Source of the DNA: Acetobacterium woodii DSM 1030
Lineage (GTDB): Bacteria; Bacillota; Clostridia; Eubacteriales; Eubacteriaceae
Direction: 5' to 3'
DNA: 64,000 bases
Assembly (NCBI RefSeq): GCF_000247605.1
Contig: NC_016894.1
Span: 992,001-1,056,000, forward strand
A model generated the notes under the pieces. It was not told where the DNA came from. It did no database searches and worked only from the letters and a program-made list of their open reading frames with translations. This document shows, piece by piece, positions 1-64,000 of the stretch (position 1 is its first letter; each line of letters begins with the position of its first letter). The translations under genes and the position numbers were made by a program.

Positions 1-1233
1 ATGGAAGCTAAAAATTTAAAAATAGAATCAGAAATAGGAACGTTAAAAAAAGTGCTTATTCATCGACCGGGAAAAGAACTGGAACGAATTGTTCCGGATT
101 CGCTCAAAGAATTATTATTTGAAGATATCCCCTGGTTGAAACGGATGCAGGAAGAACATGATGATTTTGCGGACATCCTTAGAAAACGCGGATCGGAAGT
201 TTATTACGTTGAAGAACTATTAAAAGATATCCTCAAAAAAACGTCGGTCCGCGAACAGTTGATTGCCGAAGTTGTTGATAAAAATCCCTCATCCGGCAAT
301 TATATCGATGGTTTTTTAAATGAATATTTGATGTCTCTGGATAGCGATGCTTTAGGAGAAGCCTTGATTGCCGGGGTTTTGCAAAAAGAGTTGGGGCATA
401 TGGAACGGCATCTGGTGCTGACCGATTATCTGAAAGGACCGGAACCTTATGCTTTTTATTTAAATCCATTGCCAAATTTATATTTTATGCGGGACCCGGC
501 GGTGACAATTCACGATGGGATGTCGATTTCATCAATGGCGACGCGTACCAGACAACGGGAAAGTCGCTATATGGCGGCTATTTATGAACATCATCCAATG
601 TTTGCAACGTGTCAGAATAAAACCTTTTACCAGGATACCAACTTTTTTTCGGTTGAAGGCGGTGATGTCTTAATATTAAGTCCCACGGTAGTTGCAGTTG
701 GCTGCAGCGAACGGACGGAGGTTCAAGGCGTCGAAGAACTGGCTAAAAAGCTCTTTAACGCAGATCTCGGTATTACCAAAGTATTGGCGGTAAAAATTCC
801 CAGCAACCGTGCCTTTATGCATTTGGATACCGTCTTTACGATGGTTGATTTTGATAAATTTATTGTTTATCCCGGTATTTTGGAACAGGTTGAAACAGTC
901 ATTATGACCCCTGGCAAAGCAGATTACCTGCACTATGAACGAAAAGATAGTTTGCAAGAAGCACTCAAGTCGGTTTTGGATTTGGCGGCGATTAACCTCA
1001 TTGAAAGTGGTGGTGGCAATCCGGTTGCGGCGGCCAGAGAACAATGGAATGACAGCACCAATACCTTGGCGATTGCGCCGGGTGTGATTATGGCCTATTC
1101 ACGAAATGAGCGATCCAACGAAGTGCTACAGGAAAATGGTATCGAAGTGATTGGAATCGAAGCGTCTGAGCTGGTACGGGGCCGTGGCGGTCCCCGGTGT
1201 ATGACGATGCCTTTGTATCGGGAATCGTTTTAG
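1..1233 (+). CDS. arcA: Arginine deiminase
   Basis: Hydrolyses L-arginine to L-citrulline and ammonia, the first step of the fermentative arginine deiminase pathway in the cytoplasm. The 410-residue length is normal for the family. Family blocks are visible: NLYFMRDP near residue 160, HLDTVFTM near 275, GGGNPVAAAREQW near 337 and the C-terminal GPRCMTMP, whose Cys400 is the expected nucleophile. The ATG is the first base of the window, so its ribosome binding site cannot be seen and a slightly longer protein is not excluded. The ornithine carbamoyltransferase 200 bp downstream supplies the next step. Carbamate kinase and an arginine/ornithine antiporter are not in the window. Confidence 0.93.
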   Translation: MEAKNLKIESEIGTLKKVLIHRPGKELERIVPDSLKELLFEDIPWLKRMQEEHDDFADILRKRGSEVYYVEELLKDILKKTSVREQLIAEVVDKNPSSGNYIDGFLNEYLMSLDSDALGEALIAGVLQKELGHMERHLVLTDYLKGPEPYAFYLNPLPNLYFMRDPAVTIHDGMSISSMATRTRQRESRYMAAIYEHHPMFATCQNKTFYQDTNFFSVEGGDVLILSPTVVAVGCSERTEVQGVEELAKKLFNADLGITKVLAVKIPSNRAFMHLDTVFTMVDFDKFIVYPGILEQVETVIMTPGKADYLHYERKDSLQEALKSVLDLAAINLIESGGGNPVAAAREQWNDSTNTLAIAPGVIMAYSRNERSNEVLQENGIEVIGIEASELVRGRGGPRCMTMPLYRESF

Positions 1234-1331
1234 GTTGATAGTTTTTTCAGGTGCTGGCACCATGAACATGCGTTTTGACATCAATTGACCGGAAATAATC
1301 GACAAAATAAAGGTCATTACAGATTTTAATT

Positions 1332-1359
1332 TTGCAATTACCGATGAATTTAGTATAAT
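1332..1359 (+). promoter_or_regulatory. Predicted sigma-A promoter of the ornithine carbamoyltransferase gene
   Basis: TTGCAA (1332-1337) and TATAAT (1354-1359) are separated by 16 bp, about 78 bp upstream of the argF start. It would let this gene be transcribed independently of arcA. No operator-like dyad was recognised beside it. Confidence 0.5.
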
Positions 1360-1436
1360 AATAAAATAATTACCTTGTGAAAGAGTTTGACTATCGTTAA
1401 AATAAATTTAAAGCAGAGATAAACGGAGGAAGCGTT

Positions 1437-2420
1437 ATGGATTTGAAGGGACGTCATTTATTGACATTAAAGGATTTTACAGCGGAAGAAATACAATATC
1501 TTATCGATTATGCAGCAGAATTAAAAGCCAAAAAAAGCTCAGGTGAAGTAGGGACTCTTTTAAAAGGGCAGAATATTGTGCTGATTTTTGAAAAAACATC
1601 AACGAGAACCCGATGTGCCTTTGAAGTGGCCGCTTTTGATGAAGGCGCAAACGTAACCTTTTTAACAAATAGCCAAATGGGAAAAAAAGAATCCATTGAA
1701 GATACCGCAAAGGTATTAGGACGATTTTATAATGGCATTGAATTTCGTGGATTTAAACAGGAAACTGTTCAGCTTCTGGCCGAGCATTCCGGCGTTCCGG
1801 TGTGGAATGGTTTAACCGATCAATATCATCCCACTCAGGTATTGGCTGACATGCTGACGATCCAGGAAAATTTCGGAAGCTTAAAAGGGCGTCGCTTGGC
1901 TTATGTTGGGGATGCCAGAAATAATATGGGAAATTCGTTGATGATTGGTTGTGCCAAACTGGGAATGCATTTTGTTGCCGTTGCTCCAGAATCGCTTTTT
2001 CCCGAAGCTGATCTGGTGGCCGAAATGAGAGCGTTATGTGAAACAAGTGGCGGTTCGATTACCCTGAGTGCCGATATTCAAACAGCGGTAAAAGGAGCGG
2101 ACGTTATTTATACCGATGTCTGGGTTTCAATGGGCGAAGAAGATCAAATGGCTGATCGGATTAAGTTGTTATCGCCATATCAGGTCAATATGGAGATGAT
2201 TAAAGCTACTGATAACGATGACGTGATTTTTTTGCATTGTTTACCCGCTTTCCACGATTTGGAAACATCGGTGGCGCAGGATGTTAAAGAAAAATTCGGA
2301 TTGGATGAAATGGAAGTCAGCGATGAAGTTTTCAGAAGTAACCATTCCAAAGTATTTGATGAAGCCGAGAACCGAATGCATACGATCAAAGCGGTGATGT
2401 GTGCGTCTCTGGTTGGTTGA
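1437..2420 (+). CDS. argF: Ornithine carbamoyltransferase (probably catabolic)
   Basis: Interconverts citrulline plus phosphate with ornithine plus carbamoyl phosphate. The 327-residue protein has the carbamoyl-phosphate loop STRTR near residue 55, the HPTQ motif near 130, and the ornithine-side HCLP near 264. An upstream GGAGG supports the ATG at 1437. Its position directly after arginine deiminase argues for the catabolic (arcB) role, although sequence alone does not separate catabolic from anabolic enzymes. It ends 90 bp before a phosphohexomutase gene on the same strand with no clear terminator between them. Confidence 0.93.
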   Translation: MDLKGRHLLTLKDFTAEEIQYLIDYAAELKAKKSSGEVGTLLKGQNIVLIFEKTSTRTRCAFEVAAFDEGANVTFLTNSQMGKKESIEDTAKVLGRFYNGIEFRGFKQETVQLLAEHSGVPVWNGLTDQYHPTQVLADMLTIQENFGSLKGRRLAYVGDARNNMGNSLMIGCAKLGMHFVAVAPESLFPEADLVAEMRALCETSGGSITLSADIQTAVKGADVIYTDVWVSMGEEDQMADRIKLLSPYQVNMEMIKATDNDDVIFLHCLPAFHDLETSVAQDVKEKFGLDEMEVSDEVFRSNHSKVFDEAENRMHTIKAVMCASLVG

Positions 2421-2509
2421 TCCGCGAAAAGATCAGTTAAACTAAAAGTGGCAACTGGCGAAAAACGGTACTTAGCTTTGTGTGATTTACAACTGGGAGA
2501 TTAAGAAAA

Positions 2510-3994
2510 GTGGAAATTAAAAACATTAAAAAATTACAAAATGGCTCAGATGTCCGGGGCATCGCGCAGGAAGGAATTGCCGGCGAAACGGTCAATTTCA
2601 CTCAGGATATGGCGATGAAAATAGCTTTCTCATTTGCTACATGGCTGGAAAAAAAGTCGGGGAAAACCGCGTTAACTTTTGCGATTGGCAGAGATAGCCG
2701 GCTTTCTGGGGAAAACCTTGCTCAGGCGGTAGCGCTGGGTCTGGTAAGTAAGGGAAATAAGGTTTATCAATGTGGAATCGCTACGACCCCGGCGATGTTT
2801 ATGACGACATTAGATCCTGTTATCCAGGCTGATGGGGCAGTAATGGTAACGGCTAGTCATCTGCCTTTTAACCGAAATGGGCTTAAATTTTTCACCCGTG
2901 ACGGAGGCTTAGATAAAGCGGATATCACTGAAATTTTGGCATTGGCCGAAACCATCGAAACAGACTTTACACCGGGCGGAAAAACGTTGACGTATGATTT
3001 TCTGCCATCTTATGCTAACCATATTGTTAATATCATCCGTGAGAAAACCGGAAAAAATCAACCGTTAGCCGGAGCCGCGATTGTTGTTGATGCCGGTAAT
3101 GGCGCGGGGGGATTTTTTGTTGAACAGGTTTTAGTTCCGCTAGGGGCGAACACCAAAGGCAGTCTTTATTTAGATCCAGACGGAAGTTTTCCCAATCACG
3201 TGCCTAATCCCGAAGATGCCACAGCCATCGATCATATCAGCAGAGCGGTACTGAATCACCACGCTGATCTGGGGATCATTTTTGATACGGACGTTGACCG
3301 GGCCGCAATCATTGATGAAAAAGGGAATGCCATTAATCGGAATGGATTTATCGCTTTTATTGCCAGCATGGTATTATCGGACTATCCGGGTTCAACCATT
3401 GTGACCGATTCGATCACATCGACCGGGTTAACCGAGTATATTGAAAGTTTAGGTGGGAAACATCATCGTTTTAAACGTGGTTATAAAAATGTCATTAACG
3501 AGGCGATCCAATTAAACAGCCAAGGCATTGAAACCCATCTGGCGATGGAAACCAGCGGACATGGGGCGATCAAAGAAAACTATTTTCTTGATGATGGCGC
3601 TTATTTAGTCACCATGGCATTGATTAAATTTGCCGAACTTCATCAGGTCGGTAAACCCATCAGTTCCTTTTTAAAAGGCCTGAAAGAACCGGCTGAGGCT
3701 AAAGAAATACGCTTTAAAATAGCGGCTGACGATTTTAAGGCCTATGGTGAAAGGGTTTTGGCGGAGTTTAAAACCTTTGCCGCCAATCAACCAGGATGGA
3801 CAATTGTTAATCCCAATTATGAAGGGGTACGGATCAGTTGTGATACGAGCGCCGGAAATGGCTGGTGTTTGTTGCGAATGTCTCTTCACGATCCCATTAT
3901 GCCCTTGAATATCGAATCTGATAGTGTTGGTGGTTGTGAAATCATAGAGACCGTGCTAAAGCAGTTTTTGGCTCAATATCAGGCGTTGGGTTAA
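2510..3994 (+). CDS. Phosphomannomutase/phosphoglucomutase family protein
   Basis: Alpha-D-phosphohexomutase family enzyme that moves phosphate between C1 and C6 of hexose phosphates. It has the phosphoserine loop TASHLPFNRNG near residue 115, the metal-binding DTDVDR near 261, and a C-terminal domain whose phosphate loop is plausibly SDSVGG. The 494-residue length is typical. The start is GTG at 2510, preceded by GGGAG. Which hexose it prefers (mannose, glucose or glucosamine phosphate) cannot be decided from the sequence. The gene ends at a strong terminator. Confidence 0.85.
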   Translation: MEIKNIKKLQNGSDVRGIAQEGIAGETVNFTQDMAMKIAFSFATWLEKKSGKTALTFAIGRDSRLSGENLAQAVALGLVSKGNKVYQCGIATTPAMFMTTLDPVIQADGAVMVTASHLPFNRNGLKFFTRDGGLDKADITEILALAETIETDFTPGGKTLTYDFLPSYANHIVNIIREKTGKNQPLAGAAIVVDAGNGAGGFFVEQVLVPLGANTKGSLYLDPDGSFPNHVPNPEDATAIDHISRAVLNHHADLGIIFDTDVDRAAIIDEKGNAINRNGFIAFIASMVLSDYPGSTIVTDSITSTGLTEYIESLGGKHHRFKRGYKNVINEAIQLNSQGIETHLAMETSGHGAIKENYFLDDGAYLVTMALIKFAELHQVGKPISSFLKGLKEPAEAKEIRFKIAADDFKAYGERVLAEFKTFAANQPGWTIVNPNYEGVRISCDTSAGNGWCLLRMSLHDPIMPLNIESDSVGGCEIIETVLKQFLAQYQALG

Positions 3995-4031
3995 ATGATT
4001 CTGATTCTTAAAAAATTAGTCGACTAAATTA

Positions 4032-4080
4032 AATAAAAGCCAGACGGTTGTGAACTGAACACATCGTCTGGCTTTTATTA
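4032..4080 (+). terminator. Intrinsic terminator after the phosphohexomutase gene
   Basis: Perfect 15-bp arms at 4032-4046 and 4065-4079 with an 18-nt loop. The arms begin and end in A/T runs, so the hairpin could act in both directions. The convergent ECF operon ends at 4192. Confidence 0.8.
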
Positions 4081-4191
4081 TTTAGATAAATGTTTAAGTT
4101 TTAGCGGTTGTAGTTAGCAACAAATAATTTGCCTGGTTTTAGGTTTTGAAAAAAGATATATAGAAAGCGGCGGATTTATTAATAAATACCT

Positions 4192-5697
4192 TTAGACAGC
4201 CTTTTTTTCATGCCCGGAAAAACCATGATCAGGAATAAAAAAGGTTAACATCTGAAGAATTCCGTCATCGTCTAAAGGATAAATTTTTCTGATCGTGCCA
4301 TTATCAAGATGGAGGACATGGGTACAGGCCGCCAAAATCAGTTCCGGGTCATGAGTAATGATAAATTGGGTTTTCCCCAGCTCTGAAAGCTGTTGGATAT
4401 TAGTTGCAACTTGATACATATGGTTTAAGTCCAAACCACTTGTTGGTTCATCAAAAAGAATAAAGGGGCGAAGAGAAGCGATCGCGCAGGCGATAGCCAC
4501 TCGTTGTTTTTGGCCGCCGGAAAGAGCCATCGGGTGTTGGTCTTTTAGCGATGACAGGTCAAGGCTTGCTAAGATCTTTAAAGCGTCAGTTTCATTTTCT
4601 TCGTTCATCGAAAGCAGCAGTTCATCAAGAACACTTTCGGAAAAAAGTTGATGATTGACATCCTGCATGACCATAAAGCAGTTTTTTAGACGATCCCGGG
4701 CATTTAGATTACAGCCGTTAATATTAAGAAGGCCAGCGCATTTTTTTTCGAGACCGCATAAGCACCGGGCGAAGGTCGTTTTGCCGGCGCCATTCTCACC
4801 AATGATGGCGATAACAGCTTTTTTCGGCAGCCGAGCGTGCTCAATTTTCAGGCATGATTGGCAACGGCGATAGGCATAATTAAAATTGTGAATCGTAAAG
4901 GTATCCGTGTCAGCCGGATCAATAGCCTTGGGCAGGGGTGTAGTCGACAATGATTCCAGCTTCAAAAGGCGTAAACCCATTCGTTTCAGTTCGGGTTTAG
5001 ACAAATGTGAAAAGGCAGCACCGGAATAAGTTTTGACAATTCGGCCATTATTCATAAAGAAAACTCGATCGGCTAGTTTATGTAAATAGTGGAGCCGGTG
5101 TTCGGCAATAACGATGGTTTTACCTTGAGATTTCCATAGTGCAATTAGCGACTGGAGTTCACGGGTGGCTTTAGCGTCGAGGTTGGAAGAGGGTTCGTCT
5201 AAAACGATTATTTTAGGCTCTAGCGCAGCGACAGAGCCACAAGCGATTTTTTGTTTTTCACCACCGGACAAAGCAAAAATACTTCGTTCCAATAACGTCT
5301 CAAGACATAAATCATGGGTGATACGGCGGATGCGATGGTTAATATTTTCGGCGGGTAAACCCATATTTTCGCAGCCAAAAGCCAATTCACTCGTGGTATC
5401 GACATTAAAAAACTGACTGCGGGGATTTTGAAAAACAGAGCCAATTAATTCAGCAGTTTCATGGAGCGGGATTTTTGAAATATCCTTTCCGTCCACTAAG
5501 ATTTCGCCCGAAAGGGTGCCATTGTAAAAATGAGGAATGAGGCCGTTAATTAAGCGAATCACGGTTGTTTTGCCGCAGCCGGACTCTCCGCACAGTAAAA
5601 TGACTTCGCCCCGGTTGATGGTCAGGTTAAGATCATGCAGACAACTGACACCGTCATTGTTGTCGTAAGTAAAATTGAGATGGTTTAATTGGATCAT
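4192..5697 (-). CDS. ECF transporter ATPase with two nucleotide-binding domains
   Basis: Energises an energy-coupling-factor importer. Two complete ABC ATPase domains are fused in 501 residues. The first has Walker A GESGCGKTT, signature LSGGEKQK and Walker B VLDEPSSNLD; the second has GENGAGKTT, LSGGQKQR and LFDEPTSGLD. It therefore replaces separate EcfA1 and EcfA2 subunits. The ATG at 5697 is chosen because AAGGAG lies about 7 bp upstream; an in-frame ATG at 5715 overlaps that site. The gene starts 14 bp after the T-component stop codon. The substrate depends on the S component upstream. Confidence 0.88.
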   Translation of the reverse strand: MIQLNHLNFTYDNNDGVSCLHDLNLTINRGEVILLCGESGCGKTTVIRLINGLIPHFYNGTLSGEILVDGKDISKIPLHETAELIGSVFQNPRSQFFNVDTTSELAFGCENMGLPAENINHRIRRITHDLCLETLLERSIFALSGGEKQKIACGSVAALEPKIIVLDEPSSNLDAKATRELQSLIALWKSQGKTIVIAEHRLHYLHKLADRVFFMNNGRIVKTYSGAAFSHLSKPELKRMGLRLLKLESLSTTPLPKAIDPADTDTFTIHNFNYAYRRCQSCLKIEHARLPKKAVIAIIGENGAGKTTFARCLCGLEKKCAGLLNINGCNLNARDRLKNCFMVMQDVNHQLFSESVLDELLLSMNEENETDALKILASLDLSSLKDQHPMALSGGQKQRVAIACAIASLRPFILFDEPTSGLDLNHMYQVATNIQQLSELGKTQFIITHDPELILAACTHVLHLDNGTIRKIYPLDDDGILQMLTFFIPDHGFSGHEKKAV

Positions 5698-5711
5698 AAG
5701 AAGCTCCTTTA

Positions 5712-6431
5712 TCATAAAAAAATCCAGGCCAAAAATAAACTTAGTGTTAAAGCAATCAAAAACCAGTCGATTACGCCTAATCCAACCCGACAAATACTGG
5801 TTCGTTTAACTGGTTTTCCCAGTCCTCGGGTCAAGGCGGCGGCAGACAGTTCTTCGCCAATTTTTATGGTACATATGAGGACTGGAACAATCCGATACTC
5901 TAGCATGGCACCAATATTTTTGCCGTCAAAATGGATGCCTCGTATTCGCATGGCATCAGAAATGGCGGCATTTTCTTCGGCTACGGTAGGAAAAAAACGA
6001 AGCATCACCGAAAAAGGAATAATGATTTGAGGTGGCAGATGCATGCGTTCCATGGCCGCCACGAATTCACTGATCTTAGTGGTGGTGACCACATAATAGC
6101 CCATTACTACGGGCGGAATAAATCGTGATAGCAAACCGGCACCAATGACTAAAACGAGATTTAATAGCCCCTGGGTTTGGTTGACCAGTAAAATTTCAGC
6201 ACCCATGGCCAGAGTAACAAAAATACAATAGAAAATAGCTGGCCGATACAGGTGCTCAGCGATTAGTAGAAACAGTGGCAATAATGCCAAAAGTGGTCGG
6301 ATGACAGCAGCTAAACTGCTGTAACCACCACCAATGAGGACAATATTGATGATCAGAAGCATAAGTATTTTAGTTCGAGGGTCCAGCCAGAAATGACTGC
6401 ACTGCTCATTGGCAAAGGTTGATCGGTCCAT
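5712..6431 (-). CDS. ECF transporter transmembrane (T) component, CbiQ/EcfT family
   Basis: Membrane scaffold that couples the ATPase to the substrate-binding S component. The 239-residue protein is strongly hydrophobic with several predicted helices in the first 110 residues. It carries T-component coupling-helix features such as AMERMHLPPQ and the later AALTRGLG (A-R-G pattern). The ATG at 6431 shares a base with the TGA stop of the S gene (TGATG), so translation is probably coupled; a TTG three bases upstream is the alternative start. Confidence 0.85.
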   Translation of the reverse strand: MDRSTFANEQCSHFWLDPRTKILMLLIINIVLIGGGYSSLAAVIRPLLALLPLFLLIAEHLYRPAIFYCIFVTLAMGAEILLVNQTQGLLNLVLVIGAGLLSRFIPPVVMGYYVVTTTKISEFVAAMERMHLPPQIIIPFSVMLRFFPTVAEENAAISDAMRIRGIHFDGKNIGAMLEYRIVPVLICTIKIGEELSAAALTRGLGKPVKRTSICRVGLGVIDWFLIALTLSLFLAWIFL

Positions 6432-7012
6432 CAAGCAATGCCAGCCCGTTTAAAATGCTTTTTCAGCATCGCTTTGCCCAGATAGGATCCGGCGACAGCT
6501 CCAAGCGCAATAGCGGCAATCATGACAAAGAAAACCCAGGTTGGGGTGATAGCCATCAGCGTGTCGGTGTAGTAATCTCCATAACCGTCACGCATAGTTG
6601 CAAAATAACTGTCCCGCATGAAAAATATCGGAATGAATAGAGCAATTAACCATTCACTAAAAACGACGTAACCGATGCGGATTTTACCCCAATTGGTAAA
6701 ATGACCGGATTTGAGGATCATATCGGCGATTAGGGAGAAAACCACGCCAAAGGGAACACCAATCCAGGGATGGCCGGTGAGCATCATCAACAGACTTAAG
6801 ACCGTGCCCATAATGGTTACCATCCCGAATTTATTGACCTTGGTCAGAAAAAGCATAAAGGGGATCCCGGCAACCATCGGGCAAAGAAAGGGGATCGCCA
6901 ACATTAAAACGGGAATATACCCGACCATACCGGTAGTAAAGAAAACGACAAAATAAATTGCTGTAAAAATACCGACATTGATTAAATCTTTGGCTTGCAG
7001 TTTGTTATTCAT
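6431..7012 (-). CDS. ECF transporter S component, Trep_Strep-like membrane protein
   Basis: Small membrane protein of 193 residues with about five to six hydrophobic segments. It starts as MNNKLQAKDLINVGIFTAIY, typical of S components of the Trep_Strep type, whose ligand is not established. It is the first gene of a three-gene importer operon (S, T, double ATPase). The ATG at 7012 follows a good AGGAGG. It is transcribed away from an AraC-family regulator, and the gene set with two exporter-fold ABC proteins suggests handling of a metallophore or similar small molecule. That role is inference. Confidence 0.8.
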   Translation of the reverse strand: MNNKLQAKDLINVGIFTAIYFVVFFTTGMVGYIPVLMLAIPFLCPMVAGIPFMLFLTKVNKFGMVTIMGTVLSLLMMLTGHPWIGVPFGVVFSLIADMILKSGHFTNWGKIRIGYVVFSEWLIALFIPIFFMRDSYFATMRDGYGDYYTDTLMAITPTWVFFVMIAAIALGAVAGSYLGKAMLKKHFKRAGIA

Positions 7013-7036
7013 AAAAACCTCCTAAACGAATAAATG

Positions 7037-7092
7037 CTTAAGTTAGATTAAACTAACTTAAGTGATCAAATAAACCGCCTACAGGCGGTTTA
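7037..7092 (-). promoter_or_regulatory. Two palindromes in the leader of the ECF operon
   Basis: Inverted repeat 1 has 10-bp arms at 7037-7046 and 7053-7062. Inverted repeat 2 is a near-continuous palindrome at 7071-7092 with GC-rich arms (ACCGCC/GGCGGT). Both lie between the S-component start and the AraC gene. They could be operators or an attenuating leader hairpin; neither carries a convincing U-run. Confidence 0.45.
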
Positions 7093-7230
7093 GCTAAATG
7101 ATTAATTGAGATTTTAGCAATTTCTTTTGATTATTTCAACTCTGTTTTGCTAAAAGGGCTCCAAAAAGACATGAAGATTTTGATTAACATCAATTATTTA
7201 GATCAAAAGCTTGAAATTATAGCGGCTAGA

Positions 7231-7272
7231 AGTTATACTTGTATAACAAAAAGTTATAGTCATATAACAAAA
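7231..7272. promoter_or_regulatory. Two tandem 21-bp dyads upstream of the AraC-family gene
   Basis: Positions 7231-7251 and 7252-7272 are direct repeats with 17 of 21 bases identical. Each contains the inverted repeat GTTATA-N4-TATAAC. The 21-bp period equals two helical turns, as expected for two regulator dimers side by side on one DNA face. The site ends about 22 bp before the AraC-family start codon, so it could control that gene, the divergent ECF operon, or both. Confidence 0.6.
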
Positions 7273-7294
7273 TACGACAAAGCGGAGGGATAAA

Positions 7295-8281
7295 ATGGGT
7301 TTCTTAGCTGAAAACTTAAAACAATGTTGTACGAACATAAAAATTACAAAAATAGATGATTATTGCACCGCTTTTGAGTTTATCGGGGAAAATGGCAGGG
7401 GAACGATGACCAGTTATGAAATTTTTCCTGGTATTGAACTGATCTATAATGATTTTAATATGGGTGACTGTTTTAATAATCGCTATCCTCAAAACCAAAT
7501 TATGGAAATTAATCATTGTAGTCAGGGGCGTTTTGAAACAGAATTCCAGGACGGTTCTTTTGTCTATTTGAAAGAAGGGGATTTTTCAGTTAATATGTTG
7601 GGAAGATCGACCAAAAATTCCTGCTTTCCGCTCGAACGTTATCACGGGATTTCGGTGCTAGTTGATTTGGAAGTAGCAAAAACATTTTCAAATTATCTGA
7701 TCGAGGATATCGCGATCGATCTTTATAAAATACGGGATAGGCTTTGTTATCGGGGTCAATGCTTTATCATGCGGACTACGGCAGCGATTAACCATATTTT
7801 TTCTGAACTTTACACGGTTCCGGAAGAGATTAAACAGAGTTATTTTAAATTAAAAATATTGGAGTTGTTTTTGTTCTTAACCACGGTTGACGTTAGTCAG
7901 AACTATCAGGAACCTCAATATTTCAATCGCGCTCAGGTAGAGTGTGTTAAACAGATTAAACGTTATTTGATTTGTCATCTGGATCAGCAATTTACCTTAA
8001 ATGAGCTTTCACAAAAATTTGATATTTCATTAACAGCCATGAAAACCTGTTTTAAAGGTGTTTATGGGACGACTATTTTTTCTTTTGTTAGGAGCTATCG
8101 TATGCAGATTGCGGCGGAGATGCTGTTAAAAGGAAAAGAAAACATTACAGAAATTGCCGGAAAAGTGGGCTACTGCAATGCTAGTAAATTTGCCGCGGCT
8201 TTTAAAAAGGAATTGACGGTGTCGCCGACTCAGTATAAAAAAAATTGTCTAATTGGAGCAGGAACGATTCGGTTGGAGTAG
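7295..8281 (+). CDS. AraC-family transcriptional regulator
   Basis: DNA-binding regulator of 328 residues. The last 100 residues hold the double helix-turn-helix: LNELSQKFDISLTAMKTCFK followed by ITEIAGKVGYCNASKFAAAF and the SPTQYKK signature. The N-terminal 200 residues are a presumed ligand-sensing domain of the kind found in siderophore-type regulators. The start follows GCGGAGGG. It lies divergently from the ECF importer and just ahead of two ABC exporter-fold genes, so it probably controls both. The ligand is unknown. Confidence 0.88.
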   Translation: MGFLAENLKQCCTNIKITKIDDYCTAFEFIGENGRGTMTSYEIFPGIELIYNDFNMGDCFNNRYPQNQIMEINHCSQGRFETEFQDGSFVYLKEGDFSVNMLGRSTKNSCFPLERYHGISVLVDLEVAKTFSNYLIEDIAIDLYKIRDRLCYRGQCFIMRTTAAINHIFSELYTVPEEIKQSYFKLKILELFLFLTTVDVSQNYQEPQYFNRAQVECVKQIKRYLICHLDQQFTLNELSQKFDISLTAMKTCFKGVYGTTIFSFVRSYRMQIAAEMLLKGKENITEIAGKVGYCNASKFAAAFKKELTVSPTQYKKNCLIGAGTIRLE

Positions 8282-8304
8282 AGAAAGAAAGAGGAAATGC
8301 ATAT

Positions 8305-8343
8305 AATCAGTATTGTTAGTTTATTCTAACAATACTGATTTTT
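8305..8343 (+). terminator. Intrinsic terminator or attenuator after the AraC-family gene
   Basis: Perfect 15-bp arms at 8305-8319 and 8326-8340 with a 6-nt loop, followed by a short T run. It lies only 22 bp before the next gene, so it may set the ratio of regulator to ABC transporter transcripts. Confidence 0.7.
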
Positions 8344-8364
8344 GATTAAAGAAAGGACAAACGT

Positions 8365-10185
8365 ATGCACGTAGAAAAAAAGAAATTTATTTTAAAACGA
8401 TTTACACCGTATATGGGCAAAAAGAAAGTGCTGTTACCGGTATCATTGATCTTGTCAGGCTTATCAGCGGCACTTAATATTGTACCGTTTGTATTTGTCT
8501 GGTTCATTACCCGGGAGCTGTTGTCAAATCCGCGGATGACCCAGCTCAACAATATCGATTTTTATGCCTGGCTGGCATTGGGATGCGCCATATTGGGCGT
8601 GGTTATTTATTTTTTGTCGCTGCTAAGCTCTCATCTGGCGGCTTTTCATGTGGAAATTGGAATGCAAAAGCTGGGGATGGAAAGAATAATGGCCATGCCG
8701 CTGGGCTTTTTTGATCAGCATTCCAGTGGCAAAATCAGAAAAATTGTTAATGATGGTGCCGCCACAACGCATGGTTTTTTAGCTCATCAATTGCCGGACA
8801 TTGCCGGTAGTGTGGTTTCGCCCATTGTATTGATTGTACTGATTTTTACGGTCGACTGGCGGATGGGTCTGGCTTCGATGATGCCGATTGTAATTGGCTT
8901 TATTACCATGAGCTTCATGATGAACGAGAAGGGCAAGGAATTTCAGAAACGCTATTATGATGCGCTGGAAGAAATGAGCTCAGAGTCGGTGGAATATATC
9001 CGCGGCATTCCGGTGGTTAAAACCTTTGGTCAAAGTATTTTTTCGTTTAAGCGGTTTTATGACAGTATTATCAGGTACAAAGAGATGGTAGCGGCCTACA
9101 CTAAGCTTTGGCAAAAACCGATGTCATTTTATACGGTGGTGATGCAGTCGGCGGTCTTTTTCCTGATTCCCATGGCGATTTTGCTAATTGGCAGAGGGGA
9201 TAGCCTGTCGATGGTATTGGCCGATTTTATTTTTTATTTGTTAATCACGCCGATATTTTCGATGCTGTTAATGAAATCCATGCATTTTCAGCAAAATACT
9301 GTGATTGCTGAGCAAGCCATCGACCGGTTTGATCAGCTAATTCAATATCCGGCAATGGCGACAGCTAAAAAAGTGAGACCTATTGAAGAATACAGTCTGG
9401 AATTTAAAGACGTGGTGTTTTCTTATCAAGGGGCTGACAAAAAGGCTCTTAATAAGATAAGTTTTAAATTAAAGCCAGGAGAAACGATCGCTTTAGTTGG
9501 GCCTTCCGGTGGGGGAAAAACCACAATTGCCCGGCTGGCAGCCCGGTTCTGGGATGTGGATGCGGGGGAAGTGTTGATCGGTGGAATTAATGTCAAAGCG
9601 ATTCCCAAAAATGAACTGATGAATAAGATCGCTCTCGTTTTTCAGAATACACGGCTTTTTAAAACAACCTTAAGCGAAAATATTGTCTTTGGGAAAGAAG
9701 GTGTTGGTGCCGAAACAATTAACCGTGCCATCGATTTATCGCAGTCACGGGAAATTATTGATCATCTTCCCGGGGGGATTAATACTGTGATCGGCGCAAA
9801 AGGGACTTATCTTTCCGGCGGTGAGCAACAGCGGATTGCCATTGCCCGAGCCATGGTCAAGGATGCTCCGATTGTGCTGCTTGATGAAGCGACGGCCTTT
9901 GCCGATCCGGAAAATGAGCATTTAATCCAGAAAGCTCTTAAAGCCTTGAGTAAGGGAAAAACAACATTAATGATTGCTCATCGTTTGACCAGCGTTCAAA
10001 ATGTGGATCGGATTCTAGTGATTGACAACGGTATGATCGTCGAGCAGGGGAGTCATCAGAACTTGTTGGCGCAAGGTGGTTATTATCGAAAAATGTGGGA
10101 TGAATATCAACAAACTGTGGCGTGGAAAATTGATGCTCGCAGGACAACTAATGGAGGTCAAGATGATCAAATACTTTCAAAATAA
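8365..10185 (+). CDS. ABC transporter ATP-binding/permease half-transporter (YbtP/IrtA-like fold)
   Basis: Fused membrane and nucleotide-binding half-transporter of 606 residues. About six membrane segments lie in residues 20-310. The ATPase follows with Walker A GPSGGGKTT, signature LSGGEQQR and Walker B LLDEATAFAD. It overlaps the next, similar gene by 23 bp, so the two products almost certainly form a heterodimer. Pairs of this kind beside an AraC regulator resemble the siderophore systems YbtPQ and IrtAB, which have an exporter fold but import metal chelates. Drug or peptide export is the alternative. Confidence 0.87.
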   Translation: MHVEKKKFILKRFTPYMGKKKVLLPVSLILSGLSAALNIVPFVFVWFITRELLSNPRMTQLNNIDFYAWLALGCAILGVVIYFLSLLSSHLAAFHVEIGMQKLGMERIMAMPLGFFDQHSSGKIRKIVNDGAATTHGFLAHQLPDIAGSVVSPIVLIVLIFTVDWRMGLASMMPIVIGFITMSFMMNEKGKEFQKRYYDALEEMSSESVEYIRGIPVVKTFGQSIFSFKRFYDSIIRYKEMVAAYTKLWQKPMSFYTVVMQSAVFFLIPMAILLIGRGDSLSMVLADFIFYLLITPIFSMLLMKSMHFQQNTVIAEQAIDRFDQLIQYPAMATAKKVRPIEEYSLEFKDVVFSYQGADKKALNKISFKLKPGETIALVGPSGGGKTTIARLAARFWDVDAGEVLIGGINVKAIPKNELMNKIALVFQNTRLFKTTLSENIVFGKEGVGAETINRAIDLSQSREIIDHLPGGINTVIGAKGTYLSGGEQQRIAIARAMVKDAPIVLLDEATAFADPENEHLIQKALKALSKGKTTLMIAHRLTSVQNVDRILVIDNGMIVEQGSHQNLLAQGGYYRKMWDEYQQTVAWKIDARRTTNGGQDDQILSK

Positions 10186-11896
10186 ATATGCGTTATCGAC
10201 AAAAGGCGCTAAAGACCTTTTTTATGCTATAATTTGGACAATTATTATGGAATTTTCTTTTATGGCGCCGGTGGTGCTTGGTTTTATGTTTTTGGATCAA
10301 TACACGCAAGTGCTGTTTAACTCTTTAGAAATGCCCAAAAATAATTTAACTTATTATTTTTTGATCTCAGTGGTGCTTTTTCTGGTCATGTTTGGAATAA
10401 CTTATTTTCAATATCAGGCAGCCTATACGAAAACTTATGAGGAAAGTGCCAAAAGCCGGATTAATTTGGCGGAAACATTACGCAAGTTGCCGTTGGCTTT
10501 TTTTGGGAAAAAAGATATTGCCGACTTAAGTTCAACCATTATGGAAGATGCAACTCAGATTGAAACGCTTTTTTCACATGCAGTTCCGCAAATTTATGCA
10601 TCTGTCATCACGATTTTTGTGATGGGGATCATGATGTTTTTCTATAATTGGCAGTTATCTTTGGCAGTTTTTTGGGTCGTGCCGGTAGCAGCACTCGTTT
10701 TTTATCTGTCCAGAAAATACCAGAGTACGGTGCATAGCGAACTTTATCAAAGCAAAAGAGTGATTTCAGATAAGATGCAAGAAGGGCTTGATTCAGCTCA
10801 GGAAATCAAATCCTACAATCAAGAAACGGCTTTTTCGAAAGAACTGGGGGGGTTACTTGACCAACTCGAGAATGATATGATCAGGGGCGAGTTGGTAACG
10901 GGAGCGGTTATTAATCTTTCCTACGTGTTACTTAAGCTGGGATTGCCGAGTGTGATGTTATACGGGGCCTATTTATTAGCATACGGTACGATCAACGTTT
11001 TTGCTTATTTGGCATTTATGGTTATTGCCGCCCGGATTTACAATCCGATCATGGAAGTAATGAATAACCTGGCCTTGCTCTTATACCTAAACGTTCGTAT
11101 CGAGCGGATGAAAGAGATGGCTCAGATGCCTAAGCAAGAAGGGATTGAAGCCTTCAATCCCCAGCATTATCATATTGAATTTAAAAATGTCGGTTTCTCC
11201 TATCAGGATAATATTGAAACCTTGAAAAATGTTAGTTTTACCGCCCGACAAGGAGAAGTAACGGCTCTGGTTGGTCCTTCAGGCGGTGGGAAAAGCACCA
11301 TTGCTAAACTGGCAGCGCGATTTTGGGATATCGAAAAAGGTGCTATTACCCTTGGCGAAAATGACATTTCTCAAGTTGATCCAGAAGCATTACTTAATCA
11401 TTATTCGATCGTTTTTCAGGATGTCACCTTGTTTAATGCCAGCGTGATGGAGAACATTCGCTTGGGGAAAAAAGATGCCTCTGATGTGGAAGTGATTAAA
11501 GCGGCCCAGTTGGCCCAATGTGATGAGTTTGTCAAGCAACTGCCGCAGGGGTATGAAACTCGGATTGGGGAAAATGGTGAAAAATTATCCGGCGGTGAAC
11601 GGCAGCGAATTTCCATTGCACGGGCGATTTTAAAAGACGCACCAATTATTTTACTTGATGAAGCAACGGCATCTCTTGATGCCGAAAATGAAAGTAAAAT
11701 TCAAAGTGCATTAGGTGAGTTGGTAAAAAACAAGACCGTATTAATCATTGCTCATCGAATGCGAACCGTTTTAGGAGCCGATAAAATTGTTGTGATAAAA
11801 GATGGCGAGATCGTAGAAACCGGTAAGCCGCAGGTACTTAAAGAAAAAAAAGGTGTTTTTGCTTCAATGTTGAAAGCTCAATATGAACAAATATAG
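10163..11896 (+). CDS. ABC transporter ATP-binding/permease half-transporter, partner subunit
   Basis: Second half-transporter, 577 residues. The start is placed at the ATG at 10163 because GGAGG lies 6 bp upstream; a longer reading frame opens at 10076 but only inside the preceding gene. Membrane segments fill residues 20-300. The ATPase has GPSGGGKST, LSGGERQR and LLDEATASLD. Both partners keep canonical ATPase motifs, so neither site is obviously degenerate. It ends at a strong terminator. Confidence 0.87.
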   Translation: MIKYFQNKYALSTKGAKDLFYAIIWTIIMEFSFMAPVVLGFMFLDQYTQVLFNSLEMPKNNLTYYFLISVVLFLVMFGITYFQYQAAYTKTYEESAKSRINLAETLRKLPLAFFGKKDIADLSSTIMEDATQIETLFSHAVPQIYASVITIFVMGIMMFFYNWQLSLAVFWVVPVAALVFYLSRKYQSTVHSELYQSKRVISDKMQEGLDSAQEIKSYNQETAFSKELGGLLDQLENDMIRGELVTGAVINLSYVLLKLGLPSVMLYGAYLLAYGTINVFAYLAFMVIAARIYNPIMEVMNNLALLLYLNVRIERMKEMAQMPKQEGIEAFNPQHYHIEFKNVGFSYQDNIETLKNVSFTARQGEVTALVGPSGGGKSTIAKLAARFWDIEKGAITLGENDISQVDPEALLNHYSIVFQDVTLFNASVMENIRLGKKDASDVEVIKAAQLAQCDEFVKQLPQGYETRIGENGEKLSGGERQRISIARAILKDAPIILLDEATASLDAENESKIQSALGELVKNKTVLIIAHRMRTVLGADKIVVIKDGEIVETGKPQVLKEKKGVFASMLKAQYEQI

Positions 11897-11904
11897 ATAA
11901 TTAT

Positions 11905-11948
11905 AAAAAAACATTGTCTGAATTATAATAATTCAGGCAATGTTTTTT
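11905..11948. terminator. Bidirectional intrinsic terminator between the ABC and GntR genes
   Basis: Arms of about 20 bp at 11905-11924 and 11929-11948, with A-run and T-run ends on both sides and one mismatch or wobble. It separates the converging genes ending at 11896 and 11953. Confidence 0.85.
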
Positions 11949-11952
11949 AATG

Positions 11953-12663
11953 TCAGGACTTATCAAGTTTAAGTCCGGCCACAAAACCATCAATCAGATC
12001 CATATGTTGGGACATCGCAAAGGCCGCATTAAGGGGTTCTTTGTTACGGAGTGCGTTGAGAATGTTCCGGTGTTGTTGATCAATGATTGGACCCCGTTCG
12101 GTATCTAAGAGAATCGCAATACGGATATCCTTGATTAGCGCTTCAATGAGTGTAGCGGAAGAGAGTAAGACATTTCGAATCATTTTATTTTCCGAAGCGG
12201 TGGCAATTTCATAGTGAAATTGCTTGTCCAATTCAGCCCGGACCGATTCATCAGTTTCGGTTTCGATGGCATAACAAAGTTTTTCCAAACTGGCATAACG
12301 TTCGGGGGTCATGTTTTTCGCGGCTAGCTTTGCCGATTCCGTTTCCAATGCCCGGCGAAGTTCCTGAACTTCACTGAGCTGACCATTGCTAAGCCAGAAC
12401 ATGATGGTCAGCGGTTGGGTAAGGGTATCCTCAAAATTTTCGGCAATAAAATTGCCTTCACCTTGCTGACAGACCACCAGACCGATCATTTCCAAAGCTC
12501 GGATAGCTTCTCGGATGGTCGCCCGGGAAACGCCCAATTGTTCGGCCCATTGTCGTTCGGAAGGAAGTCGATCACCGCTTTTTAAATGACCTTGGATAAT
12601 ATTTTCTTTTATTTGCTCGAGAATCTGCAAATATATTTTTGTGTGTGCAATTTCAGTAAACAT
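11953..12663 (-). CDS. lctA: GntR-family (FadR subfamily) regulator, probable lactate-operon regulator
   Basis: Transcription factor of 236 residues. The N-terminal winged helix (residues 10-75) contains GDRLPSERQWAEQLGVSRAT. A C-terminal all-helical FCD effector domain holds His residues expected to bind a metal and a carboxylate effector. It is divergent from lctBCDEF and faces an operator-like dyad with the FadR-family TGGT-N3-ACCA pattern. It is the obvious candidate for lactate-responsive control. The lctA symbol follows the naming of the A. woodii lct locus as I recall it and should be treated as provisional. Confidence 0.82.
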   Translation of the reverse strand: MFTEIAHTKIYLQILEQIKENIIQGHLKSGDRLPSERQWAEQLGVSRATIREAIRALEMIGLVVCQQGEGNFIAENFEDTLTQPLTIMFWLSNGQLSEVQELRRALETESAKLAAKNMTPERYASLEKLCYAIETETDESVRAELDKQFHYEIATASENKMIRNVLLSSATLIEALIKDIRIAILLDTERGPIIDQQHRNILNALRNKEPLNAAFAMSQHMDLIDGFVAGLKLDKS

Positions 12664-12788
12664 ATAAATACTTCACTTCATTTCATTTTTAATTTTTAGA
12701 TAATCATTAACCATTGTACCACAATCAATTTTAAAACTCAAAAAGATAAAATCGTTCATAAAAAAATATGAAAACGTTATTTTAGTGC

Positions 12789-12817
12789 TTGACATGTATT
12801 TACGAAACGATTATAAT
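12789..12817 (+). promoter_or_regulatory. Consensus sigma-A promoter of the lct operon
   Basis: TTGACA (12789-12794), a 17-bp spacer and TATAAT (12812-12817): a perfect match to both hexamers and the optimal spacing. The predicted transcript starts near 12824, leaving a 5' leader of about 200 nt before lctB. A promoter this strong implies tight repression when lactate is absent. Confidence 0.85.
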
Positions 12818-12830
12818 GGCAACAGGTAAG

Positions 12831-12849
12831 TGGTCTGACCACTAGACCA
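12831..12849. promoter_or_regulatory. GntR/FadR-type operator downstream of the lct promoter
   Basis: TGGTCTGACCA at 12831-12841 fits the FadR-family dyad. It lies inside a wider inverted repeat, TGGTCT-N7-AGACCA, ending at 12849. It begins about 7 bp after the predicted start point, the position expected for a roadblock or repressor site. Confidence 0.7.
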
Positions 12850-13024
12850 ATGGCAAAATTTTATCAATGATTTTTGATGTTTTTGAATGGGTTTAAGCGG
12901 ATTCATAATTGCGAAATTCTTTAGATGATACCTTTTTTGCTGTTTGTTGAAAATCAACAAGCAGCAAATAATTTCGCACTGAGAAATGAAAAAATAACTT
13001 TAATTAATTTAATGGAGGGCGAGT

Positions 13025-13819
13025 ATGAAAATACTGGTATGTATCAAACAGGTTCCCGGAACTTCCAATGTCGAAGTAGACCCGGAAACCGGGGTTCTAA
13101 TTCGTGATGGTGTGGAATCAAAATTAAATCCCTACGATTTATTCGGTTTAGAAACGGCATTTCGTTTAAAAGAACAATTAGGCGGGACCATTACCACGTT
13201 ATCAATGGGACCAATGCAAAGCAAAGAAGTTCTCATGGAATCGTTTTACATGGGCGCTGATGAGGGTTGTTTATTATCGGATCGAAAATTCGGCGGGGCC
13301 GATGTGGTAGCGACCAGTTATACCTTAGCGCAGGGCACCAAACGATTGGGTGACTTTGATCTGATCATTTGCGGTAAACAAACCACCGATGGCGATACTG
13401 CTCAAGTAGGTCCGGAAATGGCTGAATTTTTGGGAATCCCTCATGTTACCAATGTGATTAAAATTCTGGCCGCTGATGAAAAGGGATTAACCCTGCAAAT
13501 GAATATGGAAGAATCGCTGGAGATACAACGGGTTCCTTATCCCTGCCTGATTACGGTTGACAAGGATATTTATACACCAAGACTGCCGTCTTATAAACGA
13601 AAACTTGATATATCCAAAAACCCTGAAATTAAAATATTAACGCTAAAAGATATGTACGACACCAACGAAAAAAAATATGGACTGAGCGGATCACCGACAC
13701 AGGTGGAACGAATTTTCCCACCGGAAAGCAATGTTGAAAAAACCAGTTTTGAAGGCGATGGCAAGGTTTTGGCAAAAGCGCTATTGGGGATTTTAACAGA
13801 AAAAAAATATTTAGGCTAG
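13025..13819 (+). CDS. lctB: Electron-bifurcating lactate dehydrogenase, EtfB subunit
   Basis: Beta subunit of an electron transfer flavoprotein, 264 residues, with the N-terminal [13 protein letters not shown] typical of EtfB and the NAD/FAD-associated stretch [20 protein letters not shown] near 115. In A. woodii the LctBCD complex couples lactate oxidation by NAD+ to simultaneous oxidation of reduced ferredoxin (flavin-based electron confurcation). Cytoplasmic. GGAGGG precedes the ATG. First gene of the operon, 13 bp upstream of lctC. Confidence 0.92.
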
Positions 13820-13832
13820 AAAGGAAAAAATC

Positions 13833-15089
13833 ATGGCAGGAATTAAAATAATCAAAGAAAATGTCGATCGAGAAACCTTTGAGGCACTGGCAGAGATTTG
13901 CCCTTTTGATGCGTTCTCATATGAAAACGATAAGCTGGAAGTCACGGCAGCTTGTAAAATGTGTAAAATGTGCCTTAAAAAAGGACCTGAAGGGGTTCTA
14001 ATTCTGGAAGAAGATGAAAAAGTCGCTATCGACAAAAGCTTATATCGGGGAATTACCGTTTATGTCGATCATATTGAAGGCCAGATTCATCCGGTTACTT
14101 TCGAACTGATTGGCAAAGCCCGGGAATTGGCAGCGGTCATTGGACATCCGGTTTATGCCTTGTTGATGGGCACAAATATCACCGAAAAAGCTGACGAATT
14201 GTTAAAATATGGAGTCGATAAAGTGTTTGTCTATGACAAACCGGAGCTTAAGCATTTTGTTATTGAACCCTACGCTAACGTGTTGGAAGATTTTATCGAA
14301 AAAGTCAAACCTTCTTCGATTCTGGTGGGCGCAACTAATGTTGGCCGTTCTTTAGCACCGCGGGTTGCGGCTCGTTATCGAACCGGACTTACCGCTGACT
14401 GTACCATTTTGGAAATGAAAGAAAACACCGATTTAGTTCAGATTAGACCAGCTTTTGGCGGGAATATTATGGCACAGATCGTTACTGAAAATACCCGTCC
14501 ACAGTTTTGCACGGTACGTTATAAAGTATTTACTGCGCCAGAACGGGTTAATGAGCCCTGGGGCGACGTTGAAATGATGGATATCGAAAAAGCCAAGCTG
14601 GTTTCAGCGATTGAAGTGATGGAAGTTATTAAAAAAGAAAAAGGGATTGATTTATCTGAAGCAGAAACCATTGTGGCTGTCGGTCGAGGGGTGAAATGCG
14701 AAAAAGATCTGGACATGATTCATGAATTTGCGGAAAAAATTGGTGCCACCGTGGCCTGCACCCGACCCGGAATTGAAGCTGGGTGGTTTGATGCCAGACT
14801 GCAGATTGGCTTAAGCGGTAGAACGGTTAAACCTAAACTAATCATTGCCCTGGGTATTTCCGGTGCGGTGCAATTTGCCGCCGGGATGCAAAACTCGGAA
14901 TATATCATTGCCATCAATAGTGATCCTAAGGCGCCAATTTTTAACATCGCCCATTGCGGAATGGTGGGAGACTTATATGAAATCCTGCCGGAACTGCTGA
15001 CGATGATTGAAGGGCCCGAAAACAACAAAGACACCGAAACAATATCAATCCCAGAAGCAATTGAAACTCCGGAAAGGATGGTCGTTTAA
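13833..15089 (+). CDS. lctC: Electron-bifurcating lactate dehydrogenase, EtfA subunit with ferredoxin-like N-terminus
   Basis: Alpha subunit of the Etf pair, 418 residues. Residues 1-65 form a ferredoxin-like extension with Cys23, Cys41, Cys44 and Cys47 (CKMCKMC), able to hold one iron-sulfur cluster. The classical EtfA follows, including the FAD domain block [20 protein letters not shown] near 328. The extension distinguishes bifurcating lactate-type Etfs from the simple electron-carrier kind. It starts 13 bp after lctB and ends 1 bp before the lctD start codon. Confidence 0.92.
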
Positions 15090-15090
15090 G

Positions 15091-16491
15091 ATGAATTATA
15101 AAAAAGTGGAAGCAAGCGATATTGCCGCGATTAAAGAACTGATCCCCGCGGAACGTGTTTTTGTTGGCACCGAAATTGGGGAAGATTTCAGCCATGATGA
15201 ATTAGGCAGCATTCATTCATATCCGGAAGTTTTGATTAAGGTAACCTCAACCGAAGAAGTTTCAAAAATCATGAAATACGCCTATGAACATAATATTCCT
15301 GTCGTTGTCCGCGGTTCGGGGACGGGTTTAGTCGGTGCCTGTGTGCCGTTGTTTGGAGGGATCATGCTGGAAACGACATTAATGAATAACATTCTGGAAT
15401 TGGATACGGAAAACCTGACCGTAACGGTTGAACCAGGGGTTTTATTGATGGAACTGTCTAAGTTTGTCGAAGAAAACGATTTGTTTTATCCTCCTGATCC
15501 CGGTGAAAAATCCGCTACCATCGCTGGTAATATCAGTACGAATGCCGGTGGCATGCGGGCCGTAAAATATGGTGTCACCCGAGATTATGTAAGAGGTTTG
15601 ACAGTCGTCCTGGCAAATGGCGAAATTATTGAGTTAGGGGGGAAAATCGTTAAAAACAGTTCCGGTTATAGTCTCAAAGATTTGGTTATTGGTTCGGAAG
15701 GTACCCTCTGTGTGATTACCAAAGCCATTTTAAAATTGTTGCCCTTACCTAAAATGACCTTAAGTTTATTAATTCCCTTTGAAAATATCAGTGATGCGGC
15801 GGGGATTGTTCCGAAGATTATTAAATCCAAGGCGATTCCAACGGCGATTGAATTTATGGAACGTCAAACTATTTTATTTGCCGAAGATTTTCTGGGCAAA
15901 AAATTCCCGGACTCCAGTAGCAACGCTTATATTCTGTTAACCTTTGACGGAAACACGAAAGAGCAGGTTGAAGCCGAATATGAAACAGTGGCAAACCTTT
16001 GTCTAGCCGAAGGTGCCAAAGATGTTTATATTGTAGATACCGTAGAACGTAAAGATTCGGTTTGGTCAGCCCGGGGAGCATTTTTAGAAGCCATCAAAGC
16101 ATCAACCACCGAAATGGATGAATGTGACGTCGTTGTGCCGCGAAATCGGATTGCTGAATTTATTGAATTCACCCATGATCTGGCCAAAGAAATGGATGTC
16201 CGAATTCCCAGTTTTGGCCACGCTGGTGATGGTAATTTGCATATTTATGTATGTCGGGATGAACTTTGTCAGGCTGATTGGGAAGCCAAACTCGCAGAAG
16301 CCATGGATCGGATGTATGCCAAGGCCCTGACGTTTGAAGGATTGGTTTCCGGTGAACACGGGATTGGATATGCTAAACGAAAATATTTGCTTAATGATTT
16401 TGGAACCGAACATCTGGCATTAATGGCAGGGATTAAACAGACTTTTGATCCCAAGAATCTGCTGAATCCGAAAAAAGTCTGTCAGATGTAG
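15091..16491 (+). CDS. lctD: FAD-dependent lactate dehydrogenase (GlcD-like)
   Basis: Oxidises lactate to pyruvate and passes electrons to the LctBC flavoprotein. The 466-residue protein has the FAD_binding_4 segment [16 protein letters not shown] near 75 and the C-terminal FAD-oxidase block with GHAGDGNLH and [10 protein letters not shown]. The ATG at 15091 is chosen over a longer frame at 15007, which lies inside lctC; AAAGGATGG precedes it. Homologues act on D-lactate, and LctF can supply that isomer from L-lactate. Confidence 0.92.
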
Positions 16492-16496
16492 GTGAG

Positions 16497-18041
16497 ATGA
16501 TGGATAACTTGTTACTTTTTTTTATTGCCTTGATACCGGTGTTGTGGCTGATTGTTTCGCTGGGGATCTTAAAGATCCCCGGATACAAAGCCTGTCCCAT
16601 CGCTTTGGCAATTACTGTCGGATTAAGTATTCTGGTCTGGAAGATGCCGGTGCTTGATAGTTTGACAGCGGCCTTAGAAGGTGGCGCGATGGCTATTTGG
16701 CCAATCATGCTTGTTATTGTAGCCGCGGTATTTACCTATAATCTGGCAACCCATACTGGGGGGATGGAAGTCATCAAAAAAATGATGACCAGTATTTCGA
16801 CCGATCAACGGATTTTGGTATTAATTCTGGCCTGGGGATTTGGCGGATTCTTAGAAGCGATAGCCGGTTTTGGGACAGCCGTAGCGATTCCCGCCAGTAT
16901 TTTAGCGGCATTGGGGTTTAATCCGGTTTTTGCAGCCATTATCTGCCTGATTGCTAATACCACGCCAACAGCTTTTGGGGCCATTGGTTTACCGGTTAGT
17001 ACGCTGGCAGCGGTTACTAATTTAAATGTAAACGATTTATCATTTACGGTGGCAATTCAACTGTTTATTATGATTATCGTCGTTCCTTTTATATTAGTCA
17101 TGCTGACGGGCAAAGGCATTAAAAGTCTGAAAGGGGTCTTTATCATTACCTTGATGGCTGGTTTATCCTTTGCCTTACCGCAAATTTTTGTAGCCAAATA
17201 TTTAGGCGCTGAACTACCGGCAATTGTGGGATCAGTCATTAGTATGGCCGTTGTGATTGCTATGGCAAAAATATTCTACAAAGATACCGCCGACAAAGAG
17301 GCCGAAAAAATTGCCGCCAAAAGCGCTGTGATGGCTTGGCTCCCATTTATTTTAGTATTTGTTATTATCATTTTGTGTTCATCATTGTTCCCGATGATCA
17401 ATGGAGCCTTAGCACAGGTTAAGACGAGCATTCAAATTTATACCGGACCACACGGAAAACCGTTCACAATTCTTTGGTTATCGACGCCAGGGACGCTGAT
17501 TATTTTTGCAACTTATTTAGCAGGCTTGATTCAGGGCGTTAAGTTTGGTCAAATCTCCAAGATTCTGGGCGATACCATGAAACAAATGAGCAAATCAGCG
17601 ATTACGATTGTTGCGATTGTGGCTTTGGCAAAAGTTATGGGATATAGCGGAATGATCGGTGTCATTGCTCAGATTCTGGTATTAATTACCGGGAGTTATT
17701 ATCCGTTGATCGCGCCGCTGATTGGAGCATTGGGAACCTTTGTTACCGGCAGTGATACCTCGGCAAACGTGTTGTTTGGCGGGCTTCAGGTGGAAGCAGC
17801 AAAAGCCATTGGCATGAGTCCTTATTGGCTGGCCGCGGCAAACACCGCTGGTGCGACCGCTGGAAAAATGATTTCGCCGCAGAGTATTGCGGTAGCGACC
17901 GCAGCGACCGGAATTATTGGCAGTGAAGGAAAAATCTTACAGGCAACTCTGAAGGTATGTATCATTTATGTCGTTGTTATTGGGATAGTGGTATACTTTG
18001 GCGCACCATTAATAGAAGGGTTGTTAAGCACATTTGGATGA
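16497..18041 (+). CDS. lctE: L-lactate permease (LctP family)
   Basis: Integral membrane symporter of 514 residues with about twelve or more hydrophobic segments. Family blocks include GFGGFLEAIAGFGTAVAIPA near 117 and GTFVTGSDTSANVLFGGLQ near 415. It takes up lactate with protons or sodium. It starts 6 bp after lctD at tandem ATG codons (16497 and 16500), preceded by AGGTGAG. Its presence in the operon indicates growth on external lactate. Confidence 0.93.
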   Translation: MMDNLLLFFIALIPVLWLIVSLGILKIPGYKACPIALAITVGLSILVWKMPVLDSLTAALEGGAMAIWPIMLVIVAAVFTYNLATHTGGMEVIKKMMTSISTDQRILVLILAWGFGGFLEAIAGFGTAVAIPASILAALGFNPVFAAIICLIANTTPTAFGAIGLPVSTLAAVTNLNVNDLSFTVAIQLFIMIIVVPFILVMLTGKGIKSLKGVFIITLMAGLSFALPQIFVAKYLGAELPAIVGSVISMAVVIAMAKIFYKDTADKEAEKIAAKSAVMAWLPFILVFVIIILCSSLFPMINGALAQVKTSIQIYTGPHGKPFTILWLSTPGTLIIFATYLAGLIQGVKFGQISKILGDTMKQMSKSAITIVAIVALAKVMGYSGMIGVIAQILVLITGSYYPLIAPLIGALGTFVTGSDTSANVLFGGLQVEAAKAIGMSPYWLAAANTAGATAGKMISPQSIAVATAATGIIGSEGKILQATLKVCIIYVVVIGIVVYFGAPLIEGLLSTFG

Positions 18042-18140
18042 AATGGCGTGAAGTTAACTTTTACGACAGCTTTACCAGTCGGGACACTTGCAAAATAAAT
18101 TGGCCGTTAGTGTCTTTTGTCAATCAGAAAGGAAAAGACA

Positions 18141-19412
18141 ATGCAAATTAGTTTACCTTACGGAAAAGAAAAACAACTTTTAGATGTGACGGAAGCACTT
18201 GTAAAGGGGGTGCTCCAATCTCAGATAGAAGACTATCATCCTGAAAAAAGCCAAACGGAACTGGTTGACGAGGCGATTCAAAATCCCATTGAATCGCCTA
18301 AGCTATCACAATTGGCTTATGGTCACAAAAAGGTAGTAATTATTGCCAGTGATCATACGCGACCAGTACCCAGTAAAATTATTATGCCTCTGATGTTAAA
18401 AGAAATCCGTCGAGGCAATCCTGAGGCTGAAATCACGATCTTAATTGCCACCGGATTTCATCGTTTGACTACTCGCGAGGAATTGGTAGGTAAATTTGGC
18501 GAAACTATTGTTGATACAGAAACCATTGTCGTGCATGATTCCAGCGCGACAGACAGTCTGGTAAAAATTGGGACCTTGCCATCCGGCGGTGATTTGATTA
18601 TAAACAAGTTAGCAGCCGAAGCGGATTTGTTAGTTTCAGAAGGTTTTATTGAACCGCATTTTTTTGCTGGTTTTTCGGGGGGACGAAAAAGTGTCCTGCC
18701 GGGTATTGCCAGCCGGGTCAGTGTTTTGGCCAACCATTGCGGTGAATTTATTGCTCATCCTAAAGCTCGTACTGGCGTTATCGAAGGAAACCCCCTTCAT
18801 ATTGATATGCTTTACGCAGCTCGAGCTGCAAAATTGGCTTTTGTGGTTAATGTGGTGATCAATTCAGAAAAAGAAGTTATCCACGCGGTGGCCGGTGATT
18901 GTGATGCCGCCCATATTAAAGGGCGGGAATTTTTGGGAAACCTCTGTCAGGTTAAAGCAACACCCAGTGACATTGTGATCACTACTAATGGCGGTTATCC
19001 ATTAGATCAGAACATTTATCAGGCCGTTAAAGGGATGACCGCCGCGGAAGCCGCAGTCAAACAAGATGGAGTCATCATTATGCTGGCAAAATCGAACGAC
19101 GGCCATGGCGGCGAGGCTTTCTTTAATACTTTTCGGGACGAAAAAAATCTGCAGCAGATGCAAAACGGCTTTGTCAATACCCCCAGAAACGAAACCATCC
19201 CCGATCAATGGGAAGCCCAGATTTTAGCCCGGATTCTGCTAAAAGCGAAAGTGATTTATATTTCCGCAGCACCGGAAACGATGATTCGAACGTTTCAAAT
19301 GACTCCGGCAAAAGATGTTAAGGAAGCGTTGGCGTTGGCACGGGCGTATTTAAAAAATGAAAAAGCGACCATTACCGTGATTCCCGATGGCGTGGCAGTA
19401 ATTGTGAAATAA
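18141..19412 (+). CDS. lctF: Nickel-dependent lactate racemase (LarA family)
   Basis: Interconverts L- and D-lactate. The 423-residue protein has the LarA blocks SDHTRPVPSKIIMP near 72, the histidine-containing GFHRLTTREEL near 104 and HFFAGFSGGRKSVLPG near 172. LarA proteins need a nickel-pincer nucleotide made by LarB, LarC and LarE, none of which is in the window. The ATG at 18141 has GAAAGGA upstream; a TTG at 18117 is the less likely longer start. Last gene of the operon, closed by a terminator. Confidence 0.9.
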   Translation: MQISLPYGKEKQLLDVTEALVKGVLQSQIEDYHPEKSQTELVDEAIQNPIESPKLSQLAYGHKKVVIIASDHTRPVPSKIIMPLMLKEIRRGNPEAEITILIATGFHRLTTREELVGKFGETIVDTETIVVHDSSATDSLVKIGTLPSGGDLIINKLAAEADLLVSEGFIEPHFFAGFSGGRKSVLPGIASRVSVLANHCGEFIAHPKARTGVIEGNPLHIDMLYAARAAKLAFVVNVVINSEKEVIHAVAGDCDAAHIKGREFLGNLCQVKATPSDIVITTNGGYPLDQNIYQAVKGMTAAEAAVKQDGVIIMLAKSNDGHGGEAFFNTFRDEKNLQQMQNGFVNTPRNETIPDQWEAQILARILLKAKVIYISAAPETMIRTFQMTPAKDVKEALALARAYLKNEKATITVIPDGVAVIVK

Positions 19413-19457
19413 TTAAGCGGGATAGCAGGTCTATGTTTGACTGCAAAAGTCCGTTAG

Positions 19458-19491
19458 AGGTATGGCATTTTTTGTGCCATACCTTTTTTTG
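19458..19491 (+). terminator. Intrinsic terminator of the lct operon
   Basis: Ten-bp perfect arms (AGGTATGGCA and TGCCATACCT) at 19458-19467 and 19475-19484, followed by a run of seven T. Confidence 0.9.
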
Positions 19492-19496
19492 ATCAT

Positions 19497-20213
19497 CTAA
19501 TTGATTTTTGTGCGTTTTAACTGGACGATTATAATCAGACTGGTGACCCCAATAATTACGAATAAAGGCAGCAGGCTTTGAAAATCCAGCGAAGTTAAAC
19601 AGAGGTTATAAAATCCCCATGTTGCGGGTAGAATTTTTCCGATCTGCGCCAATGCTTCGGGTAGCATTGTGACAGGAAACATGATCCCAGTCAGCATCAC
19701 GGAGGGGAGAAACACAACTTGACAGATCATCGTCAGTCGGGTACTGCTTTTAACAAATAGACCCAGGGCCGAACCAACCCCCAGGGTGGCAAGAATAAAG
19801 AGCATCAGTGTAATCACAAAACTGGGTAAATCAGTGGGGACGGTCGCATCAAAAATAAAAGGAGCAACCAATAAAATAATCATCGACATTAAAAATAAAT
19901 GGACAAACGCTGATAGGCAAAAGATTGTAACGCCGGTCCAGAGCGGAACCTCACCGGCCAGATAAGATTTTTTGATCTCACTGCCATAAAGCCCCACGAT
20001 TTGGGTGGGGGTTCCTAAAACAGCACCCATGGTCACTCCAAAAACGATCATCGAGGGGATAAGCGTTTCTTTGGCAAGCGGGTTAATCGTGGTGAAGATC
20101 CCTCCCATAAAAGCAAAGAAAACCAGCGGGATAATATAATAGGTTAAAAGAACCCCGCGATTTCTCAGATCCAAAACCCATTGTAGTCTAAATTGATATA
20201 TAAAAGCTTTCAT
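19497..20213 (-). CDS. ABC-2 type transporter permease
   Basis: Membrane subunit of an ABC exporter, 238 residues with about six hydrophobic helices and an ABC-2 arrangement. It overlaps the start of the ATPase gene by 4 bp (ATGA), and the two are preceded by a MerR regulator in one operon. Substrates of such systems are usually drugs or antimicrobial compounds; nothing in the sequence identifies this one. Confidence 0.83.
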   Translation of the reverse strand: MKAFIYQFRLQWVLDLRNRGVLLTYYIIPLVFFAFMGGIFTTINPLAKETLIPSMIVFGVTMGAVLGTPTQIVGLYGSEIKKSYLAGEVPLWTGVTIFCLSAFVHLFLMSMIILLVAPFIFDATVPTDLPSFVITLMLFILATLGVGSALGLFVKSSTRLTMICQVVFLPSVMLTGIMFPVTMLPEALAQIGKILPATWGFYNLCLTSLDFQSLLPLFVIIGVTSLIIIVQLKRTKIN

Positions 20214-21079
20214 CTTTTTTCCTCCCGAGCAATTTGCATAAAACGTTCTTCCAAGGTATTTTTGTGGATAACCAGATCGAGAATGGTAATCGCTTCTTTA
20301 TTATAATGGTCAATAATTTCCATCAGTCCGGCATTTAAGTTCGTCATTTCAAAACGTGCTTGTTCTTTTTCGATCTCAAAACGACGACAATTTTTAAAAC
20401 TGTTTTGCGATAGCGGTTTTTGCGATTTAATGGTTACTTGAATCGTGTTAAGCTCATTTTGAGTTAGCTCAGCTAAGTGACCGATAAATTCGATCTTTCC
20501 TTCTTTAAGAATCGCAACGCGGTCGCAAAGATTCTCGACTTCTGTCATGTCATGGCTGGACATGAGGATGGTTTTACCTTGCTGCTTCAGCTTACGAATA
20601 ATCTCATGAAGCTCCACCTGACCTTCAACGTCGAGTCCGGCGGTGGGTTCATCTAAAACAATGATATCGGGATCGCCAATTAGAGCGATCGCCAGATGAA
20701 GCCGTCTCTTTTGTCCGGTTGATAATTCCCGATATTGCTTTTTTTCAAAAGCGTCCAGACCTAAGGTCTGACAAGATAAACGGTTATCCCAATTCGCATT
20801 CCATTTTGAAAAAAGATTAAGAGCTTCCATTGGTTTTATGTTTTCGGGAAGGCTCGAAGACTGGAGTTGAATACCCATTTTGCCATTGATTGTGATTGTT
20901 CCGGCATCGTAGGAACGCAGCCCTTCCAGGCATTCCAGAGTGGTTGTTTTGCCAGCTCCGTTGACTCCCAGCAAGGCAAAAGTTTCTCCTTTTTCGACAG
21001 TGAAAGCCAATCCTTTGAGAACCGTTTTGTTACCATAGGATTTGGTTAAACCGTTAATTTCAATTATATTTTCCATCAT
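20210..21079 (-). CDS. ABC transporter ATP-binding protein
   Basis: ATPase of an ABC-2 exporter, 289 residues, with Walker A GVNGAGKTT near 38, signature LSTGQKRR near 120 and Walker B IIVLDEPTAGLD near 143. About 70 residues follow the ATPase domain, as in drug-resistance type ATPases. Translation is coupled to the permease (ATGA overlap), and it begins 6 bp after the MerR gene. The first codon is one of two tandem ATGs (21079 and 21076). Confidence 0.87.
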   Translation of the reverse strand: MMENIIEINGLTKSYGNKTVLKGLAFTVEKGETFALLGVNGAGKTTTLECLEGLRSYDAGTITINGKMGIQLQSSSLPENIKPMEALNLFSKWNANWDNRLSCQTLGLDAFEKKQYRELSTGQKRRLHLAIALIGDPDIIVLDEPTAGLDVEGQVELHEIIRKLKQQGKTILMSSHDMTEVENLCDRVAILKEGKIEFIGHLAELTQNELNTIQVTIKSQKPLSQNSFKNCRRFEIEKEQARFEMTNLNAGLMEIIDHYNKEAITILDLVIHKNTLEERFMQIAREEKR

Positions 21080-21085
21080 ACCTCT

Positions 21086-21886
21086 CTATACCTCCTTGGG
21101 GACTGAAAAAGACAGCCCGTTTTGTTTAAAATAAGCGGATATAATCAAACCGAGAAAATCATTAATCAAAGTTTGTTTTTGCGATATTTCAGAATCCCAA
21201 CCGCTATCCCGGGAGTCATTAAATGCCATCAGATCGGGAAGCAAAGTCATATCGCCACCGGTAAAATCTTGGATAAGTTGCCACCATTTTTGGGCTAGAG
21301 CTAAACTTTGCATGGATTCAGGGGCGGCATTTTGGTCATATAAAGCAACCGCCTCATCTAAAATAGATAGATAAAGATCATAAAGATTATTGGTTTGACT
21401 TGTCAAAGGGTTACCAAATCGTTCGCGGACGTGATTCTCAAGACGGGGACTAAATTTTTTTAAGACCCAATAATTTTTGTTTTGATTTTTCAGCAGATAA
21501 ATGATATCGGCATATTTTGAAAAATCGACTTTATCAATGGCAATAACTTCTTCGCGAAGCGCATCGATGGCTTCAAGGGAATTTTTTAGATCGAGGATCT
21601 GCGTTTCAATCATCTGGCGTTGTTCCCAAAGGATCTGGCTGACTTCATGGGGGGTCTCTAGCGCAAATAATTTAGTTTTAATTTCTTCGAGAGAAAAACC
21701 CAGATGTTTTAAGGATAAAATCTGATGAAGTTTGACCATATCTTTTTTTGAATAAAGCCGCCGCCCTCCTTCACTTTTATGGCTGGGTTTGAGTAAGTTT
21801 TGTTGATCATAATATTGTAGGGTGCGAACCGTGACATCCATTTGCTTGGCCAGCTCCCCAACGGTGAATAAATTTTTATTTTCCAT
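21086..21886 (-). CDS. MerR-family regulator with C-terminal effector domain
   Basis: Regulator of 266 residues. The N-terminal MerR winged helix reads LFTVGELAKQMDVTVRTLQY with the second helix near GGRRLYSKKD. A coiled segment and a helical C-terminal domain follow that resembles the TipA-type effector domain. It is the first gene of the ABC-2 operon and is preceded by a promoter of MerR geometry. It likely activates its own operon on binding a small toxic compound. Confidence 0.85.
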   Translation of the reverse strand: MENKNLFTVGELAKQMDVTVRTLQYYDQQNLLKPSHKSEGGRRLYSKKDMVKLHQILSLKHLGFSLEEIKTKLFALETPHEVSQILWEQRQMIETQILDLKNSLEAIDALREEVIAIDKVDFSKYADIIYLLKNQNKNYWVLKKFSPRLENHVRERFGNPLTSQTNNLYDLYLSILDEAVALYDQNAAPESMQSLALAQKWWQLIQDFTGGDMTLLPDLMAFNDSRDSGWDSEISQKQTLINDFLGLIISAYFKQNGLSFSVPKEV

Positions 21887-21906
21887 ACTGTTACCTCCTG
21901 AGTAAC

Positions 21907-21937
21907 AGTATAACTCATGACCTTACGTCACGAGCAA
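21907..21937 (-). promoter_or_regulatory. MerR-type promoter with 19-bp spacer and operator dyad
   Basis: On the minus strand, TTGCTC (-35, 21937-21932) and TATACT (-10, 21912-21907) are 19 bp apart. The spacer holds the dyad CTCGTGAC-N5-GTCATGAG (21934-21914, one mismatch). Overlong spacing with a central dyad is the hallmark of MerR control. Confidence 0.75.
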
Positions 21938-22151
21938 GCGAAAAAATAAAAAGATAAGTTGCCGGATGAAATGGATGAAAAGCAGTTTTTAAGTATTGCT
22001 GAATACCGTTTGTTTATCGGAGCGTGTTTAGTTTAAAAACGACTGGCAGGATAACGCGAGGCTTTGATTACAAAAAATAAAAAACAGTAGCAATTATCAG
22101 AGAATCAGTTTACGATAAGAGCATAACAACCATGAAAAAGCCAAACGATTA

Positions 22152-22322
22152 TAGGCAATTGCAAAATTAAAAAACATCGAACAACGATTGCTTTGAGTGC
22201 AGTTTCCACAAACAATTTTGTAATGTGTAGGCGAACAGTTCATCGAACTGTCCGCCGTACCGTGTAGAAATTGTTTCGTGAGAAACTGGGCTCAAAGCTC
22301 ATGGCACTTTCGCAATTACCTA
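22152..22322 (+). mobile_element. MITE copy 1, 171 bp
   Basis: Non-coding 171-bp element beginning TAGGCAATTGC and ending GCAATTACCTA, terminal inverted repeats of about 14 bp. The interior is a long imperfect palindrome centred on ACAGTTCATCGAACTGT. A 10-bp direct repeat, CAAACGATTA, flanks it (22142-22151 and 22323-22332). It ends 26 bp before the endoglucanase start codon. Homologous to the elements at 40537 and 54377. Confidence 0.88.
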
Positions 22323-22348
22323 CAAACGATTAAAGAAGGAGAAGACCA

Positions 22349-24262
22349 ATGAAAAAGAGTTATTTGATTATTTTGATTTTGGTACTGAGTGCTGTCTTTA
22401 TGTCGAGTTGTGTTTCAGCCGCTGACAAAAACGAAACGGTGACTGAAATAGGGGTCGCTTACCGTGGTCATGTTCAGGATTATGGCAATTGTCCCACCGA
22501 TGGAACGTGGGTGGAAGATGGAAACATGCTTGGGACTACCGGAGAAAGTAAGCGGATTGAGGGATTTTGGATCAAGCTGACCGGAAACGATCAATTACCG
22601 GCGGGAACCAGCATCCGATACAATGTTCATGTGCAAAATCAGGGATGGTTGGCTTCAACTGATTTAAATCAAGTAAGCAATTGGATTGCAGATGGCGATT
22701 TTGCCGGATCTCAAGGTAAAGGTCAACGCGTCGAAGCCATTCAGATCATTCTTTTAGGTGCAGATGGTCTACAATTGCCTGATTATTCCGTTGTTTATAG
22801 TGTTCATGGCCAGGATTATGGTTGGTCGCAAGGGTGGAAAAAGGATGGTGAAATTGCCGGCGAAACGGGTCAGTCCCGACGGTTGGAATCGATTCGGATT
22901 AAAATTATCAATAAAGATGAGGCCATAACAGATCAGACACCGGTTGCTGAACATGGCATGCTATCAGTGGTTGGGACTCAACTGACCGATAAAAATGGTG
23001 CGGCCTTCCAGATAAAAGGGGTATCAACTCATGGTCTTTCCTGGTTTCCGGAATATGTTAATGCCAATGCCTTCGAAACGATGCGGGATGAATGGGGCAT
23101 TAATGCGGTTCGGTTGGCTATGTATACCACAGAATATAATGGCTATTGCACGGGAGACGAAAACAACCGGGCATTGCTGAAGCAACAGGTTGAAAAAGGG
23201 GTTAATCTGGCTACTGATTTGGGGTTGTATGTGATCATCGACTGGCATATTCTCAGTGATGGCAACCCTGAAACCCATCAGGCCGAAGCGATTGCTTTTT
23301 TTGATGAGATGGCAGAGCGGTTCAAAGACAATCATAATGTTATTTATGAAATCTGCAATGAACCAAACAATGGAACGAGCTGGAATCAGATTAAGGGGTA
23401 TGCCGAAAAGGTGATTCCCGTGATCAAAGCTCATAATCAGGACGCCGTTATCCTTGTTGGCACCCCAACCTGGTCACAGGATGTCGATCAGGCGGCAGCC
23501 GATCCTATTTCCGGGTATTCCAATATCATGTATACCCTTCATTTTTATGCCGACACCCATCGGGAAGGGTTGCGAAATAAAATGGTTGCCGCAATTGAGA
23601 AGGGACTGCCGATCTTTGTCAGTGAATACGGCATTTGTGATTCCTCGGGAAATGGGCCAATCAATGAAGAAGAAGCCAGCAAGTGGATGGATGTATTAAA
23701 TCAGTATGGGGTTAGTCAGATCGCTTGGAACCTATCAAATAAAAATGAAACCTCCGCGCTGATTCGCAACGATTGCAGTAAAACCGGTAATTGGCGGGAA
23801 TCCGAACTTTCAGCTTCGGGACAGTGGCTGGTCAAAATGCTGGGTAAGGAAAAAGAACTGGGGTCTGGCCAAGCTTCTAATCCGGGTGACGGTGGTAACA
23901 CACCGCCAGTTGTAGAAAATCCTCCTGATGAAAATGATTCGTCGGGGAACGAAGCAGCAGTTGCCACCGTCAAAATGACAAATTCATGGTCTGATGGCAG
24001 TAACTATTATTACCAATATGCCATCACCATTAATAATCAGAGTGCTGTGGATCTCAATGACTGGAAAATAAAATTAACATTCCCGGGAGCGATAACCGTT
24101 GACCAAAATTGGAATGCACAGATGGAATTAAGGGATCAAGTTGTCTGGTTATCACCGGTTGATTATAATCAAAACATTCCGGCGGGCAAGGTGATCAATG
24201 ACATTGGATGTATTATTTATTCGCCACAAACAATGGGCGCACCAATGGTTGCTTTAGAATAG
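22349..24262 (+). CDS. Secreted GH5 endoglucanase with ChW repeats and CBM2-like domain
   Basis: Extracellular beta-glucanase of 637 residues, probably cleaving beta-1,4-glucan. Order: a secretion signal with possible lipobox MSSC (residues 1-25); three ChW repeats (about 30-185) with GxxxW-type hydrophobic cores; a GH5 catalytic domain (about 195-495) with predicted acid/base Glu338 in CNEPN and nucleophile Glu426 in SEYG; a Pro/Gly/Asn linker; and a CBM2-like domain (about 545-637). ChW repeats are typical of clostridial surface proteins. The gene stands alone between a MITE and a terminator. Confidence 0.88.
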   Translation: MKKSYLIILILVLSAVFMSSCVSAADKNETVTEIGVAYRGHVQDYGNCPTDGTWVEDGNMLGTTGESKRIEGFWIKLTGNDQLPAGTSIRYNVHVQNQGWLASTDLNQVSNWIADGDFAGSQGKGQRVEAIQIILLGADGLQLPDYSVVYSVHGQDYGWSQGWKKDGEIAGETGQSRRLESIRIKIINKDEAITDQTPVAEHGMLSVVGTQLTDKNGAAFQIKGVSTHGLSWFPEYVNANAFETMRDEWGINAVRLAMYTTEYNGYCTGDENNRALLKQQVEKGVNLATDLGLYVIIDWHILSDGNPETHQAEAIAFFDEMAERFKDNHNVIYEICNEPNNGTSWNQIKGYAEKVIPVIKAHNQDAVILVGTPTWSQDVDQAAADPISGYSNIMYTLHFYADTHREGLRNKMVAAIEKGLPIFVSEYGICDSSGNGPINEEEASKWMDVLNQYGVSQIAWNLSNKNETSALIRNDCSKTGNWRESELSASGQWLVKMLGKEKELGSGQASNPGDGGNTPPVVENPPDENDSSGNEAAVATVKMTNSWSDGSNYYYQYAITINNQSAVDLNDWKIKLTFPGAITVDQNWNAQMELRDQVVWLSPVDYNQNIPAGKVINDIGCIIYSPQTMGAPMVALE

Positions 24263-24343
24263 CAGCAAAAATGATCCGGCAGAGTGGGATGATGTCAGAG
24301 GGAAATTGGTGAATATGGATAATGATTAAGAAAAAATAGCAGA

Positions 24344-24378
24344 AACGGCGAGGTAGCGATACTTGGTCGTTTTTTTTA
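24344..24378 (+). terminator. Intrinsic terminator after the endoglucanase gene
   Basis: Stem AACGGCGAG against CTTGGTCGTT with one bulged base (24344-24352 and 24361-24370), followed by eight T. It lies in an otherwise featureless 333-bp gap (24263-24595). The rest of the gap shows only an isolated TATAAT at 24491, 105 bp before hsdM. Confidence 0.65.
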
Positions 24379-24595
24379 GTATTCAAACCAGTAAATTTAG
24401 AATCGTTGACATGTACTAAAAAAAGTGAATCCAAGGAAGTCGCGTGGCGTAAAAATGTGATTTTCACTAGCCATTTAAGCGCCTAAAGCGTATAATAAAA
24501 AAAATAAGGTCAAAACTTAAAATGATCGCTTGATTAAAAAAATCCGGGCAATGAGACGCTCGATGTGATAAAAAAAACCATCAACGGAGGCCGAC

Positions 24596-26116
24596 ATGGA
24601 AAACACAGGCAATATCGGGTTTGAAGAAACCCTCTGGAAAGCAGCAGACAAATTACGAGGCAGTATGGACGCCAGCGAATACAAGCACGTCGTACTCGGA
24701 CTGATCTTCTTAAAATATATTTCCGATAAATTTGAAACCAAATATAACGAACTGGTGACCGAAGGCGAAGGCTTTGAAGAAGACCGGGACGAATACGCAT
24801 CCGAGAATATTTTCTGGGTGCCCAAAGAAGCCCGCTGGACCTTTATTATGGATAACGCCAAGGACATCAAAATCGGCCAGTATATCGACGATGCGATGAT
24901 CCTGATCGAAAAAGAAAACACCTCCTTAAAAGGGGTGCTGGATAAACGCTATGCCCGTCCGGAAATCGACAAGCGCCGACTGGGCGAACTGATCGATCTG
25001 ATCTCCACCATCAAGCTTCACGACAGCGGTGAGAAGGATCTGCTGGGCCGGGTTTATGAATATTTTCTGGGGCAGTTTGCCAGCGTCGAAGGCAAGGGCG
25101 GCGGCGAATTCTATACCCCTACCAGCATTGTCAAAACCCTGGTTGAGATGATCGAACCCTACCAGGGGCGGGTTTATGACCCCTGCTGCGGTTCCGGGGG
25201 GATGTTTGTCCAGAGTGAAAAATTTGTCGAAGACCACCAGGGGAAAATCGAGAACTTGTCCATTTACGGACAGGAAATGAATTCAACCACCTGGAAGCTC
25301 TGTAAAATGAATCTGGCGATCCGGGGACTGGACGCCAACCTCGGCAGTCACCACGACGACACCTTCCACAACGATCTTCATAAAACCTTAAAGGCTGATT
25401 TCATTCTGGCTAATCCGCCTTTTAATATCAGCGACTGGGGCGGCGGCCACCTGACCGATGACGTCCGCTGGAAGTTCGGGATGCCCCCCACCGGCAACGC
25501 CAACTACGCCTGGCTCCAGCACATGGTCTATCATCTGGCTCCTAACGGCAGCGCCGGGATTGTTCTGGCCAACGGCTCGCTCAGTTCCAACACCTCCAAC
25601 GAAGGCGAGATCCGCAAGAACCTGCTGGAAGGAGACCTGGTCGATGCCATTGTCGCCCTGCCGGACAAGCTGTTTTATTCCACTGGGATTCCCGTTTCGC
25701 TGTGGATATTAAACCGCAATAAAGCCACCAATCCCCAATTTAGAAGCCGCTACCATGAGGTGCTCTTTATCGATGCTAGACAACTGGGCGAGATGATCGA
25801 CCGCCGTCATAAGGTGCTCAAAGATGACGACGTGGCCACAATCGCTGCAGCCTACCACGCCTGGCGCAATCTCGATGGGGCTTACGAAGATGTGAAGGGT
25901 TTCTGTAAAGCGGCTAAGCTGGCAGAAATAAGAGAACACGAATACGTGCTGACCCCCGGCCGCTACGTGGGCATTGAAGACGCCATTGATGACGGCATCC
26001 CTTTTGAGGAAAAGATGGAAAACATGACCGCCGAACTGGCGGAACTGTTTGCTAAATCCCGGCACTTGGAAGATGAGATCCGGAAGAATCTGGGGGGGGT
26101 TGGGTATGAGTTTTAG
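24596..26116 (+). CDS. hsdM: Type I restriction-modification system, methyltransferase subunit
   Basis: N6-adenine DNA methyltransferase subunit of a type I restriction enzyme, 506 residues. The N-terminal HsdM helical domain (10-160) is followed by the SAM motif [10 protein letters not shown] (195-204) and the catalytic NPPF (273-276). CGGAGG precedes the ATG. The stop overlaps the HsdS start by 11 bp. The coding sequence is clearly more GC-rich than the following defence genes and matches hsdR further downstream, so hsdM and hsdR share an origin. Confidence 0.94.
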
Positions 26117-27374
26117 GGAGACAGAGATAGGATCAATACCAGTTGATTGGGATATTGTAAAATTAGGAGACTTAATTGATATCCTTTCAGGTTATGCCTT
26201 TAAAAGTAAAGATTTTGAATGTGGAGGGGTGCCGGTAATTAAAATTAAAAATATTGTTCCTCCAAATATTTCAATTGAGGATGCTCAATGTGTAAATGAA
26301 AAATTCTATTTTGAGAATGAGAAATACAGACTTAAGTATAATGATATTTTAATTTCTATGACTGGTTCAAACTATAATCAGATGGCTTCAGCTGTAGGTA
26401 AGGTTGGAAAAATTCGAATAAAGGATGCTAAAATGCTGATTAATCAGCGGGTTGGAAAAATAATACCAGATGAGAGTAAGTGTGATAAAGAATATATTTA
26501 TCAGTATATATCTACATTTGAAACTCAGTATAGGTTGGCATCATCAGCAGGTGGAAGTGCAAACCAAGCGAATATAAGCCCCAAACAAATCAAAGACTTA
26601 GTTATACCGTATCCCCCGTTAAACGAACAAAAAGCCATTGCCCATATCCTCTCAACCCTGGACGAAAAAATCGAAGTCAACAACCAGATCAACAAAACCC
26701 TGGAAAAGATGGCCCAGGCCATTTTCAAACAATGGTTTGTGGATTTTGAATTTCCCAATGAAGCCGGCGAACCCTACCAGTCCAGCGGCGGGGAAATGGT
26801 GGAGAGTGAGTTGGGGTTGGTGCCGAAAGGGTGGGAAGTAGGAACGTTAGGCGATATTCTCACCTTGAATTATGGGAAATCATTACCGGCTAAAAAAAGA
26901 TTGGAAGGTAATGTGAAGGTTTATAGCTCGGCAGGTGTAACCGGTCTACATAATGAAGCGTTAATACACGAACCAAGTATAATCGTTGGTAGAAAAGGGA
27001 CAATTGGCACAGTTTATTATTCCACAGAACCTTCATTTTGTATCGATACCGCATATTTTGCAACGCAAAAGGATAGTAAATACCCACTAATATTGATGTA
27101 TCAACTCCTGAAAGAAATAGATTTAAAACAATATAACGAAGACAGCGCGGTTCCAGGATTGAATAGAAATACGGTATATGCAATTAAAATAGTAATACCG
27201 CCAGTAGAACTGCAAAATACAATAGGCGTTCAAATTTTAGCGATTTACAATTTGATTTTTCAAAACATAAAGCAGAATGAAAAGTTAAGTGCAATTAGGG
27301 ATTTACTTCTACCAAAACTGATGGCGGGGGAAATTAGGGTCCCAATCGAGGATATAAACAATGAAATATCATGA
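26106..27374 (+). CDS. hsdS: Type I restriction-modification system, specificity subunit
   Basis: DNA-recognition subunit of 422 residues. Two target-recognition domains (about 1-165 and 235-385) are each followed by a conserved helical spacer. The central spacer contains [19 protein letters not shown], and the second domain begins [13 protein letters not shown]. The ATG at 26106 overlaps the hsdM stop. The recognition domains are AT-rich while the central spacer is GC-rich like hsdM, the mosaic expected from domain shuffling. The stop lies inside the reverse transcriptase gene start. Confidence 0.92.
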
Positions 27375-28878
27375 GTATATGGACGAAATTGAATCAGACA
27401 CATTACTGGAGGGCTTACTCGGTTATGGTTTGTTTTCAAGTAAAATACCACCATTTTTAAGTTCTAAAGATTTCTATGCTTATAGTATCTTGAATAGTAC
27501 AAATTATAGCAAAAAGGAAAAAGAATTTGTGTATTTTGAGAGTCTAAGAAATACCAATGTACCACGTCCTCTCGGTATACCGAATCCTTTTGCCTATTAT
27601 AATTTATGCAATTGCTTATCTGAAAATTGGGAAGAATTAAAAATTCATTTTAAAAAATATACTGAAAATCATAATCATAAAATTAGTAGGATTCACCTTA
27701 GAAAAATGAAAGATAAAGATCATCTATTTGAAATGAATTACTCAAATTTTCGAAATGATTCTAATCCGGAACCTGACCTCTTAATTGGCAAACGTTATAT
27801 CGTAAAAGCAGATATTTCAAATTGTTTTCCAAGTATTTATACTCATGCGATACCTTGGGCTTTGATGGGAAAAAATATTGCAAAATGCAATAAAAATAGC
27901 AAAAATTGTTGGCGCAGTGAGTTAGATAAATTCACAAGAAATATTAAAGATGCAGAAACACATGGTTTGCTAATTGGTCCTCACACCTCAAATTTAATTG
28001 CTGAAATTTTACTCGTTGTGATTGACGATAATCTTTTTAAGAAGGGATATCAATTTATTCGGAACATCGATGATTACACATGCTATGTCGAGAATTCAGA
28101 AATGGCTGATCGATTTCTGCTTGATCTTTCAGAACAATTGAGAGATTTTGATTTTACATTAAATCATAAAAAAACAGAAATTCTTGAATTGCCAAAGGCT
28201 GCAGCTAGTACATGGATTAGAAAACTTAAGGCTTTTCAATTGTTTAACAATTTTAATAAAGTTAAATTTCCTGAGGTGCAGTCATACTTGGATTTAGTGC
28301 TAGAATTAATGGATAAAAACAAAAATGATGCTGCCATATTAAAATATGCAATTAAAACTTTAGCTAGTCTCGAATTAACAATGAACGCTCAAGAATATTA
28401 TTTTAAAGTCATCCAACAATTAGTTGTTTTTTATCCATATTTGATAAGTTTGTTGGATCAATATGTCTTTCAAGTATTTGAAATAGGAATTGCAAATATT
28501 GAAGTTATCTCAAACAGCATTCTAAATCTTGGATTGAAAACTAATAATTACGAGGCTATCTCATATGCCTGTTTTTACGCATTAAAGTATGATTTCAAAC
28601 TGGAAGAGATCCCGTTTTTACCAATAGAAAAGAGCGATAATAGTATCGTTTTGCTACTTTGTTATCTATATTCAAAAGAATATGGAACGAAGGAGGAACT
28701 AAAACAGTATATTGATTATGCCAAAAAGTATGCTAAAAAAAACAAGGATATTTCTAAAAATTGGCTTTTTATCTATGAAGTGTTACCAATGAGTCTTTTA
28801 AAAGATGAATGGAAAAATTTAAAAAAAGAAAAGGTCAGTTTTGTTGAAGTTGATAGTTTTCAATTTGTTAAAGTTTAA
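27361..28878 (+). CDS. Defence-type reverse transcriptase (UG/Abi-like)
   Basis: RNA-dependent DNA polymerase-like protein, 505 residues. Residues 60-290 show the RT core: IPNPFAYYNLC near 73, motif A KADISNCFPSIY (Asp151), motif B GLLIGPHTSNLIAEI (202-216), motif C NIDD (Asp237, Asp238) and motif D LNHKKTEIL (267-275). Motif C has Asn where most RTs have Tyr. No maturase or endonuclease domain is seen; residues 300-505 look all-helical, as in antiphage UG and Abi RTs. The ATG overlaps the hsdS stop by 14 bp. Strongly AT-rich. The exact UG class cannot be assigned by eye. Confidence 0.85.
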   Translation: MKYHEYMDEIESDTLLEGLLGYGLFSSKIPPFLSSKDFYAYSILNSTNYSKKEKEFVYFESLRNTNVPRPLGIPNPFAYYNLCNCLSENWEELKIHFKKYTENHNHKISRIHLRKMKDKDHLFEMNYSNFRNDSNPEPDLLIGKRYIVKADISNCFPSIYTHAIPWALMGKNIAKCNKNSKNCWRSELDKFTRNIKDAETHGLLIGPHTSNLIAEILLVVIDDNLFKKGYQFIRNIDDYTCYVENSEMADRFLLDLSEQLRDFDFTLNHKKTEILELPKAAASTWIRKLKAFQLFNNFNKVKFPEVQSYLDLVLELMDKNKNDAAILKYAIKTLASLELTMNAQEYYFKVIQQLVVFYPYLISLLDQYVFQVFEIGIANIEVISNSILNLGLKTNNYEAISYACFYALKYDFKLEEIPFLPIEKSDNSIVLLLCYLYSKEYGTKEELKQYIDYAKKYAKKNKDISKNWLFIYEVLPMSLLKDEWKNLKKEKVSFVEVDSFQFVKV

Positions 28879-28990
28879 AACATTATTGTGCGATTTTAAA
28901 AGAATTGTAAATTAGTGCTTTTATTACTAAATGTTCAAAGATAATGATTATATAGCTAATTAAATACGTACTATTGAAAGGACAACTTAT

Positions 28991-30937
28991 ATGGAAAAGA
29001 AAATTGTAATTATAAAATGTGATAATTCGATCGAAGAGAGCATTAAAATATTAACTAGAGCGCAGGAAAGCTATGACAAAAAGTTACATCGTTTTTACAA
29101 TACAAATACGGATGACAAAGCTAAAATTCAAATAGTTTATAATGCACAATTAATAATTGTTTTTGTAAGTTATTCAAAAGATGCTGCTAATATGTGTGAA
29201 GATATAGAGAAATTGTATTTAGCTGAAGGACGTACTAATGGAGAAAAAAGCACTGAAAAAGACTGCTATAACCTTCGTTTTAAAACAAAGAAAATAACAA
29301 CATCAAAATTAGTTATCAATAATTTTGTATCAAATACAGAATTAGATTTAGAAAGAGATTTTGATAAAAGTGCTTACATGTCAATTAGTCATTCGAAAAA
29401 TTTAATTAAGCAACTAGAATTTATTATGAAAGAATCATGTAGTAGTATAGAAAATAAAGAAAAAAATGATTATGTTGACAAATACTCGAGTTATAATTTG
29501 GATTCTCTGGCACAGCATAATAGCGATTGCATCCGTTTATACGGTAAATTATATGATTCAGATGGACGCAGCGAATTTCAACATGATAGAGAACGAATTG
29601 TGAATTCGAAATCCTTCAGAAGATTAGTCGACAAAGCGCAAATTTTCACATCTTCAAAAGGAGATCATTATCGTACAAGAATTACACATACACTAGAGGT
29701 TTCTCAAATTTCAAAAGCTATCGCAATAAAACTAAATTTAAATGTTGATCTCACCGAAGCTATTGCTCTTGCGCATGATTTAGGACATACACCCTTTGGT
29801 CATCAAGGAGAAAGAACTCTAGATAGAATCTTAAAGAATAAGATTAAGATCATCAATATACCTACTGATATGAAATTTCATAATGAATTTGGTGGGTTTA
29901 AACATAATTTTCAAGGAATAAGAGTATTAACATGTTTTGAGGAAAAATATGCGGAATATTTTGGTTTAGATGTTAGTTTACAAGTATTAGATGGAGTTTT
30001 AAAACATACCAAGGTTAATATTAAAAATTGTAAATCTTGTGACGAACAGAATAAAATGCAATGTGAACAAAACTGTTATGAACTTAGTGAATTCTATCCT
30101 AAAGATTTAAACACACATTTTAATAAGGATATTTTCAAAAGCAAAATACCGTTCACTTTAGAAGGTCAAGTTGTTAAACTAGCGGATGAAATAGCTCAAC
30201 GTGGGCATGATATTGATGATACTTTTACATCTGGTCTAATTGGAATTGATGAATTTAGCGACTATATGAATATCTCTTTTATGAAAGAACTTAAAAAGAT
30301 TATTGATCTATCTAATGAACAGATTGATCAAACAAACAGATTTATTATTGATGAAAACGACCTGAGATGCAAACGCATTATTTCAGATATTGTTGGTTTC
30401 TTTATAAATGACGTCGTAGATACTTCTCTTGCTAATATGAAAGAGTATAAAAATGGGTTATGTGAAAACAAATCAAAAATGAAAAAGTTTTTAGTAACTT
30501 TTTCTGATAATGGCGAACGTGCAAACGAATACTTAGAAAAAATAATTTCAAGAAAAGGGATCAATAGCCTTGAAGTATCTAAATTCGATTATAATGCTGA
30601 AAAAGTAATAATTGCATTGTTTAAAGCATATTATGAAAATCCAAAATTATTGCATAAAAGTACTTTAAAACGGATTTATTATGACATAAAATGTCACAGT
30701 AATATTTTTGTATCAGATAATATTATTGATTTTATAAATGGTGACCATCTTTTGGTTAAAACAGAATTAGATGCTATCGCGCATAAAGAAATAGAAAGTA
30801 ATGAGTTGAATGTTACAAATACAGAAGCATACGCTTATTGGGAAAAAAGAAAAATTTTAGTTAGAAATATTACTGATTATATATCTAGCATGACAGATAG
30901 CTATGCTTTGAACGAATACAACTCCATTAAAGCATAG
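28991..30937 (+). CDS. dGTPase-like HD-domain dNTP triphosphohydrolase with extra N-terminal domain
   Basis: Predicted to cleave dNTPs to deoxynucleoside and triphosphate. Residues 180-450 carry the HD core: RTRITHTLEV (His233), AHDLGHTPFGHQGE (His262, Asp263) and LADEIAQRGHDIDD as the last metal ligand. The total of 648 residues exceeds a usual dGTPase. Residues 1-165 form a separate domain that I do not recognise. dGTPases can act against phage by draining nucleotides. It lies 112 bp after the reverse transcriptase, in the same orientation, with AAAGGA before the ATG. AT-rich like its neighbour. Confidence 0.85.
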   Translation: MEKKIVIIKCDNSIEESIKILTRAQESYDKKLHRFYNTNTDDKAKIQIVYNAQLIIVFVSYSKDAANMCEDIEKLYLAEGRTNGEKSTEKDCYNLRFKTKKITTSKLVINNFVSNTELDLERDFDKSAYMSISHSKNLIKQLEFIMKESCSSIENKEKNDYVDKYSSYNLDSLAQHNSDCIRLYGKLYDSDGRSEFQHDRERIVNSKSFRRLVDKAQIFTSSKGDHYRTRITHTLEVSQISKAIAIKLNLNVDLTEAIALAHDLGHTPFGHQGERTLDRILKNKIKIINIPTDMKFHNEFGGFKHNFQGIRVLTCFEEKYAEYFGLDVSLQVLDGVLKHTKVNIKNCKSCDEQNKMQCEQNCYELSEFYPKDLNTHFNKDIFKSKIPFTLEGQVVKLADEIAQRGHDIDDTFTSGLIGIDEFSDYMNISFMKELKKIIDLSNEQIDQTNRFIIDENDLRCKRIISDIVGFFINDVVDTSLANMKEYKNGLCENKSKMKKFLVTFSDNGERANEYLEKIISRKGINSLEVSKFDYNAEKVIIALFKAYYENPKLLHKSTLKRIYYDIKCHSNIFVSDNIIDFINGDHLLVKTELDAIAHKEIESNELNVTNTEAYAYWEKRKILVRNITDYISSMTDSYALNEYNSIKA

Positions 30938-30964
30938 TACTCTCTTATTGTTTAACCGAAAAGC

Positions 30965-31321
30965 TTGTTAAAAACAGTCGTCGCTTTTTCTAACGGCATC
31001 GGCGGCAGCATTCTATTTGGGGGAGATGATGAACGTCATATTATTGGCTTGAGCCATGTACAGGAAGATGCCGAAAAAATAAGCAACTTCATAAAAACCA
31101 AGGTCGAACCACTTATTATGTTTTCACTGAAGCCGGCCTCCATGGAAAACAAAGACGTTCTAGTTATGGAGATTGCTTCAGGGAAAATGACGCCTTACTA
31201 TTATGTCAATGAGGGGACAAAAACTGCATTTGTCCGAATTGGTAATGAAAGTGTTGTTGCGCCTTCGTATATTAACCATGAACACATGGGGACGGCGGTT
31301 TTGTTTCCCTACTGGTCGTAG
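30965..31321 (+). pseudogene. AlbA_2 (Schlafen-type) DNA-binding domain fragment
   Basis: A 118-residue frame matches the core of the AlbA_2 domain (KTVVAFSNGIGGSILFGGDD, then a YYVNEGTKTAFVRIGNES strand pair). The domain's N-terminus is missing: an in-frame stop lies just upstream and the only start is TTG. The C-terminal half of a normal protein is absent too. It is probably a decayed remnant, though a short functional protein cannot be excluded. The last 33 bases (31281-31313) match a sequence at 38585. Confidence 0.6.
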
Positions 31322-31387
31322 CAGCCAATGCCGTTTTTGTGGCTAAATCGCTAAAAATATGGGTTAGATAGAGTAACAGGGAGAAAT

Positions 31388-32572
31388 ATGATGAATGATG
31401 TAACATTAGATTCTGGCTTCATAACAGATAGTGTACCAACAGCGGTGTGGTTATCAACACTTATTAACACATACTACAATATCAAAATAATGAATAAAAA
31501 TGATTGCTGGATTACACAAAAAGAGATTAGAACTGTTGCTGGTCAATTATGTGACAAGAATATTGATATTGCAAGAATCAGTCAGTGGTGTAATGGCGAC
31601 CATCCCAATAATACCTATAACTATTTACGGGCAAACGGTTCAAAGCGTCGACTAACCGTTATCGGTGAATTTAATCGAGAACGAGAATACCCAGATGAAT
31701 TACCGATAAATAAAATGATTTTTAACGATAGCGCACTTACCGTCGGAGATCTGATGACTTGGTATAAGAATGAATATTGTAGGTATGATTTTAGTAAGGA
31801 TGATATCGTTTCAAAAGATTATTATTTGAAAAATATTAAAGTAGGAGAGAATAAACCTGTAAAAACATTTACGGAGGTGCAGATACTGGAAAAAGTTGAA
31901 AAGCAAGATGATAAGGAAATGAAGGATTATCCATTCTTTCATCGCATAATAAACATAGTTAATAATAGTTGGGAGGTTTTTGAAAACAAAGTCGGTTACG
32001 AGGATATTTTCATTAATAAAGAAGCGTCAATGCAACTCCATTTTGCCCATATTCTGCAACAGTATATACCATTGATTATATATGAAAGAGATGAATCGGC
32101 TACAGTTGAGTTGGAGACCGCTGTTGATGATGGGATGAGGATTAGAGAAGCAGATATTATGATTACAGCATATAAAGGAATACATGTTTTTCGGGTTGTG
32201 ATAGAGCTTAAGTGCTACAAAACAAAGGCATCATCGGGTGGGCCCAGAGGGGCACAAGATATTTTTATGAAAGAGGTATATCAGGACATTGAACTGGTCG
32301 AAAAATATTTGCTAAATGATCAGGCAGATGAGGGATTTTGTTTTGTTATGACGGATCACAGGATGTTTGTTTATCCAAGGCAGAAAAATGGAAAATGTTG
32401 GGATTATGATATGTCGCAAGGTACCGTTGCGGGGAATACAATTCTTGAAACACCTATAGGTGGAAAAGATACAAGAATTGAATTGAAGAAAGAATATGTT
32501 TTCAATTGGAATGAAATCGGGGAGTATTATTTTCTAAAATTACAGGCTCAGAAACAAAATGAGTTAGAATAG
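31388..32572 (+). CDS. Uncharacterised protein with PD-(D/E)xK-like core
   Basis: Not assignable to a named family. The 394-residue protein has an N-terminal region with a possible helix-turn-helix (residues 38-70) and a C-terminal region with a nuclease-like pattern: Asp256 in READIMI, Glu273-Leu-Lys275 in VIELKCYK, and acidic residues near 300. AGGGAG precedes tandem ATGs. It lies in the defence block between hsdS and hsdR. A 73-bp piece of it (31511-31583) is repeated at 38619-38691. Nuclease function is inference. Confidence 0.6.
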   Translation: MMNDVTLDSGFITDSVPTAVWLSTLINTYYNIKIMNKNDCWITQKEIRTVAGQLCDKNIDIARISQWCNGDHPNNTYNYLRANGSKRRLTVIGEFNREREYPDELPINKMIFNDSALTVGDLMTWYKNEYCRYDFSKDDIVSKDYYLKNIKVGENKPVKTFTEVQILEKVEKQDDKEMKDYPFFHRIINIVNNSWEVFENKVGYEDIFINKEASMQLHFAHILQQYIPLIIYERDESATVELETAVDDGMRIREADIMITAYKGIHVFRVVIELKCYKTKASSGGPRGAQDIFMKEVYQDIELVEKYLLNDQADEGFCFVMTDHRMFVYPRQKNGKCWDYDMSQGTVAGNTILETPIGGKDTRIELKKEYVFNWNEIGEYYFLKLQAQKQNELE

Positions 32573-32695
32573 CTTTTAGTAGACAGTGCCAAGGGCCTTT
32601 AACTAAAACTTGTTTACGATAATCAGACAACGGAAATAACGATAGAAGGCACTTTGTAATTGTTGAGAGTACTATATTTTTGAAAGGAATCAGAA

Positions 32696-33307
32696 ATGGA
32701 GTCGCAATTTTATAATATATTACCAGTTATAATAATATTTATATTTATATTTTTGATTAATTTTTTCAGACGGCGCAAAAAAAATCCGAGCATCACATTA
32801 TTTCGGTTAATAAACATATTTGTATATGCTTTAGAACTTTATTGTGCGACTTCTGGTATAAATTATTTGATTAATCATAAAACATTTTTAAACTATGACA
32901 ATGCTTTTAATTTGGTATCGGATTTTATACTCGCATTTACGATTTATCAATTTTTTATTAGTGTAGTTATACAAATTTGGGATGGGGTAATAATAGATGG
33001 GTATTTATCATTAAAACGTAGCTTAAACTCATTTTTATTAAGAGTGAATAATAGACCGGAATCGATAATTCAATTGAAAGACGATTTTGAAAATAGATTG
33101 AGCAATTTGAAAACAGATGCATTTGGGAAAAAGCAAAGTATTATTATTAATGAAATTCAAATACAGACGGATAATTTTATTCAAAAGAATCTTAGTATTG
33201 ATGATTATCGTTTTTTCTTGGAAGACAAATTATTGTTAATAGAACATGCAATTGATACTTTAAATCTAGGCTGGCAGTCTTCTTTATTGCTTAGGTTATT
33301 TAAATAG
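32696..33307 (+). CDS. Hypothetical membrane protein of the defence block
   Basis: No family recognised. The 203-residue protein has three hydrophobic segments (about 8-22, 40-62 and 78-100) followed by a charged, mostly helical cytoplasmic tail. GAAAGGA precedes the ATG. Its composition is very AT-rich, like the rest of the block between hsdS and hsdR. Small membrane proteins next to nuclease or polymerase genes often act as effectors in abortive-infection systems, but nothing here proves that. Confidence 0.6.
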   Translation: MESQFYNILPVIIIFIFIFLINFFRRRKKNPSITLFRLINIFVYALELYCATSGINYLINHKTFLNYDNAFNLVSDFILAFTIYQFFISVVIQIWDGVIIDGYLSLKRSLNSFLLRVNNRPESIIQLKDDFENRLSNLKTDAFGKKQSIIINEIQIQTDNFIQKNLSIDDYRFFLEDKLLLIEHAIDTLNLGWQSSLLLRLFK

Positions 33308-33639
33308 TGAGTTGTTTCAAATACAGATGAGGACGGAGGTTTTGTGTACGTTGAAAATGGATGAGACGTGGGGCGTTTCCGTTGTCAGAATGTAATTTTC
33401 ATGGGGATTGATGCTGCCAGTAGAAACACAATAAAGTAACGGGTTGATTACGTCGGTTTAGTAATATTAGACGTAATTGACGTAAACCAATACTTCATCA
33501 ATGAAGTAATAAAATGATGGGTCTGTTGGATGATATTGAAACAGCAGAAAACGACGCGTTAAATGCCTGATCAAATTTGACCAAACGATCCGAACGTGAT
33601 CAAAGTGTGAATACCGTTAATGAAAAAGAGGGACACGTT
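33308..33639. other. Intergenic gap before hsdR
   Basis: 332 bp without a convincing gene. It holds a loose inverted repeat GGTTTA...TAAACC (about 33448-33500) containing repeated ACGT cores, and a GAGGACGGAGGTTTTGTG motif near 33328 like those at 31290 and 38594. A TTG-started extension of hsdR from 33577 is possible but unlikely. Confidence 0.4.
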
Positions 33640-36600
33640 ATGAGTTTAGCAGAAAATTTTACCGAGGCTTTTCTGGAAGAGGCCGCCATCGAAATACTGA
33701 CCGGCCTGGGCTACGCGTATGCCTTTGGCCCGGATATTTCCCCAGGGGGCGAGGCCCCGGAGCGACAGGATCACCGCGAGGTTATTCTGGCCGAGCGGGT
33801 CAAGGATGCGCTTTTTCGGATCAACCGGGATTTGCCCCAGGAAGCCCTGGACGAGGCCTACCGCCAGATCATCACCTTTAACAGCCCGATGCTGGCAGAA
33901 AACAACCGCCATTTCCATCGGCTCTTAACCGAGGGGATTGAGGTGTCGTTTAGCGAAAAGGGAAATATTCGCACCAAGCGGGCTTTTGTCATTAATTATG
34001 AACAACCGGAGACCAATGATTTTCTGGTGGTGAATCAGTTTACCATTATCGAACATGAGGAACGCCGGCCGGATCTGATTTTGTTCATCAATGGCCTGCC
34101 GCTGATTGTGGTGGAGCTGAAATCCGCCAGTGATGAAAACGTCGGCATCAGTAGCGCTTATAATCAGATTCAGACCTACAAAAAAGATCTGCCCAATCTC
34201 TTTGTTTACAATGCTTTTTGCATTCTTTCTGACGGCATCAATGCCAAGGCGGGGACCCTGACTTCCAATGAGGAACGGTTTATGAACTGGCGCACCGTCG
34301 ACGGGGTGGTCATCGAACCGAAAGCCAACCCCCAATATGAGGTGCTGTTTCATGGCATGTTAAAACCTCAGCGGGTGCTGGAGATTATCCGCTATTTTAT
34401 TTTGTTTCAGGAATCCCAGCAGTCGGATACCGATAAAAACGGCCAGAAACTGGGGGATAAAAAGGCGATTATCAAGATTCTGGCGGCCTATCATCAATAC
34501 TTTGCAGTCCAGAAAGCGGTTGAAAAAACCCGGGAAGCCGCCGGGGAAGACGGCGATCGCAAAATCGGGGTGATCTGGCATACCCAGGGCTCGGGAAAAA
34601 GCTTTTCGATGGTTTTTTATACCGCGGCTTTGGTTCGGGAACTGAACAACCCCACCATTGTGGTAATCACCGACCGCAATGATCTGGATGATCAGTTGTT
34701 TGCGACCTTTTCCAAATCTCAGGATATTCTCCGCCAGACCCCCAAACTGGCGCACACCCGCAAGCTGACCGCGAGTCAGAAAGCCCAGCAGAACGGCACT
34801 AATGCGGTGGCAATTAACGGTCTTTACGAGCTACTAAATGACCGGGAAGCGGGGGGAATTATTTTTACCACGATCCAGAAGTTTACCCCGGAGTCCGGCG
34901 AAATGCCGGTGCTGACTGATCGCAAAAACGTCATCATCATTGCCGATGAGGCCCATCGTAGCCAGTACGGCCTGGCGGCGAAAACCGATCTGAAGTCCGG
35001 GGCGGTCAAATACGGTTACGCCAAGTATTTACGCGACGCCCTGCCCAATGCCTCGTTTATCGGCTTTACCGGAACCCCCATCGATTTGGATGACCGTTCC
35101 ACTACCTCGGTGTTTGGCCAGTGTATCGACACTTATGATATGACCCGGGCGGTCGAGGATGAAGCGACGGTGCGGATTTATTATGAAAACCGGATTATTA
35201 AGCTGGATACCGTCGATACTGAGCTGATCAAAATTGATGCGGCCTTTGAGGATATTACCGAGGGTCAGGAAGACACCGAGCGGGATAAGAATAAAGCCAC
35301 CTGGTCCCGGTTGGAAGCGGTGGTGGGGTCGCCGAATCGGATCAAAAAACTGGCCGAGGACATCATCGCTCACTATGAAGAAAAATCAAAGGCCATTACA
35401 GGAAAAGCGATGGTGGTGTGCATGAGCCGGCGGATCTGTGCCGAGCTTTATGATGCCATGGTGACGTTACGGGCGGATTGGCATAGTGATGATGTCAACC
35501 AGGGGAAAATCAAAGTGGTGATGACTGGCAGCGCCGCGGATAGCGAAAAACTCCAGCCGCATATCGGCGGTAAACAGCGTCGGGATACCCTGGCTAAACG
35601 GATGAAGGACAACAGCGATGAGCTTTCGATTGTGTTGGTTCGGGATATGTGGCTGACCGGTTTTGATGTGCCATCGCTCCATACGATGTACATCGACAAG
35701 CCGATGCAGGGACATGGGCTGATGCAGGCCATTGCCCGGGTTAACCGGGTCTTTAAGGAAAAATCCGGCGGGGTGGTCGTCGATTATCTGGGGATTTTAG
35801 AAAGCTTGAAAAAAGCTCTGAATCAATATACCAACAGCGACCGCGGCAATACCGGGATTGATGTCAATGTGGCCGTCGCCATTATGACCGAAAAACTGGA
35901 AATCCTCAAGGATATGATGCATGGCTATGATTTTTCGGCCTATTTTGGCGATTCCAAGGTTAAACGGCTCCGGGCGATTACCGGCGGCATGGATTTTGTC
36001 CTGGGTAAGTCGATGGAAGATCAGAAGGAATTTAAAACGATCACGATTGAACTGGCCAAGTCCCATTCGCTTTGTGCGGCGACGGAGGACGCGAAAGCCA
36101 GGGCTTTGGAAGTCAATTATTTTAAAGCCGTGAAAGCCAGTATGGTCAAATTTAGCGACAGTGAACGGGTTGATCCAACCCTGTCAAAACAGGAGGTGGA
36201 AGCACGGCTGCATCAACTGCTGGAACGTTCCATTATTTCCGAAGACGTCATCGATGTGTTTGACGTCATGGGGATTAAACGGCCGGATATCTCGCTTCTT
36301 TCGGAGGACTTTTTAGAGGAAGTCCGGGCGATGAAGGAGAAAAATCTGGCGGTGGAAATGCTGCGCAAACTGCTAGAAGGCAATATCAAGGGGATGGAAC
36401 GCAGCAATCTGGTGAAGTCCGAGAAATTCTCGGAAAAGCTCCAGAAGGCCCTGAACAAATATCGGAATCAGGCCATTACCAATGCCGAAGTGATTGAAGA
36501 ACTGATCCGCATGGCTCATGAAATTAGGCAGATGAAAGAGGCTGAAGCCAAACTTGGCCTCAGTGAAGATGAGATCGCCTTCTACGATGCCTTAACTGCC

Positions 36601-36894
36601 GATGAAATTGTCCGGGAGTTTATGGAAGATGACACCTTAAAGACCATCGCCCAAGAACTCACCATTGCCATTCGCAATAACATCACGATTGACTGGAGCG
36701 TGCGTAAAAGCGCCCAGGCCAGCATGCGTAAGATCATCAAACGGTTGCTTAAAAAATATAAATATCCGCCGGATCAGGCCGACAAAGCCCTGAAAATCGT
36801 CATGCGCCAGGCCGAGAAAATGTGCGGGAATGTGGTGGTGGAAGGATTCTGGTATGATAAGGTGGCGGAGGAAAAAGCGGAGTATCGGGTGTAG
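33640..36894 (+). CDS. hsdR: Type I restriction-modification system, restriction/translocase subunit
   Basis: ATP-driven DNA translocase and nuclease of 1084 residues. The N-terminal PD-(D/E)xK nuclease has Asp145 and Glu159-Leu-Lys161. The helicase motor has Walker A GSGKS (317-321), DEAH (436-439) and FTGTPI near 471, with helicase motif VI near [11 protein letters not shown] helical C-terminal domain binds HsdM. The ATG at 33640 is preferred because AGAGGG precedes it. Codon composition is GC-rich like hsdM and unlike the 6-kb cargo between them. Confidence 0.94.
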
Positions 36895-37044
36895 CAGGTT
36901 GAGATAAACCAAAGTGCAATAGGATTTAATAACAACGATAAGAGTGAAAATATGTTGCAGCTTAAAAGCAGAGAAAAGAGAAATGTTTCCCGAACAGATT
37001 GAGCACAACAACATTAATTGTGCCGTTTAAAACCTGAACAATAA

Positions 37045-37091
37045 GTTTCAAGTATGCTATGATTGTGATACAATCATAGCATACTTGAAAC
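37045..37091. promoter_or_regulatory. 22-bp perfect palindrome upstream of abiEi
   Basis: Arms 37045-37066 and 37070-37091 are perfect inverted repeats with a 3-bp spacer, ending 13 bp before the AbiEi ATG. AbiEi antitoxins repress their own operons by binding inverted repeats in the promoter region, so this is the probable autoregulatory operator. Confidence 0.8.
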
Positions 37092-37104
37092 ACGGGTGAT
37101 AAAA

Positions 37105-37698
37105 ATGAACTATCAAGAAAAACTCGAGTCGATGATTGCTGAAAATGACGGCTTGATTCTGACCAAAGATCTGGAGAATGCAAATATTCCCCGTTCCTAT
37201 TTATATCGGGCAGTAAAAGCGGGGCAGCTGAAAGCCATCAGTCGCGGCGTTTATCTCAGTGATGATGCCTGGGATGATGTTTATTATTGGAAACAGGCCA
37301 TTAATCAGAAAATGATCTATTCCCATGAAACCGCACTTTATTTTCTGGATTTGACAGACCGGGATCCGCTCGTGATTACCGTGACTGTACCATTTGGTTA
37401 CAATGCCAGCCGGTTAAGAAAAGATAATCTTCAGGTCTATAGTGTCAAGAAAGAATGGTATGACATTGGGATTATCCTGGTTAAAACCAATTTTGGCAGG
37501 AATATTCGCTGTTATAATCAGGAACGAACCATCTGTGATTTGCTTAGTCCCCGTTACCAGTCGGATCTGGGTCTGGTTACCGAAGCAGTCAAACGTTATT
37601 TTCGGCAAAAAGATCGAAATGTACCCTTGCTGCTAGACTATGCCAGAACCTTTGGTGTCGAAAAACGGATTAAAGCCTATATGGAGGTACTAATGTGA
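37105..37698 (+). CDS. abiEi: Type IV antitoxin, AbiEi family
   Basis: Antitoxin and transcriptional autorepressor of 197 residues. The N-terminal winged helix (about 15-60) includes LYRAVKAGQLKAISRGVYLS, and the C-terminal antitoxin domain includes NQERTICDLLSP. The ATG at 37105 is chosen; a GTG three codons upstream (37096) is possible. Its stop overlaps the toxin start by 4 bp (ATGTGA), typical of toxin-antitoxin pairs. The palindrome just upstream is its likely operator. The pair acts against phage by abortive infection. Confidence 0.88.
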   Translation: MNYQEKLESMIAENDGLILTKDLENANIPRSYLYRAVKAGQLKAISRGVYLSDDAWDDVYYWKQAINQKMIYSHETALYFLDLTDRDPLVITVTVPFGYNASRLRKDNLQVYSVKKEWYDIGIILVKTNFGRNIRCYNQERTICDLLSPRYQSDLGLVTEAVKRYFRQKDRNVPLLLDYARTFGVEKRIKAYMEVLM

Positions 37699-38564
37699 AA
37701 ACGGCCACTCAGATAAAAGACAAAATTAAAAATCTGGCCAAAGAAAAGCAGATTGATCCGCTGATTCTATCAAAAAATTATATGATGGAGCGATTTCTGG
37801 AACGGATCGCCTTGTCCCGTTTTCGTGACTATTTTATCCTTAAAGGCGGTTTCCTGGTTGCTTCGGTGGTGGGAATTGAAAGCCGCTCAACGGTAGATAT
37901 CGATACGACCCTGAAAAATTATCCCTTAAATTCAGAAGTGCTGGAAGAAATCATTCCTGAAATCCTAGCCATCGATTGTGACGATCATATCAGTATGGTC
38001 CTGAAAAAGTTGGAGACCATCCGTGAAGAGGGTGATTATACGGGGATACGGGTTTATATTGAAACAACAATTGATCGGATGCGTATTCCCATTAAAGTGG
38101 ATATTACAACCGGTGATCAGATTACGCCCAAAGAGATAATTTACGCCTATCCCTTAATGTTTGAGGAACGTTCCATCTCAATCTGGGCTTATAATCTGGA
38201 AACGGTTTTAGCAGAAAAGTATCATGGTATTTTATCCTTTGGTACTTTCAACACTCGGATGCGAGACTACTACGATATTCATATTCTGTTGCATGGAACA
38301 ATGCATCGCATTGATCCAGCCATTCTAGCCAAAGCGATTTATCAGACCGCCAAACAGCGACAGGGTGAACACTTGCTAGCCCGTCAAAATGTGACGATAA
38401 AAGAGATTTTTGAGAGTGCAGAGATGAAAGCATTGTGGCAGGCTTATCAGACGAAAAATCCCTATGCCAATGAATTTGCCTGGGAAGATGTGTGCGAGTC
38501 AGTGGAAAAAGTGATGTTGATTGGGAGCGGAAGAGATACAAAGTATCAGATATCCCAAGATTAA
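37695..38564 (+). CDS. abiEii: Type IV toxin nucleotidyltransferase, AbiEii family
   Basis: Toxin of 289 residues in the nucleotidyltransferase superfamily. Visible motifs are LKGG (49-52) and the acidic strand STVDID (65-70), a second acidic strand IKVDI near 133, and the lysine-containing ETVLAEKYHGIL near 173. AbiEii toxins transfer nucleotides to cellular RNA and stop growth. The start is GTG at 37695, overlapping the antitoxin stop. It closes the restriction island. Confidence 0.88.
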   Translation: MKTATQIKDKIKNLAKEKQIDPLILSKNYMMERFLERIALSRFRDYFILKGGFLVASVVGIESRSTVDIDTTLKNYPLNSEVLEEIIPEILAIDCDDHISMVLKKLETIREEGDYTGIRVYIETTIDRMRIPIKVDITTGDQITPKEIIYAYPLMFEERSISIWAYNLETVLAEKYHGILSFGTFNTRMRDYYDIHILLHGTMHRIDPAILAKAIYQTAKQRQGEHLLARQNVTIKEIFESAEMKALWQAYQTKNPYANEFAWEDVCESVEKVMLIGSGRDTKYQISQD

Positions 38565-38584
38565 TCACTCAGACACCGACATGT

Positions 38585-38691
38585 AACACATGGGGACAGA
38601 GGTTTTGTGCCCTACTAGATTACGCAAAAAGAGATTAGAACTGTTGCTGGTCAATTATGTGACAAGAATATTGATATTACAAGAATCAGTC
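38585..38691 (+). repeat. Duplicated scar: 32-bp motif plus 73-bp copy of a cargo gene
   Basis: 38585-38616 matches 31281-31313 with a few changes and one missing base. Directly after it, 38619-38691 repeats 31511-31583 with about two mismatches in 73 bp. The copy is non-coding here. It marks a past duplication or recombination that joined sequences now 7 kb apart. Confidence 0.8.
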
Positions 38692-38767
38692 GGTGATGCC
38701 ACGTTCTTAATTTATTCAACGTAACTAGCGATTATACAAAATATGGGCAAGCTATTGGAGAATCTCA

Positions 38768-39784
38768 ATGATGACTGTTAATTTAAATGAATACTTTAAA
38801 AAACAAACGAAATTTAGTGGCAATGTATTGTTGGCAAAAAATAATGAAATTATATTTAAAGAATCCTATGGATATTCAAATAAGGAAAAAGGAATAAAAA
38901 ACACCCTCCAAACAAAATTTATGATCGGCTCGATGACAAAGGCAATAACGGCGTTATGTATAATGCAGTTATCAGAAAAAGGGATGCTTTCAACAAGGCA
39001 GCATATTGACGATTATCTTCCCAACTTCTACCAGGGTCAGGGTATTACAATTCATCATCTGCTAACGCATACGTCTGGCATCCCTAACTACTTAATGCTA
39101 AAAAAACAAATAAAATGGGGCGAACGTCATACCCCTCAAGAAATACTACAAATTGTAAAAGGTTATAAATTGAAATTCCCGGTTGGTCAAAAATGGTCGT
39201 ACAGTAATACGAATTATCTAATTCTGGGCTTGATCATTGAAATGGTTTCGGGAATGAGTTATCACCAATATGTTAAAAATTATCTATTTATTCCCGCTAA
39301 CATGAATGATTCCGGTTTTATTGATGAAGAACAAAAAAATCTAGCCAATCATTATATTAATGGAAAAAAAGGGTTTTATATGAACCCATCAATGTTTTTT
39401 GCTTGTGGTGATATGGTAACAACGGTTGGTGATTTTTATTTGCTTGATCGAGCCATTCAGGATGGTAAACTATTAAAAACCCAAACAGTAAAGGAAATGC
39501 AAAAGCCTTACTATGATGGCAAATATGTAAAATGTGGCTATGGATTGTTTGTAAAAAAACATTTTGATGGTAAAAGTATCTGTCATGGTGGGTCAATGCC
39601 AAATGGTTACACGTCTCATTTTGAGAAATATCTAGATGACGATATGACCATTGTGGTCTTAAGCAATGATTTAGTAAACTACCAATTCTTATCATTGAGT
39701 GGGGCTGGTGGTACCTATATAAGTAGAGAGATTGCTTCATTAATTTATGGTAAAAAGTTAGGTCCGTTAAAGAAGATCTTCTAA
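38768..39784 (+). CDS. Serine hydrolase, beta-lactamase class C/PBP4-like family
   Basis: Penicillin-binding/esterase-fold hydrolase of 338 residues. The catalytic SxxK is SMTK (Ser55-Lys58), the second motif is YSN (145-147), and the third is HGG near 275. No secretion signal or membrane segment is seen, so a cytoplasmic esterase or peptidase is more likely than a cell-wall or antibiotic-resistance enzyme. GGAGAA lies before the tandem ATG start. It stands alone in an accessory stretch. Confidence 0.8.
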   Translation: MMTVNLNEYFKKQTKFSGNVLLAKNNEIIFKESYGYSNKEKGIKNTLQTKFMIGSMTKAITALCIMQLSEKGMLSTRQHIDDYLPNFYQGQGITIHHLLTHTSGIPNYLMLKKQIKWGERHTPQEILQIVKGYKLKFPVGQKWSYSNTNYLILGLIIEMVSGMSYHQYVKNYLFIPANMNDSGFIDEEQKNLANHYINGKKGFYMNPSMFFACGDMVTTVGDFYLLDRAIQDGKLLKTQTVKEMQKPYYDGKYVKCGYGLFVKKHFDGKSICHGGSMPNGYTSHFEKYLDDDMTIVVLSNDLVNYQFLSLSGAGGTYISREIASLIYGKKLGPLKKIF

Positions 39785-39820
39785 AAGTGCTCTTTAATAT
39801 TGGTAGTTATGGCACAACGT

Positions 39821-39901
39821 TATTATGTCGCAGCTTTATAAACCGGTTATCTGGCTCAAAATGGTTGAAACCCTCATAATAAACAAGATCCAATGGACGC
39901 A
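39821..39901 (+). repeat. Direct repeat A, about 80 bp
   Basis: About 80 bp closely matching 41563-41644 (shared core includes TAACCGGTTATCTGGCTCA). A weaker match to copy B resumes around 39905-39930. Together the copies bracket the MITE and the isomerase-like gene. The rest of the gap 39785-40536 shows no gene I can support; it holds several short dyads and a GTGACATCACA palindrome-like patch near 40302. Confidence 0.7.
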
Positions 39902-40536
39902 GATACCGATATCGAACTTATGATTCGACTGACATATGGGCAGGATTAATCTGATATTAATTGATTGCACTCGGTCCGGAAACATCGCACTCGTTTCCGA
40001 GCAATGTTTCCGATATTTCAAAGCACCCTTTTCCGGAACCAGTGCAGTTGCGTTATAATTGTTTTATGCATGGGCAATTGTGTAAACACAATTATGAAGG
40101 TCGATAATTATAGTAATTTATTGAGAAGTAATCCGGCTGAAAAGACAAGATTACAGTAACACAAATGTTACTACAAGCGGTACAGCAACGATTCGCGCAA
40201 AAAACAGCCATATGACAATATTTGCCAATAAATACTGTCACACAAGTCCCCATATTACTTTTGTGATGTCTCAAAATGTAAAATCCATAGTTTTGTGACA
40301 TCACATAATGCCAACACAAAATAACTACTTTTTGTGACAGCTTGCATAAACAAACAAATGGTATAATATTTCCATGAGTTACGTCAGATTAGCAAAAAAA
40401 TGTGTAGCACTGCAATATGGAATGAGGGACAGACATGGAAGATGAAATATTCTAACATTCGTTGAAGATTGCGAATTAAGATGATAAATGTGTAACAACG
40501 ATGGATAGGAATTTCAATTGCTGGTTATTTATATTA

Positions 40537-40707
40537 TAGGTAATTGCGAAATTAAAAAACATCAAACAACGGTTGCTTTGGGTGCAGTTTCCACAAACGA
40601 TTTCGTAACGTGTAGGCGAACAGTTCATCGAACTGTCCGCCGTACAGTGTAGAAATTGTTTCGTGCGAAACTGGGCCCAAAGCTCAGGGCACTTTTGCAA
40701 TTACCTA
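40537..40707 (+). mobile_element. MITE copy 2, 171 bp
   Basis: Same length and orientation as copy 1, with roughly a dozen mismatches. Terminal repeats are TAGGTAATTGC and GCAATTACCTA. It is flanked by an 11-bp direct repeat TATTTATATTA (40526-40536 and 40708-40718). It ends 29 bp before the next start codon, leaving the GGGAGGT ribosome binding site intact. Confidence 0.9.
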
Positions 40708-40736
40708 TATTTATATTATTATGGGAGGTAGTTTAA

Positions 40737-41507
40737 TTGAGAAACTATACTATTGTTGATTGGTTTGGTTATAATCTTTCTCCACGGGAAAGAATGAATG
40801 TTATCAAATCTGCAGGATTTACTGGTGTAATTTTACTTTGGACAGATCAGTTTGATAGCGACTACAAAGACTTTCCACGGTATGCTATGGAAGCTGGGTT
40901 ATTTGTTGAAAATGCTCATGCACCTTACATTGAGGCAAATACTTTGTGGGAAGATAATTCAATCGGACATGAATATGCAAAAAAGCTTATCACATGTATA
41001 GAGGATTGTGATACTTATGAAATACCAACTTTAGTTATGCATCCCACAAACGGTAAAACTCCTTTACCTGTATCCAATACTGGAATAGAGCGACTAAAAC
41101 GAATTATAGACAGGGCGGAAAGCTTGAACATCAATATAGCTTTGGAAAATATGGAAAGTCCTCAATATCTAGAATTTATATTTAGTAAAATTCAATCAAA
41201 TAGGCTTGGATTTTGTTTTGACAGTGGACATCATAATTTATATTCTCCAGATTTGGACTTGCTCAGTTTATATGGTACTAAACTTATGGCTTTACACCTG
41301 CACGATAACAACAGTAAAACGGATATGCATGCACTTCCGTTTTCAGGAAATATTGATTGGAATAAACTTTCAGACAAATTGAAGTCAGTTGATTATAAAG
41401 GTGCCATAGCTTTTGAAACGAGAAACACAGGATTTGAATATGTTCAAAGTGAAGATGAATTTTTAAGCATTGCAATAGCTAAGGCAAAAGATGTTTTAAG
41501 TTATTAG
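40737..41507 (+). CDS. Sugar phosphate isomerase/epimerase family protein (AP endonuclease 2 fold)
   Basis: TIM-barrel protein of 256 residues of the xylose-isomerase-like superfamily. Metal-ligand patches are visible: His in NAHAPYIEA, Glu in NIALENMES, Asp and His in CFDSGHHNL, HLHDN near 184 and Glu in IAFETRN. The start is TTG at 40737 with GGGAGGT upstream. The substrate is unknown. It lies alone between two direct repeats and behind a MITE, which suggests acquisition or rearrangement. Confidence 0.78.
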   Translation: MRNYTIVDWFGYNLSPRERMNVIKSAGFTGVILLWTDQFDSDYKDFPRYAMEAGLFVENAHAPYIEANTLWEDNSIGHEYAKKLITCIEDCDTYEIPTLVMHPTNGKTPLPVSNTGIERLKRIIDRAESLNINIALENMESPQYLEFIFSKIQSNRLGFCFDSGHHNLYSPDLDLLSLYGTKLMALHLHDNNSKTDMHALPFSGNIDWNKLSDKLKSVDYKGAIAFETRNTGFEYVQSEDEFLSIAIAKAKDVLSY

Positions 41508-41562
41508 TTTGCTAGGAAAAATTAATCAAATCTCTGTTATATTAAGGTACGCAATCTTCATA

Positions 41563-41644
41563 TATTATGTCGCAGCTTTATTAACCGGTTATCTGGCTCA
41601 GAATGGTTAAAAACCCCATAATAAAGAAGATCCAATGGAACGCA
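41563..41644 (+). repeat. Direct repeat B, about 80 bp
   Basis: Second copy of the 39821-39901 sequence, 1.74 kb downstream in the same orientation. Extra sequence (about 41645-41733) is present here before the weaker homology resumes around 41734. No function recognised. With copy A it brackets the isomerase-like gene. Confidence 0.7.
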
Positions 41645-41853
41645 GTAAGACAGTACCTAACACCACCGTAAACTATTTGACAAGCCTCCAGTCCGATACT
41701 CAACAGGATTAGCCCTTCATCCCGGAGGCCATCACTGGTATCGGAACTTGTGATCGAGTCAGAAAAATTATGGTTATCCATCTTAGACTGATACTGAGAT
41801 ATTCAATAATTGAATTGATCGATGAATTGACAAAAAATTAGAAAGGCACCGAA

Positions 41854-42006
41854 ATGGACAAAACGAATAACATTATCCGCAGTTCTGCCGCTGAATACCT
41901 GACCTTCATTATCGTCACCGGCGAAAGTGATGTTAATGCGATCGATGCTGATAAAGGATTACTTCGAAGAGCAATGAAGCGGATTCGTGAAATTCGGTTG
42001 ACATAG
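41854..42006 (+). pseudogene. RhuM-like virulence protein, N-terminal remnant
   Basis: A 50-codon frame begins MDKTNNIIRSSAAEYLTFI, which resembles the N-terminus of RhuM-family (COG3943) proteins, then leaves the family pattern and stops. A ribosome binding site (GAAAGG) is preserved. Normal RhuM proteins are about 300 residues, so this is a truncated remnant. The assignment rests on a short match. Confidence 0.5.
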
Positions 42007-42034
42007 GTGCGTCGTTTAACAAAAGGAGAGTATT

Positions 42035-43162
42035 ATTAAAAAGTTTTTATCTAAGCGATTGCTGTTTATCATCCCAGGAGTTGTAGCATATATACTTAAT
42101 AAATATGCACAGCATCATCCGGATTGGGCGGAACAATACAGTCGGTCAGTATACCCGGTGTTGTCTAATGCCGTGGGATTTTTACCTTCACTGGTAAAAT
42201 TTTCGGTTGGTGAATGGCTGGTGGTATTGGCGTTGTTGTTTTTGCTATTATATATTGTTTATTATGGGCGTCAGGTTATTATCAGTAAAGGGACCCGTCG
42301 GATCGAAGTTTATCGTGGTGTGATGGGCATCGTCTTGATGGGTAGCATGATCTATTTTTGTTTTACAGTTTTGAGTGGATTAAACTATCATCGGGATTCT
42401 TTCTTGTCTGATACCGAATATCATGAGGAAAAATACAGTGTCGAGGAATTGGCGGCATTGTGTCAGTCACTTGCCGATGACCTGGGACCGGTAAGAGCGG
42501 AACTGGGAGAAGATACGGACCTTTTGGTCCAAGCTCCAGATGATTTTGATTATTATGCACAACACGCAGTGTTGTCGCTGAAAATGTTGTCAAAGCAGTA
42601 TCCTGTTTTGGAGCGGTCTTTGTATTCCACACCAAAACCAGTGGTGATGTCAAAACTGATGTCTCGGGCAGGTATAGAAGGTATATTTTTCCCTTTTACT
42701 TTGGAATCTAATATCAATGTTGACATGCCAGGTTTTTTAATACCTGCCGCAATGACCCATGAACTGGCACATCAGTGCGGTTTTATGCAAGAGGATGAGG
42801 CGGGTTTTATATCCTATCTGGCATGCACGCAGCAGGATGAACCAATGTTCCTTTATAGCGGACTTTTTCTGGCGTTTGATTATTCCATATCGGCGTTGGA
42901 GAAAGTTGATCCGGATAAGGCATTGGAGATAAAATCCGGTCTGTCACAGCAGGTCCAGTATGATCTGGTCCAGAATGAGCAGTATTGGGGCAAGTATAAA
43001 GGTATTGTTGCAAATATTTCAACGCGTGTCAATGATGTCTATCTGAAGGCGAATAACCAGACCGACGGTGTGAATAGCTATAATAAAATGGTAAATCTGT
43101 TGCTGGCAGAGCAGCGCGATAAACTGTCGAGAACGTCCTTGGGTTTGAGCGAAAAAAATTAG
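42035..43162 (+). CDS. DUF3810-type membrane protein with HExxH motif
   Basis: Predicted membrane-anchored zinc metalloprotease-like protein of 375 residues. Two or three hydrophobic segments lie in the first 115 residues, and MTHELAHQCGF carries the HExxH metal site. The start is unusual: AAGGAG at 42023-42028 is followed 6 bp later by ATT at 42035 (a second ATT sits at 42032), giving a basic N-terminus KKFLSKR ahead of the membrane helix. The first conventional candidate, TTG at 42059, is 30 bp from that site. Substrate unknown. Confidence 0.75.
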   Translation: MKKFLSKRLLFIIPGVVAYILNKYAQHHPDWAEQYSRSVYPVLSNAVGFLPSLVKFSVGEWLVVLALLFLLLYIVYYGRQVIISKGTRRIEVYRGVMGIVLMGSMIYFCFTVLSGLNYHRDSFLSDTEYHEEKYSVEELAALCQSLADDLGPVRAELGEDTDLLVQAPDDFDYYAQHAVLSLKMLSKQYPVLERSLYSTPKPVVMSKLMSRAGIEGIFFPFTLESNINVDMPGFLIPAAMTHELAHQCGFMQEDEAGFISYLACTQQDEPMFLYSGLFLAFDYSISALEKVDPDKALEIKSGLSQQVQYDLVQNEQYWGKYKGIVANISTRVNDVYLKANNQTDGVNSYNKMVNLLLAEQRDKLSRTSLGLSEKN

Positions 43163-43202
43163 ACTAGATAGAATTTTTGAGGATTAAGAAGGTGGAGCAG
43201 CG

Positions 43203-43820
43203 GTGACTGATCAAAATAAAAAAGCACGAAGAACGGACTATCAGGCAATTTTTAAAAAAGCCTATCAGTTAATGGATGAACCGATCATTGCCGGTAATTG
43301 TGGGGAGTTATGTGGCTATCATTGTTGCCGTCGGATTGATACCGACGGTAAGCGATTGGGGATGTATTTATTACCGCTTGAATATGAATATATGCAAGCT
43401 GAGGTCGTGACCGATTACGATCTGCACTGTCAGCAGCAGTACAAGCTGCCCCCTAAAATTAAGAAATCTTATTATATCTATTGCCATTTGGCAGAAGGTT
43501 GCTTAAGAGATTATCGTCCCATTCAATGCCGGACCTATCCCTTTGAACCCCATCACGAAAATGGTGAATTTTCACTTGTGATTGAAAAAGAACAGATGCA
43601 TAGCTGTGTCCTGCTAAAGTGCAGGTCCGAGTGGCGCCAGACCTTTATCGATGGTGTTTATCAAGGGTGGCTTGAATTAATGAAGATCCCCATCATAAAA
43701 TATAACATTAACTATTTTTCAAAAGAGCGCATCGCCGCCAATAATATCATGATACAATATCATGCAAAAGGCGATGCAACTGATGGCATTTTGCATACGG
43801 AGTTTTTTAAATGCAAGTGA
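43203..43820 (+). CDS. YkgJ-type cysteine cluster protein
   Basis: A 205-residue protein with a metal-binding cysteine pattern: CGELCGYHCC near 38, CHLAEGC near 98 and RPIQCRTYPFEP near 107. Such proteins probably hold a zinc or iron-sulfur site, and their function is poorly known. The start is GTG at 43203 with GGTGGA upstream. It follows the DUF3810 gene by 40 bp on the same strand and may share its transcript. Confidence 0.72.
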   Translation: MTDQNKKARRTDYQAIFKKAYQLMDEPIIAGNCGELCGYHCCRRIDTDGKRLGMYLLPLEYEYMQAEVVTDYDLHCQQQYKLPPKIKKSYYIYCHLAEGCLRDYRPIQCRTYPFEPHHENGEFSLVIEKEQMHSCVLLKCRSEWRQTFIDGVYQGWLELMKIPIIKYNINYFSKERIAANNIMIQYHAKGDATDGILHTEFFKCK

Positions 43821-43823
43821 CCG

Positions 43824-44711
43824 TTATTTGTTCACAAGCTCACTGATTCGAGCGTATAAATCCTTTTCGTTTTTCATCATATGTCCTTCTGGAAAAACGG
43901 TGGTTATATAATGCTGGGCAAAAGGAAAGCAACATACTTCATAGGGTTTCATATCCGCGGTGATAAATCCAAATTCAAGGTGATTGATCGCAATTTTATT
44001 GGTTTCGATATGCTGAGCACATTTCATCTCCATGGGGTCAAAGATCAGGCCGAAGGGATCAATCCCATTGTTGTCAAGTGCTCCCGTGTAATCAATCGAT
44101 AGATTGCCCTCAATCCACAAGCGCTGATTTAAACCAACGCAATTATGCTGATTGACATCAACCATTAGGTCAATTTTGGTGTGTTTTTTTTTGCTTTCGA
44201 TGTCACAAATAATGTTACCATCATAAGCGGTTGTAAAAACTGATTTCTGTAAGGTTGACGGCAGAAAACCTTTTCCTGGATCATAGTGGAAGGTGTTGGA
44301 TTCGTAGTCACAAATCAGCCAGGAGATTAAATTAGTTTTTTTATTTTTGGCAATAACATAAAGTTCAAATCGCGATCCCCAAAAAACACTGGTATGCACG
44401 TTAAAACAGCCGATAATTCCGCAAAGTTTTTTGTCAGACTGATCAAAGATTGAGATCGGGATCAGTTCATAAGTGTCGGGCAGGAAATCTTTGACCAGTT
44501 CTTCGGTAATTTCATAGGCTAAAAAGAGACTGTAAGGTTCGACGACAAAACCCATATATTGATTCGTTTTGGTATTTTGTTTAATAATTAAATTTTGAAG
44601 AAATCGCGGTAATTTCATCAGTTTTTGAGCGTTGTTAAAGGTCATCGCAATTCCATCTGGTGTAATTTTTTTTTCGGTATCTTTGATAAATTTGAGTATC
44701 ACGTTATTCAT
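43824..44711 (-). CDS. Hypothetical protein, possibly acetoacetate decarboxylase-like fold
   Basis: Not firmly recognised. The 295-residue protein has no signal peptide or membrane helix. Mixed beta-rich segments (YSLFLAYEITEEL, GIIGCFNVHTSVFWGSRFEL) resemble the acetoacetate decarboxylase-like or DUF2071-type beta fold only loosely. The ATG at 44711 is preferred over one at 44732 because GGTGG sits upstream. It converges with the cysteine cluster gene, with 3 bp between stop codons. Confidence 0.55.
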   Translation of the reverse strand: MNNVILKFIKDTEKKITPDGIAMTFNNAQKLMKLPRFLQNLIIKQNTKTNQYMGFVVEPYSLFLAYEITEELVKDFLPDTYELIPISIFDQSDKKLCGIIGCFNVHTSVFWGSRFELYVIAKNKKTNLISWLICDYESNTFHYDPGKGFLPSTLQKSVFTTAYDGNIICDIESKKKHTKIDLMVDVNQHNCVGLNQRLWIEGNLSIDYTGALDNNGIDPFGLIFDPMEMKCAQHIETNKIAINHLEFGFITADMKPYEVCCFPFAQHYITTVFPEGHMMKNEKDLYARISELVNK

Positions 44712-45162
44712 AATTAACCACCATTTCCGCATTTTGCATTGCCAATATTTAATTTAAATCAATTTAATAGACAAGATTGTCCCATTGGTTACAGTGTATT
44801 GAATTAAAATATATAGTAAATAGAAACATTTGTCAACGACTGAGGGGGTGGAGGTGTTTATATGTACTGACTTCACTGACAATTTTTAAATTGAAATGCA
44901 TGTCTATATCGGGTTGTGGTATAATTTTGATAGCATAATTTTCTAGCTTGTTTGTTTATTTTTAATTAACGTAATGCTAACAAATCGGGTGTTCTCAGGC
45001 TGCTTTATGATTGCAACGTCCGAATTTTTTCGTGGTTATTTATGGGCGAAGTTTGCGTTAGAAATAAAAATATTTAGGTAATGGTCCAAAGGACGATTAA
45101 CCGTTGATGATGTTTAAAAATTGTGTGTGGACAAACATTTAAATGGATAAAGGAGAAAGACA
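44712..45162. other. Intergenic gap of 451 bp
   Basis: AT-rich spacer between divergent genes with no RNA gene or recognisable coding frame. It presumably holds both promoters; no pair of hexamers is close enough to consensus to call. Confidence 0.4.
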
Positions 45163-45408
45163 ATGAAAGAATATTGTATTAAAACAGGAGAACGAGCGAC
45201 ATTCGGTAAATTTTTGTGTGAAAATGGGTTTATTCTCGAACCAATGAAAAAATCTAAGTTTGATAATGCTTTAGAACGCTATACAAAAGCGGATATGATC
45301 GTCTATTTATGTTTAAAAAAGGACAACTCAATAGAAGTAGTTCTAAGCAAAGGGATTAATCGATTAGATAGTAATATATTTAAGAAACAGTATGAGCAGT
45401 ATAAATGA
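45163..45408 (+). CDS. Small hypothetical protein
   Basis: An 81-residue basic protein with a good GGAGAAAG site before the ATG. It has no membrane segment and no recognised domain; a KADMIVYLCLKKDNSIEVVL strand-rich middle suggests a small folded protein. The following sequence holds a protease-gene remnant, so this region has been rearranged. Real expression is uncertain. Confidence 0.45.
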   Translation: MKEYCIKTGERATFGKFLCENGFILEPMKKSKFDNALERYTKADMIVYLCLKKDNSIEVVLSKGINRLDSNIFKKQYEQYK

Positions 45409-45420
45409 AACTTTGTATGA

Positions 45421-45534
45421 AAACAAAGTAGCGAATTTTCTCAGTACAATGATCGCGTTGATCTTGCTGCACCTGGTGTATTCTTGAGAAAAAATGGATC
45501 ACTTCAGCATCCAATGGTTAGAGGGCGGAAGTAA
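45421..45534 (+). pseudogene. Subtilase-like gene remnant
   Basis: A short open frame reads SSEFSQYNDRVDLAAPGV, which matches the conserved VDxxAPG stretch just before the catalytic serine of S8 subtilisin-like proteases. It begins after a stop codon and ends 38 codons later without the GTSMA serine motif. It is therefore a fragment of a lost protease gene. Confidence 0.5.
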
Positions 45535-45955
45535 AATTATCGGTTAATCTTTTTAACAAGGTTAAAAATTGCGCTTTCTCTTCTGGCGAAAAACCTTTGT
45601 AGGCCGTCGCAGATACTTCACTGGAAATTTTTTCATACGTTTCTTTGAGCTGGTATCCTTGGCTAGTCAGCAGGATATAGGTGCTTCTTTTGTCGGTTTC
45701 ATGTTTTTCCTTGGTGATGTATCCAAGCTGTAATAGCTTATTGATCAATGGCGTAATTGTTGATTTATCTTTTCGAGTTATTTGAGCAATTTCTTTCATG
45801 GTTAATTTGCCATTGTTTTCATATAAAGCGGTGAGAATATTACCATGAGACGGAATGATTCCATCCAGATTATTTTCAATTAATTTTTTTTCAATAAAGT
45901 TAATCATTTTTTTTCTAGCTCTGCTCATAAAATAGACGATATATTTATCATTCAT
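45518..45955 (-). CDS. MarR-family transcriptional regulator
   Basis: Regulator of 145 residues with the winged helix-turn-helix KLTMKEIAQITRKDKSTIT and the beta-wing DKRSTYILLT. It is divergent from a quinone oxidoreductase gene across a 165-bp region that contains an operator-like inverted repeat overlapping a consensus promoter. It most likely represses the oxidoreductase until a reactive or phenolic compound releases it. Confidence 0.88.
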   Translation of the reverse strand: MNDKYIVYFMSRARKKMINFIEKKLIENNLDGIIPSHGNILTALYENNGKLTMKEIAQITRKDKSTITPLINKLLQLGYITKEKHETDKRSTYILLTSQGYQLKETYEKISSEVSATAYKGFSPEEKAQFLTLLKRLTDNFTSAL

Positions 45956-46044
45956 AGTAGTTACCTCAGTTTCAAGTCAGATATTATTTAACTACAAAAT
46001 TATAAGCTTAAACAAAAGAATAAGTCAATACCGATTTTAGCAAA

Positions 46045-46099
46045 AATAGTTTGACACAAAACTTTATGCGGCGTATAATTAGTTTTGTGTCAAACTATT
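46045..46099 (+). promoter_or_regulatory. Consensus promoter inside a 19-bp inverted repeat
   Basis: TTGACA (46051-46056), 17 bp and TATAAT (46074-46079) form a perfect promoter for the oxidoreductase gene. Identical 19-bp arms in inverted orientation (46045-46063 and 46081-46099) cover the -35 region and the start point. Each arm has a TTTG-N3-CAAA core suited to a MarR dimer. Confidence 0.88.
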
Positions 46100-46120
46100 A
46101 TTTTGTAAGGAGATTATTTA

Positions 46121-47125
46121 ATGATGATAACTAAAAAATTTAAAGCCATGGTAGTAAATGAAGGTGACAATAAAAACTTTTCGAGCGCAATTGTCGAGAA
46201 AGAGATTGCCAGTCTTCCTGAGGGAGCGGTATTAATTAATGTCGCTTATTCATCTTTAAATTATAAAGATGCTCTTTCCGCAACGGGAAATAAGGGTGTC
46301 ACCCGCAACTATCCCCATACTCCGGGGGTTGATGCGGCGGGCTTTGTAGTTGAATGCAGTGATGGAAAATTTAAACGTGGGGATGCAGTTCTCGTGACCG
46401 GATATGATTTAGGGATGAACACCGCCGGAGGTTTTAGTGAGTATATTCGTGTGCCTTCAGATTGGGTGGTTAAATTACCTGAAAACCTTTCGCTTAAAGA
46501 AAGTATGATCTATGGAACCGCTGGATTTACTGCGGCTTTATCGGTTTACAAGCTCGTTAACGCCGGGATTACCCCGGAAAGTGGCGAGATTCTGGTAACT
46601 GGTGCGACTGGCGGCGTTGGTAGCGTGGCGGTAAGAATTTTAAGTAAACTGGGGTATGATGTCATTGCCGGGACGTTAAAAGTGGAGACGCGGGACTTTT
46701 TATTAAAAATTGGCGCGAAAGACATTATTTTAGGACCGGAAATGGATGATCAATCGGGAAAAGCTCTTTTAAAAGGGCGTTGGGCCGGTGTTATTGATGC
46801 TGTGGGCGGTAATGTTTTGGCAACAGCCCTGAAAACCACCCAATACGGTGGCTGTGTGACGACCTGCGGTAACGTTGCTTCGGGAGAGCTTTTAACGACG
46901 GTTTATCCGTTCATTCTGCGCGGGATATCCTTAATGGGGATCGATTCAGTACAATGCCCGATGACATTTCGATTGAAAGTATGGGAGCTGCTTGCCAATG
47001 ATTGGAAACTGACCGAATTAGATAAAAATGTTCGGGAAATAGCCCTTGATGATTTAGAGTCAAGCATTCAGCTGATGCTTGAAGGAAAACATCTGGGCAG
47101 AACGATTTTAAATCTAAATTTATAA
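46121..47125 (+). CDS. YhdH/YhfP-type quinone oxidoreductase (MDR superfamily)
   Basis: NADPH-dependent oxidoreductase of 334 residues. The catalytic-domain signature SSLNYKDALSATG lies near 43, GTAGFTAALSV near 129 and the nucleotide loop TGATGGVGSVA near 155. YhdH relatives reduce acryloyl-CoA or reactive enones and quinones. AAGGAG precedes tandem ATG codons. The MarR-type operator at its promoter suggests induction by electrophiles or an acid substrate. Confidence 0.85.
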   Translation: MMITKKFKAMVVNEGDNKNFSSAIVEKEIASLPEGAVLINVAYSSLNYKDALSATGNKGVTRNYPHTPGVDAAGFVVECSDGKFKRGDAVLVTGYDLGMNTAGGFSEYIRVPSDWVVKLPENLSLKESMIYGTAGFTAALSVYKLVNAGITPESGEILVTGATGGVGSVAVRILSKLGYDVIAGTLKVETRDFLLKIGAKDIILGPEMDDQSGKALLKGRWAGVIDAVGGNVLATALKTTQYGGCVTTCGNVASGELLTTVYPFILRGISLMGIDSVQCPMTFRLKVWELLANDWKLTELDKNVREIALDDLESSIQLMLEGKHLGRTILNLNL

Positions 47126-47223
47126 ACATCGTTTATAAAGTCAGCCATAAAGCCAACGGTATTCCAGTCTGCGGACAAATACGTTTAATAAAACTAATCG
47201 TTATTAAAAGAAACTTTATAAAA

Positions 47224-47268
47224 ATCGAACCAAAAGAGCCGAAATTATTTCGGCTCTTTTGGTTCGAT
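47224..47268. terminator. Bidirectional intrinsic terminator
   Basis: Perfect 21-bp arms (47224-47244 and 47248-47268) with a 3-nt loop; the inner AAAAGAGCCG/CGGCTCTTTT stem has T runs in both directions. It separates the converging oxidoreductase and TPI-like genes. Confidence 0.88.
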
Positions 47269-47290
47269 GACGTTAATCGGTTTATTCAAT

Positions 47291-48064
47291 TTATTTTAAT
47301 GTGTCTCCAACCGAAACCATAATTTCTTCAAAAAGATCTGGTTCCCAGGCACTACGACCAATAAAGAGGCCATCCACATTCTCAAGCCCGGCGTAGTCTT
47401 TGGCATTATTAATGTTGACACTGCCGCCAAAAAGCAGGGGCACATCTTTACCAAGCGGTCCATAAAGTTCGATCAGAACAGTTCGTAAGAAATCGTGGAT
47501 TTTTTTAACGTAAGGTGTTTCGGCCGGAATGCCATTGACACCAATAGCCCATACCGGTTCATAGGCGACCCAAAATTGTCCGATTTTATCGGACGGAACA
47601 TCTTTCAAGGCGATCTTTAATTGTTTGGCTAACATTTCTTTAGAAACACCATAGTTTTTATCCTCTGATTTTTCACCAATACAAATCAGTGGGATAAAAC
47701 CATGTTTTAAAGCGGCCAGGGTTTTAAGATTGACAGTTTCGTCGGTTTCATTAAAATATTGCCGGCGTTCGCAATGCCCCAGCTCAATGATATCAAGTCC
47801 AATTTCTTTTAGCATTACGGGAGAAATTTCACCCGTAAATTGGCCACTATCGGCATAATGCATATTTTGAGCGCCCAGCTTCAGGGCGCTTTTATTTGTA
47901 TCAATCAGTTCTTTTAATTTCCATAAATGGGTATAAGATGGAATGATAAAAAAATCAAAGGCGGGATACTTTTCAATGATTGGCATCAGATCATTGGTGT
48001 ATTGCGTAGCATCGGCCAGGGTTTTGTTCATTTTCCAATTGGTACCAAGCAAAAACTTTTTCAT
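47291..48064 (-). CDS. Triose-phosphate isomerase family protein, probable tetrulose-phosphate isomerase
   Basis: TIM-barrel isomerase of 257 residues with Lys in GTNWKMNKT, catalytic His in GHCERR (usual enzymes have GHSERR), Glu in YEPVWAIG and the phosphate loop GGSVN. It starts 7 bp after an RpiB-like gene and lies divergent from a dihydroxyacetone-type kinase locus. TPI and RpiB paralogues in that setting catalyse L-erythrulose-1-phosphate and D-erythrulose-4-phosphate isomerisation in known tetritol pathways. A glycolytic role is possible but less likely in this context. Confidence 0.78.
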   Translation of the reverse strand: MKKFLLGTNWKMNKTLADATQYTNDLMPIIEKYPAFDFFIIPSYTHLWKLKELIDTNKSALKLGAQNMHYADSGQFTGEISPVMLKEIGLDIIELGHCERRQYFNETDETVNLKTLAALKHGFIPLICIGEKSEDKNYGVSKEMLAKQLKIALKDVPSDKIGQFWVAYEPVWAIGVNGIPAETPYVKKIHDFLRTVLIELYGPLGKDVPLLFGGSVNINNAKDYAGLENVDGLFIGRSAWEPDLFEEIMVSVGDTLK

Positions 48065-48071
48065 AATGGGC

Positions 48072-48521
48072 CTACTTTAAATAGGTTTTTTCCAGGTTAC
48101 GCATTTTTTCAACTTTTTTGGTTGAACCGCCGCCCTGAAAATCACTTTTTAACCATGCTTCAGCGATCATTTTAGCCAATTCGGTGCCAATAACTCGGGC
48201 TCCCATGGTCAGGACATTCGCATCGTTACTTTTGGCCAGGCGCTCAGCTGAATAAACGTCATGACAAGTACCGGCAAAAACACCGGGAACCTTATTAGCC
48301 ATCATGGCAACGCCAAGCCCGGTCCCACAAAAAATAAAACCGCGATCATATTCTTTATTTTTAATTGTTTCAGCAAGATTAAAGGCAATTTCCGGATAAT
48401 CGCAATCATGGGTGGCGGAATACTCCAGATCAGTGATGTCATAACCCGCTTTTTTTAAATAGTTAAAAATTTCATTTTTAAAATCGATGGCGGCATCGTC
48501 ACAGTCAACAACAATTTTCAT
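48072..48521 (-). CDS. RpiB/LacAB-family sugar-phosphate isomerase
   Basis: Aldose-ketose isomerase of 149 residues. It has MKIVVDCDDAAIDFKNEI at the start, the catalytic Cys in FCGTGLGVAM near 65 and the MGARVIG segment near 109. The ATG at 48521 is 6 bp after AGGAGG; an ATG at 48524 is too close to it. It forms an operon with the TPI-like gene. The pairing suggests D-erythrulose-4-phosphate to D-erythrose-4-phosphate, which would feed the pentose phosphate pathway; ribose-5-phosphate isomerase is the alternative. Confidence 0.82.
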   Translation of the reverse strand: MKIVVDCDDAAIDFKNEIFNYLKKAGYDITDLEYSATHDCDYPEIAFNLAETIKNKEYDRGFIFCGTGLGVAMMANKVPGVFAGTCHDVYSAERLAKSNDANVLTMGARVIGTELAKMIAEAWLKSDFQGGGSTKKVEKMRNLEKTYLK

Positions 48522-48550
48522 CATGAACCTCCTGCACATTTTATTTTTGC

Positions 48551-48590
48551 AAACAACATCTTTTGTTTTGTAAAAATGTTGTTTTTTTTA
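48551..48590 (+). promoter_or_regulatory. Hairpin with T run in the divergent intergenic region
   Basis: Nine-bp arms AAACAACAT and ATGTTGTTT (48551-48559, 48576-48584) followed by T residues. It lies between the divergent RpiB-like and sigma-54 regulator genes, where no plus-strand transcript is expected to end, so it may be an operator or enhancer-type dyad. Confidence 0.35.
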
Positions 48591-48741
48591 AGGTATTTGC
48601 CTTAAGGATACGATATCATTATTGCATATGTTTTTAGGTTTGTAAAGGATTAAATCATTTGTGAATTTAAGAAATTATGTAAAAGTAATTAGATAAAAAT
48701 GAGATTTTGTAATATTCGTAAAATATCAAAGGGAGGCTATT

Positions 48742-50766
48742 ATGGAAAAGACGCAACGGATAGTGATTAAAAATAAAAACGGTCTTCATACACGGGTAGC
48801 AGCAATGGTCGCCCGACAGTCACAAAAAATTGAAAAAATTTGGGATTGTCAATTATATTTACGGCGTACCGATTCGCTTGAAGGCGTGCCCTGTAACAGT
48901 GTTTTGCCGCTGGTTTCTTTAAAAGTAAAAAAAGGCGAGCTGGTTGAGGTTTACAGTCGCGATTTGGGAAGTGATGAAGCCGTTTTTAAACTCGCTTCTT
49001 TTATTAAACAAACGGCTGAATTGGAAGTTCCTGAAACGGAAGTGATTGACAGCATTTTACAGGAAAATACCTTGGCAAGTGAAAAGATCTTTGAGAGTAT
49101 TAATAATGGCTTGATCGCTATGGACAGTAATGGCATCATAAATATCTTTAATCGGGCGGCGGAAGAAATAACCGGCATTAAGGCGAAAGATATCATTGGT
49201 AAAAAAGGCGATGAGTGGGTTCCGAATTTTAATTTAAATGACTTACTTAATTCTAAAAGAGAAAATTTGGGTTTAAAACATAAAATCGGAAAAAAATGGG
49301 TAATAACAAATAAAAGTCCCATTGTTGTGGATGAAGAAGTTGTTGGGGGCGTGGTGGTATTTCAAGATATCTCTCAGATCGAAGAATTATCATGGGAACT
49401 CCACAGTGTTAAAGAGTTAAAAGAAAAACTTAATAATATTTTAGAAACGGTAGATGATGGGATCTGTATGATTAATCATTGCCGGGAAATTACCTATGTT
49501 AATCACCCTTTTATCAAAATGTTTAAGAAAGCAGGAACTCAGGTTTTAACCAGAAAAATACAAGATCTTTTTCCGGATGAAAAACTTGGCGACTCGTTTT
49601 TTTTAGGAAAAGGTGAATGTATAATGACCACAAAGGATGGTCGGGAATTTATTATGAATGCACGACCGATTATAATCGAGTCAAAATTCAGCGGGAATGT
49701 TGTTGTTGCAAAGGAACTGACCGAAATTGCTAAATTGGCAGATCGGATCGAATTGTTGTCTCAAAAAACGCAGTTTCTACAGGAAGAACTTGCCAAAAAA
49801 GAAGGGCTTAATCAATCTTTTGGCAATATTGTCGGGAAAAGTGGTGCTTTAATCGAGAGTTTGACCGTCGCTTCAAAAGCGGCGCGAACCGATGCGGCGG
49901 TATTGATTCGGGGTGAGAGTGGTACCGGAAAAGAAATGGTGGCGAGAGCCATCCATCTGGCGGGATCGAGAAGTAATAAACCTTTTGTTGGCATGAACTG
50001 TGCTGCGATTCCATCAAATTTACTGGAAAGTGAACTTTTTGGTTATGAAAAAGGTGCTTTTACGGGTGCATATAAGGAAAAACGTGGAAAATTTGAAATT
50101 GCCAGCGGTGGTTCTATTTTTCTTGATGAAATTGGTGATATGGATAAAGCCATGCAAGCGAAACTCTTGAGAGTCCTTCAGGAACAGGAAATTGAGCGGA
50201 TTGGCAGCATTAAACCGATAAAAATTGATGTAAGAGTGATTGCCGCAACCAATAGCCCGCTTGAAGAAATGATGAAAGAAGGGACTTTTCGCCGGGATCT
50301 TTATTATCGACTGAATGTTATTACTGTTTTATTACCGCCTTTACGCCAGAGAAAAGGTGATATACCCTTGCTAGTGGAACATTTTACAAAAAAAATAAGC
50401 AAAAAATATGATCTGCCTAATTGTAAGATTAAAAAAAGTGCCTTGACGGCACTTGAACAATATCACTTTCCGGGGAATGTCAGAGAATTGGAGAATATGA
50501 TTGAGGGGGGGATGACACTGTCAAATTCTGATTGGATCACACTTGATGATTTGCCGGGTTATTTGTGTGATGAAAGCGGAAATGTAAAACCATTAACGAA
50601 TACGTTTTCATTAGATGGGGATAATCTCCCCACCTTTGAAGAGATGGAACGAGAGCTGATTGACAGGGCTATAAAAAAGCACGGTAGCTTTCGCAAAGCT
50701 GGTGTGGCATTGGGTTTAGATCATAAAACTATTGCCACAAAAGTCAGGAAATATAATCTACAATAA
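48742..50766 (+). CDS. Sigma-54-dependent activator with HPr-like, PAS, AAA+ and Fis domains
   Basis: Enhancer-binding protein of 674 residues. Residues 1-92 resemble the PTS phosphocarrier HPr, with the phosphorylatable His16 in NGLHTRVAA. Two PAS-like domains follow (about 110-215 and 232-330). The AAA+ motor has Walker A GESGTGKE (391-398), the sigma-54 contact GAFTGA (438-443) and Walker B FLDEIGD. A Fis helix-turn-helix ends the protein. It faces two sigma-54 promoters in front of dhaM and dhaK, so PTS phosphorylation state probably controls that operon. Confidence 0.9.
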   Translation: MEKTQRIVIKNKNGLHTRVAAMVARQSQKIEKIWDCQLYLRRTDSLEGVPCNSVLPLVSLKVKKGELVEVYSRDLGSDEAVFKLASFIKQTAELEVPETEVIDSILQENTLASEKIFESINNGLIAMDSNGIINIFNRAAEEITGIKAKDIIGKKGDEWVPNFNLNDLLNSKRENLGLKHKIGKKWVITNKSPIVVDEEVVGGVVVFQDISQIEELSWELHSVKELKEKLNNILETVDDGICMINHCREITYVNHPFIKMFKKAGTQVLTRKIQDLFPDEKLGDSFFLGKGECIMTTKDGREFIMNARPIIIESKFSGNVVVAKELTEIAKLADRIELLSQKTQFLQEELAKKEGLNQSFGNIVGKSGALIESLTVASKAARTDAAVLIRGESGTGKEMVARAIHLAGSRSNKPFVGMNCAAIPSNLLESELFGYEKGAFTGAYKEKRGKFEIASGGSIFLDEIGDMDKAMQAKLLRVLQEQEIERIGSIKPIKIDVRVIAATNSPLEEMMKEGTFRRDLYYRLNVITVLLPPLRQRKGDIPLLVEHFTKKISKKYDLPNCKIKKSALTALEQYHFPGNVRELENMIEGGMTLSNSDWITLDDLPGYLCDESGNVKPLTNTFSLDGDNLPTFEEMERELIDRAIKKHGSFRKAGVALGLDHKTIATKVRKYNLQ

Positions 50767-50771
50767 TCGAT

Positions 50772-50787
50772 TGGCATAAATATTGCT
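50772..50787 (+). promoter_or_regulatory. Sigma-54 promoter upstream of dhaM
   Basis: TGGCATAAATATTGCT: the -24 GG (50773-50774) and -12 GC (50785-50786) have the exact 10-bp spacing. It lies just after the activator gene and about 150 bp before the DhaM start. Confidence 0.8.
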
Positions 50788-50937
50788 GTTGTTATGATTC
50801 AAATACATTAGTCAATACTTTAAGTGATTGCAAACGATTAAAAATGTTGCCAACTGGTCTAATTGGAAGTACGAACAGAAATAAGCATTGGAGACGTCAT
50901 GCAATGGCAAAGTAAAATTTCTGGAAAGGAAAAAATA

Positions 50938-51333
50938 ATGACAGGAGTAATTATTGTATCTCATAGTGAAAAATTGGCAGAGGGATTGCGCGATATTGTG
51001 ATGGAAATGAATGATGGCAGTGTCGAAATTATTGCGGCAGGAGGTGCTGACGGTGAGCGGATTGGGACAAATACCCTGAAGATTAAAGCGGCTGTTGAAA
51101 GTTTGGCGGGATGTGATCACATTCTGATTTTTGTCGATTTGGGAAGTGCGGTTTTATGCAGTGAAACGGCAATTGAAATGCTTGATGAAGAACTTCAGGA
51201 AAAGGTTCATATTGTTGATGCACCTTTAGTTGAAGGGGTTGTTGGCGGGGTTATTCAGGCGACGATTTGCAATGATCTGGAACAAATTATTGCAACGGCA
51301 AAAGAAGGTGCAAATTTGAAAAAAATCTGTTAA
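50938..51333 (+). CDS. dhaM: PTS-dependent dihydroxyacetone kinase phosphotransferase subunit
   Basis: EIIA-like phosphodonor of 131 residues, with the active His9 in GVIIVSHSEKLAEGL and the GTN...VDLGSA pattern of DhaM. It passes phosphate from HPr to ADP bound on DhaL. Only the EIIA-type domain is present; E. coli DhaM also has HPr and EI-like domains. The ATG at 50938 follows AAAGGA; a longer frame from 50863 has no good site. It is 144 bp upstream of dhaK. Confidence 0.9.
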   Translation: MTGVIIVSHSEKLAEGLRDIVMEMNDGSVEIIAAGGADGERIGTNTLKIKAAVESLAGCDHILIFVDLGSAVLCSETAIEMLDEELQEKVHIVDAPLVEGVVGGVIQATICNDLEQIIATAKEGANLKKIC

Positions 51334-51424
51334 ACGGGGAAAATACACCCAAGCAGGGGAATAATTACCCATATTGAGGCAATAAAACTTTGTCGGATGG
51401 CTTATTATTACGAGTTTTCATTCT

Positions 51425-51440
51425 GGCATGGTTCTTGCAA
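51425..51440 (+). promoter_or_regulatory. Sigma-54 promoter upstream of dhaK
   Basis: TGGCATGGTTCTTGCA closely matches the sigma-54 consensus, with GG (51426-51427) and GC (51438-51439) 10 bp apart. It lies 38 bp before the dhaK start codon. Confidence 0.88.
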
Positions 51441-51477
51441 TAAGTAAACGTATACAAATATTTTTCAGGAGGATGAA

Positions 51478-52485
51478 ATGAAACGATTTATTAATGATCC
51501 CTATGATGTTGTTGAAGAAATGTTAGCCGGTTATGTAATAGCGCACAAAGATTATGTGGAATTACTAACTGAAGGAGAAGCCCAGGGAAGAGTTGTTTTA
51601 AGTAAAACTGCAAAGAAAAAAGACAAAGTTGGCGTTATCGTTGGTGGTGGCTCGGGACATGAACCTTTATTCTTAGGTTATGTTGGACCTGGATTTGTTG
51701 ATGCAGCGGTTATCGGTAACATTAATACTTCACCATCTCCAGACCCCTGTTATGCGGCCGCAAAAGCAGTTGATACGGGCAAGGGCTGTGTTTATTTATA
51801 TGGTAATTATGCCGGCGATGTGATGAATTTTGACATGGGCGCAGAAAAAGCCGATGAAGAAGATGATATCCGGGTTGAGACGGTTCTGACGACAGATGAC
51901 GTTATTTCATCAGAAAATATTGAAGATCGCCGTGGGATTGCAGGGATGTTTTTTGTCTTTAAAGCCGCCAGTGCAAAGGCTGATAAAGGCGGAGATTTAG
52001 ACGAAGTTGTGGCCGCTGCTCAAAAGTGTAATAGTGCGATGCGAACGATGGGCGTAGCAATGTCATCACCCACCTTGCCATCCAAAGGTGGTCCAATCTT
52101 TGAAATGGAAGAAGGCGACATGGAAATTGGGATGGGTCTCCATGGTGAACCAGGCGTGCGAAGAGGAAAAATTGAACCAGCAGATAAAGTAGTTGATCAA
52201 ATTATGGAACCGATTTTGGCAGATCTTCCTTATGTTGAAGGTGATGAAGTTTATGTTATGGTTAATAGTTTGGGAGCAACGCCAATGCAGGATTTACATA
52301 TCTGTTTCCGCCGGGTTGCTCAAATTCTCGAAGCCAAAGGAATCAGTATTTATAAATCAATCGTTGGTTGCATGGCATCTTCAATGGATATGGCAGGTAT
52401 GTCAATTACGTTGGTTAAATTGGATGATGAACTAAAAGAATTATTCGATCATCCTTGTGACGCACCATATTTCACCCAGATTTAA
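51478..52485 (+). CDS. dhaK: Dihydroxyacetone kinase-type protein, substrate-binding subunit
   Basis: Binds the ketose substrate covalently through a histidine. The 335-residue protein has the N-terminal VGGGSGHEPL near 57 and GLHGEPGVRR near 222, whose His is the hemiaminal-forming residue. Substrate may be dihydroxyacetone or a ketotetrose such as erythrulose, since TPI-like and RpiB-like isomerases are adjacent. AGGAGG precedes the ATG. It has its own sigma-54 promoter. Confidence 0.9.
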   Translation: MKRFINDPYDVVEEMLAGYVIAHKDYVELLTEGEAQGRVVLSKTAKKKDKVGVIVGGGSGHEPLFLGYVGPGFVDAAVIGNINTSPSPDPCYAAAKAVDTGKGCVYLYGNYAGDVMNFDMGAEKADEEDDIRVETVLTTDDVISSENIEDRRGIAGMFFVFKAASAKADKGGDLDEVVAAAQKCNSAMRTMGVAMSSPTLPSKGGPIFEMEEGDMEIGMGLHGEPGVRRGKIEPADKVVDQIMEPILADLPYVEGDEVYVMVNSLGATPMQDLHICFRRVAQILEAKGISIYKSIVGCMASSMDMAGMSITLVKLDDELKELFDHPCDAPYFTQI

Positions 52486-52681
52486 TACGAAACAATTCAT
52501 TTAAACTTCGTCACATCAGCTTTGAATAATAATCTTAATAACAAAAAAATAAACTGCGGGAAACTCATGAAGTGGGTTTCTCGCGGGATTCAGACAGTTG
52601 GACGACTAAAAGCAAACGGTTTAGCTGAAAAGGACAATTGGAAACTGTTTGGCTGTTAAATTTAACGTGAGGAGAAAAAAC

Positions 52682-53323
52682 ATGAGCGATTATATATTAG
52701 ATAAAGCATATTTTATTGGAGTCATTGAAGATCTCGTTGTATTGGCGGAAGAAAAAAAGGACTATTTTATTCAGTTAGATTCTGCCATTGGTGATGGCGA
52801 TCATGGCATGAATTTAAGCATTGGTTTTCGTGAAGTTAATAAAAATTTGGAACAATGGAAAACCGAAGATATTAACACCATTTTTAAAAATTCCGGCACG
52901 GCTTTGTTGGATAAGGTCGGAGGTGCGGCAGGTCCATTATATGGCGGCTTTTTTATGAAGTTTGGTTTGCCGGTAAAAGGAAAAGAAGAAGTCACGTTTG
53001 ATGAGTTCATCGAAATGATGGAATCTGGGGTTGCCATCATTGAAAAACGTGGGAAAGCAGTTGTTGGCGATAAAACCATGGTTGATACCTTGCGACCGGC
53101 AGTTGATGCTTTAAGAAAGGCTTATAAAGAAGAGGGATTATCGCCCAAGGATGCAATGAAAAAGGCCGCAGAAGTAGGAGCAGCCGGATCTGATTCAACC
53201 ATCCCGATTATTGCTAAAAAAGGAAGAGCCATGCGACTTGGTGAACGGGCGATTGGTCATCGCGATCCGGGTTCGGCTTCCAGCGCGGCAATTCTTGAAG
53301 TTTTTTATAAAAACATGCCATAA
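52682..53323 (+). CDS. dhaL: Dihydroxyacetone kinase-type protein, ADP-binding subunit
   Basis: Nucleotide subunit of 213 residues. The Mg-ADP aspartates are in AIGDGDHGMNLSIGF near 35, with the GGAAGPLYGG loop near 85 and DTLRPA near 144. It accepts phosphate from DhaM and donates it to the sugar on DhaK. The ATG at 52682 follows GAGGAG. The 196-bp spacer after dhaK holds an imperfect inverted repeat (GCGGGAAAC...GTTTCTCGC, about 52556-52583), possibly an mRNA processing or attenuating hairpin. Confidence 0.9.
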   Translation: MSDYILDKAYFIGVIEDLVVLAEEKKDYFIQLDSAIGDGDHGMNLSIGFREVNKNLEQWKTEDINTIFKNSGTALLDKVGGAAGPLYGGFFMKFGLPVKGKEEVTFDEFIEMMESGVAIIEKRGKAVVGDKTMVDTLRPAVDALRKAYKEEGLSPKDAMKKAAEVGAAGSDSTIPIIAKKGRAMRLGERAIGHRDPGSASSAAILEVFYKNMP

Positions 53324-53383
53324 TTATACCATTTGACAAGAACTTGATAGGTCGTATCTTTGATTGTGGTTTAGTGCATTTGC

Positions 53384-53412
53384 TTGACAAAGCAAGGTTT
53401 AAGGAATAAAAT
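53384..53412 (+). promoter_or_regulatory. Predicted sigma-A promoter after dhaL
   Basis: TTGACA (53384-53389), 17 bp and TAAAAT (53407-53412). The predicted start near 53419 lies upstream of a long hairpin with a U run (53469-53543), so the product would be either a short RNA or the leader of the SGNH gene. Confidence 0.65.
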
Positions 53413-53418
53413 AAAAGT

Positions 53419-53543
53419 CAAAGGTAAACCATTACAAAAGAATAAGATAGGGCAAGAGTTTAAGAGATGTCCGTATGATACCGAGGGTGCATCACACCGG
53501 GATTTCCTGGATTATACCCTCTGTATGATACGGGCTTTTTTTT
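53419..53543 (+). ncRNA. Possible small RNA or structured leader ending in a long terminator hairpin
   Basis: Long hairpin with outer arms 53469-53481 and 53523-53535 pairing in 12 of 13 positions, a second helix GAGGGT/ACCCTC, and an inner CCGGG/CCTGG helix, followed by eight T. It matches no riboswitch class I know. It certainly can end dhaKL transcription; with its own promoter it may also be an independent RNA of about 125 nt. Confidence 0.45.
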
Positions 53544-53680
53544 ATCTTGATCGAGCGGATATCAGTTGCAATTGTGATTGGGGGAGCTACAGTGGCGACC
53601 AGTAACCAGGATTTATGAAATTTAGTGTTCTGAAGTAATTTTATGGTTATCAAAATATTAATATAGATGGAGGAAAAATT

Positions 53681-54328
53681 ATGAAAAACGTAATGATTTT
53701 TGGTGATTCAAACACTTGGGGCTGGGACCCATCCAATGATTTGGTTGAAGTGATTAAGCGTTGGCCAGATGAGGTTCGCTGGGCCGGGATACTTCAGACC
53801 GAATTAGGGGATGATTTCAAAGTAATCCCGGAAGGCTTGAACGGCCGGACCACTGTATGGGATGACCCGATCGAAGAATACCGCTGCGGCAAAGATCAAA
53901 TTATTCCTTTGCTGGATACCCACGCGCCGTTGGATTTGGTTATCATTATGATTGGAACTAATGATTTAAAATGTCGCTATACAGTGACGGCTCAGGATAT
54001 TGCCAATGGTGCCAGTATCGTTTTAGATAAAACCTTGGCTCAGGTTGGTGCTTTTGGACCAAATGGACCAAAGGTTTTATTGATTGCGCCACCACCGCTG
54101 GGTCCGATTGAAGACGGAATTTTTAAATTTATGTTTGAAGGCAATCGGGAAAAATCGGTCCAAATGGCAAAATTCTATCAAGGTGTGGCCGAAAGTCGGG
54201 GAGTTCCTTTTTTTGATGCGAGTACCGTTGCTAAAGTAAGTGATATTGACGGGCTTCATCTGGGTGTTGATGGACATGCGGCATTAGGTAAAGCAGTGGC
54301 GGCGGAAGTTAAAAAGATCTTAGGTTAA
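53681..54328 (+). CDS. SGNH/GDSL-family hydrolase
   Basis: Esterase or acyl hydrolase of 215 residues. Block I GDSNTWGWDP carries the catalytic Ser10, block III IMIGTNDLK the oxyanion Asn, and block V DGLHLGVDGH the Asp-His pair. There is no signal peptide, so it is cytoplasmic, similar to bacterial arylesterase/lysophospholipase L1 relatives. GGAGG precedes the ATG. Substrate unknown. Confidence 0.85.
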   Translation: MKNVMIFGDSNTWGWDPSNDLVEVIKRWPDEVRWAGILQTELGDDFKVIPEGLNGRTTVWDDPIEEYRCGKDQIIPLLDTHAPLDLVIIMIGTNDLKCRYTVTAQDIANGASIVLDKTLAQVGAFGPNGPKVLLIAPPPLGPIEDGIFKFMFEGNREKSVQMAKFYQGVAESRGVPFFDASTVAKVSDIDGLHLGVDGHAALGKAVAAEVKKILG

Positions 54329-54376
54329 GTTAAAAAAGTTTGCTTAAGGACCATCGGGTAACTAATAGATAAAATC

Positions 54377-54547
54377 TAGGTAATTGCGAAAATGCCGTGA
54401 GCTTTAGGCCCAGTTTCGCACGAAACAATTTCTACACGGTACAGCGGACAGTTCGATGAGCGGTTCGCCGACACGTTACAAAATTGTTTGTGGAAACTGC
54501 ACCCCAAGCAACCGTTGTTCAATGTTTTTTAATTTCGCCATTACCTA
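54377..54547 (-). mobile_element. MITE copy 3, 171 bp, opposite orientation
   Basis: Same 171-bp element, inverted relative to copies 1 and 2. Flanks ATAGATAAAATC (54365-54376) and ATAGATCAAATC (54548-54559) match at 11 of 12 positions and are the target duplication. It ends 27 bp before the amidohydrolase start, with the AAAGGAGG site untouched. Confidence 0.9.
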
Positions 54548-54574
54548 ATAGATCAAATCAGAAAGGAGGCAGTA

Positions 54575-56113
54575 ATGGAAAACAAACGAGTCCTCATTAA
54601 TGGTGATGGCATCACGATGGATAGTAAGAATCCGACCTGTCAGGGGATTTATATTAGAAATGGAATCATTGAAAAGATTGGCAACAATCAGGAGATGAAA
54701 AAAATTGCTGAACGAGAAAAAGCAGAGATTATTGACCTTGAGGGAAAAACATTTCTGCCGGGACTTCACGATTGTCATGTACATATGATGAATACAGGTT
54801 TGTCGGCTATTGGCATTAATTTATATGATTGTAAATCAATACCGGAAGTATTGGCGAAGCTCGAAAAAGAGAAAACGGAGAATCAACAGGAATGGATATT
54901 CGCCTACGGTTTGGATGAATCACGTTTGGCCGAGAAAAGACCGCCAACGGCCAGTGAGTTAGATCAACTTTTCAAAGATCGTCCGGTTTATCTGCAGGAT
55001 CGCGGTTTGCATTATACTCAGGTCAATACAATTGCCATGAAAGTGATGGAATTTACCGCAGACGAAGAAGGGATGGGTCGTGATGAAGTTGGATCTTTAT
55101 CGGGACGACTTCAGAGCCATGCTAATAGCCACGCCAGAAAATATTTTTTTGATAAAATGACCTGGGAACAGCGGGAAACAGCGATCCGCGATACTGCTCA
55201 AAGGGCAGTGGAAATGGGGGTAACGACGATTCACGCGATGGAAGGCGGTGAGTTGTCTTCCGATGAAGATATCCCAGTTTTTCTAGCGATCATGGCGGAT
55301 TTGCCTGTTCATGTCGTGGTGCATTGGTGTACCACATCAGTAGAAGATGTGCTTGGAAAAAACTTGACAATTATTGGGACTGATGTGTTGTTGGATGGTT
55401 CAATTGGTTCGCGAACCGCAGCGTTTAGAGAACCTTACGCAGATAATCTCAAATCATCAGGGGAGCTTTATTATTCAGATGAATGGCTCGCCCACTATAT
55501 CGAAGCCGCTCATCGAGCAGGGCTTCAGACTGGTTTTCATGCTATCGGCCAATGTGCGATCACACAGATTCTAAATTGTCTGGAAAAAGCTTTGTATAAA
55601 TATCCAGTTGATGATCACCGCTTTCGGATTGAGCATTTTGGTTTTCCCGATGAATGGGATATTAGACGGGCAGCGGCATTAGGCGCGGTTATTTCTACCC
55701 AACCAGCGTTTACCTATTTACGGGGTGGGCCAAACAGTGTTTATGCAGATCGGGTTGGTGAAGAGAGAAATCGGCGCGCGTATCCCATTCGCGAACTGTT
55801 AGATGCGGGTATTGTAGTTAGTGGCGGCTCGGATTCAAATGTAACTCCGATTAATCCGTTGCTGGGAATTCATGCCGCAGTAAATCCACCTTTTATTCAG
55901 AATGCCATTACTTCTTATGAAGCATTAAAACTTTTTACCATCGATGGCGCTTTCACGGCTAAAGAAGAGCAGCTCAGAGGGAGTTTAACCCCGGGCAAAG
56001 CCGGAGATCTGACGATCCTTTATAAAAATCCACTGACGGTAGCGCCAGATAAAATTAAAGAAATTGGCGTGGCGATGACAATTTATCAGGGAGAAGTGGT
56101 ATATAAAAAATAA
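54575..56113 (+). CDS. Amidohydrolase (YtcJ-like)
   Basis: Metal-dependent hydrolase of 512 residues. HDCHVHM near 67 is the first metal motif, followed by later ligands in the HAIGQ segment (about 322), IEHFG (about 350) and SGGSDSN (about 416). YtcJ relatives hydrolyse amides or imidates of mostly unknown identity. AAAGGAGG precedes the ATG. It is followed 16 bp later by a glycerol kinase-like gene, suggesting co-transcription. Confidence 0.85.
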   Translation: MENKRVLINGDGITMDSKNPTCQGIYIRNGIIEKIGNNQEMKKIAEREKAEIIDLEGKTFLPGLHDCHVHMMNTGLSAIGINLYDCKSIPEVLAKLEKEKTENQQEWIFAYGLDESRLAEKRPPTASELDQLFKDRPVYLQDRGLHYTQVNTIAMKVMEFTADEEGMGRDEVGSLSGRLQSHANSHARKYFFDKMTWEQRETAIRDTAQRAVEMGVTTIHAMEGGELSSDEDIPVFLAIMADLPVHVVVHWCTTSVEDVLGKNLTIIGTDVLLDGSIGSRTAAFREPYADNLKSSGELYYSDEWLAHYIEAAHRAGLQTGFHAIGQCAITQILNCLEKALYKYPVDDHRFRIEHFGFPDEWDIRRAAALGAVISTQPAFTYLRGGPNSVYADRVGEERNRRAYPIRELLDAGIVVSGGSDSNVTPINPLLGIHAAVNPPFIQNAITSYEALKLFTIDGAFTAKEEQLRGSLTPGKAGDLTILYKNPLTVAPDKIKEIGVAMTIYQGEVVYKK

Positions 56114-56129
56114 GAAACGGAGTCGGAAA

Positions 56130-57617
56130 ATGAAATATATTTTAGGAATCGATGAAGGAACAACTGGCGTCAAGGTTATGATTTTTGACAAGTCAGTTAA
56201 TATTATTGCGCAGGCCTATTCAGAATTTACGCAACACTTTCCCCAATCGGGATGGGTTGAACATGATGCTAACGAAATTTGGGAGGTTTCGTTGAAAATG
56301 GTTGCCGAAGCTTTGAAAAATGGTCACATAAAACCTGAAGAAATTGAAGCGATTGGGATTACTAATCAACGCGAAACCACGGTGTTTTGGGATAAAAAAA
56401 CAGGCCAGCCAGTTTGCCGGGCGATTGTCTGGCAGGATCGGCGAACACTCGATATTTGTGAAGCATTAGAAGCTAAAGATGGCGCCGGCATTGTCGATCG
56501 AACGGGGATGATTATTGTTCCTAACGATGCTGCGACCAAGATTCGCTGGTTGCTGGATAATGATCCCAAAGTTAAAAAAGGGGTGGATGAGGGGGAATTG
56601 CTTTATGGCACCATTGATACCTGGCTGGTATGGAAACTTACTGGTGGTCGGGTTCATGTAACGGACTATTCCAATGCTTCGGTGACTTTATTGCAAAATG
56701 CCAGAACTTTAGCATATGATGATCAAATCTTAAATGAGTTGCAAATTCCCCGAGAAATTTTACCGGAATTAAGAACCTCCAGTGAGGTTTATGGGATGAC
56801 CGACCCAACGGTTTTCTTTGGCGCGGAGGTAGCGATTGCCGGTATTTTAGGAGACCAGCAAGCGGCTGCTTTTGGACAGGGCTGTTTGGAAAAAGGGATG
56901 GCTAAAAATACTTATGGGACAGGTTCTTTTATGGTTATGAATACCGGCAGTAAATATGTACCACCATCCGATGGTATTTTTTCACCGGTGCTTTGGAGTG
57001 CCAAAGGCCGGACTGATTATGGACTGGAGGGAATGGCGGATGTATCTGGTGCCGTTATTCAATGGCTGCGTGACGGATTGCAAATGATTAATGATACCAA
57101 AGAAGCGGAGGAATTAGCACTACAGGTAAAAGACAGTTTGGGCGTTTATTTCGTGCCGGCGTTTGTGGGCTTGGGAGCACCTTATTATGACTCCTATGCC
57201 AGAGGAACGATTGTTGGTATTTCCCGGGGAACGACAAAACATCATATTGCCCGGGCGGCTCTCGAATCGATGGCTTTTCAGGTAAAGGATGCCTTTCATG
57301 TAATGGAAAAAAAGTCTGGATTTAAGTTGACCAAATTGCGAGCTGATGGCGGTGGCGCTAAAAGTGACTTCCTACTGCAATTCCAGGCAGACATTTTAGG
57401 GATTCCGGTGGAACGGCCGCTAATTACCGAAACAACCACGTTGGGAGCGGTATACGCCGCAGGACTTGCAGTCGGTTATTGGGATAGCTTTGAAGAAATT
57501 AACGAGTTCTGGAAAATTGAAAAACGTTTTGAACCGCAGATCAATGAAGAAAAACGTCAGGAATTGTGCAAATTCTGGAATCAAGCGGTGGAACGATCGG
57601 CCGGATGGTTGAAATAA
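56130..57617 (+). CDS. glpK: Glycerol kinase-like FGGY carbohydrate kinase
   Basis: ATP-dependent sugar or polyol kinase of 495 residues. GIDEGTTGVKVMIFD is the phosphate loop, GITNQRETT (about 76) and WQDRRT (about 91) contact glycerol, and DGGGAKSDFLLQFQAD (about 408) is the C-terminal adenosine region. It lacks the usual DxTNASRT string; DYSNAS is found instead, so a related polyol such as erythritol is possible. It lies downstream of an amidohydrolase and near the DHA-type kinase locus. Confidence 0.82.
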   Translation: MKYILGIDEGTTGVKVMIFDKSVNIIAQAYSEFTQHFPQSGWVEHDANEIWEVSLKMVAEALKNGHIKPEEIEAIGITNQRETTVFWDKKTGQPVCRAIVWQDRRTLDICEALEAKDGAGIVDRTGMIIVPNDAATKIRWLLDNDPKVKKGVDEGELLYGTIDTWLVWKLTGGRVHVTDYSNASVTLLQNARTLAYDDQILNELQIPREILPELRTSSEVYGMTDPTVFFGAEVAIAGILGDQQAAAFGQGCLEKGMAKNTYGTGSFMVMNTGSKYVPPSDGIFSPVLWSAKGRTDYGLEGMADVSGAVIQWLRDGLQMINDTKEAEELALQVKDSLGVYFVPAFVGLGAPYYDSYARGTIVGISRGTTKHHIARAALESMAFQVKDAFHVMEKKSGFKLTKLRADGGGAKSDFLLQFQADILGIPVERPLITETTTLGAVYAAGLAVGYWDSFEEINEFWKIEKRFEPQINEEKRQELCKFWNQAVERSAGWLK

Positions 57618-57684
57618 AAGCTTGACAATTATCTATTAAAAGAATAAAATATAAAAAATCTCTTTGCACTGCGTTGATTACAGT

Positions 57685-57798
57685 ACAAACTGAACAGGCG
57701 ATGAACCATAAATGGTTCGTGGGGCCGGGCCACGATTGTGGCAGCAGATGAAGATAAACATCTGTGGGACAGTAATATGTTCCGCAGGTGTTTTTTTG
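57685..57798 (+). ncRNA. NiCo (czcD) riboswitch with terminator platform
   Basis: The aptamer (about 57685-57776) shows the conserved CAGGCGATGA, GCCGGGC, GCAGCAGATGA and TCTGTGGGACAG segments of the NiCo class. The 3' aptamer arm 57758-57771 can instead pair over 14 bp (with GU pairs) with 57778-57791, followed by seven U: an intrinsic terminator. Metal binding should hold the aptamer arm and prevent termination, turning on the P-type ATPase gene. Later work links this class to Fe(II) as well as Co(II)/Ni(II). Confidence 0.88.
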
Positions 57799-57897
57799 TT
57801 ATTAAAAAACACGCGGACATTGACTAAAATCACAGCAAATTTATTTGCTGAAAAAGTGAAATAGAGCCATGAAAAATAGAAAATGGAGGTACTTTTC

Positions 57898-60441
57898 ATG
57901 ACCACAAAAGAAACAATGGGCTTAACCACTGCGGAAGCCCGCAAGCGGCAGGAGCAATATGGAAAAAACGAATTGACGGCTGAGAAAAAAGAAAGCTTTT
58001 TTTTTAAGACCATCCATATTATTTGTGAGCCGATGTTTTTGTTGCTCATCGTGGCAGCCGTAATTTATTTTGTTTTAGGTGAACCCCGGGATGGGGCAGT
58101 GATGCTTATTTTTGTTATTGGGATCATCAGTATCGATGTGATTCAGGAATGGAAAACTGATCAGACGCTTAATGCCTTAAAGGAATTATCGGCGCCGCAT
58201 GTAACAGTCAGGCGGGATGGCAAAGAAATCACCATCGCCAGTGTTGATTTAGTCCCCGGGGATTTAATGCTCATTGCCGAAGGGGTTAAAATACCGGCGG
58301 ATGGGGAAGTTATTAAAGCCAATGATTTGTGTGTCGATGAGTCATCTCTAACCGGAGAAGCTGAAGGCGTCTGGAAAGTTACGGTTGAAAACGCCGAGGC
58401 CGCTTCAGATTATTGGCGTCGTGATTATTGTTATGCCGGTACGCTGGTAACACAAGGGAATGCCACCATCCTGGTTGAAAAAATTGGAGCCGCAACAGAA
58501 TACGGTAAAATCGGTGCTAATGTGGCAGCAGTGGTGGATTCACCAACACCTTTACAGAAACAGACAGATAGTCTGGTTAAGCTTTGCGCTGGCATCGCGG
58601 CGGTTCTTTTTTTATTGGTTAGCACCTTTACTTATTTTAATGTACTCAATCAGCCCTTTAACGATCGAATTATCGAAAGTATCTTATCGGGGATTACACT
58701 GGCAATGGCAATGATTCCAGAGGAATTTCCGGTCATTCTGATGGTATTTTTGTCGATGGGAGCCTGGCGGTTAGCCAAGAATAATTCATTAGTGCGAAAA
58801 CTACCTGCGGTTGAAACATTGGGAGCGGTTTCGGTGCTTTGTGTCGATAAAACGGGAACCATTACGATGAATCAAATGACCGTACAAGAGACCTGGGCCT
58901 GGCAAGGTGATGAAGAAAACCTATGTGAAATAATGGGACTGGGTTGTGAAACGGATGCTTATGATCCGATGGAAAAAGCGATGCTGCGCTATTGTGAAGA
59001 ACATGGGGTTAAAAAAACCCATCTTTTTGGGGGCGACTTAATTACCGAATATGCTTTTACTAATGAACTAAAAATGATGGGACATGTCTGGCATCATGAT
59101 GGCGAAATTATTGTTGCGGCCAAAGGTTCGCCAGAACGGTTGTTGACGATTTGTGATTTTGGAGAGAATGAAAGAGCGGCGATTGAAGCCAAAATCACCG
59201 AAATGTCAAAACAGGGATTACGCGTAATTGCTGTGGGAGAAATGCGACCCCAAACTGAAGCGGAAATACCAACAACGATTACCGAAGCTAAATTAACATT
59301 TTTGGGATTGATTGGATTGGCCGATCCGCCGCGGGAATCGGTTAAAGATGATATCAAAAATTGTTTAAAAGCGGGCGTTCGGGTGGTGATGATTACTGGT
59401 GACAACGGCATTACGGCCAGCAGTATCGCTAAACAAATTGGGATGCCCAATAGTGACCACATTATTACCGGCGATGAGTTAAGTAATATGTCCGATGAAG
59501 TGTTGCGCGAAAAGGTCAAAGATGTAAGCATTTTCTCCAGAGTGATACCGGAACACAAAATGCGAATTGTTAAAGCATTTAAAGACAATGGCGAGGTTGT
59601 TGCCATGACTGGCGATGGGGTTAATGATGCACCAGCCTTAAAGTCGGCCGATATTGGAATTGCCATGGGAAAACGGGGATCTGAGGTATCTCGCGAAGCG
59701 GCTGATCTGATCTTAATGGATGATAATTTTTCAACGATTATTGATACAATCAAGGACGGCCGCCGAATCTATGATAATATCCGCAAAGCAGTTGGTTATG
59801 TGTTTACCATTCACATCCCGATCGCGTTTTCGTCCCTTTTGGCTCCGCTATTGGGGATTGCCCCGGCGAGTCTTTTTCTACTGCCATTACATGTCGTGCT
59901 GTTAGAGCTGATTATTGATCCGACCTGTTCAATTGTGTTGGAACGACAGCCTGCTGAACATGATATTATGGAGCGAAAACCACGAGACACCCAGGAAAGT
60001 ATTCTCACGGCAACCACGCTGGCTAAAAGTGTCATTCAGGGACTGGTTATCTTTGCCTCATCTTTTGGACTTTATTATGTATTTTTGAGACAGGGGAACC
60101 CCGCTCTGGCCCGCACCATGGGCCTGGTCGTGATCATGCTGGCCAATTTAGTATTGGTGCAGGTTAATAGTTCAAATACTGATTTTGCTTTTCAATCCTT
60201 TAAACGACTGATTAAAGATAAGGTGATGTGGTTCATTAATATTGGCACAATTGTTGGTATAATAGTGATTTTATATACGCCGATCAACGGCTTTCTAAAG
60301 CTTTATCCATTAACCGTGGAACAATTGCTGCTGGCGATTGGAATTGCCATTTTATCGGTAATTTGGTATGAATTCGTGAAATTCATCAATTGGCAAAGAA
60401 ATAAAAGTCGACACGAAACAACGATTAAAAAGCCCGAGTGA
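57898..60441 (+). CDS. Cation-transporting P-type ATPase, probable Co/Ni/Fe exporter
   Basis: P-type ATPase of 847 residues. It has the N-terminal cation_ATPase_N domain, the TGEA actuator loop SSLTGEAEG, IPEEFPV in the fourth membrane helix, phosphorylation motif DKTGT, hinge TGDGVNDAPALKSAD and about ten membrane helices. PEEFP differs from the PEGLP of Ca pumps and the CPC of heavy-metal pumps. The riboswitch upstream implies export of divalent Co, Ni or Fe. The ATG at 57898 follows GGAGG; an ATG at 57883 overlaps that site. Confidence 0.87.
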   Translation: MTTKETMGLTTAEARKRQEQYGKNELTAEKKESFFFKTIHIICEPMFLLLIVAAVIYFVLGEPRDGAVMLIFVIGIISIDVIQEWKTDQTLNALKELSAPHVTVRRDGKEITIASVDLVPGDLMLIAEGVKIPADGEVIKANDLCVDESSLTGEAEGVWKVTVENAEAASDYWRRDYCYAGTLVTQGNATILVEKIGAATEYGKIGANVAAVVDSPTPLQKQTDSLVKLCAGIAAVLFLLVSTFTYFNVLNQPFNDRIIESILSGITLAMAMIPEEFPVILMVFLSMGAWRLAKNNSLVRKLPAVETLGAVSVLCVDKTGTITMNQMTVQETWAWQGDEENLCEIMGLGCETDAYDPMEKAMLRYCEEHGVKKTHLFGGDLITEYAFTNELKMMGHVWHHDGEIIVAAKGSPERLLTICDFGENERAAIEAKITEMSKQGLRVIAVGEMRPQTEAEIPTTITEAKLTFLGLIGLADPPRESVKDDIKNCLKAGVRVVMITGDNGITASSIAKQIGMPNSDHIITGDELSNMSDEVLREKVKDVSIFSRVIPEHKMRIVKAFKDNGEVVAMTGDGVNDAPALKSADIGIAMGKRGSEVSREAADLILMDDNFSTIIDTIKDGRRIYDNIRKAVGYVFTIHIPIAFSSLLAPLLGIAPASLFLLPLHVVLLELIIDPTCSIVLERQPAEHDIMERKPRDTQESILTATTLAKSVIQGLVIFASSFGLYYVFLRQGNPALARTMGLVVIMLANLVLVQVNSSNTDFAFQSFKRLIKDKVMWFINIGTIVGIIVILYTPINGFLKLYPLTVEQLLLAIGIAILSVIWYEFVKFINWQRNKSRHETTIKKPE

Positions 60442-60541
60442 AAAAAGGGGCGGTAAAAAACGATGGAAAGGGACTAGCAAAGTACCGTGATAAAGTGTAT
60501 AATAGCTTCTAGATTATATTAGGAAAAGAGGACAAAAAGGA

Positions 60542-61342
60542 ATGAAGAAAAGAAGTATATTTGGATTGATGCTTGTTGTTATTCTTGCTATTGGTTTGTT
60601 TGCTGGATGTAGTAACACCTCGAAAACAGATGAAAATGCTAACAATGATGATAAGACTTTTGTTGTTGGGTTGGACGATTCTTTCCCGCCAATGGGTTTC
60701 AGAGACGAAAAAAATGAAATCGTTGGATTTGACGTGGATTTGGCTAAAGAAGTCGGAAAACGAATGGGCATGGAAGTAAAACTCCAACCGATTAACTGGG
60801 ACACCAAGGAACTGGAATTGGATTCCGGAAATATTGATGTGATCTGGAATGGTTTAACCATTACTGATGAACGCAAGAAAGCCATGGATTTTTCGAAACC
60901 TTACCTTCAAAATGATCAGGTAATTGTCGTTAAAAAAGATTCGACAATAAAAACAAAAGCTGATCTGGCCGGAAAAAATATTGGGGTTCAAAAAGGATCG
61001 TCAGCTTATGATGCCTTTACGGCAGATGCGATTAGTAAAGAAGTAGCGGCTTTAAATGAATATCCCGAAAATGTTTCAGCCCTTACTGATTTAGGTATCG
61101 GTCGTGTTGATGCAGTTATTGTTGATTCGGTTGTAGCCCGTTATTACATCACTTCAGAAAATGCTGAATTTACTATTCTTGATGAAAGTTTGTCGCCAGA
61201 ATTATATGGTGTTGGAATCAAAAAAGGTAATACTGAATTGCAAACAAAAATTCAGGATGCCATGGATGCCATGATTGCTGACGGAACCGCCGCAACGATT
61301 TCAACCAAATGGTTTGGTGAAGATATTATTTACAAACCATAA
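60542..61342 (+). CDS. Amino acid ABC transporter substrate-binding lipoprotein
   Basis: Family 3 solute-binding protein of 266 residues. A lipoprotein signal ends at GLFAGC (Cys23). The mature part has the two-lobe pattern GFDVDLAKEVGKRMG and WNGLTITDERKKAMDFSKPY, typical of polar amino acid receptors. AAAAGGA precedes the ATG. A terminator between it and the permease gene should raise its level above the membrane parts. Ligand not determined; glutamine, arginine or cystine are possible. Confidence 0.88.
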   Translation: MKKRSIFGLMLVVILAIGLFAGCSNTSKTDENANNDDKTFVVGLDDSFPPMGFRDEKNEIVGFDVDLAKEVGKRMGMEVKLQPINWDTKELELDSGNIDVIWNGLTITDERKKAMDFSKPYLQNDQVIVVKKDSTIKTKADLAGKNIGVQKGSSAYDAFTADAISKEVAALNEYPENVSALTDLGIGRVDAVIVDSVVARYYITSENAEFTILDESLSPELYGVGIKKGNTELQTKIQDAMDAMIADGTAATISTKWFGEDIIYKP

Positions 61343-61365
61343 TCTAAGGCATAACCAGTATTTAG

Positions 61366-61395
61366 AAATCGGATAGTTTCTATCCGATTTTTTTA
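61366..61395 (+). terminator. Intra-operon attenuating terminator
   Basis: Eleven-bp perfect arms (61366-61376 and 61380-61390) and a run of T, between the binding-protein and permease genes. Confidence 0.8.
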
Positions 61396-61440
61396 TGACG
61401 GTTAAGCTGTTTTCATTAATTCATTCCTCAGGAGAATAAG

Positions 61441-62103
61441 ATGTCAGATTTTTATATTTATTTATCAAATATCACGTTGCCGATGTTAAATGGGATGGTC
61501 ATTACGCTTAGTATTTTTGCGGTGACCATTGTTTGTGCCATTCCATTGGGATTTCTATTTACTTTGATGGTAAGAAGTAAAATAAAAGCCGTGAATGCTT
61601 TTGCCAATGCTTATATTTACGTTATGCGGGGAACCCCTTTATTACTCCAATTGATGTTTGTTTATTTTGGTTTGCCACTGTTACCTTTTGTGGGCCAGTT
61701 TTTAGTTTTCGGCCGATTTGCGGCGGCTTGTATTGCTTTTGGGATGAATTATGCTGCTTATTTTGCAGAAATATTTCGGGGCGGACTCCTTGCCATCGAT
61801 AAAGGTCAATATGAAGCGGCAAAAGTTTTGGGACTGACAAAATTTGAAACGATGACCCGAGTTGTCATTCCTCAGATGATTCGTGTTTGTTTGCCGTCGA
61901 TTAGCAATGAAACCATTACTTTGGTAAAGGATACGGCGTTGGTAACAGCGATCGGGGTGGCTGAAATTTTGCATTATGCTAAAACAGCAGTTAACCGCGA
62001 TGGTGATACGTTTGCCTTTCTGGTGGCGGCAATTTTATACCTGTTGATTAATTTTGTGATTACCATGGTATTTAAAAAGCTTGAAACCAAATACGAATTT
62101 TAG
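61441..62103 (+). CDS. Amino acid ABC transporter permease
   Basis: Membrane permease of 220 residues with about five helices of the HisM/GlnP type. The EAA loop that contacts the ATPase is GQYEAAKVLGLTKFETM (about 121-137). AGGAGA precedes the ATG. It follows the binding protein by 98 bp and precedes the ATPase by 9 bp. It probably works as a homodimer since only one permease gene is present. Confidence 0.9.
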   Translation: MSDFYIYLSNITLPMLNGMVITLSIFAVTIVCAIPLGFLFTLMVRSKIKAVNAFANAYIYVMRGTPLLLQLMFVYFGLPLLPFVGQFLVFGRFAAACIAFGMNYAAYFAEIFRGGLLAIDKGQYEAAKVLGLTKFETMTRVVIPQMIRVCLPSISNETITLVKDTALVTAIGVAEILHYAKTAVNRDGDTFAFLVAAILYLLINFVITMVFKKLETKYEF

Positions 62104-62112
62104 GGGAAAAAT

Positions 62113-62907
62113 ATGGAGATTATAAAAGTTAATCAACTCAATAAAAGTTTTGGTGATAATCACGTTTTAAAAGATATTTCGTTTACTGTAAATAAGGGTG
62201 ATGTGATGGCCATTATTGGATCATCGGGATCAGGAAAATCAACCCTGCTCCGTTGTCTGATCGATTTAGAAAAAGCTGACAGCGGGGATATTTTTATGGA
62301 AGATAAACCACTTCTTAAAGATGGCGTTTATCCAAGTGCGTCCGAAATTCGTGCGATTATCATGAAAATGGGAATGGTTTTTCAGCATTTCAACCTATTT
62401 CCACATCTGACAGTTCGGCAAAATTTAGAATTGGCACCCAAAGTTGTCAAAAAAGAAGTGACGGCTGAAATGAATTTGCGGTGTGAAACTTATTTAAATA
62501 AGGTTGGTTTACTGGAGCGAATCGATGCAATGCCCTTGACATTGTCCGGCGGGGAAAAACAACGGGTAGCCATTGCCCGGGCCTTGATGATGAATCCAGA
62601 TATCCTACTTTTTGATGAACCGACATCGGCGCTTGATCCCGAACTCACCGGTGAAGTCCTTAGTGTTATGCAAAGCCTGGCGAATGAACGAATGACGATG
62701 GTGGTGGTGACCCACGAAATGAGTTTTGCCCGAGAAGTTGCTAACAAGGTGGTTTTTATGGATTCTGGTAAGATTCTTGAAGAAGGAACGCCGGAAGATA
62801 TATTTATTCATCCTAAAGAAAAAAGAACCCGTGAGTTTTTAAGCAGCATCTTGCGCGAAGAACGAAAAAAAATAAAAAAGCAATATCGCTTAAAACGTTA
62901 TTGTTAA
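62113..62907 (+). CDS. Amino acid ABC transporter ATP-binding protein
   Basis: ATPase of 264 residues of the GlnQ/HisP type, with Walker [10 protein letters not shown] (about 36), the Q-loop [11 protein letters not shown], signature LSGGEKQR (about 145) and Walker [13 protein letters not shown] (about 165), then the switch His in VVTHEMSFA. Last gene of the importer operon, closed by a terminator. Confidence 0.92.
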
Positions 62908-62925
62908 AAAAAGAATGGGTAAAAG

Positions 62926-62963
62926 AAAGCCTTCCCGATTTTTTACCGGGAAGGCTTTTAAAA
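62926..62963 (+). terminator. Intrinsic terminator of the amino acid importer operon
   Basis: Twelve-bp perfect arms (AAAGCCTTCCCG and its complement) at 62926-62937 and 62947-62958, with T residues after the stem. Confidence 0.85.
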
Positions 62964-62976
62964 TGCGATAAAACAG

Positions 62977-63005
62977 TTGACAAATCAAAAGTTATGTGAT
63001 AGCAT
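62977..63005 (+). promoter_or_regulatory. Possible promoter of rpoB
   Basis: TTGACA (62977-62982), 17 bp and TAGCAT (63000-63005), with TG one base away from an extended -10 position. It would give a leader of about 265 nt before rpoB; I see no gene or known leader element in that stretch. Confidence 0.4.
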
Positions 63006-63277
63006 ATAAAATTGCATTGGTATCTTTTAAAATAAGATTAGAGTGCATCCTTGTCGTCAATTTTTAGATGATCAACGAAGTGTTTGCGACGCCGTCATGA
63101 TGAACTGATCAAAGGGGAAACATGTCGGAATCAAGTCAAATATGAAATTGATTACGGTCTAATAATAACACATGGGAAGAGGAAACACAACAGGCAAATT
63201 TGGGATACCCACAGGACGAATGCGAGTCTGGAAAAGGGTAGTCCGTTGCTGAGTATTTTTGCGAGGGGTGATATTGG

Positions 63278-64000
63278 ATGGTAATGTTGCATCCTGAAAA
63301 AGATGGTTTAAGAACACGCCAAAGCTTTTCTAAAATCAAAGAAGTTATTGAAATGCCGAACCTGATCGAGGTTCAAAAAGATTCATACGATTGGTTTATT
63401 GAAAAAGGACTCCAAGAGGTTTTTGATGATATTGATAAAATTGAAGATTACACGGGGAATCTGGTATTAGAATTTGTGGATTATTCCATTGAGGGAAAAC
63501 CAAAGTATTCAGTGGAAGAGTGTAAAGAAAGGGATCAAACCTACTTTATACCACTAAAAGTAACCGTTCGTTTAATAAATAAGGAAAAAAACGAAGTTAA
63601 AGAGCAAAAGGTTTATATGGCCGATTTGCATAAAATGACCGATACCGGAACCTTCATTGTTAATGGAGCAGAACGGGTTATTGTCAGCCAGCTGGTCAGA
63701 TCACCAGGGGCATATTTTTCCTTGAGTCGAGATAAGTTGGGTAAAAAATTGTTTTCGGCTCAGGTTATTCCAAACCGTGGGGCCTGGTTGGAATATGAAA
63801 CTGATTCCAACGACATCATGTATGTTAAAATTGACCGAACCCGAAAATTGCCGATCACAGCGCTGATTCGAGCGCTGGGACTGGGAACTAATCAGGAAAT
63901 TCTTGATTTCTATGGGGATGATTACCGACTCATCGAAACCATTAAAAAAGATGAAAACAATAATATGAAGTCAACTCGAGATGGTTTGATCGAGATTTAC
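63278..64000 (+). CDS. rpoB: DNA-directed RNA polymerase beta subunit, N-terminal part
   Basis: The first 241 codons of the RNA polymerase beta subunit; the frame stays open to the end of the window. The start [19 protein letters not shown], then [12 protein letters not shown] and the conserved [20 protein letters not shown] leave little doubt. The ATG at 63278 has GAGGGGTG upstream; the ATG two codons later is the alternative. Ribosomal protein genes rplJ and rplL, usually just upstream, are absent here; an amino acid importer precedes it. Confidence 0.95.

Follow-up and report, generated by a model that had tools for sequence, protein, structure and literature searches.

The window examined here is a stretch of 64,000 nucleotides (64 kb) of the Acetobacterium woodii DSM 1030 genome. 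On its forward strand, between a glycerol kinase upstream and an amino-acid-type ABC binding protein downstream, it carries a NiCo riboswitch aptamer (RF02683; 57680–57774), an intrinsic terminator hairpin (57756–57793) and the gene for a PEEFP-type P2 ATPase (57898–60441). About 30 nt 5′ of the aptamer lies a sigma-70-like promoter (TTGACA-17-TAAAAT; 57622–57650, +) with 11 of 12 consensus matches; it was assigned by consensus match only, and promoter-like sites occur in the region in near the chance number (10 found, 7.1 expected). The longer form of the ATPase open reading frame begins at an ATG at 57883 and encodes 852 aa (57883–60441). A Shine-Dalgarno-like GGAGG at 57885–57889 (+), 8 nt before the ATG at 57898, makes the latter the likelier start, giving a protein of 847 aa. 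Residue numbering follows the 852-aa form throughout.

The aptamer was the one Rfam match in the 64-kb window (cmscan at the gathering threshold), scoring 86.0 bits against a gathering score of 37 (E 9.5e-19) and covering the model over its full length, positions 1–96 of 96. It is also the sole NiCo match of the whole genome. All 37 of the 37 upper-case positions of the RF02683 consensus are matched. Metal coordination by conserved junction Gs of the class is described in the sections of PMC7689651 available to us; these Gs were checked here as part of the upper-case count as a whole. Score, length, consensus letters and a competing terminator all place the element in RF02683, and it is an ordinary member of the NiCo class.

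The terminator pairs 57756–57771 with 57778–57793 (16 pairs, 6-nt loop, −22.8 kcal/mol) and runs into seven U at 57791–57797 (+). Its 5′ arm overlaps the 3′ strand of aptamer P1 in part (57768, 57770–57771) and also takes in the 3′ strand of the last aptamer hairpin (57760–57765). Because the terminator re-uses these aptamer strands, the two structures are mutually exclusive, and the leader is predicted to be a metal-ON transcription switch of textbook architecture. The model fold favours the terminator (−50.0 kcal/mol, versus −32.6 kcal/mol with the terminator 3′ arm blocked), and the leader folds better than 200 of 200 shuffles (z −5.8). Terminator-like sites in the region number 14, where 3.3 are expected. 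A similar overlap of aptamer and terminator was found in at least 38 of 49 PEEFP leaders versus 14 of 980 mononucleotide shuffles, and in 21 of 37 leaders of cation diffusion facilitator (CDF) genes versus 10 of 740. An earlier sequence-only reading had claimed that all conserved NiCo segments are present, and the consensus count and score agree. It had started the element at 57685; the element stands, although that coordinate is 5 nt late. Its alternative pairing of 57758–57771 with 57778–57791 was recovered in slightly longer form, followed by the U run that it had described, and its on-switch is upheld as an architecture in which the terminator shares aptamer 3′ strands.

Pfam assigned E1-E2_ATPase, Cation_ATPase_N and Cation_ATPase_C domains to the ATPase; an HMA domain was absent from this result. 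Among the NCBIfam P-type models, only the generic one exceeded its cut-off. The best NCBIfam score came from the PMR1-type model TIGR01522 (514.5 bits, below its cut-off of 798.3), and the SERCA model TIGR01116 (411.1, cut-off 703.4) and the heavy-metal model TIGR01525 (245.3, cut-off 346.25) also fell short. Among proteins of solved structure, LMCA1, a calcium pump of Listeria, and SPCA1 come closest in sequence. A structure model (pLDDT 75, 17 near sequences), used for fold only and not for site geometry, suggested similarity to SPCA1, SERCA, Na,K-ATPase and LMCA1 at Z 33–35 over ~800 residues. With its P2 fold and both Cation_ATPase_N and Cation_ATPase_C domains, the protein has the general features of the P2A class. 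A P1B heavy-metal ATPase was considered and rejected: M4 contains PEEFP and not CPC/SPC, TIGR01525 stays below its cut-off and there is no HMA domain.

The residues at the membrane site depart from those of calcium pumps. In M4, the PEEFP motif occupies residues 279–283 (58717–58731, +), with E280 aligning to SERCA E309. M5 contains H644 (59812–59814, +), which is asparagine in the PEGL pumps compared, and M6 contains the stretch ELIIDPTC from E675 to C682 (59905–59928, +), in which E675, D679 and C682 correspond to asparagine, aspartate and proline of the PEGL pumps. The calcium-site positions of M5 and M6 thus read H644, I647, E675 and I678, with D679 alone retained, whereas N644, E647, N675, T678 and D679 are all present in 10 of 10 PEGL pumps compared from the same class. 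The window pump, like PEEFP pumps as a group, thus lacks four of the five residues of the P2A calcium site (N/E in M5 and N/T/D in M6). Judged from its aligned sequence, it has a calcium-pump fold but carries E280–E281, H644 and E675–D679–C682 where the calcium ligands sit.

The PEEFP lineage is defined here by seven residues, E280 and E281, H644 and P646, and E675, D679 and C682. The set is complete in the window protein and in 86 of 101 PEEFP rows, incomplete rows being counted as misses. It is present in 64/64 fully covered pumps run by a NiCo element and in 35/47 fully covered PEEFP pumps without one; since most NiCo-less pumps share it, the residue set is not tied to the riboswitch. Six pumps have PN instead of PE in M4, and all six have histidine at position 675 in M6, which occurs in no other row; each of the two traits requires two changes on the tree. 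The lineage may offer a natural experiment in which one fold has been retuned from calcium to transition metals, by N to H and N to E replacements and by the joint swap of PE/E for PN/H.

The association of riboswitch and pump recurs well beyond A. woodii. In the class sample of 391 genomes there were 56 NiCo sites (4 of them scoring below the gathering threshold), 37 preceding CDF exporters and 17 preceding PEEFP ATPases, and 17 of the 20 testable PEEFP ATPases had a NiCo element directly upstream. None of 77 weaker-scoring P-type matches in the same 391 genomes, all PEGL/PEAL, was the gene after a NiCo element, so the element is specific to PEEFP pumps over PEGL/PEAL pumps (Fisher p 3e-16, uncorrected for relatedness). 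Among genomes with nearer PEEFP relatives, 32 of 40 had a NiCo element 45–260 nt before the start of the matched ATPase, counting one in L163 whose 36.2 bits fall slightly short of the gathering threshold; in L165 the element heads an apparent operon. A sample from elsewhere in the phylum contained 111 NiCo sites, of which 60 were examined, 40 leading to CDF genes and 15 to PEEFP genes. The element is also found on a second, distant PEEFP clade (L173, L346, L333, L337 and the truncated L318). A pattern check found letters resembling the aptamer, including a GGGAC close to its end, at the places given for the sites; the pattern was too strict in its 5′ part (39 of 88 sites flagged) and served for placement only. 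PEEFP pumps are thus a regular target of NiCo riboswitches, beside CDF exporters. The sequence-only reading had placed a PEEFP P-type ATPase behind the riboswitch, as found in the 852-aa frame, and had called its subgroup generically or calcium-labelled, which fits both the NCBIfam result and the annotation of an Enterococcus gilvus relative (62% identity) as ‘cation-translocating P-type ATPase’. Support for the metal role that it proposed for this subgroup now extends beyond one locus, through the class, nearer-relative and phylum counts alike.

Some NiCo elements stand before non-transporter genes, and one in Clostridium tagluense lies near convergent feoAB. In the non-ATPase set, 29 of 38 first genes read as CDF proteins with HD/HD tetrads, a form associated mostly with Zn/Co/Cd-type members; the other 9 were not fully read by the tetrad pattern, several showing N, and the tetrads gave no separation of metals in this set.

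In other phyla, PEEFP pumps are mostly without the element, which was found in 0 of 40 genomes. Nearer relatives without it occur in the class sample (G093, G065, G283) and among the 40 nearer-relative genomes (L150, L161, L162, L184, L171), and the plasmid-borne E. gilvus pump has none. A permissive search of seven NiCo-less PEEFP loci found no NiCo element. When 44 PEEFP loci, drawn largely from the other-phyla end of the list, were scanned at the gathering threshold, the matches were tRNAs, one of the M-boxes described below and NiCo elements in L173 and L164, and nothing else. For the 134 genes around the NiCo-less pumps (at most two per side, 40 loci), no recurrent metal partner appeared among the best 25 of 285 neighbour families, which had at most four members each (4 P-type, 2 CDF). 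M-box (Mg) riboswitches occur near three PEEFP loci. In G093 and G065, whose pumps are identical, the M-box is downstream of the ATPase and ahead of another P-type-like ORF, and in L207 it is ~4 kb upstream of the ATPase with other-strand ORFs in between; from these positions, they look like the leaders of other genes.

The locus is very probably a metal-induced efflux unit, in which Fe(II), Co(II) or Ni(II) switches on a transition-metal exporter with a calcium-pump fold. By analogy with the characterised class, a rise in the free concentration of one of these metals in the cell would lead that metal to clamp the aptamer, which would block the terminator and allow RNA polymerase to read into the ATPase gene. 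The pump would then spend ATP to expel the metal sensed by the riboswitch. Since the literature disagrees on the ligand of the riboswitch, iron(II), cobalt and nickel are all candidates for this metal.

Iron(II) may be the physiological metal, in which case the pump would export ferrous iron in an anaerobe and be controlled by an iron-sensing riboswitch. As reported in the available sections of PMC7689651, Fe(II) and Mn(II) are the only metals expected to bind the NiCo class in cells once estimated availability is taken into account, and a Listeria NiCo-controlled P1B ATPase guards a B. subtilis pfeT mutant from Fe(II), partly from Mn and Zn, and not from Co. Two reviews, as far as their text was available, include the class among those that respond to Fe(II) (PMC11477304; PMC12593503), and the C. 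tagluense feoAB neighbourhood is in keeping with iron. However, the class is also described as Ni- and Co-selective (PMC7689651; PMC7917058, both in part), no iron gene lies directly beside the window locus, and a cysteine in M6 with a histidine in M5 would suit Ni or Co too.

Nickel, cobalt or both are a more tentative choice, the pump then protecting an acetogen that needs these metals for CO dehydrogenase/acetyl-CoA synthase and corrinoids. They were the original ligand assignment of the class, yet their cited affinities were judged too weak for a selective response in cells (PMC7689651, sections available). The available part of a study of A. wieringae ISORED-2 (PMC10134865) weighed three P1B ATPases, reported no Ni-specific exporter detected and described the strain's nickel homeostasis systems as still awaiting identification. 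Another A. wieringae genome (MAG CSMB_175) has two NiCo–PEEFP units (L160, L276).

A manganese or zinc exporter is improbable. The Zn/Co/Cd-like HD/HD tetrads of the CDF first genes would be compatible with zinc. In the accessible text of PMC7689651, Zn also elicits an in vitro response from the Eba czcD riboswitch, and Mn a weak one; both metals activate it in E. coli, and Mn(II) is counted as one of two metals that could bind it in cells, but the affinity of the class for Mn is much weaker than for Ni, Co, Zn or Fe(II). The manganese reading is further weakened because P-type pumps behind Mn-riboswitch matches, all of which score below the Rfam gathering score, carried PEGL/PEAL and not PEEFP in 7/7 cases (13 loci). 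A PMR1/SERCA-like calcium pump standing by chance under a metal riboswitch, as the best-scoring TIGR01522 model, the P2 calcium-pump fold and the nearness of LMCA1 and SPCA1 might suggest, is highly improbable and was rejected because the N/E/N/T site kept in the PEGL pumps is H/I/E/I here and the calcium models, TIGR01522 by far, remain under their cut-offs; the NiCo association is moreover specific to PEEFP pumps.

The recurrent pairing of NiCo elements and PEEFP pumps in many anaerobic bacteria points to a little-noticed family of metal-expelling pumps. We consider it reasonably likely that PEEFP ATPases form an unrecognised P-type subfamily, widespread in bacteria and archaea, which moves Fe(II), Co(II) or Ni(II) out of the cell via a transition-metal site in a calcium-pump fold, that NiCo elements, recruited more than once, mark them in Clostridia and neighbours, and that the lineage may be the missing nickel or iron exporter of acetogens. 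Bacterial transition-metal P-type export is usually sought among P1B ATPases, and a riboswitch-marked lineage with a calcium-pump fold would escape such searches; the published A. wieringae nickel-export analysis, in the sections available, weighed P1B pumps only (PMC10134865). The pairing opens a direct way to test the substrate of pumps that at present carry a generic label, and the pumps offer a second kind of target gene for settling iron versus Ni/Co sensing by NiCo riboswitches.

No literature link between the NiCo riboswitch and the PEEFP lineage was recognised among the matches listed, though Furukawa 2015 and Xu and Cotruvo may already list such ATPases; ‘PEEFP’ as a term gave an irrelevant match only. 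As far as the literature searched could show, the new part is the PEEFP pump as a regular NiCo target. The window unit shares with NiCo (czcD)–CDF units the same aptamer, with all upper-case positions, and the terminator-overlap ON design, but its target is a P-type ATPase and not a CDF protein. Like the Listeria plasmid unit (PfeT/ZosA-like; PMC7689651, PMC6985202, in the parts available), it has a NiCo element ahead of a putative transition-metal P-type exporter. That pump is described in the same sources as P1B and 627 aa, whereas the window pump is ~850 aa long, has a P2 fold and carries PEEFP, not a CPC/SPC motif, in M4. The Mn-riboswitch unit of C. difficile CD2503, an orthologue of the Lactococcus pump spelled YaoB (PMC11477304, available text), likewise sets a metal riboswitch ahead of a P-type pump; the Mn-riboswitch pumps seen here, CD2503 not among them, differ in having PEGL/PEAL in M4. 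With the P2A pumps LMCA1, SPCA1 and SERCA, the window pump shares fold and domain order, while its calcium-site residues in M4–M6 are replaced and the NCBIfam calcium models score it below cut-off.

The only Rfam family above its gathering threshold in the window is the NiCo riboswitch, found on the plus strand at 57680-57774 (86.0 bits against a gathering score of 37; E 9.5e-19), which is also the sole NiCo match in the whole 4.04-Mb genome. The sequence-only reading held that all conserved NiCo segments are present, and indeed 37/37 upper-case consensus positions agree; the window riboswitch is an ordinary member of its known family. The leader may begin at a promoter-like consensus match (57622-57650), a type of site whose number in the region is near chance, and it ends at an ATG behind GGAGG (57898).

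Both the closing helix (57689-57692/57770-57773) and the last hairpin (57744-57749/57760-57765) of the aptamer lose their 3′ strands to a terminator hairpin at 57756-57771/57778-57793, ending with seven consecutive U. This recovers the alternative pairing proposed earlier (57758-57771 with 57778-57791, before a U run). Because the metal-free fold favours the terminator by ∼17 kcal/mol (−50.0 vs −32.6), an OFF default is expected. By analogy with the characterised class, for which metal-dependent readthrough is described in two papers (PMC7689651; PMC7917058), bound metal would need to keep the aptamer closed during transcription. Terminator-like hairpins that share 6 nt or more with the end of the aptamer occur in at least 38/49 NiCo leaders of genes for P-type ATPases with a PEEFP motif in M4 and in at least 21/37 leaders of CDF exporter genes, against 14/980 and 10/740 sequences, respectively, when the 75 nt downstream of each site were shuffled 20 times by single nucleotides. 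These counts are lower bounds, since the search pattern permitted no bulges; the leader of L173, scored as a miss, folds there into a long stem as well.

Across the 391 genomes of the class sample, 50 contained NiCo matches, at 56 sites (four below the gathering score). All 55 sites beyond the window were retrieved, and the first gene was a CDF exporter at 37, a PEEFP ATPase at 17 (window counted) and neither at two. Pfam Cation_efflux was present in 37 of 38 scanned first genes, three of these 37 CDF genes lying behind sub-threshold sites. The remaining two sites were a second, sub-threshold one in genome G330 and that of G280, a member of the window's genus. In the latter (L281:227-337) the aptamer is intact and the sequence immediately 3′ of it holds no gene recognisable as intact; by eye, ORFs resembling an ArsR-type regulator and a heavy-metal pump begin ∼2.7 kb downstream. 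In the reverse test, a profile of the 17 NiCo-run PEEFP pumps was searched against the same genomes (E ≤ 1e-180, two best candidates scored per genome), giving 98 matches: 21 strong (820-1640 bits) and, after a gap, 77 weaker (644 bits downwards), all 77 of PEGL or PEAL type. Seventeen strong matches had NiCo upstream, G033 was cut by a contig end, and G093, G065 and G283 lacked it. NiCo thus preceded 17/20 PEEFP versus 0/77 PEGL/PEAL genes (Fisher p 3e-16, uncorrected for kinship and with a profile built from NiCo-run pumps).

A scan of species genomes, in which the best-matching named relative of the window pump came from Acetobacterium paludosum (82% identity), returned at least 80 PEEFP-like loci, and 80 were divided into 40 nearer ones (L129-L165, L171, L173, L184) and 40 others. 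The nearer genomes had NiCo in 35/40 cases (34 over the cut-off), and in 32/40 the ATPase was the next gene, its matched start 45-260 nt away; one of these 32, L163, scored 36.2 bits, slightly short of the gathering score. It was not found at L150, L161, L162, L184 or L171, nor in any of the other 40 genomes; L156 and L158 were cut off. In a Lentisphaeria MAG (L165:3714-8484), NiCo (3714-3805, 60.9 bits) appears to head a longer operon, since three genes follow it on one strand: one for a B12-binding radical-SAM protein, one with DUF2062 and that of the PEEFP pump. The 398-genome phylum sample had matches in 99 genomes, at 111 sites; 60 of these (the 66 best-scoring minus six already seen or in the class) preceded 40 CDF genes, 15 PEEFP genes, one truncated P-type gene (L318) and, at L306, L308, L309 and L340 (cut off), neither at first place.

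Several sites precede other genes. The third NiCo of an A. wieringae genome (L277:5119-5215) has a 64-aa DUF6440 protein, a non-transporter, behind it. In Clostridium tagluense (L279:229-323), a NYN/LOTUS protein and a small ORF follow, the ORF matching no Pfam family and looking membrane-like by eye, with feoA/feoB adjoining convergently (2100-4389, minus strand). NiCo stands ahead of two ATC_hydrolase-family genes and a flavodoxin-like gene in Acetanaerobacterium elongatum (L282:5457-5551), and in G622 (L308:182-277) and G473 (L309:112-207) it precedes a gene with a protein-kinase domain and ORFs of unknown identity, among them one for a His/Gly-rich protein of 72 aa. A like His/Gly-rich start, joined to a double zinc ribbon, occurs after the NiCo-PEEFP pump of L044 (2944-3303).

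In the tree, PEEFP pumps fall into two clades, the first mainly clostridial and the second spanning many phyla. With extra sequences added, 65/75 of the first were NiCo-run (L165 included), seven were not and three were untestable; the second had 5/46 (L173, L346, truncated L318, L333, L337). The simplest reading of this FastTree tree, in which many inner branches are weak, is that PEEFP pumps recruited NiCo more than once. First-clade MAG members assigned to Actinomycetota, Chloroflexota and Synergistota may be transfers or binning errors.

The aptamer does not single out one metal. As presented in PMC7689651, the ligand data conflict: the first study reported Ni/Co selectivity, whereas by later affinities Fe(II) and Mn(II) alone would bind NiCo in cells, and a NiCo-controlled Listeria P1B pump conferred resistance to Fe(II), and some to Mn and Zn, on B. 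subtilis lacking pfeT. Neighbouring genes of NiCo-less PEEFP pumps gave no pointer. A. wieringae offers a concrete case: a study of strain ISORED-2 detected no Ni-specific exporter and weighed P1B pumps alone (PMC10134865), while two NiCo-PEEFP units (L160, L276) are present in a different A. wieringae genome.

Manganese-riboswitch matches in 148 class genomes comprised 13 loci, all under the gathering score; at seven, the retrieved stretch included a P-type ATPase behind the match, in every case PEGL/PEAL. NiCo targets PEEFP pumps and these matches precede PEGL/PEAL pumps; riboswitch class therefore sorts with M4 type.

The window ORF, listed from 57883, encodes 852 aa (residue numbers follow this form; subtract 5 for a start at ATG 57898). 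Its Pfam domains are those of a P2-type pump, namely Cation_ATPase_N, E1-E2_ATPase, a hydrolase domain and Cation_ATPase_C; among NCBIfam models the generic one alone passes, with PMR1, SERCA and heavy-metal models below their cut-offs. LMCA1 and SPCA1 are the best sequence matches of solved structure, and the predicted model (pLDDT 75) aligns ∼800 residues with SPCA1, SERCA, Na,K-ATPase and LMCA1 (Z 33-35). The window pump has H644, I647, E675, I678 and D679, together with E281 in M4 and C682 in M6. The seven-residue set of the PEEFP lineage (E280, E281, H644, P646, E675, D679, C682) is complete in 64/64 fully covered NiCo-run pumps (six further pumps are incomplete) and in 35/47 fully covered pumps without NiCo, E281 having formed part of the criterion for picking PEEFP rows. 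Six pumps have PN for the M4 PE, all with His at the E675 position in M6, seen in no other row; the tree requires two changes for each substitution. As far as our searches reach, the finding that NiCo regularly targets a P2-fold lineage whose ion site has been rebuilt is new; P-type NiCo targets belonging to this lineage may already be tabulated in the founding NiCo papers. In the alignment, 10/10 PEGL pumps carry N644, E647, N675, T678 and D679, which we take to be the SERCA calcium ligands N768, E771, N796, T799 and D800; at these five positions of a SERCA-type calcium site, the window pump matches the PEGL pumps in D679 alone.
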